A stretch of 64,000 bases of DNA from Anaerocolumna sp. (GTDB lineage: Bacteria > Bacillota > Clostridia > Lachnospirales > Lachnospiraceae): contig JAQSXJ010000015.1 in assembly GCA_029256725.1 (NCBI GenBank), positions 1-64,000 of the forward strand, written 5' to 3'. Every line of letters begins with the position of its first letter. The first letter of the stretch is position 1. The notes beneath the pieces are model-generated. The model searched no databases, was not told where the DNA came from, and was given only the letters and a program-made list of their open reading frames with translations. The position numbers and the translations under genes are program-made. Positions 1-64,000 of the stretch are shown piece after piece.

Positions 1-325
1 GATAATCAATTATATACCTCTCCCTCTTGATAATATATAATTATCCACCAAAACAATTATTTGCCGTCAAGTACAGATAATTCGGTATTATCCTTCATTT
101 ATTATCATAATATTACCATATATTATTCTTAACGACAATACCAATGAATGTATTTTTAATATTCATTTTTAATCCCGGTTTATTCAATCGTAATTAAATG
201 AGTAATTTTAATTGTTAAGTCTTTTATAGCATACTCTCTCACTTTTATATATTTCCTGACCTCTCCAATGGCATAATGGCATCATTCTTATATAAACAGA
301 ATAGAGAGTATGCTTTATTCTAATA
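1..325. other. AT-rich intergenic stretch downstream of the glucanase gene
   Basis: I see no gene here. The stretch is very AT-rich. Its only clear structure is an inverted repeat, AGCATACTCTCT at 228-239 and its complement at 303-314, described separately as a possible terminator. A short palindrome of the form GATAAT...ATTATC lies near positions 28-44. Confidence 0.5.
228..314 (-). terminator. possible terminator or element end after the glucanase
   Basis: Twelve-base arms at 228-239 and 303-314 are perfect inverted complements and enclose about 63 bases. Read on the minus strand, the structure follows the glucanase stop codon and is followed by a modest A/T run. The long loop is unusual for an intrinsic terminator, so it could instead be the remnant of a small inverted-repeat element. 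Confidence 0.35.
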
Positions 326-3300
326 CTACTGCTGCTGCCCCATTACCTTAACATCCCACAAGGAATATCCGTAGGGTAATGCTCTTTCGATTCCCTGAAA
401 TTTTACGTATCTGGCATTAACTGCAGAGAAATTCAGAGTTTCGATACCACCGCTGCCGTTAGTCTGCTTATAGATGCTGGAATAACTGCTGCCATTGGTG
501 GATACCAGTATCTCATACTGCTTTCCATAAGCAGCCTCCCAGTTAAGCACCAGCTGACTAATATTATAAGTTCCTCCAAGGTCAATGACAAACCAGGCAT
601 TATCTGCGTAATTAGAGGACCATCTGGTAGCAGTGTTATTATCTGTCAGACTGGTTTCACCAAAACCGGCTCCTTCTGATCCGGAGGAAGTTACAGTCTT
701 ACCGGCTGCTACGTCTGTATTGGTACCCGGATTACCAGAACCGCCATCCTCTGGTGTTCCTTGCGTTACTCCGTGTATATAAGTAAACGTCTGGGTATCC
801 AGAGCACCATTTCCCGGATTATAAGTAAAGAAATATTCTATCACATCTCCCTGATTAACCGGATTCACGGTATAGGTGTAGCTGCCGTTGCCGCTTCCGC
901 TCATAGCTACATTTATCTGACCGCCATTATTGATTTTATAATGTAAGTCTGCAAAGGTTGCTCCATTAACATAGAATTCTAACTTATTTCCTATTTTTTT
1001 TAGTCCTTTTACACTATCACCTATCACATATACAGTAGAAGCTGCCTTAACGGTAACCTGACAATTTGCTGTTTTATTACCATCTGCTGTCTTAACGGTA
1101 ATTGTAGTTGTACCTGCTGCAACAGCTGTTATCTTACCGTTCTGATCAACTATAGCAATACTGGTATTCGCACTGGACCAGGTAACCTGTTTATACGTGG
1201 CATTAGAGGGACTGATAGTCGCATTCAGAGTAACAGTTGCGCCAACTGTCAATTCCGTTTGTGAAGCACTTAAAACTACGCTAGTTACGGGTACCGTCTG
1301 ACTTCCGCCTGCATTTACCGTTATTAGGCAGGTAGTGGTATATCCACCATCATTTGTTTTTGCTGTAATAGTCGTTGTACCGTTTGAAAGGGCTGTTACC
1401 TGACCGGCACTTACAGTAGCTACTGATGGATTGGAGCAGGTTACATTCTTATTGGTTGCATTGCCAGGTGTAATGGTTCTGTTAATCTGTACTGTCTCAC
1501 CGAGGGTTGATAAAGCTGCGGTCTGTTTGTCCAGTGTAATTCCTGTTACCGGTACATTACTTGGATTTTCACCGTTTGCATCTTTATAGACTCTTACATA
1601 ATCCACCTGCATGCTTGCCGGAATATCTCCCGGATTCGGCGTAACCCCACCGTCAAACCATCCGCCTACCGCAAGATTCATGATAATATAGAACTCCTGA
1701 TCAAAGGGTGCATTGTTATTGGAAGGTGCCCCATTGGAATACCATTGTTCATTGGTAGCTTTAAAGAAGCATACACCGTCTACATACCATTTAATATTAT
1801 CTTCTTCCCATACAACACTGTATACATGATAATCAGAATCTATGGTCTGGCCGTCAGGGAAGGAATAATCTCCACCAATATACGTATTTGCAGGCCATTG
1901 TCCTCCAAAGTGAATAGCACCGCTTGAGGCACCAGGCAGACGTCCTCTTGCTTCCATTACATCTAATTCACCGGAGGCAGCCCAGGTACCATAAGTATCG
2001 TCATTGGGCAGCATCCAGAGCGCAGGCCATAACCCATTTCCTCTTGGAAGCTTTGCACGGAAATCGATTCTTCCATATTTAAAAGTAAAGTTATCTTTTG
2101 TTGTAATCTTACCGGAGGAATAAGGTGCTACACGATTTGGATCCTGTGGAAAGGTCTTAGGATCTTCTAAAGCTGTAATCGTTAGTTTACCATTGTTTAC
2201 TGAAATGTTTCTTTCACTGTTGGTATAATGCTCCAACTCGTTGTTTCCCCAGCCCCAGGTACCGGGATCATCATTGATATAGTAGCCGGTGTTATAATTC
2301 CAAACACTGGTATTCAGAGAAGTTCCGCTGAATTCATCATTCCAGATCAGATTCATACCAGCAACCTCTGGATTTTCAGGTGTACCGAGTTCTATTTCTC
2401 CAAGATCTGATATATCAGGTCTTGGAGCGTTAGGGTTACCGATAAAGGTGTAGTTTACATAATTGTTTCCAATGCTTCCGCCTTTTTGTCCATTGAGGGG
2501 ATATCCGATTCTTATCTCCATATTTACCTGAATCGGCTGGAACCACAGACCATAGATATGATCTACCCAATATCCCCATTGATTCTTATCGGATAGAGTA
2601 TTATAACCATTTCCGGAGTAGCTGAAACTGCTCTTACTAAAGTCGCTCAGTTCCACCCAGACACCATTTACTTTTAACTCATAAACAAACTTATCGAGTT
2701 CTGAACTGATCGGTGCACCTCCATCAATTTTAGGTAAAGGAATACCGATTGCTCCGGTTTCACCGGCTGTAAAAGTGGTTGCATCATATGCAGTTAGATT
2801 ATAATTATTCCTTACCGGCTGATTGTAGGTGATCGTGTATATTAAAGCTGAATTAGAAGTCCTTGATTCCAGTTTAACATTGATGGATTCCGTAACGGTA
2901 AACCAATAGCCGCCTCCTCCGTCAGTAAACTGCCCGAAATTCTTGTCATAAATCCATCCACTGGCTGCATTATTATCAATGTCTATCCAGGTACTGCTTG
3001 CCACAGGCTTCACAAATACCTTTAGATCCTCTGCTACGGCAGCATAAGTGATAGAAGCATCTCCATTAAAGATTGGATACGTAAAGCCGGCTCCCCCTGT
3101 AACTCCTGCTGTAATATCAGGTCCCTGAGTTGCAGCCATGGAGGTGATTGTAGTTTTTGGTAAGTTCGTAAATACCAGTGTATAATCTAATGTAACACCT
3201 GTGGTTTTAGAGGCTAACCTTAAATATGTAGTCTCTGATACCACGAACCAATAACCGTTAAAGCCACCGTCACTCCAATTTCCCCAGTTAACATTGTAAG

Positions 3301-3625
3301 CAAAACTCGTGTTATCGATATTTACCCAGCTGCCATTAACCTTTACATTAACTGTTAAATCGCTGGCAACATCTGCCCATGTGGCTGCGCCACCGTTAAA
3401 TATAGGCATTACAAATCCATAACTTGCCTGCCCAACTCCCGATTTGGTAATAACCGGACCGTCTGCTGCTGAAAAATAAGACATAGACGTAATAGCTGAT
3501 GCTGCCTGAACCTGAGTTCTTCCGCCAAACGGTGTAACAATACTGCATAGAACCAGCATCATTACCATCATAAGGCCAAGTACTCGTCTTTTTATGACTT
3601 TTCCCTTTTGCTTAGATTGCTTCAT
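326..3625 (-). CDS. secreted modular GH16 beta-1,3-glucanase (laminarinase)
   Basis: Predicted extracellular endo-beta-1,3-glucanase. The chosen ATG at 3625 follows a GGGAG ribosome site and opens a signal peptide of about 42 residues (basic start, LGLMMVMMLVLC core, VQAA end). After it come three related repeats of about 110 residues (roughly 43-160, 163-270 and 275-400) rich in W, G and Y. The GH16 domain (about 420-680) shows the catalytic ELDVME motif near residue 555. Two BIG2 Ig-like domains (about 690-860), a CBM56-like beta-1,3-glucan-binding domain (about 865-960) and a C-terminal F5/8 type C/CBM32 domain follow. An in-frame extension reaches 3820, including a GTG behind AAGGAGG, but it lacks secretion features. 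No S-layer or sortase anchor is visible. The family and fold are clear; laminarin specificity is inferred from the CBM56-like module. Confidence 0.9.
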   Translation of the reverse strand: MKQSKQKGKVIKRRVLGLMMVMMLVLCSIVTPFGGRTQVQAASAITSMSYFSAADGPVITKSGVGQASYGFVMPIFNGGAATWADVASDLTVNVKVNGSWVNIDNTSFAYNVNWGNWSDGGFNGYWFVVSETTYLRLASKTTGVTLDYTLVFTNLPKTTITSMAATQGPDITAGVTGGAGFTYPIFNGDASITYAAVAEDLKVFVKPVASSTWIDIDNNAASGWIYDKNFGQFTDGGGGYWFTVTESINVKLESRTSNSALIYTITYNQPVRNNYNLTAYDATTFTAGETGAIGIPLPKIDGGAPISSELDKFVYELKVNGVWVELSDFSKSSFSYSGNGYNTLSDKNQWGYWVDHIYGLWFQPIQVNMEIRIGYPLNGQKGGSIGNNYVNYTFIGNPNAPRPDISDLGEIELGTPENPEVAGMNLIWNDEFSGTSLNTSVWNYNTGYYINDDPGTWGWGNNELEHYTNSERNISVNNGKLTITALEDPKTFPQDPNRVAPYSSGKITTKDNFTFKYGRIDFRAKLPRGNGLWPALWMLPNDDTYGTWAASGELDVMEARGRLPGASSGAIHFGGQWPANTYIGGDYSFPDGQTIDSDYHVYSVVWEEDNIKWYVDGVCFFKATNEQWYSNGAPSNNNAPFDQEFYIIMNLAVGGWFDGGVTPNPGDIPASMQVDYVRVYKDANGENPSNVPVTGITLDKQTAALSTLGETVQINRTITPGNATNKNVTCSNPSVATVSAGQVTALSNGTTTITAKTNDGGYTTTCLITVNAGGSQTVPVTSVVLSASQTELTVGATVTLNATISPSNATYKQVTWSSANTSIAIVDQNGKITAVAAGTTTITVKTADGNKTANCQVTVKAASTVYVIGDSVKGLKKIGNKLEFYVNGATFADLHYKINNGGQINVAMSGSGNGSYTYTVNPVNQGDVIEYFFTYNPGNGALDTQTFTYIHGVTQGTPEDGGSGNPGTNTDVAAGKTVTSSGSEGAGFGETSLTDNNTATRWSSNYADNAWFVIDLGGTYNISQLVLNWEAAYGKQYEILVSTNGSSYSSIYKQTNGSGGIETLNFSAVNARYVKFQGIERALPYGYSLWDVKVMGQQQ

Positions 3626-3630
3626 TCTTA

Positions 3631-3660
3631 GCTCCCATCTGCGTGCTTTAGCACGCGTAC
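3631..3660 (-). promoter_or_regulatory. leader hairpin directly upstream of the glucanase ribosome site
   Basis: On the minus strand a 6-bp stem (GCGTGC / GCACGC, 3641-3646 and 3651-3656) with a TAAA loop is followed by AGATGGGAG, the ribosome binding site of the glucanase. A near-identical unit with a covarying stem precedes phoB at 9176-9200. Just upstream, a second hairpin (AGTGAAAG paired with CTTTTCACT, about 3673-3695) lies beside an AAGGAGG. A role in translation control is inference. Confidence 0.45.
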
Positions 3661-3938
3661 AAATCAGGGGGAGTGAAAAGTATATTTCTTTCACTCTTTT
3701 CCTCCTTATTAATTTGGTTAACAGTTCCCTTAAGTCTTTAGAAATAAGCATGGCTGTTTCTATTCGGCTTATTTCTCCTCTCCTCCTGTTACTTACATTG
3801 TAATTGGCAAAATCATGCAATTAAAAGGGGGATTTTTTTATTTTAGTGTGTATTTTTTATTTTAGGGGATTTTTTAGATATTTTGTATGCTATAAGAAAG
3901 ATTTTATTAATAGAATTGTCAATATGTTATAATTTTAA

Positions 3939-3954
3939 CTAGAGTGCGTCGGAA
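3939..3954. repeat. solitary degenerate end of a CTAG-type MITE
   Basis: CTAGAGTGCGTCGGAA resembles the terminal repeat CTAGGGTGTGTCTGAA of the element at 14508-14690. No matching right end is visible nearby, so this is probably a decayed or truncated copy. Confidence 0.3.
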
Positions 3955-4037
3955 TATTGATAAATCCGGACTGGAAGTTCCATTTCAGGTGAGACAATAA
4001 AAAAAAGACATCATTGGGTGCGAAGTGGTGCTTAAAA

Positions 4038-4250
4038 AAGGGGCTGTTACAAAATGGCTGTAAGAAGAGAATACCGTATCTTTCCTGTAAAACACTGCCC
4101 GAAAGGCCTGCTGCCGATTTTGTGTGCTCAAAGCGAACATTTTTTGTACGATTATAACGCACGAAATTAGTAATGGGTCTTGAAATAGGTATGTGGAGGA
4201 AAGCCATGGGTCTTCTTACAGCAACATTGTTAAAATGCAACAGCCCCTGT
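4038..4250. mobile_element. MITE-like element with GGGGCTGTT terminal inverted repeats
   Basis: The left end (4038-4068) begins AAGGGGCTGTTACA and continues to GCTGTAAGAAGA; the right end (4211-4250) is its inverted complement with a small internal gap. The element is about 210 bp and has no credible coding potential. Such GGGGCTGTTGCA-type ends are common on IS elements and derived MITEs of clostridia, so a non-autonomous element is the best reading; the parent family is not certain. With the end at 3939 it fills most of the gap between the glucanase and the DinB-like gene. Confidence 0.55.
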
Positions 4251-4264
4251 TCTTATATTTAACC

Positions 4265-4948
4265 TTAACTGTTTCTCATCAGCTTCTTTTTTAATTTCAT
4301 GCTGTCATTCAAATGCCCTATTTGATGTCTGGTTATTGGCATAAGCAAAATTCCTGCAACATTCTTTCTGCCCCAAAAATCAAGCAGCCACAAGGAATCC
4401 GGATGTTTTGTTACACCGCCTTCTTCAAGGATTCTTGCTATACTCTCAGATCTTACCTTACGCTTTATATCAGCCGGTGCCAAACTATTAACAATACTTC
4501 GCGTTCTAACTCCAACTGCCTTACGGTAATTCCTTAATTCTTCTAAATTTATGGAGTTACTCAAATCAAGGATTTCTCCATCTGTCATGGCATTTCCGGT
4601 ATCTGTAACAGTCACTCCAAGCCGCTTAAGCCAGTCCTCATTTAATACCTGCTCTTTCTCTTGTATTAAAATATTGGCTGTTAAATCTTCAATTCTTGTG
4701 ATATGCCATAAATTCCAGACAATCGTTACATCTTTTATTGTTGGCATTACAGTGAAGGCTTCTTTTGTTAACCCGCTCATTAGTTCATCATAATAACTAT
4801 CCTCGCAATTATTTGATATCTCTGCCGTATGCACTATCCCATGTAAGTACAAACACAGTTCCATTGCCTCTGTAAATTTTTCAGTGTTTGAGATTGATTC
4901 CTTTAATTGCGCCTGTCTTGGATTCCAGTCACTACCTACCTGAAACAT
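4265..4948 (-). CDS. DinB-like (DinB/YfiT superfamily) protein
   Basis: A 227-residue soluble protein with no signal peptide or membrane segment. The segment WNLWHITRIEDLTANIL (about residues 79-95) and a C-terminal MPITRHQIGHLND are the helices that carry metal-ligand histidines in the DinB/YfiT four-helix-bundle superfamily. Members are small-thiol transferases or damage-induced proteins, and most have no known reaction. The start has AAGGAGAAT upstream. It lies 11 bp downstream of the CoiA-like gene on the same strand, so the two are probably cotranscribed. Superfamily membership is fairly clear; the biochemical role is unknown. Confidence 0.7.
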   Translation of the reverse strand: MFQVGSDWNPRQAQLKESISNTEKFTEAMELCLYLHGIVHTAEISNNCEDSYYDELMSGLTKEAFTVMPTIKDVTIVWNLWHITRIEDLTANILIQEKEQVLNEDWLKRLGVTVTDTGNAMTDGEILDLSNSINLEELRNYRKAVGVRTRSIVNSLAPADIKRKVRSESIARILEEGGVTKHPDSLWLLDFWGRKNVAGILLMPITRHQIGHLNDSMKLKKKLMRNS

Positions 4949-4959
4949 AAATATTCTCC

Positions 4960-5808
4960 TTAGATTATTTTTTTCTCTCGGATAAAAAATCTGTATTTTT
5001 CTGAAACCAACTGTTCCTGCCCCTCAAGCATCAGCCTTATTGCATTTTCAAGCACATCTCCTCTGATTCCCTCCGGCAGTGAAAGGTACTCCTCCATCTC
5101 CTGACATTCCTTATAGAACTCCTCAGACAGATTCCCCCGCCTGCTTAATATCAGTTCTGAAACAGGTACTTCTTTTCGTATAGTAACCACTTTTCTTACC
5201 TTGCCAAAATGATTATCAAAATTCTTCTTTAGGTATATCCTTTCAGAAGCGGATTCCAGAAAAGCGCAATAACCCATGGATTTCTGAATAAGGCTCTGAT
5301 ACCAGGAAAGCTGCTGGTCATTTTTATTCACCCTGGGGTTTAAGATATATACCGGAAGGATTCCCTCTGCCCGGTAATAATCATCTCTTAGATAAAACTC
5401 CTCAATTCCGGTGCTGTATAGTCTATACTCTACCGCCATAGAACCACCATCTGTAAAGGTTATATAAAAGCTGGTGTACAATCCGTTTTTTAACTTATAT
5501 CTGGTATGTATCTCTGCCTGGGGAAAACTCCTTTTAAGAAGGTTATACAATAAACGTTTTCCTTTCAGTGCTTCTTCCGATTCTCTGTTCCCGGAATATT
5601 CACAGGCAGTCGTATCATAATGGGCAAAGTAAGGTTCCTTGATCAAACCCGCTGCCAGGTATACCCTCTCTCCGCACTCCCCACAGACCAGTTCTCCTTT
5701 GGAAGCAGCCATTTTCCACTTTTCCACCAGATCAACCCTATAAAAGCCGGCAGCATCTTTTAACTCATATGCACAGATTTCTTCGCCTTTATAGAAACAG
5801 TTTTCCAT
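4960..5808 (-). CDS. CoiA-like competence/nuclease family protein
   Basis: The start is placed at the ATG at 5808 (GGAGG about 11 bases upstream); an in-frame GTG 14 codons earlier lacks a ribosome site. Residues about 38-70 carry CGECG, then an AGLIKEPYFAHYD segment and a further Cys. This matches the N-terminal zinc-like and HFAH-type region of CoiA, a protein needed for DNA uptake or recombination in streptococci. A restriction-endonuclease-like core (about 85-160) with conserved acidic and Lys residues may follow. The remaining C-terminal part is charged and unassigned. Cotranscribed with the DinB-like gene. Function in this organism is inference. Confidence 0.6.
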   Translation of the reverse strand: MENCFYKGEEICAYELKDAAGFYRVDLVEKWKMAASKGELVCGECGERVYLAAGLIKEPYFAHYDTTACEYSGNRESEEALKGKRLLYNLLKRSFPQAEIHTRYKLKNGLYTSFYITFTDGGSMAVEYRLYSTGIEEFYLRDDYYRAEGILPVYILNPRVNKNDQQLSWYQSLIQKSMGYCAFLESASERIYLKKNFDNHFGKVRKVVTIRKEVPVSELILSRRGNLSEEFYKECQEMEEYLSLPEGIRGDVLENAIRLMLEGQEQLVSEKYRFFIREKKII

Positions 5809-5876
5809 ACTCCCTCGTTCCTCCGAATCTCTTACCGGATAATTCTGCACAGCCTAGATTTCTGCCAGATTCCAAT

Positions 5877-5945
5877 CAGTGATTTTATGTACAGTGATTT
5901 TATGCAGTGATTTTATATACAGTGATTTTATATACAGTAATTTTA
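5877..5945. repeat. short tandem repeat, unit CAGTGATTTTATATA
   Basis: Four units of 13-15 bases (5877, 5892, 5905, 5920) and a partial fifth follow one another with no spacer. They lie in the divergent gap between the CoiA-like gene and the membrane protein gene at 6096. There is no spacer diversity, so it is not a CRISPR array. It may be a slippage-prone tract in the promoter region. Confidence 0.7.
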
Positions 5946-6095
5946 CAGCTTGTATTAATCTTTAACACGTTCATACCAACATTATTTTATATTTTTCATA
6001 TAGGATTTGCTTAAATTATCCACACAGGATATAATATTTAAAAGTAGTGTATCACATAAAACCTGACATATAAACAAACTGAAAGGAAAAATTTC

Positions 6096-6752
6096 ATGAA
6101 AAAGTTTAAAATTTCCGATATTGGCATCGGAATATTGTTTACACTGTTCTTTATCTCTGCTGGTGTTATTCTGGCGGTAAATTTCCGCCCCCTTTATTAT
6201 CTTGATATAAAGTTTCTGGAAATAGAAAAGACCTCCGGACTGGAGGCCTCTGTCATAAAAGAAAATTATGATGCTCTGATTGATTACAACTCACCTTTCT
6301 TTAAGGGTAAGCTTGAATTTCCAACCCTGCCGGCATCGGCATCCGGACTGGAACATTTTGTAGAGGTTAAAAATATTTTTGTCAGTTTCTATACAATATT
6401 TGCTGTCACAGCAATAGCTCTGCTTCTTATTCTGTTATATAAGAAGAAAAAGAAAGATTACAGTTACCTGCCTGTATCAAGTATAACCATTCTAGCATTG
6501 CCTATTATTGTTGGACTAGCTTGTGCTATTAATTTTGATAAACTCTTTATTGTCTTTCACAAGATATTTTTCCGCAATGATTACTGGCTGTTTGATCCGG
6601 CCACAGATCCAATTATCAATCTGCTGCCGGATACTTTCTTTATGCACTGCCTGTTCATCATTCTAGGTATCCTGCTACTCGGAAGCCTACTTCTGTTTTT
6701 GATTTCCCGCATTATACGGAAGAGTAATAATAAATTCCGTTCCAACACCTAA
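6096..6752 (+). CDS. TIGR01906/DUF1461 family integral membrane protein
   Basis: A 218-residue protein with four hydrophobic segments (about 8-28, 98-115, 127-145 and 183-207) and a large extracytoplasmic loop between the first two (YYLDIKFLEIEK through the NYDALIDYNSPF region). That loop, with ENYDALIDYN and a following FPxLPxS-type segment, is characteristic of the TIGR01906 membrane family found in Firmicutes, whose role is unknown. A GAAAGGAAA site precedes the ATG. The last 66 bases overlap the end of the convergent phoR gene. Confidence 0.75.
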   Translation: MKKFKISDIGIGILFTLFFISAGVILAVNFRPLYYLDIKFLEIEKTSGLEASVIKENYDALIDYNSPFFKGKLEFPTLPASASGLEHFVEVKNIFVSFYTIFAVTAIALLLILLYKKKKKDYSYLPVSSITILALPIIVGLACAINFDKLFIVFHKIFFRNDYWLFDPATDPIINLLPDTFFMHCLFIILGILLLGSLLLFLISRIIRKSNNKFRSNT

Positions 6753-8447
6753 AGTACTGTTTACCTGTATATTGCCGTTATAAAGTTCAACAATGTGCTT
6801 TACAATGGAAAGTCCAAGGCCGGTTCCACCCTGTTTACGGGATCGGCCTTTGTCGACCCTGTAAAAACGTTCAAATATCCGAGCCAAATATTCCTTTTCA
6901 ATACCGATACCAGTATCTTTCACAGAAAGTAGCAGATCATTTTCTTCTTCCTTTAGGCTTACTGTTATGGTTCCTTCTTCTGTATACTTTATTGCATTGT
7001 CAAGAAGATTAATAAGCAGCTGTTTCATTCTGTCAGGATTACAGTAAAAAGGTTTCAGATACGGCTGAGGCTCAAAGATAATCTGAATGGGAGAATCCTG
7101 TATCTCCGGATGAAGCAATTCTATCACCGCATTAACACATTCATTTAAGTCACTGGGAACTCTTTCAAATTCTCTTTTCGATTCAATTTCCTGCAGTATG
7201 AGGATATCCTGTATAAGCGAGAACAGTCGCTCTGCTTCTATATCAATAATATCAAGAAAACGATTTGCAACCGCTTCTTCTTTCATTGCACCGCTTTTAA
7301 GTGTATCTATAAAACCTCTGATAGAGGTCAGTGGAGTCTTTAATTCATGTGTTACATTGGACACAAAGTCTCTTCGCATATTTTCAAGCTTCTTTAACTG
7401 GGTAATATCTTCAATAATCAGAAGTATTCCAAAGGACTTTTCACCATCCAGTCCTAATGGCGTTCCTGTTACTCTGATATAACGCACGCCCTGGCCTGAA
7501 ATGGAACCTTCTTTCATAACACTGCTTTTCATTTCCTTTACTTCATCAATGGCATCAAAGACTGCTGCATTTCTGAATAAGGTAAAAAGAGACTGCCCTG
7601 AGGCTATGGATTTGCTATTGTTACAAATCTTTTCAAAGGATCTGTTATAAAAAAGGATATCACTGCTGTCATCAATGGCTACTACACCAGCTTCCATACT
7701 GCTGAGCATTGCTTCTAACTCCGCATTCCTCTGGGTCAGGTTTGAAATATTACTTTTCAGATTTACTGCCATAATATTAAAAGCACGGGCCAATTTCCCA
7801 ACTACCGACTTATCTCTGGTATAAATCTTTATATTATAATCTCCGTCAGATATTCTTTCTGCCGCTTTGGCAACCTCATTAATGGGTTTGGTCAGCAGCT
7901 TCGTAAAGATCGCTGCCGCTGCCATGGCCAGACCAACACAGAGAACAACTGTTATAAGCAGCGAGTCTGCCAGTTTGTCATAAAGTCCTTGAAGTGTAGA
8001 AAATGGCAGAGAGATACGGATTACACCGTCAAAATTATCAGTATGAATAGGCACTGCACTATATGAATATTCTCTTTTCATTGTCTGTGAGTGTCTGGTT
8101 ACAGAAATACTCTCACCCTTTAGTGCTCCTATAACTTCTTCTCTTGACTTATGGTTTTCTTGTTTACCATCAGTTTCTGAATCTGCTACTACGTTACCTT
8201 CCTGATCTATGATGGTAATTCTGCAGTTGTACTTTTCCTCATATTTATCTACAAAGTCTTCATAATCTTGGGCTGTGTTAAAGGTGTTTAACATAAACAT
8301 ATCTCCAACCATTTCAGCCTGAGTAAGATATCGTTCCTTACTCAGGTTATAAAGATAGTCAGAGGTTTCAAACCAGAATAATATACCTGTTATTCCAAGG
8401 GCAAGTACAATGGTAATCAGATAGCTTACATAAAGTTTCTTCTGCAT
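6687..8447 (-). CDS. phoR: phosphate sensor histidine kinase PhoR-like
   Basis: Membrane-bound histidine kinase of about 586 residues. Order: TM1 (about 8-28), an extracytoplasmic sensor of about 130 residues, TM2 (about 160-185), HAMP, a PAS-like domain, HisKA with the phosphoacceptor VTHELKTPL near residue 367, and HATPase with an N box (LLDNAIKYT), DTGIGI and GGTGLGLSIV. This is the PhoR/PnpS architecture. The ATG at 8447 is preferred over the GTG at 8459 because the GGAGG at the phoB stop is too close to the GTG. It follows phoB directly and is the last gene of the pst-phoU-phoBR unit, so it should sense phosphate status through PhoU/Pst and phosphorylate PhoB. Its 3' end overlaps the convergent gene. 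Confidence 0.88.
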   Translation of the reverse strand: MQKKLYVSYLITIVLALGITGILFWFETSDYLYNLSKERYLTQAEMVGDMFMLNTFNTAQDYEDFVDKYEEKYNCRITIIDQEGNVVADSETDGKQENHKSREEVIGALKGESISVTRHSQTMKREYSYSAVPIHTDNFDGVIRISLPFSTLQGLYDKLADSLLITVVLCVGLAMAAAAIFTKLLTKPINEVAKAAERISDGDYNIKIYTRDKSVVGKLARAFNIMAVNLKSNISNLTQRNAELEAMLSSMEAGVVAIDDSSDILFYNRSFEKICNNSKSIASGQSLFTLFRNAAVFDAIDEVKEMKSSVMKEGSISGQGVRYIRVTGTPLGLDGEKSFGILLIIEDITQLKKLENMRRDFVSNVTHELKTPLTSIRGFIDTLKSGAMKEEAVANRFLDIIDIEAERLFSLIQDILILQEIESKREFERVPSDLNECVNAVIELLHPEIQDSPIQIIFEPQPYLKPFYCNPDRMKQLLINLLDNAIKYTEEGTITVSLKEEENDLLLSVKDTGIGIEKEYLARIFERFYRVDKGRSRKQGGTGLGLSIVKHIVELYNGNIQVNSTLGVGTEFIITLPYNAGNQKQK

Positions 8448-8465
8448 TCTAAACTTCACCCTCCA

Positions 8466-9170
8466 TTATGCGAATTTATATCCCATACCCCTTACTGTTT
8501 TGATATAAATAGGATGGCTTTCATCCTTTTCGATTTTTTTACGCAGGTTACTTACATGAACATCCACCGTTCTTGTCTCTCCGATGTAATCATAACCCCA
8601 CACTTTCTCTAAGAGATTGTCTCTTGTAAATACAATACCCCTGTTTTTTGCTAAAAGGTACAATAATTCAAATTCTTTAAAGGAAAGCTCAATGGGTCTC
8701 CCTTCAAAAGTTACAGTCCTTCTGGAACGATTGATTTCCATGCTGTCGATAATCAGCTTCTCTTCTCTCTCATCCTCGGTCTCTGTTACCTTTGCTATCC
8801 CTTCTGTTCTGCGCAGCACTGCCTTAATTCTGGCAAGAAGCTCATGAATACCAAAAGGCTTCACAAGATAATCATCTGAGCCAACTTCAAGTCCTACCAC
8901 CTTACTGATTTCATCACTTTTAGCTGTAAGGAATATTACAGGTATTCTATTATTTGATTTATCAGCACGTATTCTTCTTAATACTTCAATTCCATCCATT
9001 CCCGGCAGCATCCAGTCTAAGAGCACTATGTCAACCTTTTCTGCTGCCAGAATTTCCAGGGCATGCTCTCCGGATTCTGACTTTAATACCTTGTAACCGT
9101 CTCGTTCCAGGTTATAGGCCAGCAATTCCAGTATGTGTTCTTCATCATCAACTGCTAATATGGTTTTCAT
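8466..9170 (-). CDS. phoB: phosphate response regulator PhoB/PhoP
   Basis: OmpR/PhoB-class regulator of about 234 residues. The receiver domain has the acidic pair D8-D9, phosphoacceptor D52 (LLDWMLPG), a switch Thr in FLTAKSD and Lys in LVKPFG. The C-terminal winged helix ends in WGYDYIGETRTVDVHVSNLRKK, the standard DNA-recognition region. The ATG at 9170 is preferred over the overlapping GTG one codon upstream. The ribosome site GGGAG follows a small hairpin shared with the glucanase leader. It lies between phoU and phoR and is the likely activator of the Pho box upstream of pstS. Confidence 0.9.
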   Translation of the reverse strand: MKTILAVDDEEHILELLAYNLERDGYKVLKSESGEHALEILAAEKVDIVLLDWMLPGMDGIEVLRRIRADKSNNRIPVIFLTAKSDEISKVVGLEVGSDDYLVKPFGIHELLARIKAVLRRTEGIAKVTETEDEREEKLIIDSMEINRSRRTVTFEGRPIELSFKEFELLYLLAKNRGIVFTRDNLLEKVWGYDYIGETRTVDVHVSNLRKKIEKDESHPIYIKTVRGMGYKFA

Positions 9171-9200
9171 CACAACTCCCGTCTGTGTGCTTTAGCACAC
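9171..9200 (-). promoter_or_regulatory. leader hairpin directly upstream of the phoB ribosome site
   Basis: Stem GTGTGC / GCACAC (9185-9190 and 9195-9200) with loop TAAA, followed on the minus strand by AGACGGGAG and the phoB start. It matches the glucanase leader hairpin except for paired changes in the stem. The position between phoU and phoB suggests a cistron-specific RNA element. Its function is not known. Confidence 0.45.
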
Positions 9201-9222
9201 CCCTCCTATTAGGATAATGATC

Positions 9223-9870
9223 TTATCCGATTGCTAAATCACCTGTAACAATATACGTAATCCACTCCGCAATGTTTGTAGCATGATCTGCCATACGTTC
9301 CAGATATTTAATAATAAAAAGGTAACAGATACACTGAGGCACCAGTTCCGGCTTGCTCTGCATGGTGGCAGAGAGTTCCTCTGTGATTTTCTCAAAATTA
9401 TTATCTACTTCATCATCGCCATCAATAACAGCCTTTGCTTTCACAAGATCTGCCTCAACAAAGCTGTCAATTGTATTAATAACCATTTTCTTCATAGCCT
9501 CAATCATAAAGCTTAATGACTTGGGAGCTTCCATCTGAGGATATTTGTTAAGTTTGATAATATACTCTGAGATATCCGCACATTGATCTGCAATACGCTC
9601 AATATCAGTGATGATCTTCATAATAGAAGTGATTTTTCTTAAATCCGATGCCAGTGGCTGCTGCTTGGCAATTATATTAATGCACTCTTTTTCAATCTGC
9701 TGTTCCAGCATATCAATTTCATCGTCTCTGTCTATGATCTTCTTTGCCTTCTCAATGTCCTTATCATGGAGTACATCAATCATTTCATTCATAGACTGTT
9801 CCAGGATACTACCCATTTTTATTACATCATTGTTTAATTCCTCCAACTGTGCAAGAAATGTCTGTCTCAT
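9223..9870 (-). CDS. phoU: phosphate uptake regulator PhoU
   Basis: A 215-residue all-helical cytoplasmic protein with the two tandem PhoU repeats. Each carries the metal-binding signature, seen as DIERIADQCADI in the first half and YLERMADHATNIAEW in the second. Length matches the family (about 215-240). PhoU links the Pst transporter to PhoR and dampens signalling when phosphate is plentiful. It follows pstB in the pst operon and precedes phoB. The start has AAGGAG upstream. Confidence 0.93.
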   Translation of the reverse strand: MRQTFLAQLEELNNDVIKMGSILEQSMNEMIDVLHDKDIEKAKKIIDRDDEIDMLEQQIEKECINIIAKQQPLASDLRKITSIMKIITDIERIADQCADISEYIIKLNKYPQMEAPKSLSFMIEAMKKMVINTIDSFVEADLVKAKAVIDGDDEVDNNFEKITEELSATMQSKPELVPQCICYLFIIKYLERMADHATNIAEWITYIVTGDLAIG

Positions 9871-10008
9871 TAAGTATCAGCTCCTTATCCGCCTTTTTCA
9901 GGCATTTTGATTATCCTTATCATAGCATTTTCTAAAATAATTGCAAACCTTTTTCGCTGTGATTTCTATAAAAACGAAAGGAGCAAATCCCCTTAAGCTT
10001 TCCAGATA

Positions 10009-10767
10009 TCAGCCAAATCTTCCGGTGATATAATCTTCTGTTTTTTTGTTTGAAGGTTTGTTAAAAATCTGTTCTGTATCTCCATACTCTATTACTTCTC
10101 CGGTGAGGAAGAAAGCTGTTTTATCGGATATACGTCCTGCCTGCTGCATGTTATGGGTAACGATAATAATAGAGTAATTGTTCTTTAATTCTGAAGCCAG
10201 GTCTTCTATCTTAAGGGTTGAGATAGGATCAAGCGCAGAAGTTGGTTCATCCATTAAGATAACCTCAGGTTCAATGGCAAGTGTTCTGGCGATACAGATT
10301 CTCTGCTGTTGTCCACCAGAGATCGCCAGAGCACTTTTCTTAAGTTTATCCTTTACTTCTTCCCAGATAGCAGCCTGACGAAGGGATTTTTCTACGATTT
10401 CATCCAATACACTCTTCTTCTTTACTCCGTGTATTCTGGGGCCATAAGCTACATTATCATAAATACTCATAGGGAAAGGATTCGGCTGCTGAAACACCAT
10501 ACCAACCCTTGATCTTAACATAATGGCATCGAAATCTTTATATATATCCACACCGTCAAGTGTGATTTCCCCTGTAATCTTTACCCCCTCCACAAGATCA
10601 TTCATACGGTTAAGGGTTTTTAAAAATGTAGATTTACCGCAGCCTGAGGGTCCTATAAAGGCGGTAATCTTTCCTTTTTCTATATCCATATTTATTTTCT
10701 TAAGGGCTTGAAAATTACCATAAAATAAATCCAGATCCCTTACTGTAAATTTCACTTTATCGTTCAA
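10009..10767 (-). CDS. pstB: phosphate ABC transporter ATP-binding protein PstB
   Basis: ABC ATPase of 252 residues energising phosphate import with PstA and PstC. Walker [10 protein letters not shown] is at about 39-47; the Q-loop [11 protein letters not shown], signature [10 protein letters not shown], Walker B ILMDEP and an H-loop His in VTHNMQQA are all present and typical of PstB. The start is set at the TTG at 10767 because AGGAGG lies seven bases upstream; the upstream in-frame ATG at 10788 has no such site. It lies between pstA and phoU on the same strand. Confidence 0.93.
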
Positions 10768-10799
10768 TGCATATCCTCCTGTTTTCATACATTAATCAG

Positions 10800-11957
10800 T
10801 TATCTGCTGCTCCCCGTCTTTTTAAGGAATACCTTCGTAATCATCTTTGATGCGATATTTAAAAGAACAATCAGAATCAATAATATTACAGCGATGGAAC
10901 TTGCTGCTGACAAATCACCGGATTCCTTTATCAACCAGTACATTTTGGTTGTTAAAGTAGCAGCAGATGATTTTCCACCTACCAGTCCTTCTGGTATCTG
11001 TGCGATTGTTCCTGCAGTAAAGATAAGGGCTGCGGATTCTCCTACAATTCTACCGATACTAAGTATTACTGCAACCAGAATACCAGGTAAAGCTCCAGGT
11101 AAGATGATTCTTCCAATCGTTTGAAGCTTAGTAGCACCAAGTCCGTAAGAGCCTTCTCGGTAGGATCTGGGGATTTCTTTTAATGCCTCTTCCGTAGTCG
11201 AGATTATAGTAGGAAGCAATAATATACTTAAGGTTAGGGATCCCGCAAGAATGGAGTATTGCATTTTTAATACCTGTACGAATAAAAGCATACCAAAAAG
11301 ACCATATATGATGGAGGGAATACCCGCCAGATTCTGAATGGCAAAACGTATGATACCAAGGACCCTTCCTGGCTTTGCATATTCATTCAGATAAATAGCA
11401 GCACCAATACCGATTGGTCCGGAAATAACCAGTGAAAGAAGGATAATGTAAATAGTAGATACCAACATGGGTATAATACCGCCGCCAGGCCTTACCACTT
11501 TAAGACGAAGTGTTCCTTCACTGTCTTTTAATAGTTGTACAGCATCGGCAAAGGATAAATCCTCCGTATTATCGGATCCGATCTTGGTTATCTCATCAGT
11601 CTTTTTCAGACTGTAAGGTGAATTCTTCAGGTTTAAGGCATCTTTAACCGGTGAATTTTTATCAATTTTTACGATCACCAGGTTCTTCTCGCCTTCCTTA
11701 ACGGTTATGCCAAGAGAAGGAATATATCCTTCCTTACCTGTATCCGCTTTATCTGCCTGTAAGGCAACATTTACAAAGGTAGTCTTATCATCCCAGCTTC
11801 TTGTAAGGAAATTGAAGTTAATTCCGGGTGCGCCTTTGTAAACTATGAATCCGACAATTATTAATAAGATACTAACGGTTACGGCTGCTGCGAGATAAAT
11901 TACTCCTCGTAAAACACCGTCCTGCATTTTTCTATTTTTATAATTCTTATTATTCAT
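10800..11957 (-). CDS. pstA: phosphate ABC transporter permease PstA with a PDZ-like insertion
   Basis: Permease subunit, 385 residues, longer than the usual 280-300. The first TM segment (about 18-42) is followed by a soluble extracytoplasmic insert (about 55-160) before the remaining helices and the BPD_transp_1 core, with its EAL-type coupling loop TEEALKEIPRSYREGSYGLGA. The insert contains SLGITVKEG, a VKIDKNSPVKDAL stretch, DEITKIGS and a VQLLKDSEGTLRLKVVRPG ending, which together read as a PDZ fold. The start follows AGGAG. It pairs with PstC. The transport role is firm; the PDZ reading is by eye. Confidence 0.9.
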   Translation of the reverse strand: MNNKNYKNRKMQDGVLRGVIYLAAAVTVSILLIIVGFIVYKGAPGINFNFLTRSWDDKTTFVNVALQADKADTGKEGYIPSLGITVKEGEKNLVIVKIDKNSPVKDALNLKNSPYSLKKTDEITKIGSDNTEDLSFADAVQLLKDSEGTLRLKVVRPGGGIIPMLVSTIYIILLSLVISGPIGIGAAIYLNEYAKPGRVLGIIRFAIQNLAGIPSIIYGLFGMLLFVQVLKMQYSILAGSLTLSILLLPTIISTTEEALKEIPRSYREGSYGLGATKLQTIGRIILPGALPGILVAVILSIGRIVGESAALIFTAGTIAQIPEGLVGGKSSAATLTTKMYWLIKESGDLSAASSIAVILLILIVLLNIASKMITKVFLKKTGSSR

Positions 11958-11975
11958 GCTGCTGCTCCTATGGAT

Positions 11976-12896
11976 TTATCTTAAAGGGCCTTCATTCCCA
12001 AGCTTTTTCGTTATTCGGATTAATGTAAAGTTAATCCCCATTATGAAGGTAAACAGTATTACACCGGTAGCAAAAAGCATATCCTGATGCCTTCCGGAGG
12101 CATAGCCCATTTCCATGGCAATGTTGGTAGTTAAAGGTCTGATCTTTGAAAAAATACTGGTAGGAAGCCCACCGATATTATTACCTGCAATCATCATAAC
12201 CGCCATGGTCTCACCGATTGCCCTTCCTATACCAAGTACCGTAGCAGTAAGGATACCGGAACGTGCTGCCGGAACAATAGCTTTGAATATGGTCTGTATT
12301 TTAGATGCACCCAGTCCATAGGAAGCTTCTTTATAAGATTTTGGTACGGCTCTTAAGCTGCTCTCACTTAAGGAGATAATAGTTGGAAGTACCATAATAG
12401 TAAGTACACATATAACTGCCAGTAAGGACTGGCCCTGGCCGGTGGGAGATATCTTATTAATCAGGGGGACGATAACACCAAGACCGAAAGCACCGTAAAT
12501 AACGGACGGAATGCCGGCTAATAATTCTATTCCCGGCTTTAATATTGCTACTATTCTTTTAGGGGCTATTTCGGCAATAAATACAGCTGTCAATAAACCG
12601 ATTGGAACCCCGAGCACAATAGCGCCCAGGGTTGCAAGGAGGGATCCTACGATCATGTAGAAAACTCCGAAAACATTATTGTTTGGATCCCACTTCATAC
12701 CGGTTATAAAATCGAGAAAGCTGTAAGCATCGTTTCCGAAAAAGGGTTTAAGACCTTTTGCGAATACAAAGACGATAATTGCAATTACACTTAAGACACT
12801 GACTAGAGCACTTAGCAAGAAGATTATTTTAAACAATGCTTCTCTGTATTCTATTGCCTTACCTGTCTTCTTATCATTACTTACATTTTTCATCAT
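11976..12896 (-). CDS. pstC: phosphate ABC transporter permease PstC
   Basis: Inner-membrane permease of 306 residues with about six TM segments and the BPD_transp_1 domain. The coupling motif is SESSLRAVPKSYKEASYGLGASK (split here as SESSLRAVPKSYKEA then SYGLGASK). GIGRAIGETMAVMM is a PstC hallmark. The start codon overlaps the pstS stop in a TAATG arrangement, indicating translational coupling. It forms the channel with PstA, 19 bp downstream. Confidence 0.93.
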   Translation of the reverse strand: MMKNVSNDKKTGKAIEYREALFKIIFLLSALVSVLSVIAIIVFVFAKGLKPFFGNDAYSFLDFITGMKWDPNNNVFGVFYMIVGSLLATLGAIVLGVPIGLLTAVFIAEIAPKRIVAILKPGIELLAGIPSVIYGAFGLGVIVPLINKISPTGQGQSLLAVICVLTIMVLPTIISLSESSLRAVPKSYKEASYGLGASKIQTIFKAIVPAARSGILTATVLGIGRAIGETMAVMMIAGNNIGGLPTSIFSKIRPLTTNIAMEMGYASGRHQDMLFATGVILFTFIMGINFTLIRITKKLGNEGPLR

Positions 12897-13822
12897 TAGT
12901 CTACCTTTATTCCTCCGTGTTTTTCAACAAATGTCTGTCCGTCTGCACTAATAGAGAATTCAACGAATGCTTTTGTAGCAGCTGAAGCTGAAGCCTCTTT
13001 GTATACAAAAAGGAAAGGTCTGGATAATACATACTCGCCGGATTTAGAATGTTCAGGTGTACCCTCAACACCGTTTACAGTAAGAGCTTTAACTGTAGTA
13101 TCAATATAAGAGAAGGATACATAACCAATTGCATTTTCATTTCCAGCAACTGCAGTCTGAACGTTACCATTTCCTTCTACTACTGTAGCACTTTCAGTAA
13201 GGCCGCCAGCATCTTCTAATTTCACTAACTCTTCAAATGCACTTCTTGTACCGGAAGCACCTTCTCTGGATACAACAACGATGTCTGCATCGTTTCCACC
13301 GATCTGACTCCAGTTAGTTACCTGTCCGGAGAAAATCTTAGCAAGGTCTTCTGTACTGATATCTGTTAAAGGATTTGCAGGATTAACTGCTGCTGCAATA
13401 CCATCATAAGCAAAAGTTACTTCTTTAATATCAGCTGATTTTTCTTCATCTTTTAAATTTCTGGAAGATGCACCGATATCATTTGCACCGGATGCTGTAT
13501 CAGCGATACCAGCGGAAGAACCTGTTCCTGTATAGTTAATGGTTACATCAGGATTTAAAGCTGTAAACTCATCGATCATATCGTTTAAGATTTTTTCAAC
13601 TGATGTAGAACCTGTTATGGTTACTGTTCCTGATATGCCGTCTGCAGGAGTTTCTGTTGCTGCATCTGTAGGTGCTTCTGTTGCTGCCGGTGTATCTGTT
13701 GCTGCTTGTGTAGGTTCTGCTGCGTTACCGGATGTATTGTTATTGGAACTTCCACATCCTCCAAGAACACCTACCATGGCAACGGTTAAAAGAACTGCCA
13801 GAACTTTATTTCTGATTTTCAT
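12896..13822 (-). CDS. pstS: phosphate-binding lipoprotein PstS
   Basis: Lipid-anchored phosphate receptor of 308 residues. The signal peptide ends in the lipobox LGGC (Cys about 23). A low-complexity T/A/P/E linker (about 28-62) follows, then the PBP-like domain with phosphate-binding motifs ITGSTSVEK, TGTGSSAGI and SREGASGTRSAFEE. It is the first gene of the pst operon, with AAGGAGGAAG before the ATG and a Pho box about 80 bases further upstream. Expression should rise on phosphate starvation. Confidence 0.95.
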   Translation of the reverse strand: MKIRNKVLAVLLTVAMVGVLGGCGSSNNNTSGNAAEPTQAATDTPAATEAPTDAATETPADGISGTVTITGSTSVEKILNDMIDEFTALNPDVTINYTGTGSSAGIADTASGANDIGASSRNLKDEEKSADIKEVTFAYDGIAAAVNPANPLTDISTEDLAKIFSGQVTNWSQIGGNDADIVVVSREGASGTRSAFEELVKLEDAGGLTESATVVEGNGNVQTAVAGNENAIGYVSFSYIDTTVKALTVNGVEGTPEHSKSGEYVLSRPFLFVYKEASASAATKAFVEFSISADGQTFVEKHGGIKVD

Positions 13823-13903
13823 TTTTTTCTTCCTCCTTGATTTGGGATCCCCCTGAGTTATTTCTTATTTGTTTCACTTACAGGTTGTATTCTACTATTC
13901 CTT

Positions 13904-13942
13904 TGTAATCGGTGTATTTTTGTAATGTAAAGTTTTTGTAAA
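13904..13942 (-). promoter_or_regulatory. Pho box (PhoB/PhoP operator) upstream of pstS
   Basis: On the minus strand TTTACA at 13937-13942, TTTACA at 13926-13931 and ATTACA at 13904-13909 lie on an 11-bp register (offsets 0, 11 and 33). A fourth ATTACA at 13981-13986 is also in phase (44 bases upstream). TT(A/T/C)ACA repeats with 11-bp period are the known PhoP box of Bacillus. A plausible -10 (TAGAAT) follows downstream, so the site fits an activator-dependent promoter for the pst-pho operon. Confidence 0.75.
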
Positions 13943-14145
13943 GTCGTATAATCCTTGAAAACATCACACTTCAGCAGTTTTGTAATACTATTTTTACCGA
14001 AAAACATAAAATAAATCCTTGAATTTTATATTTATAGGCTGTTGTAATAGCTTTTGTAAACTATTAAAATACCTTGGATTACGGTTTAAATTGTGAATGA
14101 AAAAAGGTAGTAAAGTATTCAAAAGGCAGATTATTTAAATAGGAC

Positions 14146-14358
14146 GGTAATTTACACAAAATAAAAAGCCTCATGCTTCCATAGAAATGTATAAGAAGTC
14201 CTAATTCTCTGTATATTTTCTGCTTGGCATATCATCAAACAGATAACTCGCTACGCTCAGACAATCTGTTTGATGATATAGCATAAAATCTTCAGAGAAA
14301 AGGACATCTAATACATTTCTATAGGCGCATGAAGCTTTCTATTTTGTGTAAATCACCT
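14146..14358. repeat. palindromic repeat family, copy A
   Basis: About 213 bp that is an imperfect palindrome along its whole length. The outer arms read GGTAATTTACACAAAATA and its near complement. The central stem is a perfect 15-bp pair (14230-14244 with 14264-14278) around the conserved loop AACTCGCT...CGCTCAGACA. It shares the middle arms AAGAAGTCCTAATTCTCT and TTCAGAGAAAAGGAC with the other copies. No coding potential. Confidence 0.75.
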
Positions 14359-14426
14359 GAAATCGTATTAAATACAGGGCTTTTTGATACTTAGCTTAAT
14401 ATTCTATTGTTATTTATATATAGAAA

Positions 14427-14477
14427 GAAAGGAAAAGTGGATATAAAGTTTACCACTTTTATATCCTCTTTCCTTTC
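14427..14477. repeat. long palindrome, possible bidirectional terminator
   Basis: Arms of about 23 bases (GAAAGGAAAAGTGGATATAAA and its complement with one-base slips) form a strong hairpin. There is no clear U-run on either side, so terminator activity is uncertain. It stands alone between repeat copy A and the MITE at 14508. Confidence 0.4.
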
Positions 14478-14507
14478 GATAATATAATTTAATTATTTCT
14501 ATATTTA

Positions 14508-14690
14508 CTAGGGTGTGTCTGAAAACTTATTGCACCGTTCTGAATACTCCACTTTGCGTTATTCTGCGCTGCAATTTAAGGAATGTAACACCACTACGTC
14601 CCCCAAATTTCGCCTTGCTGTTTTCGCAAATCGCCCCCCCACAAAGTGGAACATCCAGCACGGCACAAGCAGTTTTCAGACACGCCCTAG
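14508..14690. mobile_element. 183-bp CTAG-bounded MITE
   Basis: The ends are 20-bp inverted repeats, CTAGGGTGTGTCTGAAAACT at 14508-14527 and its complement at 14671-14690 with one mismatch. A second inner inverted pair, TCCACTTTG / CAAAGTGGA, lies inside. There is no protein-coding gene. The last four bases CTAG are also the first four of the next element (14687-14996), which suggests CTAG is the target or part of the end. Confidence 0.65.
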
Positions 14691-14996
14691 AGAGTCAAAA
14701 GTTCCAGTTGATTTAACGTTCTAAAGTAGATTTTATACAATTTCAGGAAAAATGCACAAAACAGAAAGAGCGAATGCGCCTATGGAAAGGGATTAGAAGT
14801 CCTTTTCTCTGAATATTTTGTGCTATCTTCTAAAACAGATTGTTTGAGCGATAGCGAGTTATCTGTTTTAGAAGATGTCCAGCACAAAATATTCAGAGAA
14901 TTAGGACTTCTTATCCCTTGGAATGAAGCATAAGCCTTTCTGTTTTGGGTATTTTTCCGTCCGTATGACAACAAAACAGAACTTTTGACTCTCTAG
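14687..14996. mobile_element. palindromic repeat family, copy B, with 18-bp terminal inverted repeats
   Basis: A 310-bp unit bounded by perfect inverted repeats CTAGAGAGTCAAAAGTTC (14687-14704 and 14979-14996). The core (about 14753-14954) is a copy of the palindrome family with a perfect 15-bp central stem (14826-14840 with 14861-14875) around TGTTTGAGCG...AGCGAGTT. A nearly identical unit in the opposite orientation occupies 50530-50840. This looks like a non-autonomous mobile element built round a hairpin. It lies directly downstream of the ECF operon and could stop its transcription. Confidence 0.7.
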
Positions 14997-15028
14997 TATA
15001 TTTAGTACAGACAAAATAAGATGTATAT

Positions 15029-15856
15029 TTAATTAAACGGATTGTAAAACCTGGAGCCATCCTGGAATGTAATTACCATAGCCAGGATACTAAAGAGGAT
15101 AACTGCTCCTATGGTAATATAGTCAGCTGTTTTAAAAGGCCTTTCAGAGTACCAGGTTCTCTTTTTATGTTTACCAAAACCTCGCAATTCCATTGCGTTG
15201 CTGATCGTATCTATTCGTTCCAGACTAGAAAAGATAAGCGGAAAAATAATGGCTGCCATATTTTTGATACGTACCAGAAGCTTTACATTCTTTGACATAT
15301 CTATACCCCTTGCCTCCTGGGCGGTCTTGATTTCCTGAAAGTTTTTCTGGACATCTGGAATATACCGAAGGGCAATGGCTATGGAATAACCAATGGTGTA
15401 TTTTACACCAAGTTTATTAAGAGAAGCAGCAAATTCACTTGGGTTGGTGGTTACTACAAACATAAGTGCCACTGGGATTACTGTAAAATACTTAATTATG
15501 ATATTTATTTCATAGAAGAGCTGTTCTTTGGTTATGGTATAATAACCTGCTAAATGTAACAGCTCCGTTCTGGTACCATATATTTTACTGCCCTGGTAGG
15601 GGGCAAAGAAAAATATTGCAATAACGTTGACTAGCAGGAAGAAAAAGATGACTTTCAGAACTGCTGAAACCTGATAGTATTCCGTTTTTGACATAACAAA
15701 CAAAGCTAAACTGCTTATAAACATAAACAGCAGGATTCTTGTATCATAGGTAATCATCCCGACCACCGACCAAAAGATAAAGAATATCATCTTGGATACT
15801 CCACACAGGCGGTGAATCCACGTGCCTTTATCGGAAAAGGTAAGTAAACTTCCCAT
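15029..15856 (-). CDS. ecfT: ECF transporter transmembrane component EcfT
   Basis: A 275-residue membrane protein with about five TM segments, the scaffold linking the ATPases to the substrate-binding S subunit. The C-terminal cytoplasmic helices carry the two coupling motifs, seen as AQEARGIDM and AMELRGFGK (the family's A-R-G signatures). It starts two bases after the stop of the ATPase gene, so the two are translationally linked. It is last in the S-A-T order of this dedicated (group I-like) ECF operon. Confidence 0.9.
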   Translation of the reverse strand: MGSLLTFSDKGTWIHRLCGVSKMIFFIFWSVVGMITYDTRILLFMFISSLALFVMSKTEYYQVSAVLKVIFFFLLVNVIAIFFFAPYQGSKIYGTRTELLHLAGYYTITKEQLFYEINIIIKYFTVIPVALMFVVTTNPSEFAASLNKLGVKYTIGYSIAIALRYIPDVQKNFQEIKTAQEARGIDMSKNVKLLVRIKNMAAIIFPLIFSSLERIDTISNAMELRGFGKHKKRTWYSERPFKTADYITIGAVILFSILAMVITFQDGSRFYNPFN

Positions 15857-15857
15857 A

Positions 15858-17564
15858 TTAGTGATTCACCTCCCTGTCATACCGAATAAAGCTTTCAACA
15901 AATCCCCTAGCTTCTGAAATCTCACAAGCTTCTGCCAGATAATAAAGTGATGTTACTTTTAGATTAGCTTTCTCAGCTATACCAGGCATGGTCAGAATCT
16001 TCGCCGGACGGTCATCAGCTACAAGAATTCCATCGGATATTACAATCGTTCGATCAGCATATTCCAGCATTAGATGCATGTCATGGGTTATCATTAGAAT
16101 GGTAATTCCAATATCCTGACGAAGCTTTTCTAAAAACTTCATGATTTCTGTATAATGTCTATAGTCCTGACCTGCGGTAGGCTCATCTAATATTAGGATT
16201 TCCGGTTCCAATACCAGAATAGAAGCAATTGTAACCCGCTTTTTCTGACCGAAGCTAAGGGCGGATATTGGCCAATTTCTAAATGGATATAGACCGCAAA
16301 CCTTTAGTACATGTTCTACCTTTTCTTTTACGGAAGCTTCCGTGTATCCCCGTGTCCGCAACCCAAGGGCTACTTCATCATATATCATAGGTTTTGAGAT
16401 CATCTGGTTTGGATTCTGCATCACAAGCCCGATCTTCTCAGCATGTTTTGCAATGGACAGCTCTGCCATATCCCTCCCTTGATAGAAGATTGTTCCTAAA
16501 CGAGGGCGAATAAATCCGCAGATAAGTTTTGAAAGGGTACTTTTACCCGCTCCATTCCTGCCAACAATACTTACCATTTCTCCCTTATGGATAGAAAATG
16601 ACACATCGGTAAGTACGTCCTTCCCCTTCTGATATGCATAGGTAAGATCCTTTATAATAAGAAGTTTTTGCGTATCCACCACAGGCTCCGGCTCTGGAAT
16701 GCTTTGGTACCAGTTAAGGATATTATCTCTTTGGTTTATGAGAGACATGTTATGTATATTGGAAGGATGATCCGTTGCCTGGATAGTTCCTCCCGAATAT
16801 TTAACAGCAGTAATATAGAGAGGCTCTCTTATTCCATTTTCCTTCAAAATTGATTGGCTTAAAAGTTCATCAGGGGTGGTATCTGATAGAATCTTACCAT
16901 CTCCGACTACAATGATACGGTCAACAGGTCGATGAAGCACGTCTTCTAGTCGGTGTTCGATAAGGATTATGGTTTTTTTCGTAGTTTGATGGATTTCATC
17001 AATTAATTCAATAGCATATTGTCCAGTGGCAGGATCCAAATTAGCCAGGGGTTCATCAAACAAGAGGATATCAGCATCGTTGGTCATAATACCAGCTATA
17101 GCTACCCTTTGCTTTTGACCCCCTGACAGGGCTGAAGGTGCTTGAGATAGAAGTTTATCTACTCCTACAAGTTCTGCGTATTTTCTAACTGTATCTTTCA
17201 TGGTTGCCTGAGGGATACAGTCATTTTCCATGACAAAAGCAATATCTTCTCCCACCGTTAAACCAATGAACTGGCTGTCCATATCCTGCATCACCGTTCC
17301 AACCCTCTGAGAAATTCCAAAAATACCGACTTTTGCCGGATCGTTTCCGCTTATAACAACACTTCCCTGTATTTCACCTTCAAAGGAATTGGGTATCAGG
17401 CCATTGATACAATGGGCAAGAGTTGATTTTCCGGAACCGGAAGGACCTATAATCAGAACTTTTTCTCCTTCGTAAAGGGTCAGATTAATATTTGTCAGAG
17501 TGGGCTTTTTTTGTGTTCTATATCTAAATGTGAAATCTTTAAATACAATAATCTCTTTCTTCAT
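15858..17564 (-). CDS. ECF transporter double ATPase (fused EcfA-EcfA, YkoD-like)
   Basis: One chain with two complete ABC ATPase domains. Domain 1 (about 1-250) has GPSGSGKST, SGGQKQR and ILLFDEP; domain 2 (about 285-560) has GRNGAGKST, SFGQKKR and ILDEPTAGQD. The linker is about 50 residues. I start at the ATG at 17564 (MKKEIIVFKDF), where homology to ATPases begins. An in-frame GTG at 17669 with a strong GGAGG would add 35 residues that do not look like ATPase sequence and lie in a GTGAAAGAA-type leader. The product powers uptake with the S and T subunits on either side. Confidence 0.85.
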   Translation of the reverse strand: MKKEIIVFKDFTFRYRTQKKPTLTNINLTLYEGEKVLIIGPSGSGKSTLAHCINGLIPNSFEGEIQGSVVISGNDPAKVGIFGISQRVGTVMQDMDSQFIGLTVGEDIAFVMENDCIPQATMKDTVRKYAELVGVDKLLSQAPSALSGGQKQRVAIAGIMTNDADILLFDEPLANLDPATGQYAIELIDEIHQTTKKTIILIEHRLEDVLHRPVDRIIVVGDGKILSDTTPDELLSQSILKENGIREPLYITAVKYSGGTIQATDHPSNIHNMSLINQRDNILNWYQSIPEPEPVVDTQKLLIIKDLTYAYQKGKDVLTDVSFSIHKGEMVSIVGRNGAGKSTLSKLICGFIRPRLGTIFYQGRDMAELSIAKHAEKIGLVMQNPNQMISKPMIYDEVALGLRTRGYTEASVKEKVEHVLKVCGLYPFRNWPISALSFGQKKRVTIASILVLEPEILILDEPTAGQDYRHYTEIMKFLEKLRQDIGITILMITHDMHLMLEYADRTIVISDGILVADDRPAKILTMPGIAEKANLKVTSLYYLAEACEISEARGFVESFIRYDREVNH

Positions 17565-17688
17565 ATTTATACCCATTGCATATCCCAGGCTGGCCTGTGA
17601 TACTGCCACAAATAATAAGGAGTGAAAGAATTTCAACGTGGCATCCTTCATTTCATAATTTTCTTTCACTCTTCCTCCCAGCAGAAAA

Positions 17689-17714
17689 CAGGAATCCTTT
17701 TTACAGGATTCCTG
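17689..17714 (-). terminator. hairpin between the S-component and ATPase genes
   Basis: Perfect 9-bp stem CAGGAATCC / GGATTCCTG with an 8-base loop, followed on the minus strand by TTTTCTG. It lies ten bases after the S-component stop and just before the ATPase leader. It resembles a leaky intrinsic terminator that would give more S subunit than ATPase and T subunit. Confidence 0.5.
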
Positions 17715-17723
17715 CTATGTAAT

Positions 17724-18275
17724 CTAGTCTTCCCTGTCAAGGCTTGACGATCTTGCTTTCACTCTGGTATAAGCAAGTGCCAGTAAGGTACCGAGAATAC
17801 CAATAGTGATGCTGTTGCCGAGAAAGGCAAAAAATCCTTGGGCAAATACTTTGTTAACAGGTTCAGCATAAATAGCAATATCAAAGACAGGTGCCAGGCC
17901 GATCCAGGCAATTGCATTTGCAACTATTTGTGCTACATTAAATAAAACAATCTGTTTTCCCGCAAAGCTGCCCTTCTCAATCTGGTATTTCCCAGCAAGG
18001 ATACCAGCCAAAATACCAAATACGGCATCAGGAAATACCCAGCTCCACCATATACCACCGTATTGGAAGGCGTCTGCCAACGCGTGACCAAGGAATCCTA
18101 CCGCTCCGCCTACCACCGGACCATAAAGGGCGGCTATTAGTGCAAGCAATGCTGCTCTTGGCTGGATAGCAGTGTTTGGAATAAATCCCAAGGGTATTGA
18201 AACGAGAGAAAGCACAATGTAGAGTGCAGTTCCGATTCCTATAGCAACAACTGCGCGAATACTTATTTTTTTCAT
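17724..18275 (-). CDS. UPF0397/COG4720 family ECF S component
   Basis: A 183-residue membrane protein with five or six TM segments. The N-terminal AVVAIGIGTALYIVL and IPNTAIQPR, and the central GPVVGGAVGFLGHALAD followed by WWSWVFPD, match the UPF0397 family of predicted substrate-binding ECF subunits. It is followed by its own ATPase and T subunit, so it forms a dedicated transporter. The ligand is not known; annotations as riboflavin transporter are by family only and no riboswitch is recognisable upstream. Confidence 0.85.
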   Translation of the reverse strand: MKKISIRAVVAIGIGTALYIVLSLVSIPLGFIPNTAIQPRAALLALIAALYGPVVGGAVGFLGHALADAFQYGGIWWSWVFPDAVFGILAGILAGKYQIEKGSFAGKQIVLFNVAQIVANAIAWIGLAPVFDIAIYAEPVNKVFAQGFFAFLGNSITIGILGTLLALAYTRVKARSSSLDRED

Positions 18276-18316
18276 AAGATATTCCTCCTATCATAAATAT
18301 GAATTTTTATTATATC

Positions 18317-18374
18317 AATACCATTATAGGTATTAATAGTTTATGCCACTACCAATAGAGTATTAATGGTTTAT
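18317..18374 (-). promoter_or_regulatory. inverted and direct repeats upstream of the ECF operon
   Basis: A palindrome AATACC-N6-GGTATT (18317-18334) overlaps the first of two direct repeats TATTAATRGTTTAT (18331-18344 and 18361-18374, 30 bp apart). They lie just upstream of the ECF S gene in the divergent gap with the dCMP deaminase gene. They could be a repressor operator, but no regulator is encoded nearby. Confidence 0.3.
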
Positions 18375-18545
18375 ATGAATTCATATAATTCCTATTAGAT
18401 TAATATACATTAGTACTTCCTGTTATGCAAGTATTTTTTACTTATATAAATATCCTTTTCTAGTTTCTTAACAGTTGCAATTTACTTACAATACTTCCTA
18501 TGTTAAAATACTTCTAACTGATGAGAACTTTAGGAGGATAAGGGT

Positions 18546-19025
18546 ATGAAAAAACAGGATTATATCACCTGGGATGAATATTTTATGGGTATTGCGATTT
18601 TCTCTGCAGAACGCAGTAAAGATCCCAGTACAAGTGTTGGAGCATGTATCGTAAGTCAGGATAACAAGATTCTCTCTGTTGGTTATAATGGAATGCCTAT
18701 TGGTTGTTCCGACGATGACTTTCCCTGGGAGAGAGACGGTAATCCCCTTGACACCAAATATTTCTATGTATGTCACGCTGAAATGAATGCCATACTTAAT
18801 TATACCGGTCCTGATATGAAAGGTGCCAAACTCTATGTAACCTTGTTCCCCTGCAACGAATGTACAAAAGCCATCATACAAAAGGGAATAAGTGAGCTTA
18901 TCTACCTCTCAGACAAATATGCAGATACAGATGCTACAAAAGCTGCCAAACGAATGCTTGATGCTACCGGAACTACATATAGACAGTATCAGCCAATTAA
19001 CAGGGATATTACTATCTCTTTATAA
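18546..19025 (+). CDS. comEB: deoxycytidylate (dCMP) deaminase
   Basis: A 159-residue zinc-dependent deaminase converting dCMP to dUMP for thymidylate synthesis. The zinc and catalytic motifs are H77-A-E79 (CHAEMNAIL) and C103-N-E-C106 (FPCNEC). An extra metal-binding N-terminal region, SKDPSTSVGACIV, is typical of the family. AGGAGGATAAGG precedes the ATG. It is a single gene with its own terminator, divergent from the ECF operon. Confidence 0.92.
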   Translation: MKKQDYITWDEYFMGIAIFSAERSKDPSTSVGACIVSQDNKILSVGYNGMPIGCSDDDFPWERDGNPLDTKYFYVCHAEMNAILNYTGPDMKGAKLYVTLFPCNECTKAIIQKGISELIYLSDKYADTDATKAAKRMLDATGTTYRQYQPINRDITISL

Positions 19026-19030
19026 TTCTT

Positions 19031-19066
19031 CTTAAGAAATTAATCATTATTCTTAAGTTATTTTTT
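19031..19066 (+). terminator. terminator after the dCMP deaminase gene
   Basis: Stem CTTAAGAA / TTCTTAAG (19031-19038 and 19050-19057) followed by TTATTTTTTC, directly after the stop codon. Confidence 0.65.
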
Positions 19067-19101
19067 CTTGCATTCCGGTTTATATTTATGGGATGATACT
19101 A

Positions 19102-19141
19102 TATAAGTAGAATTAAGTTTTTTACTGGAATTCAACTTATA
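19102..19141. repeat. inverted repeat upstream of the amidase gene
   Basis: TATAAGTAGAATT at 19102-19114 pairs with AATTCAACTTATA ending at 19141 with one mismatch. A related AATTCAACTTATA also occurs upstream of clpX near 45560. It overlaps the expected promoter region of the amidase gene and may be an operator or a decayed small element. Confidence 0.35.
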
Positions 19142-19176
19142 TAGATACTAACTTTCAAAAGAGGATCTCATATACT

Positions 19177-19866
19177 ATGAACGCCAAGGACAAGCGCCGC
19201 AGAAAAAGACACAGACGAAAAATTATAAATATAACTGCCTTAACCAGTCTTTTCATGATTATGGCTGCAATCGTTGTTATAATGATTTTATCGGTAGTGA
19301 AATACCACAAGGATGCTCCTAATGGTTTCGCTTATTATACCATTGCACCACCTCCCATTACGGAGATGTTACTTACTCCTAATGATTATTCCAGACCGGA
19401 AGAACCAATGAAGAAAGTTAAGGGTATCGTAATTCATTATACGGCTAATCCTGGCACTTCTGCCAAAGCAAATAGAAACTATTTTGAGAATCTTAAATTT
19501 CAGACCAGGATCTCTGCCAGCAGTCACTTTGTAATCGGCTTAAATGGCGAAATTGTACAATGTATTCCCTTAGATGAAATTTCCTTTGCCTCCAATGACA
19601 GAAATGTTGATACTATCTCAATAGAATGCTGCCATCCGGATGCTTCAGGGGAATTTAATAAGAAGACTTACGAATCCTTGATTGCCCTTACTGCCTGGTT
19701 ATGCAGCAAATATAATCTGGATCAAGAGGATATCTTAAGACATTACGACGTTACCAGGAAACTCTGCCCCTTATATTACGTAGAACATGAAGACAAATGG
19801 GAAACCCTGAAAGAGGATGTTTTCACATATATAAAAGAAAAGGAAGCTTCAGCCGAACTGGACTAA
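19177..19866 (+). CDS. membrane-anchored N-acetylmuramoyl-L-alanine amidase (Amidase_2)
   Basis: A 229-residue protein with a basic N terminus, one TM segment (about 18-43) and an extracellular Amidase_2/PGRP-type domain (about 80-210). Zinc ligands are visible as His in IVIHYTANPG, His in LRHYDVTRK and Cys in KLCPLYY. It is predicted to cleave the bond between muramic acid and the stem peptide. It is short, with no separate wall-binding repeats, so it should act close to the membrane. The gene ends inside a terminator shared with guaB. Confidence 0.88.
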   Translation: MNAKDKRRRKRHRRKIINITALTSLFMIMAAIVVIMILSVVKYHKDAPNGFAYYTIAPPPITEMLLTPNDYSRPEEPMKKVKGIVIHYTANPGTSAKANRNYFENLKFQTRISASSHFVIGLNGEIVQCIPLDEISFASNDRNVDTISIECCHPDASGEFNKKTYESLIALTAWLCSKYNLDQEDILRHYDVTRKLCPLYYVEHEDKWETLKEDVFTYIKEKEASAELD

Positions 19867-19880
19867 AGCTTCCTTTTTAT
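19840..19880. terminator. bidirectional terminator between the amidase gene and guaB
   Basis: Perfect 10-bp stem AAGGAAGCTT / AAGCTTCCTT (19840-19849 and 19866-19875). A T-run follows on the plus strand and an A-rich tract precedes it, so it can serve both converging genes. The left arm lies within the last codons of the amidase. Confidence 0.75.
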
Positions 19881-19889
19881 TCTGGTTAT

Positions 19890-21670
<1,781 letters not shown>

Positions 21671-21717
21671 AAAAAAATACCCAGAAGACCTTGTCATAAC
21701 AGACACTGTCCTGGGTA
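21671..21717 (-). terminator. intrinsic terminator after the DUF6106 gene
   Basis: Stem TACCCAG / CTGGGTA (21678-21684 and 21711-21717) followed on the minus strand by seven Ts. Confidence 0.75.
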
Positions 21718-21723
21718 CATTTC

Positions 21724-21801
21724 TTAAGCTTCTATTACATATATACATTCCTGCAATACTTCTTTTGCTGTAGGATAAACTTCCATTACCCTATAATTCA
21801 T
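21724..21801 (-). CDS. possible 25-residue small ORF
   Basis: An ATG-initiated frame of 25 codons (MNYRVMEVYPTAKEVLQ then ECIYVIEA) lies between the DUF6106 stop and its terminator. No ribosome site is visible before the ATG, so it may be chance. It is recorded because it fills the otherwise unexplained gap before the terminator. Confidence 0.15.
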   Translation of the reverse strand: MNYRVMEVYPTAKEVLQECIYVIEA

Positions 21802-21810
21802 AAGCTGTAA

Positions 21811-22308
21811 TTAATACTGTACAAGCTTTCTTGGGTTCTTCATCTTGATGCAGTTTAACATTTTCTCGTTAGGCTCAAATAAAATCTTTAAGTTCTTCTC
21901 ACCCTGACGATAAATGATTACATAAGGGGTAGTTTCCTTATTACCGGAAGAGAAATCCTTCACATCGCATTTAATATGATTATAACTATCCAAAGCATGG
22001 GAACCCTGAGGCGCCATTACTTCAACCTGTTCAAAGTCAATTTTAAGTGCATTCTTTCTCTTTGATTTACCCATAATCTTATCAAAATCCAACTGCCCAT
22101 CACAGAATACATACTCATATTCTAAACTAAGCCTTGGAAAGAAATAAAATATACCTACAATTACTATAGCTGCTACAAATAACATTATCTGGTTGCTTAA
22201 TGATATAATGAACAACAAAACAGCTGCAAATATCAATAATACTCTTATAGCATATGTCCCAGCAGTTTCCTTTCTCTTGACTCCTGCTTCTGCATATAAC
22301 TCGTTCAT
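21811..22308 (-). CDS. DUF6106 family membrane protein
   Basis: A 165-residue protein starting at the ATG at 22308, seven bases after GGAGG; a longer in-frame reading to 22443 has no ribosome site. Two hydrophobic segments (about 22-38 and 41-60) form a hairpin in the membrane and a cytoplasmic domain follows (YEYVFCDGQLDFDKIMGKSKRK...). This is the layout of the Lachnospiraceae DUF6106 family, of unknown function. It is separated from groEL by a strong terminator, so it has its own promoter. Confidence 0.7.
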   Translation of the reverse strand: MNELYAEAGVKRKETAGTYAIRVLLIFAAVLLFIISLSNQIMLFVAAIVIVGIFYFFPRLSLEYEYVFCDGQLDFDKIMGKSKRKNALKIDFEQVEVMAPQGSHALDSYNHIKCDVKDFSSGNKETTPYVIIYRQGEKNLKILFEPNEKMLNCIKMKNPRKLVQY

Positions 22309-22520
22309 TTTTATGCCTCCTAACCTTATTTTATGCCTTAATCCTATTATACATTTTGACATTATTATAATAACAGGCTGCTGATCAATCAGCTTTTTTT
22401 CCGAACGGCACGTCTTTAAAATCATTATACTAAAAAAACTCACAAAGGAAAAGCCTTAATATCAAAATAATTCTAATATCTTTATAAAAAGTTATAAAAA
22501 ATTGAGGAAAATCAGCAACT

Positions 22521-22559
22521 AAAAAAGCTGTTTGAATTCTTTAAAAGAATTCAAACAGC
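22521..22559 (-). terminator. intrinsic terminator of groESL
   Basis: Perfect 13-bp stem GCTGTTTGAATTC / GAATTCAAACAGC (ending at 22559 and 22527) with a short TTTTAAA loop, followed on the minus strand by six Ts, 37 bases after the groEL stop. The rest of 22309-22595 is AT-rich and holds no gene. Confidence 0.88.
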
Positions 22560-22595
22560 CATTCTATTATTTATTTATAAGAACAAAAATAGGAA

Positions 22596-24230
<1,635 letters not shown>

Positions 24231-24331
24231 CTAAATTATTTAATCGTAAACTTCCTATCCGGTTAGATACAACCTACACAAAACATACCAAAAATACATT
24301 TTGGCACGGTATACTACGAAATCTTATATAA

Positions 24332-24619
24332 TTAGTCTTCTACTATAGCAACGATATCGTTCTGTTTAACAACGATGTATTCCAAATCCTCTAACTTAAC
24401 TTCAGTTCCGGAATACTTAGAGAAAATAACCCTATCTCCAACCTTAACCTGCATTGTTACTTCTTTACCGTCCACAACACCGCCGGGACCTACTGCAATA
24501 ACTTCAGCCTGCTGAGGTTTTTCTTTTGCCTGACCAGGTAAAACGATACCTGATTTTGTTGTCTCTTCAGCAACAAGCTGCTTTAAAACCACTTTGTCTC
24601 CTAATGGCACTAATTTCAT
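24332..24619 (-). CDS. groS: co-chaperonin GroES
   Basis: A 95-residue co-chaperonin with the mobile loop (EETTKSGIVLPGQAKEKPQ, about 15-33) and a GDRVIFSKYSGTEV core. The ATG at 24619 is preferred, as its AAGGAGG spacing is eight bases; the ATG two codons earlier sits only two or three bases from the site. First gene of the groESL operon, with CIRCE and a strong promoter upstream. Confidence 0.97.
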   Translation of the reverse strand: MKLVPLGDKVVLKQLVAEETTKSGIVLPGQAKEKPQQAEVIAVGPGGVVDGKEVTMQVKVGDRVIFSKYSGTEVKLEDLEYIVVKQNDIVAIVED

Positions 24620-24677
24620 TTTCATTTCCTCCTTATGATATCAATATTTCATTAAAAAAGGCATATTTTGAGTTTTA

Positions 24678-24704
24678 TTAGCACTCGCTTCTATTGAGTG
24701 CTAA
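24678..24704 (-). promoter_or_regulatory. CIRCE operator (HrcA binding site)
   Basis: Perfect 9-bp inverted repeat TTAGCACTC-N9-GAGTGCTAA, the conserved HrcA operator, between the groESL promoter and groES. Confidence 0.97.
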
Positions 24705-24715
24705 CCGATAAACAT

Positions 24716-24744
24716 ATATTAGTAAATTTGCATTTATAATGCAA
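24716..24744 (-). promoter_or_regulatory. sigma-A promoter of groESL
   Basis: On the minus strand TTGCAT (24739-24744), 17 bases, then TAATAT (24716-24721). The CIRCE element begins 12 bases downstream, at the expected start of transcription. Confidence 0.8.
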
Positions 24745-25390
24745 CTATACTTTCCGCTCAAAAACAGGTAAAATAAGCATATATATAAACTTAACTCTCA
24801 AATAATCCTCTTATCTCATTTTTACTCACTTTTTTATTACATTACCAGCAATTACTACTATTATATAGGAATATTCATCTCATAGCAATCCTCAATTACA
24901 CGCTGTATCTATTATTTACCACATATTCAATTCTATTCCTTATATCTTATATACTAAAGGGGCGTCATATACCAAAGTGATGGCAGCTTAATTCAAGATC
25001 TTCTTATGGCATACTGCCGAGCAATCAGTTGTCGGCATACACGAAAAAGGCTTACCAAAAGCACCAGGAAACCTCAAAAGCCATGCAGTAAATTGTGACA
25101 GTTAAAAGCTATATTTACCGCTTGCTCGACCTGGCGGACACACAAAAAATAAGAGAATGGAACGTTGAGGTATGGAACACGCCTTGCAAGTGTCAATACA
25201 CCTGCCCTCCTTGCCGGTTAATGAACTCCCGATACAGTTCGGATTAAGAATTAAAGTCCACCGTTGACCTTTTAGGTAAATAACAATATAATGACACAGC
25301 ATTGAAGGAATTCACATTGAAGAAATTCACATTAAAGGGATTTGACAACACTTCCTCAAATGTGATTAGAAATAAATGGTGGAATTAATC
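24745..25390. other. intergenic scar with decayed sequence before the ABC/TCS island
   Basis: About 650 bp without a convincing gene. From about 24960 the composition becomes more GC-rich, as in the island that follows. Minus-strand fragments (for example a run with FTAWLLRFPGAFGKPFS at about 25030-25100) look like broken coding sequence with stops. I cannot name the source; a decayed IS or the edge of a transferred segment is likely. Confidence 0.35.
25300..25344. repeat. three 15-bp tandem repeats
   Basis: CATTGAAGGAATTCA, CATTGAAGAAATTCA and CATTAAAGGGATTTG follow directly on one another, about 150 bp before the response regulator start. Confidence 0.65.
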
Positions 25391-25408
25391 TTAAGGTAAT
25401 GTTAAGGT
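25391..25408 (+). promoter_or_regulatory. direct-repeat operator upstream of the response regulator
   Basis: TTAAGGT at 25391-25397 and 25402-25408 with an exact 11-bp period, the usual spacing of OmpR/PhoB-family half-sites. A site here would let the regulator control its own operon. Inference from spacing only. Confidence 0.45.
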
Positions 25409-25490
25409 TAACCATATTTAACTGAAAGGTAGGGCTACTATAATGAACTTACGGCTCGAAGATAAGATGAGCAAGGAGAGAGGTGAAACC

Positions 25491-26177
25491 ATGAACAAAA
25501 CAATTCTGATTGTAGATGACGAGAAGGAAATTCGTGAGCTTCTCCGGTTATACATAGAAAAGGACGGCTACTTTGTGATACAGGCTGAAAATGGATTGGA
25601 GGCACTTAAACAGTCCGCGACCGCACAGATTGATTTGGCTGTCATCGACATTATGATGCCGAAGCTTGACGGCTATCAGCTGATCAAAGGTTTGAGAGAA
25701 CGCAGCAACCTTCCCATTATTATTGTGAGCGCCAAAACGGAAAATCATGAGAAAATATTGGGGCTTGACCTTGGTGCGGACGATTATGTGACAAAGCCTT
25801 TTGACCCTTTGGAGGTCACTGCTCGAATCAAAGCTCAATTACGCCGCTATGATGGAGGTGCGGCGGATTCCGAAGCAGCTTTACTGACGGCAGGCAAACT
25901 GTGTATGGATGTTTTTGCTTGCACCCTTAGCTTTGGCAGAGGGACAATCCCTCTTACCGCTACGGAATTTAACATGATGAAGCTGTTTATGCAAAGTCCC
26001 GGACGTGTATACACCAAACAGCAGATTTATGAAGCAGCATGGCAGGAGGCAGCCATCGTAGACGACAATACAGTGATGGTCGCCATTAGCAAACTGCGCG
26101 GCAAACTTCCCGGCGATGGCGCGGTATCTATCGGAACTGTCCGGGGATTAGGGTATCGTCTGGAGGTGCATACATGA
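25491..26177 (+). CDS. OmpR-family response regulator of an ABC resistance-type module
   Basis: A 228-residue regulator. The receiver has the acidic pair D9-D10, phosphoacceptor D53 (AVIDIMMP), IIVSAKT and VTKPFDP; the C terminus is a winged helix. The ATG at 25491 follows GAGAGGTG and opens with MNKTILIVDDE; the in-frame ATG at 25443 gives 16 residues unlike a receiver. The stop overlaps the kinase start by four bases. The gene is more GC-rich than its chromosomal neighbours. It likely controls the adjoining ABC transporter in response to an envelope signal. Confidence 0.88.
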   Translation: MNKTILIVDDEKEIRELLRLYIEKDGYFVIQAENGLEALKQSATAQIDLAVIDIMMPKLDGYQLIKGLRERSNLPIIIVSAKTENHEKILGLDLGADDYVTKPFDPLEVTARIKAQLRRYDGGAADSEAALLTAGKLCMDVFACTLSFGRGTIPLTATEFNMMKLFMQSPGRVYTKQQIYEAAWQEAAIVDDNTVMVAISKLRGKLPGDGAVSIGTVRGLGYRLEVHT

Positions 26178-27298
26178 AGAAAAGGTGTAGTTTCAAAAGG
26201 GCCATCATGGGCAGATTCATAGGCTATACCATCGGAATTGCACTGACGCTTCTGGTATTGGAGTTAATATTCAGTCTGTTTACATGGAATAAAGGGATGA
26301 ACTTCTCTGAACTGGCGTCTTCCCCTCTGGCCGAGGGAACTAAAACCTTGCAAATCACGCTTTCTGTTTTCTGGAATCTTATCACAGCTGCCGTATATTT
26401 TATAGGGATTACCCTTTTGGGGCGCGGAATTAACAGGAAAATCATGGAACCCATACAGAAAATGGAAGAGGCTTTCAAAGAGGTTACGGCCGGCCATTTG
26501 GACACTACGCTGGACTTTGAAACAGAAACGGAATTTGGCGAAATGCGGGATGCCTTCAATTTTATGGCTCGAAAGCTAAAAGACTCCGAAGAAAAGCGAA
26601 TGACAATGGAAAATGAGAGGATGCAGCTTTTCTCCCACATTGCTCATGACTTGAAAACCCCCATGACAACGATTTCCGGATACGCGGGGGCCTTGGCAAG
26701 CGGTATGGTGGAGGAACCGGACAAACAGCGGGAATACCATCTGGCGATAAAAGCGAAATCCGGTCAGATGAACCAATTGATTGATCAGCTGCTTTCCTAT
26801 TCCAAGCTGGGTACGCCGCAATACCGGATGAATTTTGCGAAGGTTGACCTTGTAGAGCTGCTTCGCGCATCTTGTGCCACTTTGTTTGGTGAAATCGAAA
26901 ACAAGCAGATGAACTTGGAGCTACGGCTACCGGACAAGCCCGTATATTACCTGGTGGATTCGTTGGAAACTAACCGGGCCATCAGCAATCTGCTGACAAA
27001 CGCTATCCGCCATAACCCGACGGGCAGCCTATTGTCCGTGGGTCTGACGGATGAACTCGGCCGTATAGAGATACAAATTGCCGATAACGGAGCAGCTATC
27101 CCGAAGGCAATCGCAGGGAATCTGTTTGAGCCTTTTGTTTCCGGCAGTGATTCAAGAAGTACCAGCAGTGGAACAGGACTTGGGCTTGCCATTGTGAAAA
27201 AGGTGATGGAACAGCATTCCGGCGAGGTTTTCGTACTGGACGCACCCTCTCCTTATACAAAGATGTTTGTCCTAAGCTTTCCAAATGCTTCAGAATAA
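26174..27298 (+). CDS. sensor histidine kinase of the ABC module
   Basis: A 374-residue kinase with two TM segments (about 14-36 and 58-80) around a short 20-25 residue external loop. HAMP (about 80-135), HisKA with phosphoacceptor His in SHIAHDLKTPMT (about 158) and HATPase with LLTNAIRHNP, IADNGAAIP and GTGLGLAIVKK follow. The N box and G boxes are intact. The short external loop recalls intramembrane-sensing kinases, though the HAMP domain differs from the classic BceS layout. It partners the overlapping regulator gene. GC-rich like the rest of the island. Confidence 0.87.
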   Translation: MKKRCSFKRAIMGRFIGYTIGIALTLLVLELIFSLFTWNKGMNFSELASSPLAEGTKTLQITLSVFWNLITAAVYFIGITLLGRGINRKIMEPIQKMEEAFKEVTAGHLDTTLDFETETEFGEMRDAFNFMARKLKDSEEKRMTMENERMQLFSHIAHDLKTPMTTISGYAGALASGMVEEPDKQREYHLAIKAKSGQMNQLIDQLLSYSKLGTPQYRMNFAKVDLVELLRASCATLFGEIENKQMNLELRLPDKPVYYLVDSLETNRAISNLLTNAIRHNPTGSLLSVGLTDELGRIEIQIADNGAAIPKAIAGNLFEPFVSGSDSRSTSSGTGLGLAIVKKVMEQHSGEVFVLDAPSPYTKMFVLSFPNASE

Positions 27299-27395
27299 GA
27301 TAAACAGAGGAATAAGTGTTAACCATTTTGTACCTGCGTAATCCTCATTGCAAAACATGGATGCGCAAAAACGTGTACCGGAAAGGGGGATAGAT

Positions 27396-29726
27396 ATGTA
27401 TCATAAAATGATAAAAAACGATATACGCAAAAGTAAGCTGATTACTACGACGATTACAGCGTTTATCCTCGTTGCCGCCATGCTGACTGCTTTGGCCGCA
27501 TCGCTGACATTAAACCTATTCGGCACTATCGACAATATGCTTCTTTCGGCAAAGGCGCTCCATTACATGCAGATGCACACAGGCGATGTAGATCTGGAAC
27601 AGCTGCAAAGCTTCGCGGAAGCTAATGACAGCGTAGAAGATTATCAGGTATTGGAGTTTCTCAACATCGAAGGTGCGGACATTGTCATTGGGAACGATTC
27701 CCTTGCAGAAAGCATACAAGACAACGGGCTTAGCGTGCAGGGCGAGAAATTCGACTTCCTGCTTAATTTAAACGGCGAGGTCATCCATCCTGCCGACAGT
27801 GAAATCTATGTCCCCCTTTATTACAGACAGGAAGGAATCGCGGCACTTGGCGATACGGTGACAATCCACGGCATTTCCTTTACCGTTGCGGGATTTTTAC
27901 GGGATTCTGTCATGAACGCGGCACTGATAAGCTCCAAGCGTTTTCTCGTGAGCCAAGCAGATTTTGAAAGAGTCCGTAAATTCGGACAGTTAGAAAACCT
28001 TATTGAGTTCCGGCTGGCAGCGGACGTTTCCTTCCCTGCTTTCGAGGCAGCTTATCAAGGCGCGGGGCTTCCGGCAAACGGTCCGCCCGCTATCACTTAC
28101 ACTCAAGTGAAGATGATAAACGGCATTACGGATGGCATCATGATTGCCGTACTGATGTTGATAGGCATCCTTGTCATACTCGTTGCATTTTTGTGTATCC
28201 GCTTTACGTTATTGGCTAAAATTGAAGAGGATTATAAGGAAATAGGCGTACTAAAGGCAGTTGGGATGCGGATATCGCAGATTAAAAAGCTCTACCTTAC
28301 AAAATACGGTACAATTGCGGGTGTAGCCTGCGGGCTGGGTTTTCTGATTTCCCTGCCACTCCAAATTCCTTTCATGAAAAATATCCGATTGTACATGGGG
28401 GAAAGCGGCACCCCCTTACCCGGCTTGCTCTGTGGGCTTCTGGGGGCGACGGTAATCTTCGGGGTTGTCATGTTGTATGTGAACGGCGTGTTACGGCGCT
28501 TCCGTAAAATATCCGCGGCACAGGCGGTGCGATTCGGTGCGCCACTGGAAAGATCAAAATCGTCCAGAAGCTTCCTGCTGAGTAATAACAGGCTCTTTTC
28601 CAGGAATATCTTTCTAGGAATCACGGATGTTCTTTCCCGGAAAAAGCTGTATGTCACCATGCTGATGGTACTGGTCATCTCCTCATTCATTATGATTGTG
28701 CCCCAAAATATCAGCAGTACCATTTCTGCAGAAAGCTTCATCACCTACATGGGCATGGGAATTTGCGACGTTAATATCGGGGTGATGCGGACACAGGTAG
28801 AGGACGTTCCGGGAAAGGCGGCGGAAGTTGCTGATGTGCTGGCTGAGGACGAGAATGTTGAAAAGTATGCTTTGTTCACGGGCATGATGTTAGACCGAAA
28901 AGCGGATGACGGAGCGATAGAGAAGCTACGGGTGACCTTTGGTGATTATTCCGCCTTTCCTATCACCTACTCCGAGGGTCGTGCGCCTCAATCGGAATCG
29001 GAACTCGCCCTCTCCGTCCTCAATTCCAAAGACCTTGAAAAAACCGTTGGGGATGAAATTATTCTAATCGTTAACGGCTCGGAAAAACACCTGATGGTCT
29101 GTGGGATTTACTCTGATGTCACCAACGGCGGTCGAACGGCACAAGCCATTTTTGACACAAATAACGAAGATATTTTGAGCATCGGCGTGGCGGTCACATT
29201 CCGTGACCGCCAGAGTGTAGATGCAGCAGTATCACAGTACAGGGAACAATTCCCCTTCGCTAAAGTTACCGGCATCCACGAAAGCACCCGGCAGATGCTT
29301 GGCTCTATGCGGGATGCCATCAAAATGGCTTCCGTTGTCGCTACCTTGGCAACCGTCATCCTCACACTATTGGTCACGGTGCTGTTTATGAAAATGCTGG
29401 TGGCGAAAGACCGTTATCCCATTGCCATACTGAAATCAATGGGCTTCACCGGTGGGGATATTCGCGGGCAATATCTTACGCGCTCCATCACCGTGCTGGC
29501 ACTGGGCATAATCCTCGGCACGATTCTGGCAAACACCCTGGGAGAGCTTGTCGGCGTGGCAATCGTTTCCTCCTTTGGTGCAACAACCTTCCATTTTGCA
29601 GTAAATCCGTGGTTTGTCTACCTCGTTTCGCCTCTGCTGATTACAGGTTGCGTCGTCGCCGCCACCATGCTGGGCGTTTCCGGTATCCAGGCATTAGTAA
29701 TTTCCGAACATATTAAGGAGGCTTAA
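27396..29726 (+). CDS. FtsX-type ABC transporter permease
   Basis: A permease of 776 residues, starting at the ATG at 27396 behind AAGGGGG. One N-terminal TM segment (about 15-40) is followed by a large external domain (about 45-235), a three-helix FtsX domain (about 245-375), a further TM (about 420), a second external domain (about 440-620) and a C-terminal FtsX domain (about 625-770). This duplicated MacB/FtsX-like plan is typical of lipoprotein or peptide transporters and antimicrobial peptide resistance exporters. No pump partner other than the ATPase downstream is encoded. The substrate is unknown. Confidence 0.85.
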   Translation: MYHKMIKNDIRKSKLITTTITAFILVAAMLTALAASLTLNLFGTIDNMLLSAKALHYMQMHTGDVDLEQLQSFAEANDSVEDYQVLEFLNIEGADIVIGNDSLAESIQDNGLSVQGEKFDFLLNLNGEVIHPADSEIYVPLYYRQEGIAALGDTVTIHGISFTVAGFLRDSVMNAALISSKRFLVSQADFERVRKFGQLENLIEFRLAADVSFPAFEAAYQGAGLPANGPPAITYTQVKMINGITDGIMIAVLMLIGILVILVAFLCIRFTLLAKIEEDYKEIGVLKAVGMRISQIKKLYLTKYGTIAGVACGLGFLISLPLQIPFMKNIRLYMGESGTPLPGLLCGLLGATVIFGVVMLYVNGVLRRFRKISAAQAVRFGAPLERSKSSRSFLLSNNRLFSRNIFLGITDVLSRKKLYVTMLMVLVISSFIMIVPQNISSTISAESFITYMGMGICDVNIGVMRTQVEDVPGKAAEVADVLAEDENVEKYALFTGMMLDRKADDGAIEKLRVTFGDYSAFPITYSEGRAPQSESELALSVLNSKDLEKTVGDEIILIVNGSEKHLMVCGIYSDVTNGGRTAQAIFDTNNEDILSIGVAVTFRDRQSVDAAVSQYREQFPFAKVTGIHESTRQMLGSMRDAIKMASVVATLATVILTLLVTVLFMKMLVAKDRYPIAILKSMGFTGGDIRGQYLTRSITVLALGIILGTILANTLGELVGVAIVSSFGATTFHFAVNPWFVYLVSPLLITGCVVAATMLGVSGIQALVISEHIKEA

Positions 29727-29730
29727 CATT

Positions 29731-30489
29731 ATGAATAGCATCATTACTGGTAAAAATATCGTGAAAATCTTTGGCAAGGGTAACCAGCAGGCAAAAGCTC
29801 TGAACGGAGTAAACGTGGAAATAGCAAAGGGTGAGTTTGTTGCTGTGATGGGACCGTCCGGTTCCGGTAAATCCACACTGCTGTTCGCACTCAGCGGCAT
29901 GGACGAGATTACAAGCGGGTCGGTAAAATTTAGGGAAACCGAACTATCTAAACTCCGTGAAAACGCCCTTGCGGATATTCGTCGGACAAAAATGGGCTTT
30001 GTCTTTCAGCAACCCACTATGCTGAAAAACTTGAATCTTTTGGATAATATACTTCTCCCCGCTACGGATAAGGGCAAAAAGGATAAAGCAAAACTCACGC
30101 TAAAGGCGAAAACCCTGATGCAGAAAACGGGGATTGACGGGCTTGAAAGCAGGGATACAACGGAGGTTTCAGGCGGCCAGCTCCAGCGGGCCGGTATCTG
30201 TCGCTCCTTGATGAATGAGCCAGAGATTCTTTTTGCCGACGAGCCGACCGGCGCGCTCAACTCAAAGGCGGCAGAGGAAATCATGGGGTTGTTGATGGAC
30301 ATCAACAAAGAAGGTACAGCCATATTGCTTGTGACCCACGACTCGAAAGTCGCGGCCATGGCTGACAGGGTTCTGTTTACAAAGGACGGGAATATCGTCT
30401 CCGAACTACCGCTACAAAAGTTCAACGGCAGGGATATGGAGGCGAGAGGGGGAAAGGTACTCACCGAGATGGCGGCTGTAGGTATTTAG
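29731..30489 (+). CDS. ABC transporter ATP-binding protein (MacB/LolD/BceA type)
   Basis: A 252-residue ATPase with Walker A GPSGSGKST (about 40-48), Q-loop VFQQPTMLKNLN, signature VSGGQLQRAGICRSL, Walker B ILFADEPTGALNS and an H-loop in VTHDSKVA. The ADEPTGALN form is characteristic of the MacB/LolD/BceA family that pairs with FtsX permeases. AAGGAGG lies at the end of the permease gene and the start codon follows the permease stop by four bases. Last gene of the island; a terminator hairpin follows. Confidence 0.9.
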   Translation: MNSIITGKNIVKIFGKGNQQAKALNGVNVEIAKGEFVAVMGPSGSGKSTLLFALSGMDEITSGSVKFRETELSKLRENALADIRRTKMGFVFQQPTMLKNLNLLDNILLPATDKGKKDKAKLTLKAKTLMQKTGIDGLESRDTTEVSGGQLQRAGICRSLMNEPEILFADEPTGALNSKAAEEIMGLLMDINKEGTAILLVTHDSKVAAMADRVLFTKDGNIVSELPLQKFNGRDMEARGGKVLTEMAAVGI

Positions 30490-30522
30490 GTAATCTCAAA
30501 TAGTCATAAACGGAGCGGATGA

Positions 30523-30560
30523 AGAGCCGATAACTGTGAGTTAATCACAGTGTCGGCTCT
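30523..30560 (+). terminator. hairpin terminator after the ABC module
   Basis: Stem AGAGCCGA / TCGGCTCT with an inner ACTGTGA / TCACAGT pair, followed by TGCTATTTC. The stem is strong and the T-run weak. Confidence 0.65.
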
Positions 30561-30561
30561 T

Positions 30562-30832
30562 GCTATTTCATAACAACCCAAGCTATGCAATTACTGACAC
30601 TCTCAACACAAATGCCACTCCTTAGTTTTGAAGTTAGGTGCACATACAAAAAACGGAGGGCTTGTATATTTCCATCACAAAAAATATTATAGAGCTATGG
30701 GGATATTATATATGATCTATATGACGGGGGAATAACAAGTAGTCAGGTCAAAGGCACGGACTATTATTTCTACAATCCTCTCCTATGGCACGGACAACAC
30801 CTTTAGAATCACAGTGCATCGCGTAATCCATC
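30562..30832. other. intergenic stretch with a possible gene remnant
   Basis: A stop-free reading of 37 codons at 30693-30803 on the plus strand (including YDGGITSSQVKGTDYYFY) has protein-like composition but no start codon and no ribosome site. It is probably a decayed gene fragment left with the transferred island. Nothing else is recognisable. Confidence 0.25.
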
Positions 30833-30861
30833 TTGTACAATCTCTTCCTACATGCTATACT
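30833..30861 (+). promoter_or_regulatory. promoter of the DUF6062 gene
   Basis: TTGTAC (30833-30838), 17 bases, then TATACT (30856-30861), about 80 bases before the ATG at 30941. Confidence 0.65.
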
Positions 30862-30940
30862 CTTAATAAGTATATTAACCCTCTCGGTTTCATGCAATAA
30901 ATCTGCACCTTAAAATTGAAAGGAGTACAAAAGCATATAA

Positions 30941-31651
30941 ATGAAAGAAAAATTATACACTATACCGGTTAACGATGCCTTTGACAGTGAATGTGAATGT
31001 CCCGTCTGCTTTATGCGAAAAACCCTGGAAGATAATGCAGTTGAATTTACTATGGGTCCCAGTTATATGGAGGACGATGTAAGAGCTGAAACGGATAAGA
31101 TCGGCTTCTGTAATTATCACTTAAGCAAGATGTATGAGAATCAGAATCGTCTGGGTCTTGCGCTTATGCTAAAGACTCATATGGATAAGACAATAAAGGA
31201 TCTGGAGCAGTTATCCCTTAAGAAAGTAAAGGGACCTGGGTTATTCAAAAAGAATACAGAAGCCTCTCCCGTAAAAGAATACACAGATAACCTTATGAAC
31301 TCCTGCTATATCTGCAATAAAGTCGAGAATACCTTTAACCTGTATATAACCACTTTATTCTCTTTATATAACAGCGAAGAAGCTTTCCGCCAGAAATTCA
31401 AATCTTCAAAGGGCTTCTGTAACACCCATTTCGGTTTGCTTCATGAGGCTGCTCCTAATCATTTAAGCGGAGATAAGTTAGAAAACTTCCTAAAAGAATT
31501 AAATCAGGTATATATAGAGAATATGAAACGAGTACGTGATGACCTTGAATGGTTTATTGATAAATTTGATTACCGCTATGTTAATGAACCCTGGAAGAAT
31601 TCAAAAGATGCACTTCCAAGATCCATGACAAAAACCAATAGCACACTCTAA
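30941..31651 (+). CDS. DUF6062 family cysteine-motif protein
   Basis: A 236-residue soluble protein with two similar cysteine modules: CECPVC near residues 18-23 with GFCNYHL near 64-70, and CYICNK near 124-129 with GFCNTHFGLLHE near 164-175. The paired C-x2-C and CxxH elements suggest two metal sites or a duplicated domain. This is the DUF6062 family, common in Lachnospiraceae and of unknown function. GAAAGGAG lies upstream. Single gene between its own promoter and a strong terminator. Confidence 0.75.
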   Translation: MKEKLYTIPVNDAFDSECECPVCFMRKTLEDNAVEFTMGPSYMEDDVRAETDKIGFCNYHLSKMYENQNRLGLALMLKTHMDKTIKDLEQLSLKKVKGPGLFKKNTEASPVKEYTDNLMNSCYICNKVENTFNLYITTLFSLYNSEEAFRQKFKSSKGFCNTHFGLLHEAAPNHLSGDKLENFLKELNQVYIENMKRVRDDLEWFIDKFDYRYVNEPWKNSKDALPRSMTKTNSTL

Positions 31652-31663
31652 AGTGTAAAATTA

Positions 31664-31733
31664 ACAGACCAGCCGCAGAATATTTCTAGCTATAAATAAT
31701 AGCTTAAGATATTCTGCGGCCGGTCTGTTTTTA
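31664..31733 (+). terminator. terminator after the DUF6062 gene
   Basis: Long hairpin pairing ACAGACCAGCCGCAGAATAT with the complementary arm ending in GGTCTGT, followed by TTTTT. Confidence 0.85.
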
Positions 31734-31886
31734 CAATCTTTATATTTGATTAAACTACTTTTTTAATTAAGTTGATCTTTTACCTCATTCTGGGATAAAA
31801 CGTCTTATATTCCAACCTCTTCACACTTAATCAGTAAAAGCTTTAATAAAATAAACTTTGATTTGATAATTGAATTATGATTTCAT

Positions 31887-32741
31887 TTATGCATTCTCAT
31901 CATCCAGTTTGAGCATGTCCTTTAATTCCCTTGCTTTAGACTTAATACGCTCATTGGCATCTCTGGAAATCAGAACTCTTGAAATCCATCTGCTGGATTC
32001 CTCCATCCTGCCGCTTCTTCTAGCCAGGTCAGCAATCAGATACATCATGGTGTTCTCATCCATACCGCATAAGGGGAAGGATTCCTTTGAGAAGGCTTCC
32101 ATAAACCCATCACAGGCATTTTTGATAAATTCAAACTCTTCATCATGAAGATTTTTGATTTCTTTTCTGATATCCTCTGTCAGTCCCTGTTCTGCTAAAG
32201 ATTCTGCCTTTCCTCTTAGAAGCCAAGCAGTCTTTAAGCAGGTATAAGCTCTTTCACTGATTTTACCCTTTTTTACAATGGTATTTACCAAAGCAAGCTT
32301 ATGTCTTGAAATTGCCTCATCATAGGAAAGCACTTCACCTTCTGCCGCCAGTCCTTTAAAAGACGCTGATATATTTTCCTTAATCAGCTTAGCCTGAGGT
32401 GATGTCATATAATTATAGAATCTGTTCAGCGCTGCATAACCGCAATGAGGGCATGCTATAACATCATATTTAAGAGAATCCATATGCTGATATTTGGGAC
32501 GTAAGTCCGTATCAGCGGAGATTAACTTAACTTTACCGGTTTTAACCGTTTTTGTTTTGAAGCTTTTATCACAAACAGGACAGTTAAAGGATTTCTCAAA
32601 GATAAAATCAGATTCCACTATCTGAACCTTCTCTTCGCCACCCTGCTCTGCCTTTTTTGCTTTTTCTTCTGTTGCATATACATCCAGTCCGGACATTTTA
32701 CCCAGACCAAATTCCTCTAATCCTGAAAATATGTTAGCCAT
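31887..32741 (-). CDS. DUF2225 family zinc-ribbon protein
   Basis: A 284-residue soluble protein. The N-terminal part (about 50-110) has two C-x2-C pairs, CPVCDKSF and CPHCGYAALNRFY, which form the metal site of DUF2225. The C-terminal part (about 120-275) is helical and TPR-like (YTCLKTAWLLRGKAE, ISRVLISRDANERIKSKARE). Function unknown in this family. It starts 15 bp after the glnS stop, behind GGAGGAGAG, so it is the second gene of a glnS operon. Confidence 0.78.
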   Translation of the reverse strand: MANIFSGLEEFGLGKMSGLDVYATEEKAKKAEQGGEEKVQIVESDFIFEKSFNCPVCDKSFKTKTVKTGKVKLISADTDLRPKYQHMDSLKYDVIACPHCGYAALNRFYNYMTSPQAKLIKENISASFKGLAAEGEVLSYDEAISRHKLALVNTIVKKGKISERAYTCLKTAWLLRGKAESLAEQGLTEDIRKEIKNLHDEEFEFIKNACDGFMEAFSKESFPLCGMDENTMMYLIADLARRSGRMEESSRWISRVLISRDANERIKSKARELKDMLKLDDENA

Positions 32742-32755
32742 ACTACTCTCCTCCT

Positions 32756-34465
32756 TTACTCAGGCTTGTATGAACTCTTTAATGACACAATTCTGTTAAA
32801 TACCAGATTTTCTTCTGTCGAATCTTTTGAGTCCACACAAAAATATCCGTTTCTTAAAAACTGGAAACTGTCATTTGCCCCTTTTACACTTTGCTCGATA
32901 CGGCAGTCTCTTAATACTGTAATAGAGTTCGGGTTTAAATTAAGACTTCCGTCTTCATTATATACCCCTTTCTCTTCATCGACAATATTCTCATATAACC
33001 TTACCTCAGCTTTTACAGAAGTTGTTGCCTCCACCCATTGGATGGTCCCCTTAACTTTCCTGCTGCTGAAACCGGACCCACTTCTGGTTTCCGGATCGTA
33101 GGTTGCATGAACTTCCGTTACAACACCATTTTCATCTGTTACATAATCTGTACAGGTAACAAAATAGGCATTCATAAGCCTTACTTCATTGCCTGGGAAC
33201 AAACGAAAATATTTTTTAGGAGGTTCTATCTTAAAATCTTCTCTGTCAATATAAAGCTCTCTGCTAAAAGGAACCATTCTCGTACCCATTTCTTCATTTT
33301 CCTGATTATTGGATACCTCCATCTGTTCCACCTGACCTTCGGGATAGTTTGTGATAATTAACTTCACAGGGTCCAGAGCCGCCATTACTCGAGGTTTTTT
33401 AAGCTTTAAATCTTCTCTGATACAATACTCTAACATGGAATAGTCTACTGAGCTCTGGCTCTTAGATACACCGCAAAGCTCCATGAACATCTTAAAGGAT
33501 TCCGGCGTAAAGCCTCTTCTTCTTAAGGCACTGATGGATACCAGTCTTGGATCATCCCAGCCGTCTACGATTCCGTCCTCTACCAGCTTCTTTATGTATC
33601 TCTTTCCGGTTATTACATTGGTAAGATACATTTTTGCAAATTCTATCTGTTTTGGAGGGTTCTTATATTCCAGTTCTGTAACTACCCAGTCATATAATGG
33701 TCTGTGATCTTCAAATTCCAAAGTACAGATCGAATGGGTGACACCTTCTATAGCATCTTCAATTGGGTGTGCAAAATCATACATAGGATAGATACACCAC
33801 TTATCCCCTGTATTATGATGAGTCATTCTTGCAATACGATATATAATCGGATCTCTCATATTAATATTAGGAGAGGCCATATCTATTTTCGCCCTGAGTA
33901 CTTTGGAACCATCTTCATATTTGCCGTCTTTCATCTCTTCAAACAGCTTCATATTCTCTTCTACAGTCCTGTCTCTGTAAGGACTTACCTTGCCCGGTTC
34001 TGTTAAGGTTCCTCTGTATTCTCTCATTTCTTCTGCTGTCAGATCACAGACAAAAGCTTTTCCTTTTTTAATCAGCTTAACTGCACCTTCATACATCTGT
34101 TCAAAGTAATCCGATGCAAAGAATAATCTGTCTTCATAATCTCCGCCAATCCACTTAACGTCTGCAATGATAGACTCTACAAACTCAGTTTTTTCCTTGG
34201 TGGGATTGGTATCATCAAAGCGTAAATTGAATTTTCCGCCATATTTCATTGCCAAACCGTAGTTCAGCAAAATGGACTTGGCATGTCCAATATGCAGGTA
34301 CCCGTTAGGTTCAGGAGGAAAACGTGTTACAATATTGGTGCAGCGTCCCTCTTTGATGTCTTTTTCAATAATCTGCTCAATAAAATTCTTTGAGACAGTC
34401 TCACTTTCAGCCGGATTCATCTCACCGTTAATTTCTGTGGTTTTGATGTCTAACTCCTTATCCAT
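32756..34465 (-). CDS. glnS: glutaminyl-tRNA synthetase
   Basis: A 569-residue class I synthetase that charges tRNA-Gln. The HIGH motif appears as [15 protein letters not shown] near residues 50-64, followed by the FDDTNPTKE active-site segment and [19 protein letters not shown]. The anticodon-binding beta-barrels occupy about 350-565. Where most GlnRS carry MSKRKL, this protein reads [14 protein letters not shown], so the second signature is divergent. GGAGG lies 8 bases upstream of the start. First gene of an operon with the DUF2225 gene. Confidence 0.92.
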
Positions 34466-34524
34466 GGCTGTATTCCTCCTTTTATCTGGTAAAGTAATAG
34501 CTAGTTTATAATAACATAACTCAT

Positions 34525-35598
34525 TTAATTAGTCAAAGAAGTGACCTTAAGTATTTCTGCCAGCGCAGACATAAGTGTCTCCATTTCTTTATCGGTTCCT
34601 ATGGTAATTCTCAGATAGTTATTTATTCTGGGCTTATTAAAATAACGTACATATATATTCTTTTCCCTCAAGGCCAAGAATATTTTCTCTGCGGGAATTT
34701 CTTTATGAGTTGCAAATAAAAAATTAGCCTTAGAGTCAGGCATGGTAAAACCAAGCTTCTTTAATTCCTCTATAACCCAGGTTCTGGTACTTATTATTTT
34801 AGCAAGCATCTTATTGTGATAAGCTTGATCGTTTACAGCTTCTGCACCGTACCATAGGGAAGGCAGATTCATTGTATAGGAATTATAAGAATATTTCACA
34901 TCATTCATAGCCTTTATTAAAGATGGCGCTCCAAAGGCATAACCGATTCGTATACCGGCCATGGAATAGGATTTGGAAAATGTCTGCACCACCAACAGAT
35001 TTTCAAATTCCGCAAGCAGCGACAGAGCGCTTTCTCCACCAAAATCCACATAAGCTTCATCCACAATAACAATGGATTCTTTATTATTTAATAGTATATC
35101 CCTTATTGCTTCTAAATCCATATTCAAAGAAGTAGGTGCATTAGGGTTCGCGATGATGATACCACCGTTCTTCCTGTAATAATCTTCTTTACGAACAGAA
35201 AAATCTTCCAGCAATGGCAGAGTCACATATGGAATCCGGTATAAACCTGCCCATACTTCATAAAAAGAATAGGTGATATCCGGAAAGAGAATCGGTTCTT
35301 CAGCGTTAAAAAAGGTAAGAAAAGCTGTTCCCAGTACGTCATCCGAGCCAACTCCTACAAATATTTGTTCCTTGTTAACACCATAGACGGTACTTAAGGC
35401 TTCCGCTAATGCATGGGAGGTAGGATCAGGATAAAGTCTTAGCTTATCCATATCAAGTTCCTCCATTGCTTTCTTAACCTTAGGTGAGGGAGGGTAGGGA
35501 TTCTCATTGGTGTTTAATTTTATCATTCCTGGTACACTAGGCTGCTCTCCCGGAACATAGGGTACAACCTTTCTGAAATACTGTTCCCACTGGTTCAT
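34525..35598 (-). CDS. hisC: histidinol-phosphate aminotransferase
   Basis: A PLP enzyme of 357 residues (fold type I) converting imidazole acetol phosphate to histidinol phosphate. The PLP lysine lies in [15 protein letters not shown] near residue 205. [17 protein letters not shown] and the C-terminal [13 protein letters not shown] are family signatures. The ATG at 35598 (GAGAGG upstream) is preferred over a GTG eight codons earlier. No other his genes lie nearby, so a broader aromatic role is possible. Confidence 0.85.
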
Positions 35599-35651
35599 GT
35601 GTAACCTCTCTTCTTCTTTCACTGGGTGTGCTGTCGGATAACAAAGTTAAG

Positions 35652-36839
35652 TTATTGGTTATATTCGTCGTAAAGCTTCTTAAAGCCAGGTAAAGCACCT
35701 TCAATACTGCTCTTTCCTACACAATAAGCAATACGGCAATATCCTGGGCAGCCAAATGCTGTTCCGGGTACTACAAGAATGTTATATTTCTTTGCCCTCT
35801 CACAAAAAGCCTTATCATCCTCTTCTAAAGTCTTAACAAACAGATAAAATGCTCCCTGAGGTTTGACACAGGAATATCCGTAATCTATAAGACTATTGTA
35901 GAGAAGTTCCCTGTTCTCATTATAAACGGAAACATCAACTTCTGAATCTAGGCATTTAGCCACTACTCGCTGAATAAGAGAAGGTGCATTTACAAACCCA
36001 AGTATTCTATTAGCTACATTTGCAGCTGCGAATACCTCTTCATAATCATCTACTTCCCCTGGTATTACTAGATATCCGATACGCTCTCCCGGTAGAGACA
36101 GTGACTTACTGTAAGAATAGCCTACAATGGTATTTCTGTAGTACTTCGTAATATAAGGTACTTCTACTTCACCATAAACTAGCTCTCTGTAGGGCTCATC
36201 AGAAATCAGATAGATATAGGTCTTTAACTCTTTCTGTTTCTTTTCTAATACACTGGCAAGTTCTTTGATGGTTTCCTCAGAATACACTACACCTGTAGGA
36301 TTGTTTGGAGTATTTATGATAACAGCTTTTGTTTTTGCTGTAATCTTTTCTTCCAGTTCCTTTAAATTGGGCAAAAAGGTCTGAGTATCCGGACTGATTA
36401 CTACAAGCTTCGCATCATAATTATCTGCGTAATTTCTATACTCCCCGAAGAAAGGAGCAAAGGTTATTACTTCTTCACCAGGGTTTATTAAAGTCTTTAA
36501 TATTACATTTAAACCGCCTGCTGCACCAACCGTCATTAAGATATTTCCTGTATGAAATGAGGTACCATGGTGTTTATTCAAGAAGGCTGCAATTTGTTCC
36601 CTTACGTCTTCATACCCGGAATTGTTCATATATCCGTGCACCATGTTGGTATCTTCATGGGTTATAATGTCTATTACTGCCTCTCTAACGGAAGCAGGAG
36701 GTACTACACTGGGGTTTCCAAGGCTGAAATCAAATACATTTTCTTTACCGTGTATTGCTGCCAGTCTTTTTCCTTCTTCGAACATTGCTCTGGTTATAGA
36801 GCTGTTCTTTACCATAACACTCATTTTTTCAGAAATCAT
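35652..36839 (-). CDS. PLP-dependent class I/II aminotransferase (aspartate aminotransferase-like)
   Basis: An enzyme of 395 residues. The start at 36839 follows AGAGG. The cofactor lysine is in GYSYSKSLSLPGERIGY near residue 242, preceded by NTPNNPTGVVY and LISDEPYRELVY, and with SLGNPSVVPP near the N terminus. These place it in the fold type I AspC-like group. The substrate is not evident; family annotation is pyridoxal phosphate-dependent aminotransferase. It lies 53 bp upstream of hisC on the same strand and may be cotranscribed. Confidence 0.82.
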   Translation of the reverse strand: MISEKMSVMVKNSSITRAMFEEGKRLAAIHGKENVFDFSLGNPSVVPPASVREAVIDIITHEDTNMVHGYMNNSGYEDVREQIAAFLNKHHGTSFHTGNILMTVGAAGGLNVILKTLINPGEEVITFAPFFGEYRNYADNYDAKLVVISPDTQTFLPNLKELEEKITAKTKAVIINTPNNPTGVVYSEETIKELASVLEKKQKELKTYIYLISDEPYRELVYGEVEVPYITKYYRNTIVGYSYSKSLSLPGERIGYLVIPGEVDDYEEVFAAANVANRILGFVNAPSLIQRVVAKCLDSEVDVSVYNENRELLYNSLIDYGYSCVKPQGAFYLFVKTLEEDDKAFCERAKKYNILVVPGTAFGCPGYCRIAYCVGKSSIEGALPGFKKLYDEYNQ

Positions 36840-37119
36840 ATATAACCTCTTTCCTTTTTTATGTGTCTCATTGTATTTCTTATCAGTATAGCATACTGAT
36901 ATTCTTGAATACAAGACATGCCATCGAACTATTTTTATATTAAAGTATTTATTTTTTGCAGCTCTTTACAATATGCCAATATCCTGAATCATTTTCTAAT
37001 ATTTGGGTAATTAACAGTCGAATGCTCCTTCTAAACCTTTACTTACAAAGGAAGTATCATATTAGTCCGAAAGTATTAAATGGCAGATTGGGGGAATAAT
37101 TCCGAATAATTGAACAGAC
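36840..37119. other. intergenic stretch upstream of the aminotransferase gene
   Basis: AT-rich, with no gene. It must hold the aminotransferase promoter; I see no convincing operator or RNA structure. Confidence 0.4.
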
Positions 37120-37141
37120 AAAAAAAGGGAGGAATCCTCCC
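37120..37141 (-). terminator. intrinsic terminator after the cytidylate kinase-like gene
   Basis: Stem GGGAGGA / TCCTCCC followed on the minus strand by seven Ts, 13 bases after the stop codon at 37154. Confidence 0.88.
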
Positions 37142-37153
37142 CCCTTAAAGTAC

Positions 37154-37774
37154 TTAGTTAAAACGTATATCCAGATAATCTCTGACAATCTTAACACACT
37201 TATCAAATCCAAGTTGCTTGCTGTTTAGGCATAAGTCATAGTTCTTTGCAGCTTCCCAGTCCCTGCCTGTATAATAGCGATAATAGGCAGCTCTGCGTTT
37301 ATCCGTCTCCATTATTTTCTTTTCCAGTTCTTTAGGAGGTAAGCTAAACATCCCTTCCAATCTTGAGACACAATCTTCTAAAGAAGCATGGATAAAGACT
37401 TTAACCACATTATCCATATCCTTAAGAATATAATCTGCACATCTTCCTACAATTACGCAGGACTCTTCTTCTGCCAGGCGTTTAATAACCTTTGCCTGAT
37501 AACTGAATAAATTATCATTCGATACGAAATCTTCTCTATCCGGCTGAATCAACTCGCCCTTATATTCTCTTCTGGCTATACGGTATAGAAGACTTTGCTT
37601 CAACTGCTCATCTGCTCTGCCAAACAGTTCTTCGTTAATACCACTTTCGTCCGAAGCAAGGCGCATCAGCTCCCTGTCATAATAATGGATTCCCAGCTCC
37701 TCGGCAAGCATCTTTCCCATCGTTCTACCGCCGCTGCCGTAACCCCTTGCAATGGTAATTACATAATTTGTCAT
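37154..37774 (-). CDS. cytidylate kinase-like family protein
   Basis: A 206-residue nucleoside/nucleotide kinase-like protein. It opens with a P-loop variant, ITIARGYGSGGRTMGKMLAEE, and has the Arg-rich lid region DKRRAAYYRYYTGRDW near 160-175. This is the AAA_26/cytidylate kinase-like family, separate from the classic Cmk; members often act on unknown substrates. The ATG at 37774 follows AAAGGGG and is preferred over an upstream in-frame start. Single gene, next to the liv operon. Confidence 0.8.
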   Translation of the reverse strand: MTNYVITIARGYGSGGRTMGKMLAEELGIHYYDRELMRLASDESGINEELFGRADEQLKQSLLYRIARREYKGELIQPDREDFVSNDNLFSYQAKVIKRLAEEESCVIVGRCADYILKDMDNVVKVFIHASLEDCVSRLEGMFSLPPKELEKKIMETDKRRAAYYRYYTGRDWEAAKNYDLCLNSKQLGFDKCVKIVRDYLDIRFN

Positions 37775-37890
37775 AGTAACCCCTTTCGTGAATATCAAAT
37801 CTTTTATTTGATATTCCTGAATTCGTAGTTGAGAAAATAGTCACTGTATGCTTTAATACCCACTATTTATGCAAGGCAGTACCAGACATA

Positions 37891-38601
37891 TTACTCACCT
37901 AAGTATGCCTTTTTAACGGAATCGTCATTTAAAAGATCACTTGCCTTACCTTCTAACACAATTTTACCCGTCTCTAAAACATATGCTCTGGAAGCGATGG
38001 ATAATGCTTTTTTTGCATTCTGCTCTACTAACAGAACTGTAGTACCGCTTTCACTTATTTCTTTAATTATATCAAAAATCTCAGAAACAAACAAGGGAGA
38101 TAATCCCATGGAGGGCTCATCCATTAATATGATTTTCGGCTGAGACATAAGTGCTCGTCCCATTGCCAACATCTGCTGTTCACCACCGCTTAGGGTTCCG
38201 GCAGTCTGATTCTTACGCTCTTTTAATCTGGGAAATCTGTTATAGACCTTATTTAAAGTATTTTCAATTTCATTTTTATCATTTCTGGTATAAGCACCAA
38301 GTTTAAGATTCTCATATACAGTCAGCTCAGCAAATACTCTTCTTCCCTCTGGTACATGAGCCATTCCCATAGTTACTATTTTATGGGCAGGGATCTTTGT
38401 AAGATCCTTTCCTTCATATAATACATGGCCTGACTTCGTACCAAGCAGTCCGGTAATGGAATGGAGTATGGTAGTCTTTCCTGCGCCGTTCGCTCCGATT
38501 AATGCAATAACTTCCCCTTCATTTACCTCAAAGGATACTCCCTTTAATGCCTGAATTACGCCATAATATACATTCAGGTCCTCTATTTTTAACATTGCCA
38601 T
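37891..38601 (-). CDS. livF: branched-chain amino acid ABC transporter ATPase LivF
   Basis: A 236-residue ATPase with Walker A GANGAGKTT (about 33-41), signature TLSGGEQQMLAMGRAL, Walker B IILMDEPSMGLSP and H-loop replaced as usual in this family by VEQNAKKAL. HVPEGRRVF is a LivF hallmark. AGGAGG precedes the start. Last gene of the livJHMGF operon, which imports leucine, isoleucine and valine or related amino acids. Confidence 0.94.
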   Translation of the reverse strand: MAMLKIEDLNVYYGVIQALKGVSFEVNEGEVIALIGANGAGKTTILHSITGLLGTKSGHVLYEGKDLTKIPAHKIVTMGMAHVPEGRRVFAELTVYENLKLGAYTRNDKNEIENTLNKVYNRFPRLKERKNQTAGTLSGGEQQMLAMGRALMSQPKIILMDEPSMGLSPLFVSEIFDIIKEISESGTTVLLVEQNAKKALSIASRAYVLETGKIVLEGKASDLLNDDSVKKAYLGE

Positions 38602-38613
38602 TGTACTCCTCCT

Positions 38614-39372
38614 TTATTCTCCCAGATATGCGGTAATAACCTCAGGATCATTTAACACTTCCTCGGGAGTACCGGATGCAAGTTCCGTGCCAAAATTAAG
38701 TACCAGTATCTTCTCACAAATACCTGTTACCAGCTTCATATCATGTTCAATTAATAAGATCGTAATACCATATTGTTTTCTAACCAGCTGTATGGTATCC
38801 ATTAACTCTGCGGTTTCATTGGGATTCATACCGGCAGCGGGTTCATCTAATAAGAGAAGCTTAGGATTCGTAGCAAGTCCTCTGGCAATTTCTAATTTAC
38901 GCTGTTTACCATAAGGAAGATTTCCGGCAAGATAATCTGCCTCGTTGTCCAAATCAAAAACTTTCAGGATTTCAAGTGCCTTCTCATCCATCTCTCTTTC
39001 TTTTTTGAAATAAGACCCCAGATGAAGAAAACTTTCTGCGAGGGAGTAGGTATATCTATTATGAAGAGCCGTCTTTACATTATCAAGCACTGTCATCTTC
39101 TTAAATAATCGAATATTCTGAAAAGTTCTTGCAATACCGGACTTACAGATTTCTGACGGGGATTTGCCAACCATGTCTGTACCATCTAATTTGATAGTAC
39201 CATCTGTAGGTTTGTATACTCCGGTTAATAAATTGAATATGGTTGTTTTACCGGCTCCGTTAGGTCCGATTAAACCATAAAGTTGTCCCTTTTCAATGGA
39301 TAGGTTTACACTGTCCACCGCCCTTAGTCCTCCAAAGGAGATACCTAAATTATTTACTTCCAGCAAACTCAT
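38614..39372 (-). CDS. livG: branched-chain amino acid ABC transporter ATPase LivG
   Basis: A 252-residue ATPase with Walker A GPNGAGKTT, a LivG-type insertion after ARTFQNIRLFKKMTVLDNV, PYGKQRKLEIARGLA as its signature region, Walker B LLLLDEPAAGMNP and IEHDMKLV. Partner of LivF on the LivH/LivM channel. Spacing of 12 bp to livF and 16 bp to livM shows operon structure. Confidence 0.94.
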   Translation of the reverse strand: MSLLEVNNLGISFGGLRAVDSVNLSIEKGQLYGLIGPNGAGKTTIFNLLTGVYKPTDGTIKLDGTDMVGKSPSEICKSGIARTFQNIRLFKKMTVLDNVKTALHNRYTYSLAESFLHLGSYFKKEREMDEKALEILKVFDLDNEADYLAGNLPYGKQRKLEIARGLATNPKLLLLDEPAAGMNPNETAELMDTIQLVRKQYGITILLIEHDMKLVTGICEKILVLNFGTELASGTPEEVLNDPEVITAYLGE

Positions 39373-39388
39373 AATTTCTCTCTCCTTT

Positions 39389-40396
39389 CTATTTGATTCT
39401 AGCCTTTAGTGTCGGCAATTTAGGCAGTTTAGGCAGCTTACCGCTGTCTTCTAGCTTCTGACGGATTTCAGAAGAATTGAACAGCATGATTATAATAAGT
39501 GCCAATGCGTATAGTAACATTCTGTATTCACTGGCATCTCTTAAGAATTCAGGAAGGAGTGTGAGGATAATAGCAGATATAACAGAACCTCTTATGCTTC
39601 CCATACCTCCAAGTACTACGATAACCAGTATCTCAATTGATTTATTGTAATCAAAATTCGTAGGCTTTAATACACTTAAATTATGTCCGAAAAGAACTCC
39701 TGCAACTCCTGCGAAGAAAGCAGCTATTACAAAAGCCATAATCTTATAATTACTTACCTTTATACCGATTGATTCTGCAGCTATGGAATTATCTCTGATG
39801 GAGCTGATAACTCTGCCGTAACGTGATTTCACCAGATTAGCCAGTACAATCAATGTAATGATTATCAGTACATACACCCATTTATAATTTGTATATCTGG
39901 GAATACCGCTTAGACCTCTGGCTCCACCGGTAAATCCAAGGAAGTTGATTACGGAACGAACAATCTCACCAAAGGCAAGGGTTACAATGGCAAGATAATC
40001 TCCTCGAAGCCTGAGCACCGGAATACCGATTACTACACCAAGCAAAGCTGCCATAATACCGCCGATAATAATACCAATAATGAAAGCCAGCGGACCTGGA
40101 AGTCCTGTGTGATCCTGTGCAAAAATTGTAAAGAGGGAACCGGAATAAGCTCCCACTGCCATAAAACCGGCATGTCCTAAGGACAGCTCTCCTAAGAAAC
40201 CGGTAGTAATATTTAAGGATACTGCTAATATTATGTTAATTCCTACAGGTACTAAGAGGGATTTAAAATGTCTGGTTGCGAAATCCCCTTCCATGACCAG
40301 CATAATCAATATATAAATAATGATGATCGCTGCTAATTTTATCAGGTTCTTTCCGTTTAAGATACTGCCTGTTTTTTTCGTGATATCTTTCCCCAT
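39389..40396 (-). CDS. livM: branched-chain amino acid ABC transporter permease LivM
   Basis: A 335-residue permease with eight or nine TM segments. SLGHAGFMAVGAYSGSL and the coupling-loop region VRSVINFLGFTGGARGLSGIP are LivM signatures. The tail has a small repeated KLPKLPKLPTLKARIK stretch (two KLP units before KLPTL) rich in Lys and Pro, which is cytoplasmic. It starts eight bases after the livH stop. Forms the channel with LivH. Confidence 0.93.
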   Translation of the reverse strand: MGKDITKKTGSILNGKNLIKLAAIIIIYILIMLVMEGDFATRHFKSLLVPVGINIILAVSLNITTGFLGELSLGHAGFMAVGAYSGSLFTIFAQDHTGLPGPLAFIIGIIIGGIMAALLGVVIGIPVLRLRGDYLAIVTLAFGEIVRSVINFLGFTGGARGLSGIPRYTNYKWVYVLIIITLIVLANLVKSRYGRVISSIRDNSIAAESIGIKVSNYKIMAFVIAAFFAGVAGVLFGHNLSVLKPTNFDYNKSIEILVIVVLGGMGSIRGSVISAIILTLLPEFLRDASEYRMLLYALALIIIMLFNSSEIRQKLEDSGKLPKLPKLPTLKARIK

Positions 40397-40403
40397 ATGC
40401 CAC

Positions 40404-41282
40404 CTACACTTTCTCTATACGGTTCTTACCAAGAAGACCGGAAGGTTTAACCAGCAGAACGATTACCAATACACCAAATACGATTGCATCAGCTAATTCT
40501 GTTGATATATATGCTTTGGAAACGCTCTCGATTACACCTAAGAGAAGGCCTCCAAGCATTGCTCCCGGTACACTTCCGATACCACCAAGTACGGCAGCTA
40601 CGAAAGCCTTGATACCAGGCAGGGCACCCAGTGTCGGTTTAATGGATTGGAACTGACAGATGAACATAATACCAGCCACCGCTGCTAAGGCAGAACCAAT
40701 GGCAAAGGTCATTGAGATTGTCCGGTTAACATTGATACCCATCAGCTGTGCTGCTGCCTTATCCTCGGATACTGCCCTCATCGCACTGCCTGCTTTTGTT
40801 TTATTGATGAACAGGGTCAATACGGTCATACAGATAAAGGTAACCACCAGCGTCACAATGGTAATGCCTGGTATGGTAATACCTGCTATTTTAACTGCTT
40901 TCAGATTGATGATAGATTTAAAAGTAATTGGGTTTGCTGAAAATATAAGCTGTGCTATATTTTGCAGTAAGTAACTTACACCAATCGCTGTAATAAGAAC
41001 TGCCAGAGGAGGTGCTTTTCTTAAAGGCTTGTATGCGACCTTCTCTATTACGATACCAATAACGGCACACACAACTATCGTTAATAATACCGCAGGAATT
41101 ACCGGCATCTTAAGTCCAACAGTAAAAACATATAAACTATATGCACCGACCATGATAATATCACCATGGGCAAAGTTTATCATTTTGGCTATACCGTATA
41201 CCATTGTATAACCCAAGGCAATTAAGGCATAGATGCTCCCCGACCTTAAGCCGTTTATTAATTGTTCAATAATACTTTCCAT
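40404..41282 (-). CDS. livH: branched-chain amino acid ABC transporter permease LivH
   Basis: A 292-residue permease with about eight TM segments; GSIYALIALGYTMVYGI and KMINFAHGDIIMVGAY at the N terminus and the central ITAIGVSYLLQNIA are family hallmarks. AVSEDKAAAQLMGINVNRTI is the coupling loop to the ATPases. AGAGGTCG lies upstream of the ATG. First permease gene after the binding protein, separated from livJ by a terminator-like hairpin. Confidence 0.93.
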   Translation of the reverse strand: MESIIEQLINGLRSGSIYALIALGYTMVYGIAKMINFAHGDIIMVGAYSLYVFTVGLKMPVIPAVLLTIVVCAVIGIVIEKVAYKPLRKAPPLAVLITAIGVSYLLQNIAQLIFSANPITFKSIINLKAVKIAGITIPGITIVTLVVTFICMTVLTLFINKTKAGSAMRAVSEDKAAAQLMGINVNRTISMTFAIGSALAAVAGIMFICQFQSIKPTLGALPGIKAFVAAVLGGIGSVPGAMLGGLLLGVIESVSKAYISTELADAIVFGVLVIVLLVKPSGLLGKNRIEKV

Positions 41283-41413
41283 ATCGACCTCTTTTCTGAA
41301 TATCCAATCCCGCTCGGATATACCTTCTTCATAAGCTTATTCGTTTGGCCCGGAAGCCTTCTCCTCATCTCTTCCGAATAAAGCGAATAGTCTTAAGTTT
41401 AACGAATTAAAAG

Positions 41414-41462
41414 AAAGAATTTGGACCAAAGGCAGTCTCCTGTCTCCAGTCCAAAATTCTTT
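41414..41462 (-). terminator. hairpin between livJ and livH
   Basis: Arms AAAGAATTTGGAC and GTCCAAAATTCTTT pair with one bulge, followed on the minus strand by TTTCTTTTAATT. It lies about 25 bases after the livJ stop. A partial terminator here would give more binding protein than membrane subunits, as is common in binding-protein operons. Confidence 0.7.
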
Positions 41463-41485
41463 GATTTACAGCCCTGTAAAATATA

Positions 41486-42667
41486 TTACTCTACTGTTTT
41501 AGCAGTATATTCGCCACCTTTGATTTCAACAAATTTAGCACCTTTGTTAGGTTCACCATCAGCATTAAAGGTTACTGTTCCAGTAAGTCCCTTTACTTCA
41601 ATCTCAGTCATAGCCTTGATTAAATCAGCACTGCTGGTTTTGCCAGCTTTTTCAATTGCTGCTTTGATTACATATACAGTATCATAACCGTCTGCTGCAA
41701 ACTGATCAGGTGTTGCATTATATTTTTCTTTGTATTTTCCAACAAATGTCTGTACAGCTGAATCTGAGTCTGTTGCAAGGAAAGGACTTAAGAATACAGC
41801 ACTTTCCAATACTTTTGTATCCACTACCTTATCGATTACACCATCCCAACCGTCAGAACCGATAAAGGGAAGAGTAAGTCCAAGCTCGGAAGCCTGTGTT
41901 GTTATATAAGCTGCATCCTGATAATATACAGGAGCAAAAATGATCTGTGCATCTGTTCCTTTAATAGATGTAAGCTGTGTATTAAAGTCTACTGCATCGG
42001 TTACGAAAGCTTCTTTTGCTACGATTTCACCGCCCAGAGCTTTCACTTCGCTCTCGAAAGCATCTGCTACACCGGTACTATAATCATCTGCATTGTTATA
42101 GATTATTGCTACTTTTTTATAACCCAAGGTCTCAACTGCATATTTTGCCATTGTCTGTCCCTGAAGAGGGTCTGTAAAGCAAAGACGGAAAGCATTGGGA
42201 TTCTTGGTTAAATCTGCTGCGGAACCAGAGGGAGTAATCTGTAAGATTCCATCAGCACTGGTCTGGTCAGAAATGGCAAGACCTGCACCACTGGTTACAG
42301 TTCCAAGTAAAGCCTGGATACCTTTGTCCATTAAGGTGTTATAAGCGGCCATAGCGGTATCGCCATCCGCTTCATCATCTTCAAACTGAAGAACTAATTT
42401 CAGTGTCTGGTCCCCTGCCTTAACACCGCCTGCATCATTGATTTCCTGAATGGCAATTTCAGCTCCCTGTTTTACAGAGATACCATAGGAAGCTGCTGTT
42501 CCTGTTAAAGGTCCTAAACCACCGATTAAAAATGTACCGTCTCCGGAAGCTGTATCGTTACCGTCAGATCCTGTACTGTTATTCTTTGTACCGCAGGCTG
42601 CTAATGAAGCAACTGCCAAAGTACCTAATAAGCCTAAGCTTACAACTCTCTTTAATAATTTTCTCAT
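41486..42667 (-). CDS. livJ: branched-chain amino acid-binding lipoprotein LivJ/LivK
   Basis: A 393-residue receptor. The signal peptide ends in lipobox LAAC (Cys about 25) and is followed by a short Ser/Gly/Asp linker. The mature part is the type I periplasmic-binding fold of the ANF/Leu-Ile-Val receptor family, with GLGPLTGTAASYGISVKQG, LQITPSGSAADLT and FADGYDTVYVIKAAIEKA. It heads the liv operon. GGAGG lies upstream. Two promoters and a hairpin precede it. Confidence 0.94.
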   Translation of the reverse strand: MRKLLKRVVSLGLLGTLAVASLAACGTKNNSTGSDGNDTASGDGTFLIGGLGPLTGTAASYGISVKQGAEIAIQEINDAGGVKAGDQTLKLVLQFEDDEADGDTAMAAYNTLMDKGIQALLGTVTSGAGLAISDQTSADGILQITPSGSAADLTKNPNAFRLCFTDPLQGQTMAKYAVETLGYKKVAIIYNNADDYSTGVADAFESEVKALGGEIVAKEAFVTDAVDFNTQLTSIKGTDAQIIFAPVYYQDAAYITTQASELGLTLPFIGSDGWDGVIDKVVDTKVLESAVFLSPFLATDSDSAVQTFVGKYKEKYNATPDQFAADGYDTVYVIKAAIEKAGKTSSADLIKAMTEIEVKGLTGTVTFNADGEPNKGAKFVEIKGGEYTAKTVE

Positions 42668-42788
42668 AAGTCTCCTCCATCATATTAATATATCTTTTGC
42701 AGCTATAACTGAACCATTGGCATATTAATGCATTAAAGTGCCAATGTAAAACAAAAGCTTATGGTTTATTATAAGCTGCTAAGGAATA

Positions 42789-42817
42789 TATATAGTATAT
42801 TGAAAAAAGGCGTTCAA
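42789..42817 (-). promoter_or_regulatory. second livJ promoter overlapping the leader hairpin
   Basis: TTGAAC (42812-42817) lies inside the left-hand arm of the hairpin at 42806-42841; 17 bases later TATATA (42789-42794) gives a plausible -10. If used, its transcripts begin after the hairpin. Confidence 0.45.
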
Positions 42818-42841
42818 AATACAAATACCTTGAACGCCTTT
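42806..42841 (-). terminator. leader hairpin (attenuator-like) in front of livJ
   Basis: Perfect 12-bp stem AAAGGCGTTCAA / TTGAACGCCTTT with a 12-base loop, followed on the minus strand by TTTTTTC. It lies only about 10-15 bases downstream of the expected start of the upstream promoter. It could also end transcription of the zinc-ribbon gene at 42997. Confidence 0.7.
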
Positions 42842-42851
42842 GTTCTGTTTT

Positions 42852-42880
42852 ATCTTACTATTGTCATTTTCATTTGTCAA
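42852..42880 (-). promoter_or_regulatory. sigma-A promoter upstream of livJ
   Basis: Consensus TTGACA (42875-42880), 17 bases, TAAGAT (42852-42857), on the minus strand. The remaining 42881-42996 contains overlapping AATCGATT/AATCAA palindromic sequence (ATTGATTAATCGATTCATT region) but no gene. Confidence 0.75.
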
Positions 42881-42996
42881 CAAAAAATTGATTAATCGAT
42901 TCATTCAAATAATCAATCAAGTATAGCGCTGTATAAGATTCGCTTAATATACTTTGTCATGTATTTTACGTTTATGCCAAATCACAATGCATCTGA

Positions 42997-43266
42997 TTAA
43001 AAATTCTCATAACTGGCCAGCTCTCCGCCGCACTTATCGCAGAAATCAAGCCCTGCAAGGGTAATCCCTCCACAATCAGGACATATCATTTTCTCAGGCA
43101 ATATCTCCTTCTCAACGATCTCATACTCTGGAGGTTCCGTGTTTCTTTCATCTTCTGCCTGGTTTTCTATTCTTACCTGTTCCTTTAAAATTGTAGGAAC
43201 TACAGTCTGACCGGTTTTAATTGGTTTGGCAGGATTTATCAATCCCATTATTTTCCTCAGAATCAT
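42997..43266 (-). CDS. small zinc-ribbon protein
   Basis: An 89-residue protein. The C-terminal third has two C-x2-C pairs, CPDCGG (about 59-64) and CDKCGG (about 76-81), a zinc ribbon. The rest is acidic and probably unstructured, with no TM segment. The start follows AGGAGG by nine bases and lies 13 bp after the stop of the next gene, so the two form an operon. Specific function unknown. Confidence 0.72.
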   Translation of the reverse strand: MILRKIMGLINPAKPIKTGQTVVPTILKEQVRIENQAEDERNTEPPEYEIVEKEILPEKMICPDCGGITLAGLDFCDKCGGELASYENF

Positions 43267-43279
43267 TACCGGTAACCTC

Positions 43280-43888
43280 CTAAATGATATGTTCTTCTTC
43301 TCTATATTTATTCATCAGTAAGATACTTTCTTCTGTAGGACCGCCGGTTGCTATTATGGGTATTTTAGGAAATTCTTCTCTGATCTGTCTTACGATTTCA
43401 TTGGTCCTGCCGGCACCGGATACGTTTATAATGTCCGCACCAGCTTCAATTCTGGCGCGAATATCCGTTTTCTCAGAAACTACGGTTATTACAATGGGAA
43501 TATCAATTTTTTCCTTTAAATAGAGAATGGTTTCATTTGGCGTAGGCGCATTTAATACAACACCTACAGCACCTTGAAATTCAGCATCTTCTGCCAGATT
43601 AAGTACCCTTGGACCTTTGGTGGTACCGCCTCCGACGCCACAGAATACCGGAACATCCGAGCAGTTTATAATTGAGTGAGTAATAATTGGTTGCGGTGTA
43701 AAAGGATAGACTGCTATGACTGCATTGGCATTACAATTCCGTATGATTGCTACATCTGTAGTAAATACCAGGGATTTAATTAGTTTTCCAAAGATGCGGA
43801 TCCCACTTGCATGATCAATTGCTTTGGGCACCCGAATCATATGTTTGCGTAAAAGGCCGTCAATTTCCGGCAGAAATTTCTCCTCCAT
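43280..43888 (-). CDS. predicted TIM-barrel phosphate-binding protein (annotated as hydrolase in relatives)
   Basis: A 202-residue protein with alternating beta strands and helices. ITVVSEKTDIRARIEAGADIINVSG and IIATGGPTEESI resemble the last strands of phosphate-binding TIM barrels such as thiazole synthase or NanE. GVGGGTTKGPRVLNL lies in the middle. There is no signal peptide. I cannot assign a reaction. It is cotranscribed with the zinc-ribbon gene. Start at ATG with GGAAAGAG just upstream. Confidence 0.55.
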   Translation of the reverse strand: MEEKFLPEIDGLLRKHMIRVPKAIDHASGIRIFGKLIKSLVFTTDVAIIRNCNANAVIAVYPFTPQPIITHSIINCSDVPVFCGVGGGTTKGPRVLNLAEDAEFQGAVGVVLNAPTPNETILYLKEKIDIPIVITVVSEKTDIRARIEAGADIINVSGAGRTNEIVRQIREEFPKIPIIATGGPTEESILLMNKYREEEHII

Positions 43889-43973
43889 ATCTCTTTCCGC
43901 AGGTCAGTATTCACGATTCACACCCGCGGAATACACCTCTCTCCCTTTTGTAATTTTATTTAACGAAGTATCC

Positions 43974-45413
43974 TTATACAGACTCTTCCAACAGTATATG
44001 ATTATAACTGCTTCCCCTCATTTCAATCTGAGGTACTCCCTTTTTCTCAATGTAATCTCTGGTAATAGTAACTTTACCGATATTAATATCCTTTGGTATT
44101 TCATACATTATATCCAGCATGAACTCTTCTATTATGGCACGCAAAGCTCTTGCTCCTGTCTTCTTCTCCATCGCTTTTTCTGCAATGGCTTCCATTGCAC
44201 TTCTGTCAAATTCCAGACACACCTCATCTAAAGCAAGAAGTTTCTGGTATTGCTTTAAAATTGCATTTCTTGGCTCCATTAAGATCTTTATGAGCATGTC
44301 TTTTGTTAAGCCTTCCAAAGAGTATATAATCGGAAGACGTCCTAAGAATTCCGGTATCATACCAAACTCTCTTAAATCCTCTACTGCAACCTTTAATAGC
44401 AGGTTCGGGTCGTCATCATACTTATCTTTTAAGTCTGCACTAAAACCAATAGAAGTCTGTTTGTTCAATCTTGTTTTGATTATAGTATCCAGCTCCGGAA
44501 AAGCTCCGCCGCAAATAAAGAGGATATTCTTGGTATTTACTGTAGTTAAAGGCACCATAGCATTTTTGCTGGACGCACCTACCGGCACCTCTACTTCGCT
44601 GCCCTCTAAGAGCTTTAACAGTCCCTGCTGCACGGACTCACCACTTACGTCTCTGTTATTCGTATTCTTTTTCTTTGCGATCTTATCAATTTCATCGATG
44701 AAGATAATGCCCTGTTCCGCCTTCTCTACATCATTATCCGCTGCTGCCAGTAACTTTGATAAGACACTTTCTACATCATCACCGATATAACCGGCTTCTG
44801 TAAGTGAGGTAGCATCTGTGATTGCTAAGGGTACGTCCAAAAGTTTTGCCAGGGTCTTTACTAAGAAAGTCTTTCCGCTTCCCGTAGGTCCAATCATAAG
44901 CATATTGGACTTTTCTATCTCAATATCATCCATTGTGCCTGTCGCAACCCTTTTATAATGGTTATAAACAGCTACAGACAGTACCTTTTTGGCATGCTCT
45001 TGTCCTACTACGAAATCATCCAGCTTGCCTTTAATAATATGAGGTGAAGGTATATTCTTTATGTCCAGTGTCTTTTCACTGGATTCTTCCGTCTCCTCTT
45101 TCTTTTTCTTTAATTTCTGACTCTTTGGTACTTCCTTTTGAACATTGTTCGTATTCATCATATTAGGGGGAAATCCCATCATATCCATATAGGGCATTCC
45201 ATTGCTATTGATCGTGTCAAAGGTTTTTTGCATACAATCGGAACAGATACAGATGTTATTGGGTATTCTCATCATCTTTCCGGCTTTGCTTTCGGGTCTT
45301 CTGCAGATATAACAGACTGTCTCATAATCATCTTTGTCTTTTTTCTCTGTGTCCTCTATATTTATATCTTTAAACTCATCTTTTAAATTATCATCCCTTA
45401 TATCGTCTTTCAT
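43974..45413 (-). CDS. clpX: ATP-dependent Clp protease ATPase subunit ClpX, stand-alone copy
   Basis: A 479-residue AAA+ unfoldase, longer than the usual 410-430. The N-terminal zinc-binding domain has two C-x2-C pairs (CYICRR and CICSDC). A charged linker (about 72-115: KLKKKKEETEESSEK) accounts for the extra length. The AAA+ core has Walker A GPTGSGKT, pore loop AGYIGDD (GYVG in most ClpX), Walker B IIFIDEIDKIA and the ClpP-binding IGF tripeptide in TSIGFS. The IGF loop predicts partnership with ClpP. No clpP or tig adjoins it, so this may be a second ClpX. GGAGAAGGAG precedes the ATG. Confidence 0.85.
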   Translation of the reverse strand: MKDDIRDDNLKDEFKDINIEDTEKKDKDDYETVCYICRRPESKAGKMMRIPNNICICSDCMQKTFDTINSNGMPYMDMMGFPPNMMNTNNVQKEVPKSQKLKKKKEETEESSEKTLDIKNIPSPHIIKGKLDDFVVGQEHAKKVLSVAVYNHYKRVATGTMDDIEIEKSNMLMIGPTGSGKTFLVKTLAKLLDVPLAITDATSLTEAGYIGDDVESVLSKLLAAADNDVEKAEQGIIFIDEIDKIAKKKNTNNRDVSGESVQQGLLKLLEGSEVEVPVGASSKNAMVPLTTVNTKNILFICGGAFPELDTIIKTRLNKQTSIGFSADLKDKYDDDPNLLLKVAVEDLREFGMIPEFLGRLPIIYSLEGLTKDMLIKILMEPRNAILKQYQKLLALDEVCLEFDRSAMEAIAEKAMEKKTGARALRAIIEEFMLDIMYEIPKDINIGKVTITRDYIEKKGVPQIEMRGSSYNHILLEESV

Positions 45414-45652
45414 TATATCATCTCCTTCTCCTTAAAGCCAACTTTAAGGTTTTGTCACTATCACCAGTATGAGGGGCATATATATTAAATTAAGTTTTTA
45501 TACCTGTTTAAAAACCACAATAGAATCAATTATTTTATATTGAACAGGAAAAACTAAAATTCAACTTATACATAATATATTTTTATATTATAACGTAGCA
45601 ATTTGTTGTATACAATAGAATAATATTGAATTTTTTCTAAAATAATTATTAC
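45414..45652. other. clpX upstream region
   Basis: AT-rich. AAGTTTTTATACCTGTT and AACAGGAAAAACT (about 45495 and 45542) form an inverted pair, followed by AATTCAACTTATA, which also occurs upstream of the amidase gene. The clpX promoter should lie here. No stress-regulator operator (CtsR-type) is recognised with confidence. Confidence 0.35.
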
Positions 45653-45713
45653 CAAAAAACAAACAGGCTGCCATAAAACAGCTTTTTTTCAAACAGCTAT
45701 CTTACCGCAGCCT
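45653..45713 (-). terminator. terminator after the HtrA gene
   Basis: AGGCTGC / GCAGCCT outer stem with an inner AGCTGTTT / AAACAGCT pair, then TGTTTGTTTTTT on the minus strand, about 105 bases after the stop. Confidence 0.7.
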
Positions 45714-45818
45714 TATAAATACTTACATTTATGACACTTATATCTATGATTGAACAAATTTATTAAGCTTAATCAAACTACAAAATTTGTAATATAAATA
45801 TTTGTAATATAATCCAAT

Positions 45819-47372
45819 TTATTGATTGTTATTTGTCTCAGGATATCCGGCTAAAGTTACTTCAAAGGTTTTCTCTTCAAATTTACCATTGGTATTTCGT
45901 TTAACAGTAATAGATATCTTAGTTCCCACACGGTAAGAATTCACCTTTTCTTTAAGCTGAGTACCAGCAGTTATTTCTGTATCATTAACTTTGGTAATAA
46001 TATCACCGGCTAATATACCAGCATTATCCGCACTGCCGCCTGCTACGGTTTCTTTTACATATACACCAATAGGCCAATTATACATTTGAGATATCTCTTC
46101 TGTAATATCCTCAATGATTACGCCTAAATAACCTTTCTCATTCTCGGTCAGTACTTCTCTGCTCATTAACTCATCTATAATGGGAATGGCTCTGGAAATA
46201 GGAATTGCAAAACCCATACCTTCGACTTCACTGGAGGCATATTTAACCGTATTAATACCGATTACATCCCCGTTTAAATTAATTAAGGCGCCGCCACTGT
46301 TACCGGGATTGATAGCAGCATCTGTCTGCAGCAATACCATTTTCTTATCATCCACCTGAACCTCTCGGTCCTTAGCACTGATATAACCTACTGTGGTAGA
46401 CTGTCCATACCCTAAAGCATTACCGATTGCAACAGCCATCTCCCCTACCTTCACTGCATCTGAATCACCAAGTTTGGCAATCTGAATAGTCTCTAAGGTG
46501 CTGGCTTTTATCTTGCTTAAGTCTATTGAAATAACCGCAAGGTCTGCTGCGGAGTCTGTTCCTTTTATAATAGCCACTGCTTCTGTTCCGTCAATGAATT
46601 TAACATTGATCGGGTCTGCTCCTTCTACCACATGATTGTTAGTGGCAATCAGAAGTTCTTTCTCATTCTTACCTACAATAATTCCTGACCCGCCGCCTTC
46701 ACTTTCCTCATCATATTGCTGACCAAACCAGTCATTATAAGTCTGGGTATAGGTTGTAGTTATCTGTACAATAGAGGGCATGGTTTTATCAATAACATCC
46801 GTAACATCAGTTTTCTGTGCTATCTTTCCGTCAGTAACTGCTGTTGAAGATAATAAAGGTCCTTCCTTATCGCTTAAGGAGAAGCCCCCATTTCCTCCAA
46901 AACTCATATAAATAGGCTCAGCATTGGGATTTATCTTATAATAAACCGTGTTAAAGCCCACAAATGCCAGACCTGCTATTAACCCAAAGGCTACTGCGGA
47001 TACTGCCAGTTTTCCAACAGTTTTTAAGAACTTATTCTCTTTCTTTTCTTTAACGTCTGACTGAACATTGTATGCAGACTGATTATAGTGATGGGAGCTA
47101 TAGGAATCATAACTTTTGTTTTCTCTAAACTGCTGATAGTTCTCATAATTCTTATTGTTGTCAGTACCAGATATCTGCTCTGCCCAAAAACTATATGTTC
47201 CCTGAGCCGGCTTACTTAAGCGATATACGCTGTCATTCTCTTCTTTGTTTTCAATTAACGGTTCATTTATTGTACTGTCTGCCGAACTCTCGTCAGTACC
47301 GGTAGTTTCTAAATTATCACGGTTTGTGATTTCTTCCTTATTCTTTTCATTTTCAAAGAATTCATCTGACAT
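45819..47372 (-). CDS. HtrA/DegP-like membrane-anchored serine protease with PDZ domain
   Basis: A 517-residue protein with an acidic, low-complexity cytoplasmic N terminus (about 1-125), one TM segment (about 128-150) and an extracellular trypsin-like domain. The catalytic triad is visible as His in NNHVVEG (about 247), Asp in SAADLAVIS (about 277) and Ser in NPGNSGGAL (about 357). A PDZ domain follows (about 405-505). It is a quality-control protease for the cell envelope. The N terminus is long for the family. Monocistronic; the start follows AAGGAAGG. Confidence 0.92.
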   Translation of the reverse strand: MSDEFFENEKNKEEITNRDNLETTGTDESSADSTINEPLIENKEENDSVYRLSKPAQGTYSFWAEQISGTDNNKNYENYQQFRENKSYDSYSSHHYNQSAYNVQSDVKEKKENKFLKTVGKLAVSAVAFGLIAGLAFVGFNTVYYKINPNAEPIYMSFGGNGGFSLSDKEGPLLSSTAVTDGKIAQKTDVTDVIDKTMPSIVQITTTYTQTYNDWFGQQYDEESEGGGSGIIVGKNEKELLIATNNHVVEGADPINVKFIDGTEAVAIIKGTDSAADLAVISIDLSKIKASTLETIQIAKLGDSDAVKVGEMAVAIGNALGYGQSTTVGYISAKDREVQVDDKKMVLLQTDAAINPGNSGGALINLNGDVIGINTVKYASSEVEGMGFAIPISRAIPIIDELMSREVLTENEKGYLGVIIEDITEEISQMYNWPIGVYVKETVAGGSADNAGILAGDIITKVNDTEITAGTQLKEKVNSYRVGTKISITVKRNTNGKFEEKTFEVTLAGYPETNNNQ

Positions 47373-47539
47373 AGTTGTTCACCTTCCTTATTAATTAATT
47401 CATCATGCTTATTGATTTACGACATCATTCTAACAGTATTTTGTGTAGAGTCTGTGAAGAAATTTATAAATTAAAAAGATTTTTTCAATGTATTCATTTT
47501 AAATTCAAGTGTCAAAAACTTGCTTCCATATGATTTCAG
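47373..47539. other. htrA upstream region
   Basis: AT-rich, with no gene. It should hold the htrA promoter; I see no clear operator. Confidence 0.35.
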
Positions 47540-47752
47540 GCGAATTGCACAAAAGAGAAAGAATGAATGCGCCTATGGAAAGGCATTAGAAGTCCTTTTC
47601 TCTGAATATTTTGTGCTATAATGTAAAAAGATTGTTTGAGCGAAGCGAGTTATCTGTTTTACATTATGACTAGCACAAGATATTCAGAGAATTAGGACTT
47701 CTTATGCCTTGGAATCGAAGCATGAGTTCTTTCTATTTTGTGCAATTCACCG
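47540..47752. repeat. palindromic repeat family, copy C
   Basis: About 213 bp, with outer arms GAATTGCACAAAAGAGAAAG and complement, middle arms GAAGTCCTTTTCTCTGAATA and complement, and a central stem ATAATGTAAAA...TTTTACATTAT (47618-47632 with 47652-47667, one bulged base) round TGTTTGAGCG AAGCGAGTT. It lies between htrA and the divergent sugar transferase gene. Confidence 0.75.
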
Positions 47753-47820
47753 TCCCCTTGTGAAAAACTAATTTTTTAAACTCTACTCAACAAATAACTG
47801 CACCCGTCCGGTACAATGAG

Positions 47821-47837
47821 TTTTCAATCATGCCCTA
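47821..47837. repeat. degenerate MITE end
   Basis: TTTTCAATCATGCCCTA matches the right terminal repeat of the 14508-14690 element (TTTTCAGACACGCCCTA) at 14 of 17 positions. No left end is seen; a decayed copy. A closer match, TTTTCAAACACGTCCTA, occurs at 49429-49445 (15 of 17). Confidence 0.35.
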
Positions 47838-47981
47838 AATGAATCTTAAGAATTTCAGTTAAATATTAAGAAAATTTTGTATTGTGGAAATTCTTTCAAT
47901 CATGTATTATAATAATGTCATTTAAGGACAAAATTAAATTAAAGAAACCAAGAAAAATGCCGTTGGGCAATGGAGTTTTGA

Positions 47982-49400
47982 ATGATAAAAGACAATGAAA
48001 AGACTTTAAATCGAATAAATGTTGTAGCCGATGGCATTATCCTGATTTTGGCATATATACTTACCTATTACCTTCGCTTTTTTACTCCGTTGCGATATCT
48101 TGTGCATTTCGACCCCAATGCAGGTTATTATGATATTTTTATATATATTAGAATCCTATATCTGTTAGTACCGGGTTATTTAATAGTCTACTATATTTGC
48201 GGACTCTACAGTGCAAGTCCCATCCAGAGCAAAAGACTTACCATATGGAATATCTTCAAGGCAAATATATTAGGTACATTATACTTTACATTCCTTTTAT
48301 ATGCAACCAACGAAAGTCATTATTCCCGTTACCTGATATTTATCTATTTTATAGTAAATATCATTTTAGATCTGATTTACCGTATGATCGTAAGCGGCAT
48401 TCAAAGTGCTGCCAGAAAGAAAGGTTATAATCAGAAAAAAGTACTATTAGTCGGCTACAGCAGAGCCGCTCAGTCCTATATCGACAGACTTCTTGCCAAT
48501 CCCCATTGGGGGTATGCCATATATGGTATTCTTGACGATAATGTAGGCAGTGATACAAATTATAAAGGAATTAAAGTTATTGGATCTATTGAGGATCTAT
48601 CAGAATTACTTCAAATGAATAAACTGGATGAGATCGGCATTACTCTTAGTATCGATGAGTATTCGAAACTGTCAAGAATCGTTAATCTATGCGAAAAGAC
48701 GGGAGTACATACCAAATTCATTCCGGACTACCAGGACCTTTTACCGACCATTCCTTATACAGAGGACTTAGACGGACTACCAGTTATCAATATCCGAAAT
48801 GTGCCACTTACCAATTTTGTTAACCGAATCATGAAAAGAATAATGGATATCTTTGGAGGTATATTTGCTTTACTGCTCTTTTCTATTCCTATGATTATTG
48901 TAGCCCTTATAATTAAAGCTACTTCCAGCGGCCCAGTCATCTTTACACAGGTTCGTATAGGAAAGCACAATAAGGAATTTAAGATGTATAAATTCCGCTC
49001 CATGGAAATTCAGCAGGAATCTAAGGAAAAGAAAGCATGGACAACCTTTAATGATCCTCGCGTTACAAAGATCGGAAAATTTATTCGCAAGACCAGTATC
49101 GATGAATTACCCCAGCTATTCAATGTACTTAAGGGTGAAATGAGTCTTGTCGGCCCAAGACCTGAACGTCCCTTCTTTGTTGAGAAATTCAAGGAAGAAA
49201 TTCCAAGATATATGATTAAACATCAGGTACAACCTGGGATTACAGGCTGGGCACAGATTAATGGCTTCCGTGGAGACACTTCGATTCGTAAGCGAATTGA
49301 CTGTGACTTATATTATATAGAGAACTGGACACTTGGACTGGACTTTAAGATACTGTTTCTGACTATTTTTCATGGTTTTGTAAACAAAAATGCTTATTAA
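47982..49400 (+). CDS. polyprenyl-phosphate sugar phosphotransferase (WbaP/WcaJ-like)
   Basis: A 472-residue membrane enzyme that starts surface polysaccharide synthesis by transferring a sugar-1-phosphate to undecaprenyl phosphate. Four N-terminal TM segments (about 15-135) are followed by a CoA_binding_3/Rossmann-like domain (about 145-265), a membrane-inserted helix (about 290-312) and the C-terminal bacterial sugar transferase domain, with TSIDELPQLFNVLKGEMS then LVGPRPE and ITGWAQINGFRGDT. The sugar (glucose or galactose type) cannot be read. First gene of a plus-strand pair with an LCP ligase. Confidence 0.9.
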   Translation: MIKDNEKTLNRINVVADGIILILAYILTYYLRFFTPLRYLVHFDPNAGYYDIFIYIRILYLLVPGYLIVYYICGLYSASPIQSKRLTIWNIFKANILGTLYFTFLLYATNESHYSRYLIFIYFIVNIILDLIYRMIVSGIQSAARKKGYNQKKVLLVGYSRAAQSYIDRLLANPHWGYAIYGILDDNVGSDTNYKGIKVIGSIEDLSELLQMNKLDEIGITLSIDEYSKLSRIVNLCEKTGVHTKFIPDYQDLLPTIPYTEDLDGLPVINIRNVPLTNFVNRIMKRIMDIFGGIFALLLFSIPMIIVALIIKATSSGPVIFTQVRIGKHNKEFKMYKFRSMEIQQESKEKKAWTTFNDPRVTKIGKFIRKTSIDELPQLFNVLKGEMSLVGPRPERPFFVEKFKEEIPRYMIKHQVQPGITGWAQINGFRGDTSIRKRIDCDLYYIENWTLGLDFKILFLTIFHGFVNKNAY

Positions 49401-49463
49401 GGCTGGAGGTGCCTGAAAATTACTTGTGTTTTCAAACACGTCCTAAAAAGAAAGGTAAATGTT

Positions 49464-50495
49464 ATGGCTGTTAAAAAGAAAAGAAAGCGCTTTAAGACGA
49501 AAGTTGTTATTATATTTGATTTGATACTTCTACTGCTGGTTGTCAGTGTAGGTTACTATTTCTGGAAGGCTTCCAAAATGCATGTGGACAAGTCCGGAGA
49601 TTCCTCTATCGTTACCAACAATCCAGATAATGAGGATATGGAGGGATACCGTAACATAGCCGTTTTCGGTGTAGACTCCAGAGACAATTCTTTAAAACAA
49701 GGCACACATTCAGATACCATCGTTATCGTAAGCATTAATAATAAGACCAAAGACGTTAAACTGGCTTCTATTTACCGTGATACCTATTCGAAGATTCCCG
49801 ATGAAGATAATGCTTTCAATAAGATTAACGCAGCTTATTTCCGCGGTGGTTATCCCCTGGCACTTAATACCATTAATACCAATTTTGATTTAGATGTTAA
49901 GGAATATGTAACGGTTAACTTTAAAGCAGTTACCGAGGTAATCGACCTTCTGGGGGGCATATCACTTGATATTACAAAAGAAGAATTAAAATATGTTAAT
50001 GGATACACCAAGGAGTTAAATAAAATTAACGGTACAGATGTCGGTAAGCTTAAATCAGCCGGTACACAGGTTGTAAATGGTACGCATGCTACAGCTTATG
50101 CAAGAATCCGCTATACCAAAGGGGATGACTTTAAGAGAGCTGAAAGACAGCGAATTGTTATCCAGAAGATTTTTGAAAAAGCCAAAACCGCTGATATTAT
50201 GACCATTAATTCTATACTGGACAAAATTTTACCGATGATTCAAACTAATCTGGACCCTGCTAAACTGCTATTGCTTGCCAAAGATATCATGTCCTACGAT
50301 ATCGTAGGCGAAACAGGTTTTCCTTTTGATAAAAGAGCTTTTACTTATCATAAAGTATCCTATGTATTTCCGGTGGATCTTGTTGCGAATGTAACACAGC
50401 TTCATCAGTTCCTCTTTGAGACAACAGATTACGCTCCTTCTGAAAAGGTTAAAGAGTTAAGCGCTGAGTTGAAGGAAATTACTGATAACAATTAA
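49464..50495 (+). CDS. LytR-CpsA-Psr (LCP) family wall polymer ligase
   Basis: A 343-residue membrane-anchored protein with a basic N terminus, one TM segment (about 14-32) and an extracellular LCP domain. Conserved features are VFGVDSRD, HSDTIVIVSINN, SIYRDTYSKIP, INAAYFRGG and a C-terminal RIRYTKGDDFKRAERQR. LCP enzymes transfer teichoic acids or polysaccharides from lipid carriers to peptidoglycan. It follows the sugar transferase by 63 bp, so the two probably make and attach the same polymer. Confidence 0.92.
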   Translation: MAVKKKRKRFKTKVVIIFDLILLLLVVSVGYYFWKASKMHVDKSGDSSIVTNNPDNEDMEGYRNIAVFGVDSRDNSLKQGTHSDTIVIVSINNKTKDVKLASIYRDTYSKIPDEDNAFNKINAAYFRGGYPLALNTINTNFDLDVKEYVTVNFKAVTEVIDLLGGISLDITKEELKYVNGYTKELNKINGTDVGKLKSAGTQVVNGTHATAYARIRYTKGDDFKRAERQRIVIQKIFEKAKTADIMTINSILDKILPMIQTNLDPAKLLLLAKDIMSYDIVGETGFPFDKRAFTYHKVSYVFPVDLVANVTQLHQFLFETTDYAPSEKVKELSAELKEITDNN

Positions 50496-50529
50496 TGAAT
50501 TATGAATTAATACATGAAATTTCTAATTG

Positions 50530-50840
50530 CTAGAGAGTAAAAAGCTGTGTTTTGATATTATACGGACGGAAAAATACCCAATACAGAAAGACTCGTGCTT
50601 CATTCCAAGGGATAAGAAGTCCTAATTCTCTGAATATTTTGTGCTGGACATATTCTAAAACAGATAACTCGCTGACGCTCAAACAATCTGTTTTAGAATA
50701 TAGCAAAAAATATTCAGAGAAAGGACTTCTAATCCCTTTCCATAGGCGCATTCGCTCTTTCTGTTTTGGGTATTTTTCCTGACATCGTATAAAAAACTGA
50801 CTTTAGCACGTAAAATCGACTAGAACTTTTGACTCTCTAG
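50530..50840. mobile_element. palindromic repeat family, copy D, with CTAG-bounded inverted repeats
   Basis: A 311-bp unit beginning CTAGAGAGTAAAAAG and ending CTTTTGACTCTCTAG, nearly identical to 14687-14996 but inverted. It shares that copy's outer GGACGGAAAAATACCCAA block. The central stem is a perfect 16-bp pair (50650-50665 with 50686-50701) round AACTCGCTGACGCTCAAACA. The left terminal repeat has small differences from copy B. Confidence 0.7.
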
Positions 50841-50913
50841 CTCCTTATAAATTAGTAAATCCTCAGATAAAAGTTAACTATTATTAAAAGTGCTTTCAAT
50901 ATGAAAAAACTCA

Positions 50914-51046
50914 TACAAAATAGAAAAGACTCATATGCCTGTTGAAAGATATCAGATATCCTTTTCTCTGAGCATTTTATGCGATAATAGTAAACAGGTT
51001 GTTTGTGATCTGCTTCATTGAGGGAGTTATCTGTTTTACATTACTT
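50914..51046. repeat. palindromic repeat family, copy E (truncated)
   Basis: A half copy: ACAAAATAGAAAAG, the CCTTTTCTCTGAGCATTTTATGC arm (in two parts) and a degenerate central stem with GTAAACAG / CTGTTTTAC. The second half is missing. The right side runs into the 3' end of the TagF-like gene and contributes its stop codon. Confidence 0.6.
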
Positions 51047-52220
51047 CCAGAATCTTATCCGCTACTGCTTTTGAGGCCAATCCGTCTTCATAGAGCACTA
51101 ACCCCTTAAAGAATTCTTTAACCCTATCTTCATAATAAGTACTGTTAAATTCTAAAATACAGTTCTCCAGCTGCTCCATATTTTCTGCCTGATCATAAGG
51201 AAGTGTAGAATAGTCAAAATAAAATCCTCTGCCATCGTCATATTCCCTCTTATCTGAAGCATATAAAAATACCGGCTTACCGGTTAAGGAAAATTCAAAC
51301 ATGATATTTGAGTAATCTGTTATAAGAATATCACTTTCAGACATTAACTCATAGATATCGCGATAATAGGATGCATTAATAACTCCCCTGCCATACTTAA
51401 GAGCACTGCTTTGAGCCGCTACAAGAGGATGAAGTCTGACCGCTACAATCCAATTGCCACCAAATTTCTCCGTAAGACCTGATATCAACCTGTCATATTC
51501 AAGTGAATATGCTGCCACATTATTTTTTCCTTCTCTGTAAGTTGGCGCATAAAGAGCTATCTTTGTATCTTTCCCTATGCCAAGCTCTTTTCTTAAACGT
51601 TCCCCGATACCCTTTTTTGGTTTAATAAGTATATCGTTTCTGGGACTTCCGCATTCTAAGATGGGGCCTTTATACCAGAAGCTTCTGCGGTACATCTTCG
51701 TACAGAAATCACTGTTGGAAATATAAAGGTCTGTCATAGCAGAGTCTCTTTTCGCATTCTTTATATAAGCTTTTCCCAGATGAGCAGCATAGTCTTTTTC
51801 AATTTTCTTTAATGCAATTCCACCGTGCCAGGTCTGGATGTAATATTGCTTTTTTCTTTTTTTAATATAGCTTTCCTTACGGTTATTATCAAGCCATATT
51901 CTGGCGGTTGCAAGGCTGTATATAGCTTTCATACTATTGCTCTTATATACAGTGACACCCTTTGGTGCACCGGCAGCCTCCGGATGGTTGGTGATAAATA
52001 TCAGATCCAGGTCTTTTCTTTGCCTTGCTGCCAGCTCTTCTGTCACATATTTCGTATTGTCACCGAAGCCCCAGACATTGCAGATTACAACTTTATTTTT
52101 CTGTATGGGTAATAAACGAAACAGTCCGAAAAGGGCTGTTATAGACAGATATCTGAATTTCTTATATACATTTATTCCCCATTCCGGCGATAACTTTTTT
52201 AACTGCTCCCGCAAAGCCAT
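51036..52220 (-). CDS. CDP-glycerol glycerophosphotransferase family protein (TagF-like)
   Basis: A 394-residue peripheral membrane enzyme predicted to add glycerol phosphate from CDP-glycerol to a growing wall polymer. The family motifs are QTWHGGIALKK (about 128-138; catalytic His), GSPRNDIL, LYAPTYRE, RLHPL and DILITDYSNIMFEF with the CDP-glycerol-binding acidic residue. It has a single glycerophosphotransferase domain. The stop codon falls in a truncated palindromic repeat. Part of the block with tagD. Confidence 0.87.
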   Translation of the reverse strand: MALREQLKKLSPEWGINVYKKFRYLSITALFGLFRLLPIQKNKVVICNVWGFGDNTKYVTEELAARQRKDLDLIFITNHPEAAGAPKGVTVYKSNSMKAIYSLATARIWLDNNRKESYIKKRKKQYYIQTWHGGIALKKIEKDYAAHLGKAYIKNAKRDSAMTDLYISNSDFCTKMYRRSFWYKGPILECGSPRNDILIKPKKGIGERLRKELGIGKDTKIALYAPTYREGKNNVAAYSLEYDRLISGLTEKFGGNWIVAVRLHPLVAAQSSALKYGRGVINASYYRDIYELMSESDILITDYSNIMFEFSLTGKPVFLYASDKREYDDGRGFYFDYSTLPYDQAENMEQLENCILEFNSTYYEDRVKEFFKGLVLYEDGLASKAVADKILEVM

Positions 52221-52273
52221 TGCTTAAAACCTCACAATTTTATTTTTATAAACTGATTATATAAGCTCTAACC

Positions 52274-52320
52274 TTATCAGGCATAAAAATGCTATAAGGT
52301 AACATTTTTATGCCTGATAA
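52274..52320. repeat. perfect 18-bp palindrome between two polymer genes
   Basis: TTATCAGGCATAAAAATG (52274-52291) and its exact complement (52303-52320) with an 11-base loop, abutting the stop codon of the GT4 gene. No U-run follows in either direction, so this is not a classic terminator. It could be an mRNA-stabilising hairpin or a mobile hairpin. Confidence 0.7.
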
Positions 52321-53490
52321 CTAATTTAGCTTATTAAGAATTTCCTCAAATTGCTTCGCTGTTTTTGACCAGCTTAAGGTACTTAAGCAAGAAACCGCAT
52401 TCTTATCTCTTTCCTTTAGTAGGGAAGGATTTTTAATGGATTCCTTAAGCTTAACATATAAATCCTCAGCATCCAGGGATGTAAGTAAGGCACTTCCCTC
52501 CGGAAAGAAGTAAGGGAAGGTACCATCTTCAAATTCGATAAGGGGTAATCCTGTTGCAAGCATCTCATAAGGTACTAAGGACACATTACTCATGGAAGCG
52601 ACCATTCCAAAGTCAGCTCTTCGGTATAAAGAGAGTAATTCTTTCTTCGTCAGCATACCCAGGTTCTCACCGCCTTCGGTACGAAAACTCTTATCTTCTC
52701 CATAATAAAGAAGCGTAAGTTTGATACCGTCTGATAAGAACTTCTCCTTCACCTGTTTTAACATATGCTGGGTGATGTTTGGCAGCCTTTTACCATAGTA
52801 TTTTAAGTAAACGGCAACCACGATCTCTTTTTTCTTACTGTAACTATCATAGTCTCTTTTATAATGTGGATATTCAGCGCTTTCATATGGGAATTCCACA
52901 TAATCAACAGGAGATACGGGGCGACAGTTCTTCTCTATCATTTCTTTGTTCCAGGCGCCAAGGCTTACCATATGAAGCCCCTGCTCATAGGTTTTCTTTG
53001 CCATTAAGAACAGTTCACCAAAGGAAAAGAAATATGGCTCATAATCCTGGATAAAATACATCTTATAACCGGGTATTTTCTTTGTAAACGCAACTGTATC
53101 CCAAGAAGTAGCTACAACTATATCTGACTTAATACCCTCTAACTGCTTATTGGTATACATTCTTCCAAGATAACCGGTAAGATTACTGGCTGCAATCTCC
53201 TCCATATCAGACTTGGTCTGTGGCTTGTACACGACATAACCCACCTCATGTCCAAGCTTGGCAAGCTCCGTTCCCAAACGCAGCATAGAAGTCTGCCCAC
53301 CACTATACTTAGCCATTCTCTCAACTACAAATAAGATTCGCTTTGTCTTCTCCGGTTTATTATTACTGATAACTGATACATCATAGTTTGATATTCTGTA
53401 ATTTACAAGTCTTTTTTCGGTTTTTGCCTGAACACTGTGCAAAATACCTTTAACCTTAATTTTTAAGATGCTTTTCCACTTATTGACCAT
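52321..53490 (-). CDS. GT4-type glycosyltransferase (WsaF-like)
   Basis: A 389-residue GT-B glycosyltransferase. The N-terminal domain has RMAKYSGGQTSMLRLGTELAK and YFIQDYEPYFFSFGELF, as in WsaF-type rhamnosyltransferases. The C-terminal domain carries EMLATGLPLIEFEDGTFPYFF. No TM segment. It is encoded between two glycerophosphotransferases, which suggests a polymer of glycerol phosphate with sugar substituents. The donor sugar is unknown. Confidence 0.78.
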   Translation of the reverse strand: MVNKWKSILKIKVKGILHSVQAKTEKRLVNYRISNYDVSVISNNKPEKTKRILFVVERMAKYSGGQTSMLRLGTELAKLGHEVGYVVYKPQTKSDMEEIAASNLTGYLGRMYTNKQLEGIKSDIVVATSWDTVAFTKKIPGYKMYFIQDYEPYFFSFGELFLMAKKTYEQGLHMVSLGAWNKEMIEKNCRPVSPVDYVEFPYESAEYPHYKRDYDSYSKKKEIVVAVYLKYYGKRLPNITQHMLKQVKEKFLSDGIKLTLLYYGEDKSFRTEGGENLGMLTKKELLSLYRRADFGMVASMSNVSLVPYEMLATGLPLIEFEDGTFPYFFPEGSALLTSLDAEDLYVKLKESIKNPSLLKERDKNAVSCLSTLSWSKTAKQFEEILNKLN

Positions 53491-53498
53491 AGGAAGTT

Positions 53499-54719
53499 CT
53501 ACCTTTCTCCCCTAATTATTTTCTCTATTACCTCCACAACTTTAACGGATGCTTTTCCGTCATCAGCATGGTTGTATTTATTATAGAAATTGTTGTACTT
53601 GTCTTCATACATGCTGCTGTTATAATTTTTGATTGCCGTCTTGAGCTCCTCTGTAGTTCCAACAATCGGTCCAGGTGCCTCTTCCAGAAAGTCAAAATAA
53701 AAGCCCCTTAAATTATTCTTATACTCTTCCAAATCATAAGTATAGAAAAACATAGGCCTTTTTAACAGAGAATAATCAAACATTACAGAGGAATAGTCTG
53801 TTATCAGAATGTCTGCTACCAGGTACAGGGTTGATATATCTTCGCACATATTGAATTCATATACAAAACCGCCGTATGTAGACCAGTCGATATTATCCTT
53901 CACCAGGTAATGATATTTCACTACACATACATACTCGTCACCGAATTCTTTTTTCATCATGGCAAAATCCATAGGTGTATTAAACTTATAGGCACCTTTG
54001 GTATAATATTCATTATCCCGCCAGGTTGGCGCATATAGGATAATCTTTTTATTCTCGGGAAGTCCCATCTGCTTTTTTAACTTACTGATATACTCATTAT
54101 TATTACCGTAAAAAAGGACATCATTTCTCGGATATCCTATTTCCAGCATGTTTTTATCGAATGCAAAAGCTCTTCTGAAGATTTCGGTAGAATAATGATT
54201 CTGGGATAATAGAAAATCCCAGGTTCTTGTATTAATAAAAAAGCTTCTCTTGTATTTATCTATATCCGTTTCACCGGCCATGTTAACGGAATCCATGTCA
54301 AGGGCCAGTTTCTTAAGGGGTGTACCATGCCAGGTCTGGATGTAGTGTACACTTTTTCTCTTTTTAAGATAATTAGGCATTCTGGAGTCGGTCACCCATA
54401 TCCCTGCAATACCCATTATTAGAAAATAACGTGTTCTTGTCCGCTTTACCTTTATGGCACTGCCTGGTATTTCTGTAGCAATGTTATCCAAAAAGAAATA
54501 ACAGCGGTACTTTTTATCCAGTCCCTGTTTCACCATCTCTTCATAGATGGCCTTCGGATTCCCGGTATAGTTTCGTCCCATGTTGCTTTCAAATATTATA
54601 ATGTTCTTATTTATAGGAAGAATAGAACATTCAATTCTGTACAAAAGCATAACGGCTTTCTTTCCAAACCGTTTGATCATTTTCTTGCATTTATTCTTAA
54701 GCTGCTTAAGTTGGGGCAT
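53499..54719 (-). CDS. CDP-glycerol glycerophosphotransferase (TagB/TagF-like)
   Basis: A 406-residue enzyme of the same family as the gene at 51036. Motifs: QTWHGTPLKKLALDMD (catalytic His), GYPRNDVLF, LYAPTWRDNE, VKYHYLV and DILITDYSSVMFDYS. The basic N terminus (QLKKLKNKCKKMIKRFGKK-like) suits membrane association. It may be the primase (TagB role) while the other copy polymerises, but this cannot be decided from sequence. It starts 18 bp after tagD. Confidence 0.88.
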   Translation of the reverse strand: MPQLKQLKNKCKKMIKRFGKKAVMLLYRIECSILPINKNIIIFESNMGRNYTGNPKAIYEEMVKQGLDKKYRCYFFLDNIATEIPGSAIKVKRTRTRYFLIMGIAGIWVTDSRMPNYLKKRKSVHYIQTWHGTPLKKLALDMDSVNMAGETDIDKYKRSFFINTRTWDFLLSQNHYSTEIFRRAFAFDKNMLEIGYPRNDVLFYGNNNEYISKLKKQMGLPENKKIILYAPTWRDNEYYTKGAYKFNTPMDFAMMKKEFGDEYVCVVKYHYLVKDNIDWSTYGGFVYEFNMCEDISTLYLVADILITDYSSVMFDYSLLKRPMFFYTYDLEEYKNNLRGFYFDFLEEAPGPIVGTTEELKTAIKNYNSSMYEDKYNNFYNKYNHADDGKASVKVVEVIEKIIRGER

Positions 54720-54737
54720 ACATTTACTCCGATATCT

Positions 54738-55136
54738 TTATTTTTTTACCCCTAAATTCAGGTCACTTTTTATCTTAGTTGTAGAAATTCCATCTGTTCT
54801 TGGAAGGTAAACAACTTCACAGTAGTCTTTTAAGAAATCAAACTGGCCTTCCCAGTCATCTCCCATAACAAATACATCTACCTGGTTGTCCACTACATCT
54901 TGAATCTTCTGTTCCCAGGTGAATTCCGGTATTACTTCATCCACATAAGTTATTGCTTCCAGGATGATCTTCCTGTCCTCATAGCAGTGGTAAGCAGTTT
55001 TATGCTTAATTGTATTAAACTCATCTGAGGATAATACAACGATTAAATAATCTCCAAGCTCTTTTGCTCTTCTCAACAAATTAATATGGCCTACATGAAT
55101 TAAATCATAGGTTCCGTAAGTAATTACCTTTCTCAT
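54738..55136 (-). CDS. tagD: glycerol-3-phosphate cytidylyltransferase TagD
   Basis: A 132-residue nucleotidyltransferase that makes CDP-glycerol from CTP and glycerol-3-phosphate. The HxGH motif is H14-V-G-H17 in GTYDLIHVGHINLL, and the C-terminal signature is RTDGISTTKI. Length and motifs match the TagD family closely. First gene of the minus-strand polymer block; it supplies the substrate for both glycerophosphotransferases. Confidence 0.94.
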   Translation of the reverse strand: MRKVITYGTYDLIHVGHINLLRRAKELGDYLIVVLSSDEFNTIKHKTAYHCYEDRKIILEAITYVDEVIPEFTWEQKIQDVVDNQVDVFVMGDDWEGQFDFLKDYCEVVYLPRTDGISTTKIKSDLNLGVKK

Positions 55137-55266
55137 TTTAACTCCTATCTATGCACCCTTTAGCGCATATTCCTGTACTTTCTTTCAAGGCTTTAAAACC
55201 CCTGGTTTTGTATATTTGAACTTTTTCTTGCAGGAAGATGTTTCCATCGCTCTTTCTCCAAGAAAC

Positions 55267-55310
55267 GGAGGACACATACAAGCAGATTTTCTGATTGCGC
55301 TGTATCCTCC
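55267..55310 (-). terminator. probable leuA terminator
   Basis: GGAGGA and TCCTCC (55267-55272 and 55305-55310) close a hairpin that also pairs ACATACA with TGTAT, followed on the minus strand by GTTTCTT. It lies about 60 bases after the leuA stop. Confidence 0.5.
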
Positions 55311-55367
55311 ATTTATTAGCATAACATATCTAATTATATATTGTCATTAAATATTATTGAATATTTC

Positions 55368-57038
55368 TTATGATTTCTTTAATCTGTTAAGTCCACTAAA
55401 GATTGCTCTGATAGATGCCCTGGTAATATTGGAACTGATTCCAACTCCGAATATAGTTTTTCCTGTATCCATGTTGAGTAAATGGATATAAGCAGCAGCC
55501 TGAGCACCGGAGCCTTCTCCTAATGCATGTTCGGAATAATCCAAAATCTTAATGTGTATATCCAGTTCTTTCTGCAGCCCTCTAAGTACCGCATCAATTG
55601 GTCCGTTACCAGTAGCTTCAAAGGTTTTCTCGGTACCCTTATCTGTATAGGTAACTTTGGCAAGGGTATCAAAAGGATCACTGGTCTCTGTCAGGTCTTC
55701 GAAGCGGCTTCTTCTAAAATGAAGCGGTTCTTTCTGTTCCAGATAACTATGCTTGAATTCCTGCATTATCTGATCCGGTGCTACTTCACCCTGCTTCTCA
55801 GAAATCTTCTGTATGTTATCTGCAAATTCCTTATGCATTCCTTTAGGAAGCTTAAAGCCATAGTAGGTCTCCATAATAAAGGCTACACCACCCTTACCGG
55901 ACTGACTGTTAATACGGACAATGGGCTCGTATTTTCTTCCGATATCTGCCGGATCAACAGGCAGATAGGGTACTTCCCAAATTTCCTTCTGTTTAACCTG
56001 CATCGCATGGACACCTTTGTTAATAGCATCCTGATGAGAACCGGAAAAAGCAGTAAATACAAGCTTTCCGCCATAGGGATGTCGTACATGTACAGGAATC
56101 TTACATAATCTTTCGTATACTTCTATTATTTCATTGATATCATCCAGATCTAATTCCGGATTAATACCCTGTGAGAACATGTTATAGGCAATTGTAAGCA
56201 CATCTACATTACCGGTTCGTTCGCCATTACCAAATAATGTTCCTTCAACACGGTCTGCGCCTGCAAGAAGTGCCAGCTCACTGGCAGCTACGCCGCAGCC
56301 TCTGTCGTTATGAGGATGAACGCTTAATATAATGGAATCTCTGTTTCTAAAATGGGTATGCATCCATTCTATCTGGTCTGCATAGACATTCGGTGTAGTC
56401 ATTTCTACCGTATTTGGCAGATTAAAAATAATTTTATTATCCGGTGTTGGTTCCCAGATATCCTGAACAGCAGTACAAATATCCATTGCATAATCAAGCT
56501 CTGTACCACTAAAGCTCTCTGGTGAATACTCCAGTATAATCTTTCCCTGAAAAGTCTTGGTGTGTTCTTTCACGAGTCTGGTTCCATTAACTGCAATCTC
56601 TTTAATCGCTTCTCTATCCATACCAAATACAACATCCCGCTGAAGAGTGGAGGTTGAATTGTATATATGAACAATCGCAGTCTTAATACCTTCCAGTGCT
56701 TCAAAGGTTTTCTGTATCAGATGGTCTCTGCACTGTACTAAAACCTGAATTACTACATCATCAGGTATCAGCTTACGGTCAACTAATTGTCTTAAGAAAT
56801 CATATTCAATCTGTGAAGCAGAAGGAAATCCAACTTCTATTTCCTTAAAACCTAATTTAACAAGAAGTTTAAAGAATTCAATCTTTTCTTCTACCACCAT
56901 AGGCTCGATTAAGGCCTGATTACCGTCTCTTAAATCTACACTACACCATATTGGTGCTTTTGTTATCTGCTTATTTGGCCAGGTTCTTTCTTTAAAATCT
57001 ACTACCGGTGCACTCTGATATCTTCTAAAATTCAACAT
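55368..57038 (-). CDS. leuA: 2-isopropylmalate synthase LeuA
   Basis: A 556-residue enzyme condensing acetyl-CoA with 2-ketoisovalerate, the first step of leucine synthesis. The TIM-barrel domain shows WCSVDLRDGNQALIEPM (metal Asp) near 31-47 and VHPHNDRGCGVAASELALLAGADR, with GNGERTGNVD. The C-terminal regulatory domain (about 420-555) should bind leucine. The length and N terminus match the longer LeuA group. No other leucine genes adjoin it. The leader has T-box-like traces. Confidence 0.95.
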   Translation of the reverse strand: MLNFRRYQSAPVVDFKERTWPNKQITKAPIWCSVDLRDGNQALIEPMVVEEKIEFFKLLVKLGFKEIEVGFPSASQIEYDFLRQLVDRKLIPDDVVIQVLVQCRDHLIQKTFEALEGIKTAIVHIYNSTSTLQRDVVFGMDREAIKEIAVNGTRLVKEHTKTFQGKIILEYSPESFSGTELDYAMDICTAVQDIWEPTPDNKIIFNLPNTVEMTTPNVYADQIEWMHTHFRNRDSIILSVHPHNDRGCGVAASELALLAGADRVEGTLFGNGERTGNVDVLTIAYNMFSQGINPELDLDDINEIIEVYERLCKIPVHVRHPYGGKLVFTAFSGSHQDAINKGVHAMQVKQKEIWEVPYLPVDPADIGRKYEPIVRINSQSGKGGVAFIMETYYGFKLPKGMHKEFADNIQKISEKQGEVAPDQIMQEFKHSYLEQKEPLHFRRSRFEDLTETSDPFDTLAKVTYTDKGTEKTFEATGNGPIDAVLRGLQKELDIHIKILDYSEHALGEGSGAQAAAYIHLLNMDTGKTIFGVGISSNITRASIRAIFSGLNRLKKS

Positions 57039-57044
57039 AATCCA

Positions 57045-57226
57045 TCCTCCTATAAATTCCGTGGTATAATAATTGCTTATCAGTCTACATCATGCTACGG
57101 AGTCGATAGATCACACTGTATTTCTTTACGATAAATAACTTGGCACTGTCTACTCTAGTCCCATCCTTATCATTCCTTTGCTCATATTGTGCTGGTATTT
57201 TAGCATATATCTGCCCAGTTAATCAA
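57045..57226 (-). promoter_or_regulatory. leuA promoter and leader with T-box-like ends
   Basis: On the minus strand TTGATT (57221-57226), 18 bases, TAAAAT (57197-57202). The leader then reads GATGGGACTAGAGTAGACAG, like the start of a T-box, and shortly before the ribosome site reads ATTATACCACGGAAT, like the T-box antiterminator region, but it lacks the UGGN bulge. Only about 100 bases lie between them, and no terminator is visible. It may be a decayed T-box. The rest of 57227-57443 holds no gene. Confidence 0.35.
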
Positions 57227-57443
57227 AAAAATCAGCGTATTTGTGTTACCAGATACACAAAATGCATCTTTTTTCAGTTTCTATTTAGAAAAAATAGTAA
57301 AATAAAGATTTTCTGTATCTTTATACTTTCCGAAAGAACTGCTATAACTGAATAGAAGTTATTGTTAAAGATTATAGCATTGTGTCTGGAATATTACAAG
57401 GTTTATTTTTAATCAAGAGCTACGAATATTTATGCGACAGGGG

Positions 57444-57719
57444 TTACTCTTCCAAAACATCTCCTAAGCCATTTTCTACCGCCTTGGAAAGAACAGAAAG
57501 TGCTTTTTCCTCATCTTCGCCTTCACAGGTAATTTCAATCTCATCTCCGGTTTTGATACAAGCCCCCAAAACACTCAGTACACTTTTTCCGTTTACATTG
57601 GTATTTTCCATTGAAATGGTTATCTTTGACCGAAATTCTATCGCCAGTTTACAAAACATACCGACGGGTCTTAAGTGTAATCCGTTAGGATTTTTGATTG
57701 TCAATTTCCTGCTTACCAT
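57444..57719 (-). CDS. HPr family phosphocarrier protein
   Basis: A 91-residue HPr-fold protein. The phosphoacceptor His15 and Arg17 are in NGLHLRPVG, and Ser46 in NGKSVLSVLG is the regulatory site used by HPr kinase. Both sites are present, so it could serve in the PTS as well as in CcpA signalling. The sequence around Ser46 differs from classic HPr (KSIMGVMSL), and no ptsI is adjacent, so it may be a second HPr-like protein. AAGGAGGGT precedes the ATG. Confidence 0.87.
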   Translation of the reverse strand: MVSRKLTIKNPNGLHLRPVGMFCKLAIEFRSKITISMENTNVNGKSVLSVLGACIKTGDEIEITCEGEDEEKALSVLSKAVENGLGDVLEE

Positions 57720-57782
57720 CCTTAACCCTCCTTAAAAGCTGATTATGTAAAGAGAACAGCAGCATTTTTTCTAACTGCTTTA

Positions 57783-59000
57783 TTAGGTACCGGCACCGCT
57801 GACGGATACCATCACACTGAGGGGATCCAGTGTGACTCCGTCCGGTAAATCCAATCCGACATTAAAATAATCTGTTCCTACTTTGGCTCCTTTTAGGTCT
57901 ATATAAGGCTTTAAGTTATATTTGCTAAGCATATTCAAATACTCTCTGTTGCCATATAGGATAACATGCATGTTGGGGGTTCCTGTCTTTGCTGCCAAAC
58001 CGTTGGGTATATTCCTCAACTCTATCTCACTGCTGTCATAGCTTAAATCCTTACTATCCATCTTTTCTATCTTAACCTTAATAGCTGCTGTTTGATTCTC
58101 ATCAATTAAGATAACATCTTTTGTGATAAAATCTGCTATGTTAACTTGATCTTCCATATCTTCTCTTTGGTTCGATATATTGTATTCACCATAAATAACT
58201 GGAACCTTGTCAAGTTCGTCCTTTTCTCCGGCAATAACTACCTGCTTGGGTTCATAATCTATTTCTACATTGTAACCCGGATATGGCTTACCGGCTACCT
58301 CAATATAAAGCCTAACCGTCTTCGTCTGAAGCAGATTTACGGTAACTTCCACTTCTTTGACACTTAAATTCAATTTATCAGAATCCATTAAGGTACCATT
58401 ATTATCATAAACTTTAGGTACAGCAGTATCAGTAAAGGATTGCCTTTTACCGGAAACATCAACCTCTACTACAACTTCTTTTATTTTATTAATTACAGTT
58501 TCAGCACCGCTGACCTGTATTATATTAGGACTTGCTAACTTTTCCTTTACATAATAGCCAGAAGCTACTTCTCCGTCTGCCACAACATTAATTCTAAATT
58601 GTTCTGTCTTTAAATTCTCAAGGCTGACTTTCATTGTAGAAATATTTTGAGTTTTATCTATGATATCTCTTTCGTGTCCCGGAACAGTCACTTTAATTTC
58701 CGCAGCATTTACCACGGACAGCTCGGACAAGTCTGCTACTGCTTTCACATCAGATTTGTTTAATGACTCCAACACAGATCTTTTCGCTCTAACGGTAACA
58801 TTGACGGTATTTCCGGATACCACCTCATATACCTTGTCTTTTTGAGCCAGTGCATTTTCATTTATTATTGTAACTTCTATATCATTAAAAGATCTTTCTT
58901 TCACCGGGTCTGCTATATTTAATATGATAAGCCAAGTCAATATAGCCATAAACAGGGACAACAGCTTAAGTCCAAGATTTCTAGTCAGCTTCTCTTTCAT
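57783..59000 (-). CDS. cdaR: YbbR-domain protein, CdaA regulator CdaR
   Basis: A 405-residue protein with an N-terminal TM segment (about 8-28) and four extracellular YbbR-like repeats of about 80 residues (for example around VTVRAKRSVLESLNKSDVKAVADLS and its counterparts). CdaR binds the membrane-bound cyclase CdaA and changes its activity. The gene start overlaps the cdaA end by 20 bp, the usual arrangement of this pair. The downstream glmM often found with them is not in the window. Confidence 0.9.
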   Translation of the reverse strand: MKEKLTRNLGLKLLSLFMAILTWLIILNIADPVKERSFNDIEVTIINENALAQKDKVYEVVSGNTVNVTVRAKRSVLESLNKSDVKAVADLSELSVVNAAEIKVTVPGHERDIIDKTQNISTMKVSLENLKTEQFRINVVADGEVASGYYVKEKLASPNIIQVSGAETVINKIKEVVVEVDVSGKRQSFTDTAVPKVYDNNGTLMDSDKLNLSVKEVEVTVNLLQTKTVRLYIEVAGKPYPGYNVEIDYEPKQVVIAGEKDELDKVPVIYGEYNISNQREDMEDQVNIADFITKDVILIDENQTAAIKVKIEKMDSKDLSYDSSEIELRNIPNGLAAKTGTPNMHVILYGNREYLNMLSKYNLKPYIDLKGAKVGTDYFNVGLDLPDGVTLDPLSVMVSVSGAGT

Positions 59001-59859
59001 TCTTAGACCTCCCCTTCCATAATTTAATTTTCTTTGTATCCACTACTTTATTCTGAAGGGTGAGTATTTTATTTTTCAGATAATCTCCATCCACATTACG
59101 GATTAAAGTTCCACCCATTGCAAGGGATACCTTACCGGTTTCTTCTGAAACTATAATCGTAAGACCATCTGTAATTTCACTAACGCCGATACCGGCTCTA
59201 TGTCTCGTACCAAGTTCCTTGCTCAGATGCATGTTATCAGATAAAGGCAGGTAACAGGTGGCTGCGGCAACTCTGTTGCCTTTAATAATAACCGCTCCGT
59301 CATGAAGGGGCGTATTATGTTCAAAGATATTAATCAGCAGCTGACTGCTAACCAAGGAGTCTATCGCTATACCTGTCTTCTCAAATTCCATAAGGGATAA
59401 TTCTTTCTCTATCACTATTAAGGCACCTGTTTTGACCTTCGCCAGTTCAAAAGTAGCCTTTACAATATCTGCAACTGTTTTTTCTGAGAATCTGTCGCCT
59501 TTGTCCTTTGAGTCATTAAAGTTAAATAACGGTGTCACAAGATGATTCTGTCCCAGTTGTTCCAGTGCTTTCCTGAATTCTGGCTGGAATACGATGATAA
59601 CCGCTATAATACCTACATTCAAACTCTTATAGAACAACCAGAGTATAACGCTTAAGTCCAATACAGAAGCAAAAAGCCAGAGAATAAGCAGCACAATAAG
59701 TCCCTTAACCAGAATCCATGCTCTTGTCTGTTTTACCCACACTATAACATTGTAGATAACAAATGCCAAAATAAGGATTTCTATAATATCGGTCAACCTG
59801 ATATCCGGCAAAGAATACCAGCTTATATATTCTTTAAAAAAGCTTATAATTGTCTGCAT
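58981..59859 (-). CDS. cdaA: diadenylate cyclase CdaA
   Basis: A 292-residue membrane enzyme making c-di-AMP from ATP. Three N-terminal TM segments (about 25-85) are followed by the DAC domain, with the catalytic DGA in PLHDGAVII (near 183) and RHR in LGTRHRAGIG (near 216). Residue content and length match CdaA/DacA. c-di-AMP controls potassium and osmotic balance. Overlaps cdaR downstream; two membrane protein genes lie upstream on the same strand. Confidence 0.95.
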   Translation of the reverse strand: MQTIISFFKEYISWYSLPDIRLTDIIEILILAFVIYNVIVWVKQTRAWILVKGLIVLLILWLFASVLDLSVILWLFYKSLNVGIIAVIIVFQPEFRKALEQLGQNHLVTPLFNFNDSKDKGDRFSEKTVADIVKATFELAKVKTGALIVIEKELSLMEFEKTGIAIDSLVSSQLLINIFEHNTPLHDGAVIIKGNRVAAATCYLPLSDNMHLSKELGTRHRAGIGVSEITDGLTIIVSEETGKVSLAMGGTLIRNVDGDYLKNKILTLQNKVVDTKKIKLWKGRSKNEREAD

Positions 59860-59927
59860 TAAAACTCACCCGCTTTACTTTTTACTAATGTTATAAAACC
59901 TACGTTAACCTCGTGTTTAAATAACTT

Positions 59928-60926
59928 CTACTCTTCCTCCTCGAACTCATCATCCTCGAGCATAACATCTTCTTTCAGATGTTTACCAGGTATCTGAGTT
60001 TTCTGAGTATTGAATCTCTTTACATTGATCTGAGGCGTTGTAACATTTATCTTCGGTACTGCCTTAACATAGTAATAATAATCGTCGTCTTCAAACTGCA
60101 CATGTTCGACAGCTGAATAATCCAATGATAGGTGAAAGAATTGAATTATTCCCGTTATAATACCTGATATCAGAGTTCCTATAATCATAGTCCCAATTTG
60201 TTCCGTGGTATTAAATTTTAAGCTGGATATCAGGAAGCCTAAAATAATAGCGAAGCAACCTGCAACAACAGCAATTTCATGGGAATAGTCAAATTTCATT
60301 TTCCATACAATCCAGGTAATTAGAATTGCCAGTGAGAATACTATCATTGATGTAAATAGTTGTTTATTATCTTTTAATCCATCGACTACATAAGAATAAA
60401 CAGTCATGGTATCTTCCAGACTCACGGTTACCTGTATGGCTGCCGCTTCCTGTATTATACGCAACAGAAAATATATTATAACTCCAAGGCATGTAGGTAT
60501 TATTGCTACCGGTGTAGCAAATACACCTAACAATAAGGGAACCACATAAGGTATCTTCAGATAAAATAATATAGGAATTGCAAGAACCACCACACCAAGC
60601 TTAGGTGTAAACCTTAAGAACAGGAAGTACATTACAATAAATATTATTAGTATAATAGCCGACAATATGACTGATACAGCGTAAATATGCAAAAAAGTTA
60701 CCACACCTGCAAAAAGGAGCAATACAGCAGAAGGGGTGAATGCACACAACAGGGATAAAGCAAGAAGTATCGGCATCTGCTTTAATCGATCATCATACCC
60801 AATGGTATTATTCAGGGTCTGAAAGATAACCAGTGCAATAATAAACTTAAATACGGGCTTCATATAGATATCATGTTTCTGGTATAAGCTTTGGAGTCTC
60901 GCCCTCAAGACTAACAATGTCATCAT
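59928..60926 (-). CDS. polytopic membrane protein of unknown function upstream of cdaA
   Basis: A 332-residue protein with about nine hydrophobic segments between residues 25 and 270, and a long acidic and Tyr-rich C-terminal tail (FEDDDYYYYVKAVPK, then a run ending EDDEFEEEE) that should be cytoplasmic. I do not recognise a transporter signature. GGGGGAGG lies upstream of the ATG pair. It lies 68 bp before cdaA on the same strand, so it may be cotranscribed. Function unknown. Confidence 0.7.
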   Translation of the reverse strand: MMTLLVLRARLQSLYQKHDIYMKPVFKFIIALVIFQTLNNTIGYDDRLKQMPILLALSLLCAFTPSAVLLLFAGVVTFLHIYAVSVILSAIILIIFIVMYFLFLRFTPKLGVVVLAIPILFYLKIPYVVPLLLGVFATPVAIIPTCLGVIIYFLLRIIQEAAAIQVTVSLEDTMTVYSYVVDGLKDNKQLFTSMIVFSLAILITWIVWKMKFDYSHEIAVVAGCFAIILGFLISSLKFNTTEQIGTMIIGTLISGIITGIIQFFHLSLDYSAVEHVQFEDDDYYYYVKAVPKINVTTPQINVKRFNTQKTQIPGKHLKEDVMLEDDEFEEEE

Positions 60927-60940
60927 TTTTTTGCCTCCCC

Positions 60941-61342
60941 CTAATCTTTGGTACTGTCGCCCTGATATTGCTTATTCAGCTTCCTTAACAGTTTGAAGTA
61001 CTTGGATAGGTTCTTTCTGGAATAATCATACTTAATGGAGTAACCGATCAATGAACCGGTTATATATACAGCCATTATAATAATATAAAAGCCGAGAAGG
61101 TACTGCCCTATACGGATGATGTTCAAGGTCACGATTTTACTGATAATAAATTCAGCATGGTACAAACCAATCAAAAATAGAATTAACAAATATCCAATGG
61201 TTATACTTACTGCTGTTTTGATAACCTGGTATCTGATATAGTCTGTTTTATAGTATTTGCTGATTTTAATATCTTCTTTGCATTTTCCCTGTTCAAAAGC
61301 AGCCAGTTTTGTCATAATTTTTATCTTTTTATTATCTAACAT
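60941..61342 (-). CDS. small membrane protein of unknown function
   Basis: A 133-residue protein with a charged N terminus (MLDNKKIKIMTKL) and three hydrophobic segments (about 44-62, 69-82 and 86-106), ending in a basic tail. No family recognised. It starts the unit that continues with the polytopic protein 14 bp later and probably cdaA-cdaR. An extended -10 promoter lies about 110 bases upstream. Confidence 0.65.
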   Translation of the reverse strand: MLDNKKIKIMTKLAAFEQGKCKEDIKISKYYKTDYIRYQVIKTAVSITIGYLLILFLIGLYHAEFIISKIVTLNIIRIGQYLLGFYIIIMAVYITGSLIGYSIKYDYSRKNLSKYFKLLRKLNKQYQGDSTKD

Positions 61343-61454
61343 CTGATTCCTCGCTTTCGCTTACCCTATGGAAATCATTACAATGGGTAAATTCCCGCTG
61401 TCCTGCCATAAAACTCTCCTTTACGAAAAAGAGGACAACCGAATAGTTATGGTT

Positions 61455-61463
61455 ATTATAACA
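61455..61463 (-). promoter_or_regulatory. extended -10 promoter of the cdaA-linked operon
   Basis: TGTTATAAT on the minus strand (extended -10, TATAAT at 61455-61460) with a weak TCGAAA -35 17 bases upstream. It lies in the 435-bp gap 61343-61777, where otherwise only the terminator at 61727-61755 is visible. Confidence 0.55.
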
Positions 61464-61726
61464 TAACAGCCCAATGTTTTCGAGCCTTATTTTTCAAGTT
61501 TTCAGGTTTTTCCTGTATTTTATACCTCTTTGATGAGATTTTTCTGGAATTTAGATAAATAAGTAACATGTATAAATGGACTTATCTCTTAACAGAACAT
61601 AATGAAAGAAGTTCCCCTTCTCTAATTGTTATTTCTTTTCATAAAATTGATTAACAACTATCAGAGGTGGTGCAGGCGAAAAGAATATCTTACATCTCTA
61701 TGAGGTTTTATTTAATTCAGCATATT

Positions 61727-61755
61727 AAAAGACCAACACAATGTGCTGGCCTTTT
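61727..61755 (-). terminator. terminator of the sensor kinase/LytTR operon
   Basis: AAAAGGCCAGCACA pairs with TGTGTTGGTCTTTT (G-U pairs allowed) round a one- to three-base loop, 23 bases after the kinase stop. Confidence 0.65.
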
Positions 61756-61777
61756 CAGAGTTTTTCACAGTTCTTAT

Positions 61778-63082
61778 TTATACAGGGATTCCAACAGTAA
61801 CCTTGAACACAAGATTATCATAGTAAAAATCAATATATCCGTCATATTTTCTAACTGTTTCCGTAACGATTTTTATTCCTAATCCATGAATCTTTTTGTC
61901 TTCTTTATCTGTAAGAAGTTTATTTCTTTTCTTTATAATTGAATTTCCATAATTATTTTCAATTTTAATTATAAACATATCATTTACATTTTTTAAGGAT
62001 AACCTTACCCAGCGATTATCATCCAGCTTAGTGGTTGCCTCTATTGCATTGTCTATTAAATTGGATAAAATACAATTAATATCTCTGTCGCTTAGCTGAA
62101 TTTCTTTGATCATATGTATATCATATATCATTTTTACATTTAGGCTTCTTGCTTCCATACTTTTACTGTTCACAATAAAATCAATAATATCATTGCCCGT
62201 CCATACTTCCATATCCTTATCGTTGAAGGGCTTTATTATATCATCCAGATAATTTAGTGCTTCGCTTCGTCTCTGTTCTCTTACATATTTATGCAATATA
62301 TTCAGATGATTTTTAAGATCATGGGCAGTCTTTGATTGTTCCTCATGTATTAATTTTAAAGAATCATAATTTTTTTCAAGTACTATATTTTTAAGTTCAA
62401 TCAAGTCTTTTTTTTCATTGGTTACCTTATAACCAAGATATGAGGCTACGGCTATCAAGCACAAGACGATAAATACAAGATATGAGAGCCAATTGACAAC
62501 AGTGGAGGAATTAATTTCTACGATGATATAATTAGCAAGATACCCCATAGCAATATAGCTAATAATACATATTGCCAAAATTAAGACTTTATACTTCTCA
62601 AGCACCCTTCTATACTTTAGGATTCCCGAAAATCTTGATATAAGAGTAAACACGATAAAAAATTGAACGAGTTTCATAGCTAAAGAGTATAGGACCCTAA
62701 TCAAGGAATGTGAGCTTGTAATCATATTTCCATAAAAGCTATTTCCAGTAAATAAACTAATCAGGACTAAGAGATTTAACTCTGAAAAGGCAATGATAAA
62801 TACTAAGTAGATTGCTGATAAGGTCAATGTATATAAATAATGCTTTTTAAATACAAAACAAGCTGTAATGGAAATATAAGCTATACTAACATAAATAATA
62901 TAGCTTGAATATAAGTTATCATTTTGCAGAGCTAATAGAAAAAAGCTATAAACCAAAGAGTATGGTATATATTTTTTTATTGAATTTCTTGCCCCTAATA
63001 AAAATTCAATAAATTTATAGCCTATATATACTTCCAGAAAATTCACAATAATTTCCATCGATATAAAAATTATATACTCCAT
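61778..63082 (-). CDS. GHKL-type sensor histidine kinase (AgrC-like)
   Basis: A 434-residue kinase with six or seven TM segments (about 5-215) making a polytopic sensor, then a coiled coil (about 220-240) and a GHKL kinase domain. The phosphoacceptor is the His in KTAHDLKNHLNIL (about 253); the N box is LSNLIDNAIEAT, and the ATPase continues to a GLGIKIVTETVRKYDG. This layout is that of AgrC/peptide pheromone receptors. It overlaps the LytTR regulator gene by 13 bp. Confidence 0.87.
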   Translation of the reverse strand: MEYIIFISMEIIVNFLEVYIGYKFIEFLLGARNSIKKYIPYSLVYSFFLLALQNDNLYSSYIIYVSIAYISITACFVFKKHYLYTLTLSAIYLVFIIAFSELNLLVLISLFTGNSFYGNMITSSHSLIRVLYSLAMKLVQFFIVFTLISRFSGILKYRRVLEKYKVLILAICIISYIAMGYLANYIIVEINSSTVVNWLSYLVFIVLCLIAVASYLGYKVTNEKKDLIELKNIVLEKNYDSLKLIHEEQSKTAHDLKNHLNILHKYVREQRRSEALNYLDDIIKPFNDKDMEVWTGNDIIDFIVNSKSMEARSLNVKMIYDIHMIKEIQLSDRDINCILSNLIDNAIEATTKLDDNRWVRLSLKNVNDMFIIKIENNYGNSIIKKRNKLLTDKEDKKIHGLGIKIVTETVRKYDGYIDFYYDNLVFKVTVGIPV

Positions 63083-63795
63083 TTACTATCACTCCAGTAT
63101 GTGAATATTTTAAGTTTAACATCTTGAGCATATAATCGACCAACGTGTAATATTTCTCCATCTCTCATATAAACATCATTAGCCTCTAATTTGATTACAT
63201 GAGAAATATTTACGATATATCCTCTTTCTATAAATAAAAATCTTTCTTGATCCAATTCAACAAAAACATCCTTCAAACTTTTTCTAACTCTACTGGTTTT
63301 ATCGTTACATACCATCATAGAGTTTTTGCCATCTTTATAAATATAATAAATTTCATTGAAGGAAACTTTTTCATATCTGCTGCTGTTGGAGATTAAATAA
63401 AATTTATCATCTATATTATCAAAGGTCGGAACTAAGTCATCCAGTGCAGCTACTAATTTAAGGGATATCATGGATTTTGGAATATATCTAAATACATTAT
63501 ATTCATATCCAATTAAGGAATACTTAAGGTGAGATGTTATAAATATGATTGGGGATGTCTGGTCATCTCTTCTTATTTTTTCAGCTAATTGTATACCATT
63601 GAAATTAGGCATCTCAATATCGAGAATGTATACATCATATTTGATCTCTTCACCTAAATCAAACAACAGCAATTCACTTTTATCATAACACTGTAGTTTT
63701 ATTGCAATATTCTTTTCATTATAATATCTGACTATAATATCTTTAATTTCATTAATATATACAGAATTATCATCTACAACTGCTATTCTAATCAT
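63070..63795 (-). CDS. LytTR-family response regulator (AgrA-like)
   Basis: A 241-residue regulator with receiver domain (acidic pair D8-D9; phosphoacceptor D59 in YILDIEMPNFNG) and a C-terminal LytTR DNA-binding domain (about 135-235; YYIYKDGKNSMMVC, FLFIERGYIVNISHVIKLE). LytTR proteins bind pairs of 9-bp direct repeats; a matching pair lies 70 bp upstream. It is cotranscribed with the GHKL kinase and divergent from the partial gene at the right edge. Confidence 0.9.
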   Translation of the reverse strand: MIRIAVVDDNSVYINEIKDIIVRYYNEKNIAIKLQCYDKSELLLFDLGEEIKYDVYILDIEMPNFNGIQLAEKIRRDDQTSPIIFITSHLKYSLIGYEYNVFRYIPKSMISLKLVAALDDLVPTFDNIDDKFYLISNSSRYEKVSFNEIYYIYKDGKNSMMVCNDKTSRVRKSLKDVFVELDQERFLFIERGYIVNISHVIKLEANDVYMRDGEILHVGRLYAQDVKLKIFTYWSDSKWSI

Positions 63796-63864
63796 TTCAA
63801 CCCTCCACCTTTACATATTATACCAAATTATAAATAAAATGGAAAGTTGTTTCTCGACTCATTT

Positions 63865-63894
63865 TAAGGACATAATCCAGTAATTTAAGGTCAT
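63865..63894. promoter_or_regulatory. LytTR/AgrA-type operator
   Basis: TAAGGACAT (63865-63873) and TAAGGTCAT (63886-63894) are direct repeats with a 12-bp spacer (21-bp period). They fit the known LytTR half-site pattern [TA][AC][CA]GTTN[AG][TG] at seven and eight of nine positions. The pair ends next to the expected -35 of a plus-strand promoter whose -10, TATAAT, is at 63921-63926. The natural regulator is the LytTR protein encoded next door. Confidence 0.65.
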
Positions 63895-63920
63895 CTTGTA
63901 GTTGGGATTGTTAGAATGCT

Positions 63921-63926
63921 TATAAT
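63921..63926 (+). promoter_or_regulatory. -10 box of a right-edge gene, activator-dependent type
   Basis: A consensus TATAAT with no good -35 at 17 bases, directly downstream of the LytTR repeats. The promoter would need activation. Confidence 0.55.
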
Positions 63927-63973
63927 TAAATAAAAAGTACAACTATAACAGAAAAGGTTAGGTGGCTAGATAT

Positions 63974-64000
63974 ATGTTAGATTTTATATCAAACAAAAGT
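63974..64000 (+). CDS. start of a partial gene, possibly an agr-type component
   Basis: ATG at 63974 preceded by AGGTGG and opening MLDFISNKS before the window ends. Nine codons cannot identify it. Its position behind a LytTR operator and -10 box, divergent from an AgrC/AgrA-like pair, makes an agrB, agrD or other pheromone gene plausible. That is inference. Confidence 0.35.

Follow-up and report, generated by a model that had tools for sequence, protein, structure and literature searches.

Large intergenic hairpins of a REP-like family and their apical tag, found in several bacterial phyla

The window analysed here is the whole stretch of 64,000 nucleotides, bases 1-64000 of one contig of a 5.53-Mb draft genome. 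A hairpin-forming repeat family of about 310 bp is represented in it by five copies, four intact and one decayed (Table 1). All five places had been listed in an earlier note as copies sharing a palindromic core, and all are present in the sequence; four are intact, and the fifth (50914-51046) is a decayed remnant, whose syntenic counterpart in another species (locus L296) is intact. The core hairpin is imperfect, about 220 nt long, with 68 consensus pairs. Two subtypes, S and L, have this core in common and differ in their outer arms and ends. The copies at 14146 and 47540 and the remnant at 50914 are of the S type, and those at 14687 and 50530 of the L type, which is about 310 bp long and bounded by a terminal inverted repeat. 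As the earlier note stated, the loop halves, AACTCGCT and CGCTC(A/G)AACA, are common to the copies; the strand carrying AACTCGCT is called the tip strand below. The copy at 14146-14358 has a syntenic ortholog in Clostridium sp. KNHs205, with its tip at G449:C3:1352147-1352165.

Two other repeats were seen in the window. A different, MITE-like element with inverted ends GGGTGTGTCTGAAAA / TTTTCAGACACGCCC occupies 14512-14690 and abuts the L copy at 14687; an end resembling that of this element (GGCGTGTCTG) is also found after copy L034. A 48-nt direct repeat, 81% identical, lies at 51822-51869 and 54324-54371, within neighbouring ORFs.

Table 1. Positions of the repeat copies and their tips in the window.
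Feature	Position	Strand	Remarks
S-type copy, core hairpin	14146..14358	+	tip-bearing strand AACTCGCT on +
Tip of S copy 14146	14245..14263	+	AACTCGCT-A-CGCTCAGACA
Inner covarying stem around tip 14245..14263	14229-14244 / 14264-14279		
L-type copy, full length	14687..14996	-	terminal inverted repeats CTAGAGAGTCAAAAGTT
Tip of L copy 14687	14841..14860	-	two loop bases: AACTCGCT-AT-CGCTCAAACA
S-type copy	47540..47752	-	between two divergent genes; KNHs205 ortholog L296
Tip of S copy 47540	47633..47651	-	AACTCGCT-T-CGCTCAAACA
L-type copy	50530..50840	+	34 bp past stop codon of 343-aa ORF 49464-50495, same sense
Tip of L copy 50530	50666..50685	+	AACTCGCT-GA-CGCTCAAACA
Decayed S-type remnant	50914..51046	-	damaged in tip and one arm; extends over the stop end of ORF 51036-52220

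The copy number in the genome is far above chance. A BLAST search with one copy gave at least 41 places at E <= 2e-60 (best 40 of 123 candidates scored), with weaker and reverse-strand matches besides. The exact tip pattern AACTCGCT-N(1-2)-CGCTCARACAATC was matched 53 times, the reversed-pattern control not at all. A shorter tip pattern also gave 53 matches, against 14 for its reversed form, a control that is inflated because the pattern nearly equals its own reverse. By BLAST the element was found in 6 of 61 genomes searched, all six belonging to one genus and including that of Clostridium sp. KNHs205.

Folding was far more stable than for shuffled sequences: z was -15.9 for the copy at 50530-50840 with DNA parameters and -19.3 for that at 14687-14996 with RNA parameters, with none of 100 shuffles as stable in either case. 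For covariation, 78 copies were aligned, 38 from this genome (five truncated or rearranged copies being omitted) and 40 of the 75 tip places in KNHs205. The consensus structure was that of RNAalifold, with 68 pairs, from which one constant column pair was dropped before the statistics. Watson-Crick pairs filled 4987 of 5216 cells (95.6%), whereas shuffling one side among the sequences gave 83.1%, with a maximum of 83.8% in 500 shuffles. Double-change cells numbered 420 (shuffle mean 75, maximum 98) and extra pair types 83 (28, maximum 35), so that the pairing statistics lie beyond all 500 shuffles. When the partner was slid by one to three columns, pairing dropped to 23-40%. Some stem blocks are nearly invariant; others, such as the innermost stem, show all four pair types with few mismatches. 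The inner stems thus do differ between copies while each pairs with its own partner, as the earlier note had it, and when the test proposed there, a search of more copies for stem differences that do not pair, was run on the 78 copies, the differences proved to be paired and compensated.

Neither the window nor 11 further loci gave an Rfam family at the gathering threshold, which agrees with the earlier view that no named family matches. A lax search of 47400-47900 returned only MIR2670 (41.9 bits, threshold 117) and ES003 (17.5, threshold 37). The weak match to MIR2670, a plant miRNA precursor family, lies at 47544-47746 and probably arises only because both are long AT-rich hairpins.

The change of individual copies in place was followed at 12 loci of this genome that are syntenic, by their flanking proteins, with KNHs205 or a third species (G014), a count made among the fetched part of the relatives' copies. 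In 22 overlapping ortholog comparisons there were 56 double Watson-Crick changes, 4 other doubles and 66 one-sided changes. Over 20 ortholog pairs, the 17 fixed tip positions were unchanged (0/340), compared with 154/3327 at paired positions, 112/927 in the other unpaired core, 429/1564 (27%) in the outer arms, 363/3020 in the left flank and 1082/2616 in the right flank, where the alignment is loose. In 12 of these pairs (204 of the 340 tip positions) BLAST had found both members, without preselection of their tips; in the remainder at least one member was found by its tip, the KNHs205 copies having mostly been collected in that way, and badly broken tips such as that at 50914 are absent from the 20 pairs. 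Since the stems have changed in matched pairs in place and the tip has not, individual loci have kept pairing, core and tip as the species diverged, whereas the ends decay. Of eight orthologs checked, six had the ortholog as the nearest or tied nearest copy. A paralog was nearer for L021 and L027, so exchange between copies may contribute.

The same-locus compensated differences and unchanged tip positions support the earlier reading of selection on a hairpin; as to where the compensations come from, the mutations point in addition to a second source. If compensation passed mainly through G-T or A-C intermediates, double changes should be rich in transitions. Those in the ortholog pairs comprise 21 transitions and 23 transversions (23/44), compared with 58 and 54 at unpaired sites (54/112) and 40 and 18 among one-sided stem changes (18/58). 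Template switching during replication is documented as a source of compensatory changes in the available text of PMC8794818, and because about half of the double changes are transversions, switching between the arms probably helps to supply them. It leaves unexplained the frozen tip and the asymmetric internal loops, which are conserved among copies, and both selection and switching therefore probably act.

The conserved loop is conserved as described but is not a plain single strand: it is itself a 2-bp mini-hairpin, with an outer pair that covaries and an inner C-G pair that is nearly fixed. In the aligned copies of this genome, tip positions differ from the consensus in 3 of 646 cases and the other unpaired core in 144 of 2310. 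Three copies of this genome carry a single tip change, which breaks the inner pair in L008 and L025 and alters the loop base in L022. A loop base is also changed in L053 of genome G004. With the outer pair left variable (AACTC-N-CT-N(1-2)-CG-N-TCARACA, 13 genomes), the matches listed contained 18 compensated outer-pair variants against 2 uncompensated. Sixteen of the compensated variants listed are A-T (14 in G011, one in G010, one in Mucispirillum) and two C-G (Clostridium magnum and G011). The totals for KNHs205 and G014 equalled those of the exact pattern, so there are no hidden outer variants in those two. When the inner pair was also allowed to vary, in 14 genomes other than the window's own, no genuine inner-pair variant was found; that scan added one more outer variant without compensation, and in G010 and G004 three matches that look unrelated. 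Among 241 non-identical contexts, the loop between the tip halves has one base in 196, two in 43 and three in 2, ie one or two bases in 239; a single four-base loop occurred among the Mediterraneibacter matches. Of the 43 two-base loops, 12 fit the RNA GNRA rule and 31 break it. In copy L052 of G010 the tip is enlarged by an extra 8-bp stem closing in the same turn.

Read on the opposite strand, the tip is X'-C-G-N(1-2)-A-G-X, spelling GCG-N(1-2)-AGC, and in this it resembles the d(GCGNAGC) mini-hairpins. The turns cGNAg and cGNNAg, as in d(GCGNAGC), are extra-stable DNA mini-hairpins, and we take the opposite strand of the tip to have this very stable form. Under the energy model with DNA parameters, the one-base tip of that strand, taken in isolation, has no predicted structure, and the two-base form a weak one of -0.8 kcal/mol. 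The argument from tip stability thus draws on the general properties of such turns, the model giving little or no fold. We know of no genome-wide dispersed use of a GCGNAGC-type motif.

The mismatches also distinguish the strands. On the tip strand of the 78 aligned copies there are 103 A.C mismatches against 48 G.T, in 33 columns against 10, with the same excess in both genomes (p about 1e-5 by cells, which are not independent). An A.C mismatch on the tip strand is a G.T on the other, which is also the strand of greater folding stability in 72 of 78 copies under DNA parameters and in 73 of 78 under RNA parameters. Together these favour the other strand; by itself this does not distinguish DNA from RNA.

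Gene context was taken from simple ORF calls for 78 copies with both neighbours in three genomes, orthologs included; seven further copies were incomplete. The neighbours are convergent at 34, tandem in the sense of the tip strand at 27, tandem in the opposite sense at 8 and divergent at 9. In the window's genus, therefore, copies lie mostly directly 3' of genes: the upstream gene has the sense of the tip strand in 61 of 78, and in 47 of these 61 the tip is 134-236 bp from the stop codon. The 9 divergent and 8 opposite-sense sites break the rule. Convergent sites (34/78) are commoner than among other adjacent gene pairs (22/171), an enrichment that is weak when gaps of at least 150 bp are compared (11/50, p = 0.014). 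The L-type copies occupy the same position (13 of 17 co-sense), so that an insertion preference may contribute. A universal gene-sense rule outside the genus was rejected, the context there being mixed. On crude ORF calls, co-sense tips numbered 31 among the 63 resolved, with 96 tips left without a call; with a codon-composition filter the co-sense counts were 24/37 in Burkholderiales, 5/5 in a Clostridium group and 2/8 in a gammaproteobacterial group.

In a complete relative, 43 of 56 tips are co-oriented with the replication fork, as judged from dnaA and the GC skew of 12 stretches. An explanation by replication was not adopted: the bias places the tip strand, and not the favoured strand, on the lagging template, and it was dropped because gene orientation can also explain the bias.

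Mobility is apparent for one subtype only. The L copies alone have terminal inverted repeats with 7-8-bp duplications, the S ends having decayed. Direct repeats of at least 7 bp flank 7 of 13 readable L copies, compared with 4 of 156 swapped flank pairs, and KNHs205 has no L copy at the places syntenic with 14687 and 50530. From these observations the L subtype appears to be an element spread by transposition. The terminal-inverted-repeat pattern has 23 matches in the genome. Of seven fetched sites beyond the BLAST list, four have hairpin arms or tips, L041 and L042 are short, and L044 has a single end. None of the sites examined proved to be an autonomous relative sharing these ends, and the tip-less L041 and L042, which have paired L-type ends, contain no ORF of at least 100 aa between them.

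A transposase partner was sought among Y1 proteins. The window's genome has no Y1_Tnp match at E <= 0.001; among eight tip-bearing genomes searched, seven do have a match. Sixteen Y1 loci were fetched, and four of them (L309, L310, L314 and L316) have a tip within about 1 kb; at L310, in Mediterraneibacter, the Y1 gene lies between two tips. Degenerate Y1 pieces occur about 290-450 bp from three tips (L309, L316 and L333, ie G449:C3:822824, G014:C1:2366201 and G014:C1:4198754); two of them match IS200-like proteins by tblastn, and the piece at L333 gave a weak match only (E = 7e-4). We presume that the Y1 proteins and pieces beside tips are of IS200 type. A REP/RAYT unit built from L310 and the three pieces was considered and rejected in favour of IS200 insertions, which are simpler because the L310 tip pair is about 670 bp wider than the usual 415 bp and the proteins look IS200-type. 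In the three cases from the genus the Y1 genes or remnants lie on the same side of the tip, as if IS200 prefers hairpin targets. IS elements reportedly target REPs.

The tip extends well beyond the family in which it was found. With the pattern AACTCGCT-N(0-4)-CGCTCARACAATC and one genome per species, at least 114 tip loci were obtained, where about one chance match is expected by arithmetic. By record names, carriers among the matches listed are Burkholderiales, other Pseudomonadota, Bacteroides, Mediterraneibacter, Clostridium and other Bacillota, together with Mucispirillum, a Desulfuromonadales MAG and a Gastranaerophilales MAG (single match). Some of the MAG matches may be contamination, eg Brevundimonas L097, which has Burkholderiales arms. 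The same tip thus occurs on unrelated hairpins in at least five phyla, again by record names, and most of the tips listed sit on a hairpin whose sequence is specific to its lineage. In G010 and G011, which belong to the window's genus, the tip is borne by other arms. The genomes searched included five tip-bearing and five tip-free species of one genus. The matches listed comprise 112 non-identical tips on about 21 arm families, and for 105 of the 112 the complementarity of a tip's own arms exceeded the 95th percentile of arms swapped between families. This cross-family test replaced a fold-based control with enclosing pairs (95/109 tips against 57/109 random places), which was too lax. The tip is sporadic yet can be abundant: the exact pattern is present in 3 of a sample of 391 genomes of the class, this one included, and one Mediterraneibacter has 151 matches to the short pattern (reversed control 59, inflated by the near-symmetry of the pattern). 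The S element of the window had no match in plasmid or phage collections. A Polaromonas element matched one 2.5-Mb Variovorax plasmid record and no phage, and one contig of a viral collection had the tip pattern.

In Mediterraneibacter G456 (L242-L249) two arm types form inverted pairs in many places, with tips about 415 bp apart, like REP dimers. A second motif precedes the tip hairpin by about 60-100 bp at L061, L112, L115, L094, L127 and L171 (Burkholderiales, Thiodiazotropha and Bacteroides): a small hairpin like CTTTCTTTTG-n-CAAAAGAAAG, then TAACCAAAGAAAAGG, for which a string search of the literature found no match. For the tip motif itself, string and topic searches of the open-licence PMC literature found no recognised description, and it is not mentioned in the available text of two stem-loop and REP surveys (PMC2267715, PMC12306157).

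The description that fits these elements best is REP-like: they are large intergenic hairpins whose apical tag recurs across phyla. According to the available text of PMC3733652, REPs are 20-40 bp long with stems of 5-13 bp and an unpaired basal tag, and fall into GTAG- and CGTC-tagged superfamilies in which a short tag is joined to diverse stems in many phyla. The present family resembles them as repeated intergenic palindromes lying mostly 3' of genes, between tandem or convergent genes, and in its short tag shared by diverse stems across many phyla (PMC3733652). It also resembles them in the inverted pairs of some genomes, here Mediterraneibacter, Bacteroides and Burkholderiales. The position downstream of genes holds in the genus and is mixed elsewhere. 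The differences are that these hairpins are about 220 nt, well outside the REP size, that their common motif is an apical mini-hairpin, and that the window's genome yielded no RAYT or Y1 gene at E <= 0.001 that the repeats could flank. In this genome the left end of most copies reads GGACGG, so that on the opposite strand CGTC adjoins the outer arm; in other respects the hairpin does not resemble a CGTC REP. The family is like MITEs or foldback elements in showing no coding capacity and in the inverted repeats and duplications of the L subtype. It differs from them in that old S copies lose their ends and keep core and tip in place, in that the tip crosses phyla on unrelated arms, and in that no autonomous relative shares its ends among the sites examined. 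Strand asymmetry, imperfect hairpins and the Y1 pieces near three tips recall the IS200/IS605 and TnpA-REP substrates, except that these pieces are read as IS200 insertions and not as an autonomous partner. By length and transposase association the family thus falls outside the REPs, and the L subtype alone passes as a MITE.

Our preferred reading, to which we give a probability of roughly 0.4, is a REP-like element with its tag at the apex and not the base, whose tip is subject to strand-specific recognition as DNA. The functional form would be the strand opposite the sense strand of the adjacent gene, in a fold of single-stranded or extruded DNA that a stable cGN(1-2)Ag turn closes, and a putative conserved cellular or transposase-like protein would recognise the tip on that strand. 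The element might then act at gene ends, where it could, for example, mark or buffer the DNA that separates transcription units; during replication, template switching from one arm to the other would repair the pairing, and selection would keep the conserved blocks and the tip. The gene position fits an RNA function equally well, and RNA parameters likewise favour the other strand. An RNA element, either a hairpin within the upstream gene's 3' untranslated region or an antisense RNA from the other strand, with a tip that binds an RNA-binding protein or protects the mRNA end, is accordingly a possible if rather unlikely alternative. Co-sense upstream genes at 61 of 78 copies, tips 134-236 nt past the stop codon in 47 of the 61, and covariation with conserved internal loops are what a structured RNA would typically give, and the better RNA fold of the other strand (73/78) would suit an antisense transcript. 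A sense RNA should tolerate G.U over A.C, yet A.C is twice as common; the two-base loops have no GNRA bias (31 of 43 break it), there is no Rfam match at threshold in the window and 11 loci, and divergent sites exist.

That the family is a purely selfish foldback or MITE, with arms matched by hairpin-templated copying and a tip needed only for transposition, is less probable. The inverted repeats of the L copies, their direct repeats (7/13 against 4/156), the two L copies missing from KNHs205 and the 23 of 44 double changes that are transversions, as template switching would give, all agree with it. It is weakened by the old syntenic S copies, in which the tip is unchanged (0/340) against 27% change in the outer arms; ends are lost and core and tip kept, so that something other than mobility keeps the core, and the L-type ends of L041 and L042 enclose no ORF of at least 100 aa. 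It is very improbable that pairing is maintained by mutation only, through template switching or exchange between copies, with no structural selection. In their share of transversions the double changes are like unpaired sites and unlike one-sided stem changes, switching is a documented source of compensation (PMC8794818, in the text available), and two of eight orthologs are closer to a paralog; the frozen tip, the conserved asymmetric loops, the slower change of the core than of the flanks and the same tip on unrelated arms would all be left unexplained.

To return to strand-specific recognition of the tip as DNA, the presence of the same tip on unrelated hairpins in distant bacteria suggests a recognition signal that has so far escaped notice. 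We propose, tentatively, that AACTC-X-C-T-N(1-2)-C-G-X'-TCARACA, as a strand-specific DNA mini-hairpin, is a cross-phylum signal read by one putative conserved protein at chromosomal gene ends, and that this is why it was gained or retained by unrelated hairpins of Bacillota, Pseudomonadota, Bacteroidota, Deferribacterota and other groups.

REP-like palindromes are common, yet their function and spread are poorly understood. A nearly frozen tip common to several phyla offers a bait for the partner, and predicts which of its bases should matter. The ortholog series is in addition a natural record of compensatory change in a hairpin, in which the type of mutation helps to separate selection by the wobble route from template switching.
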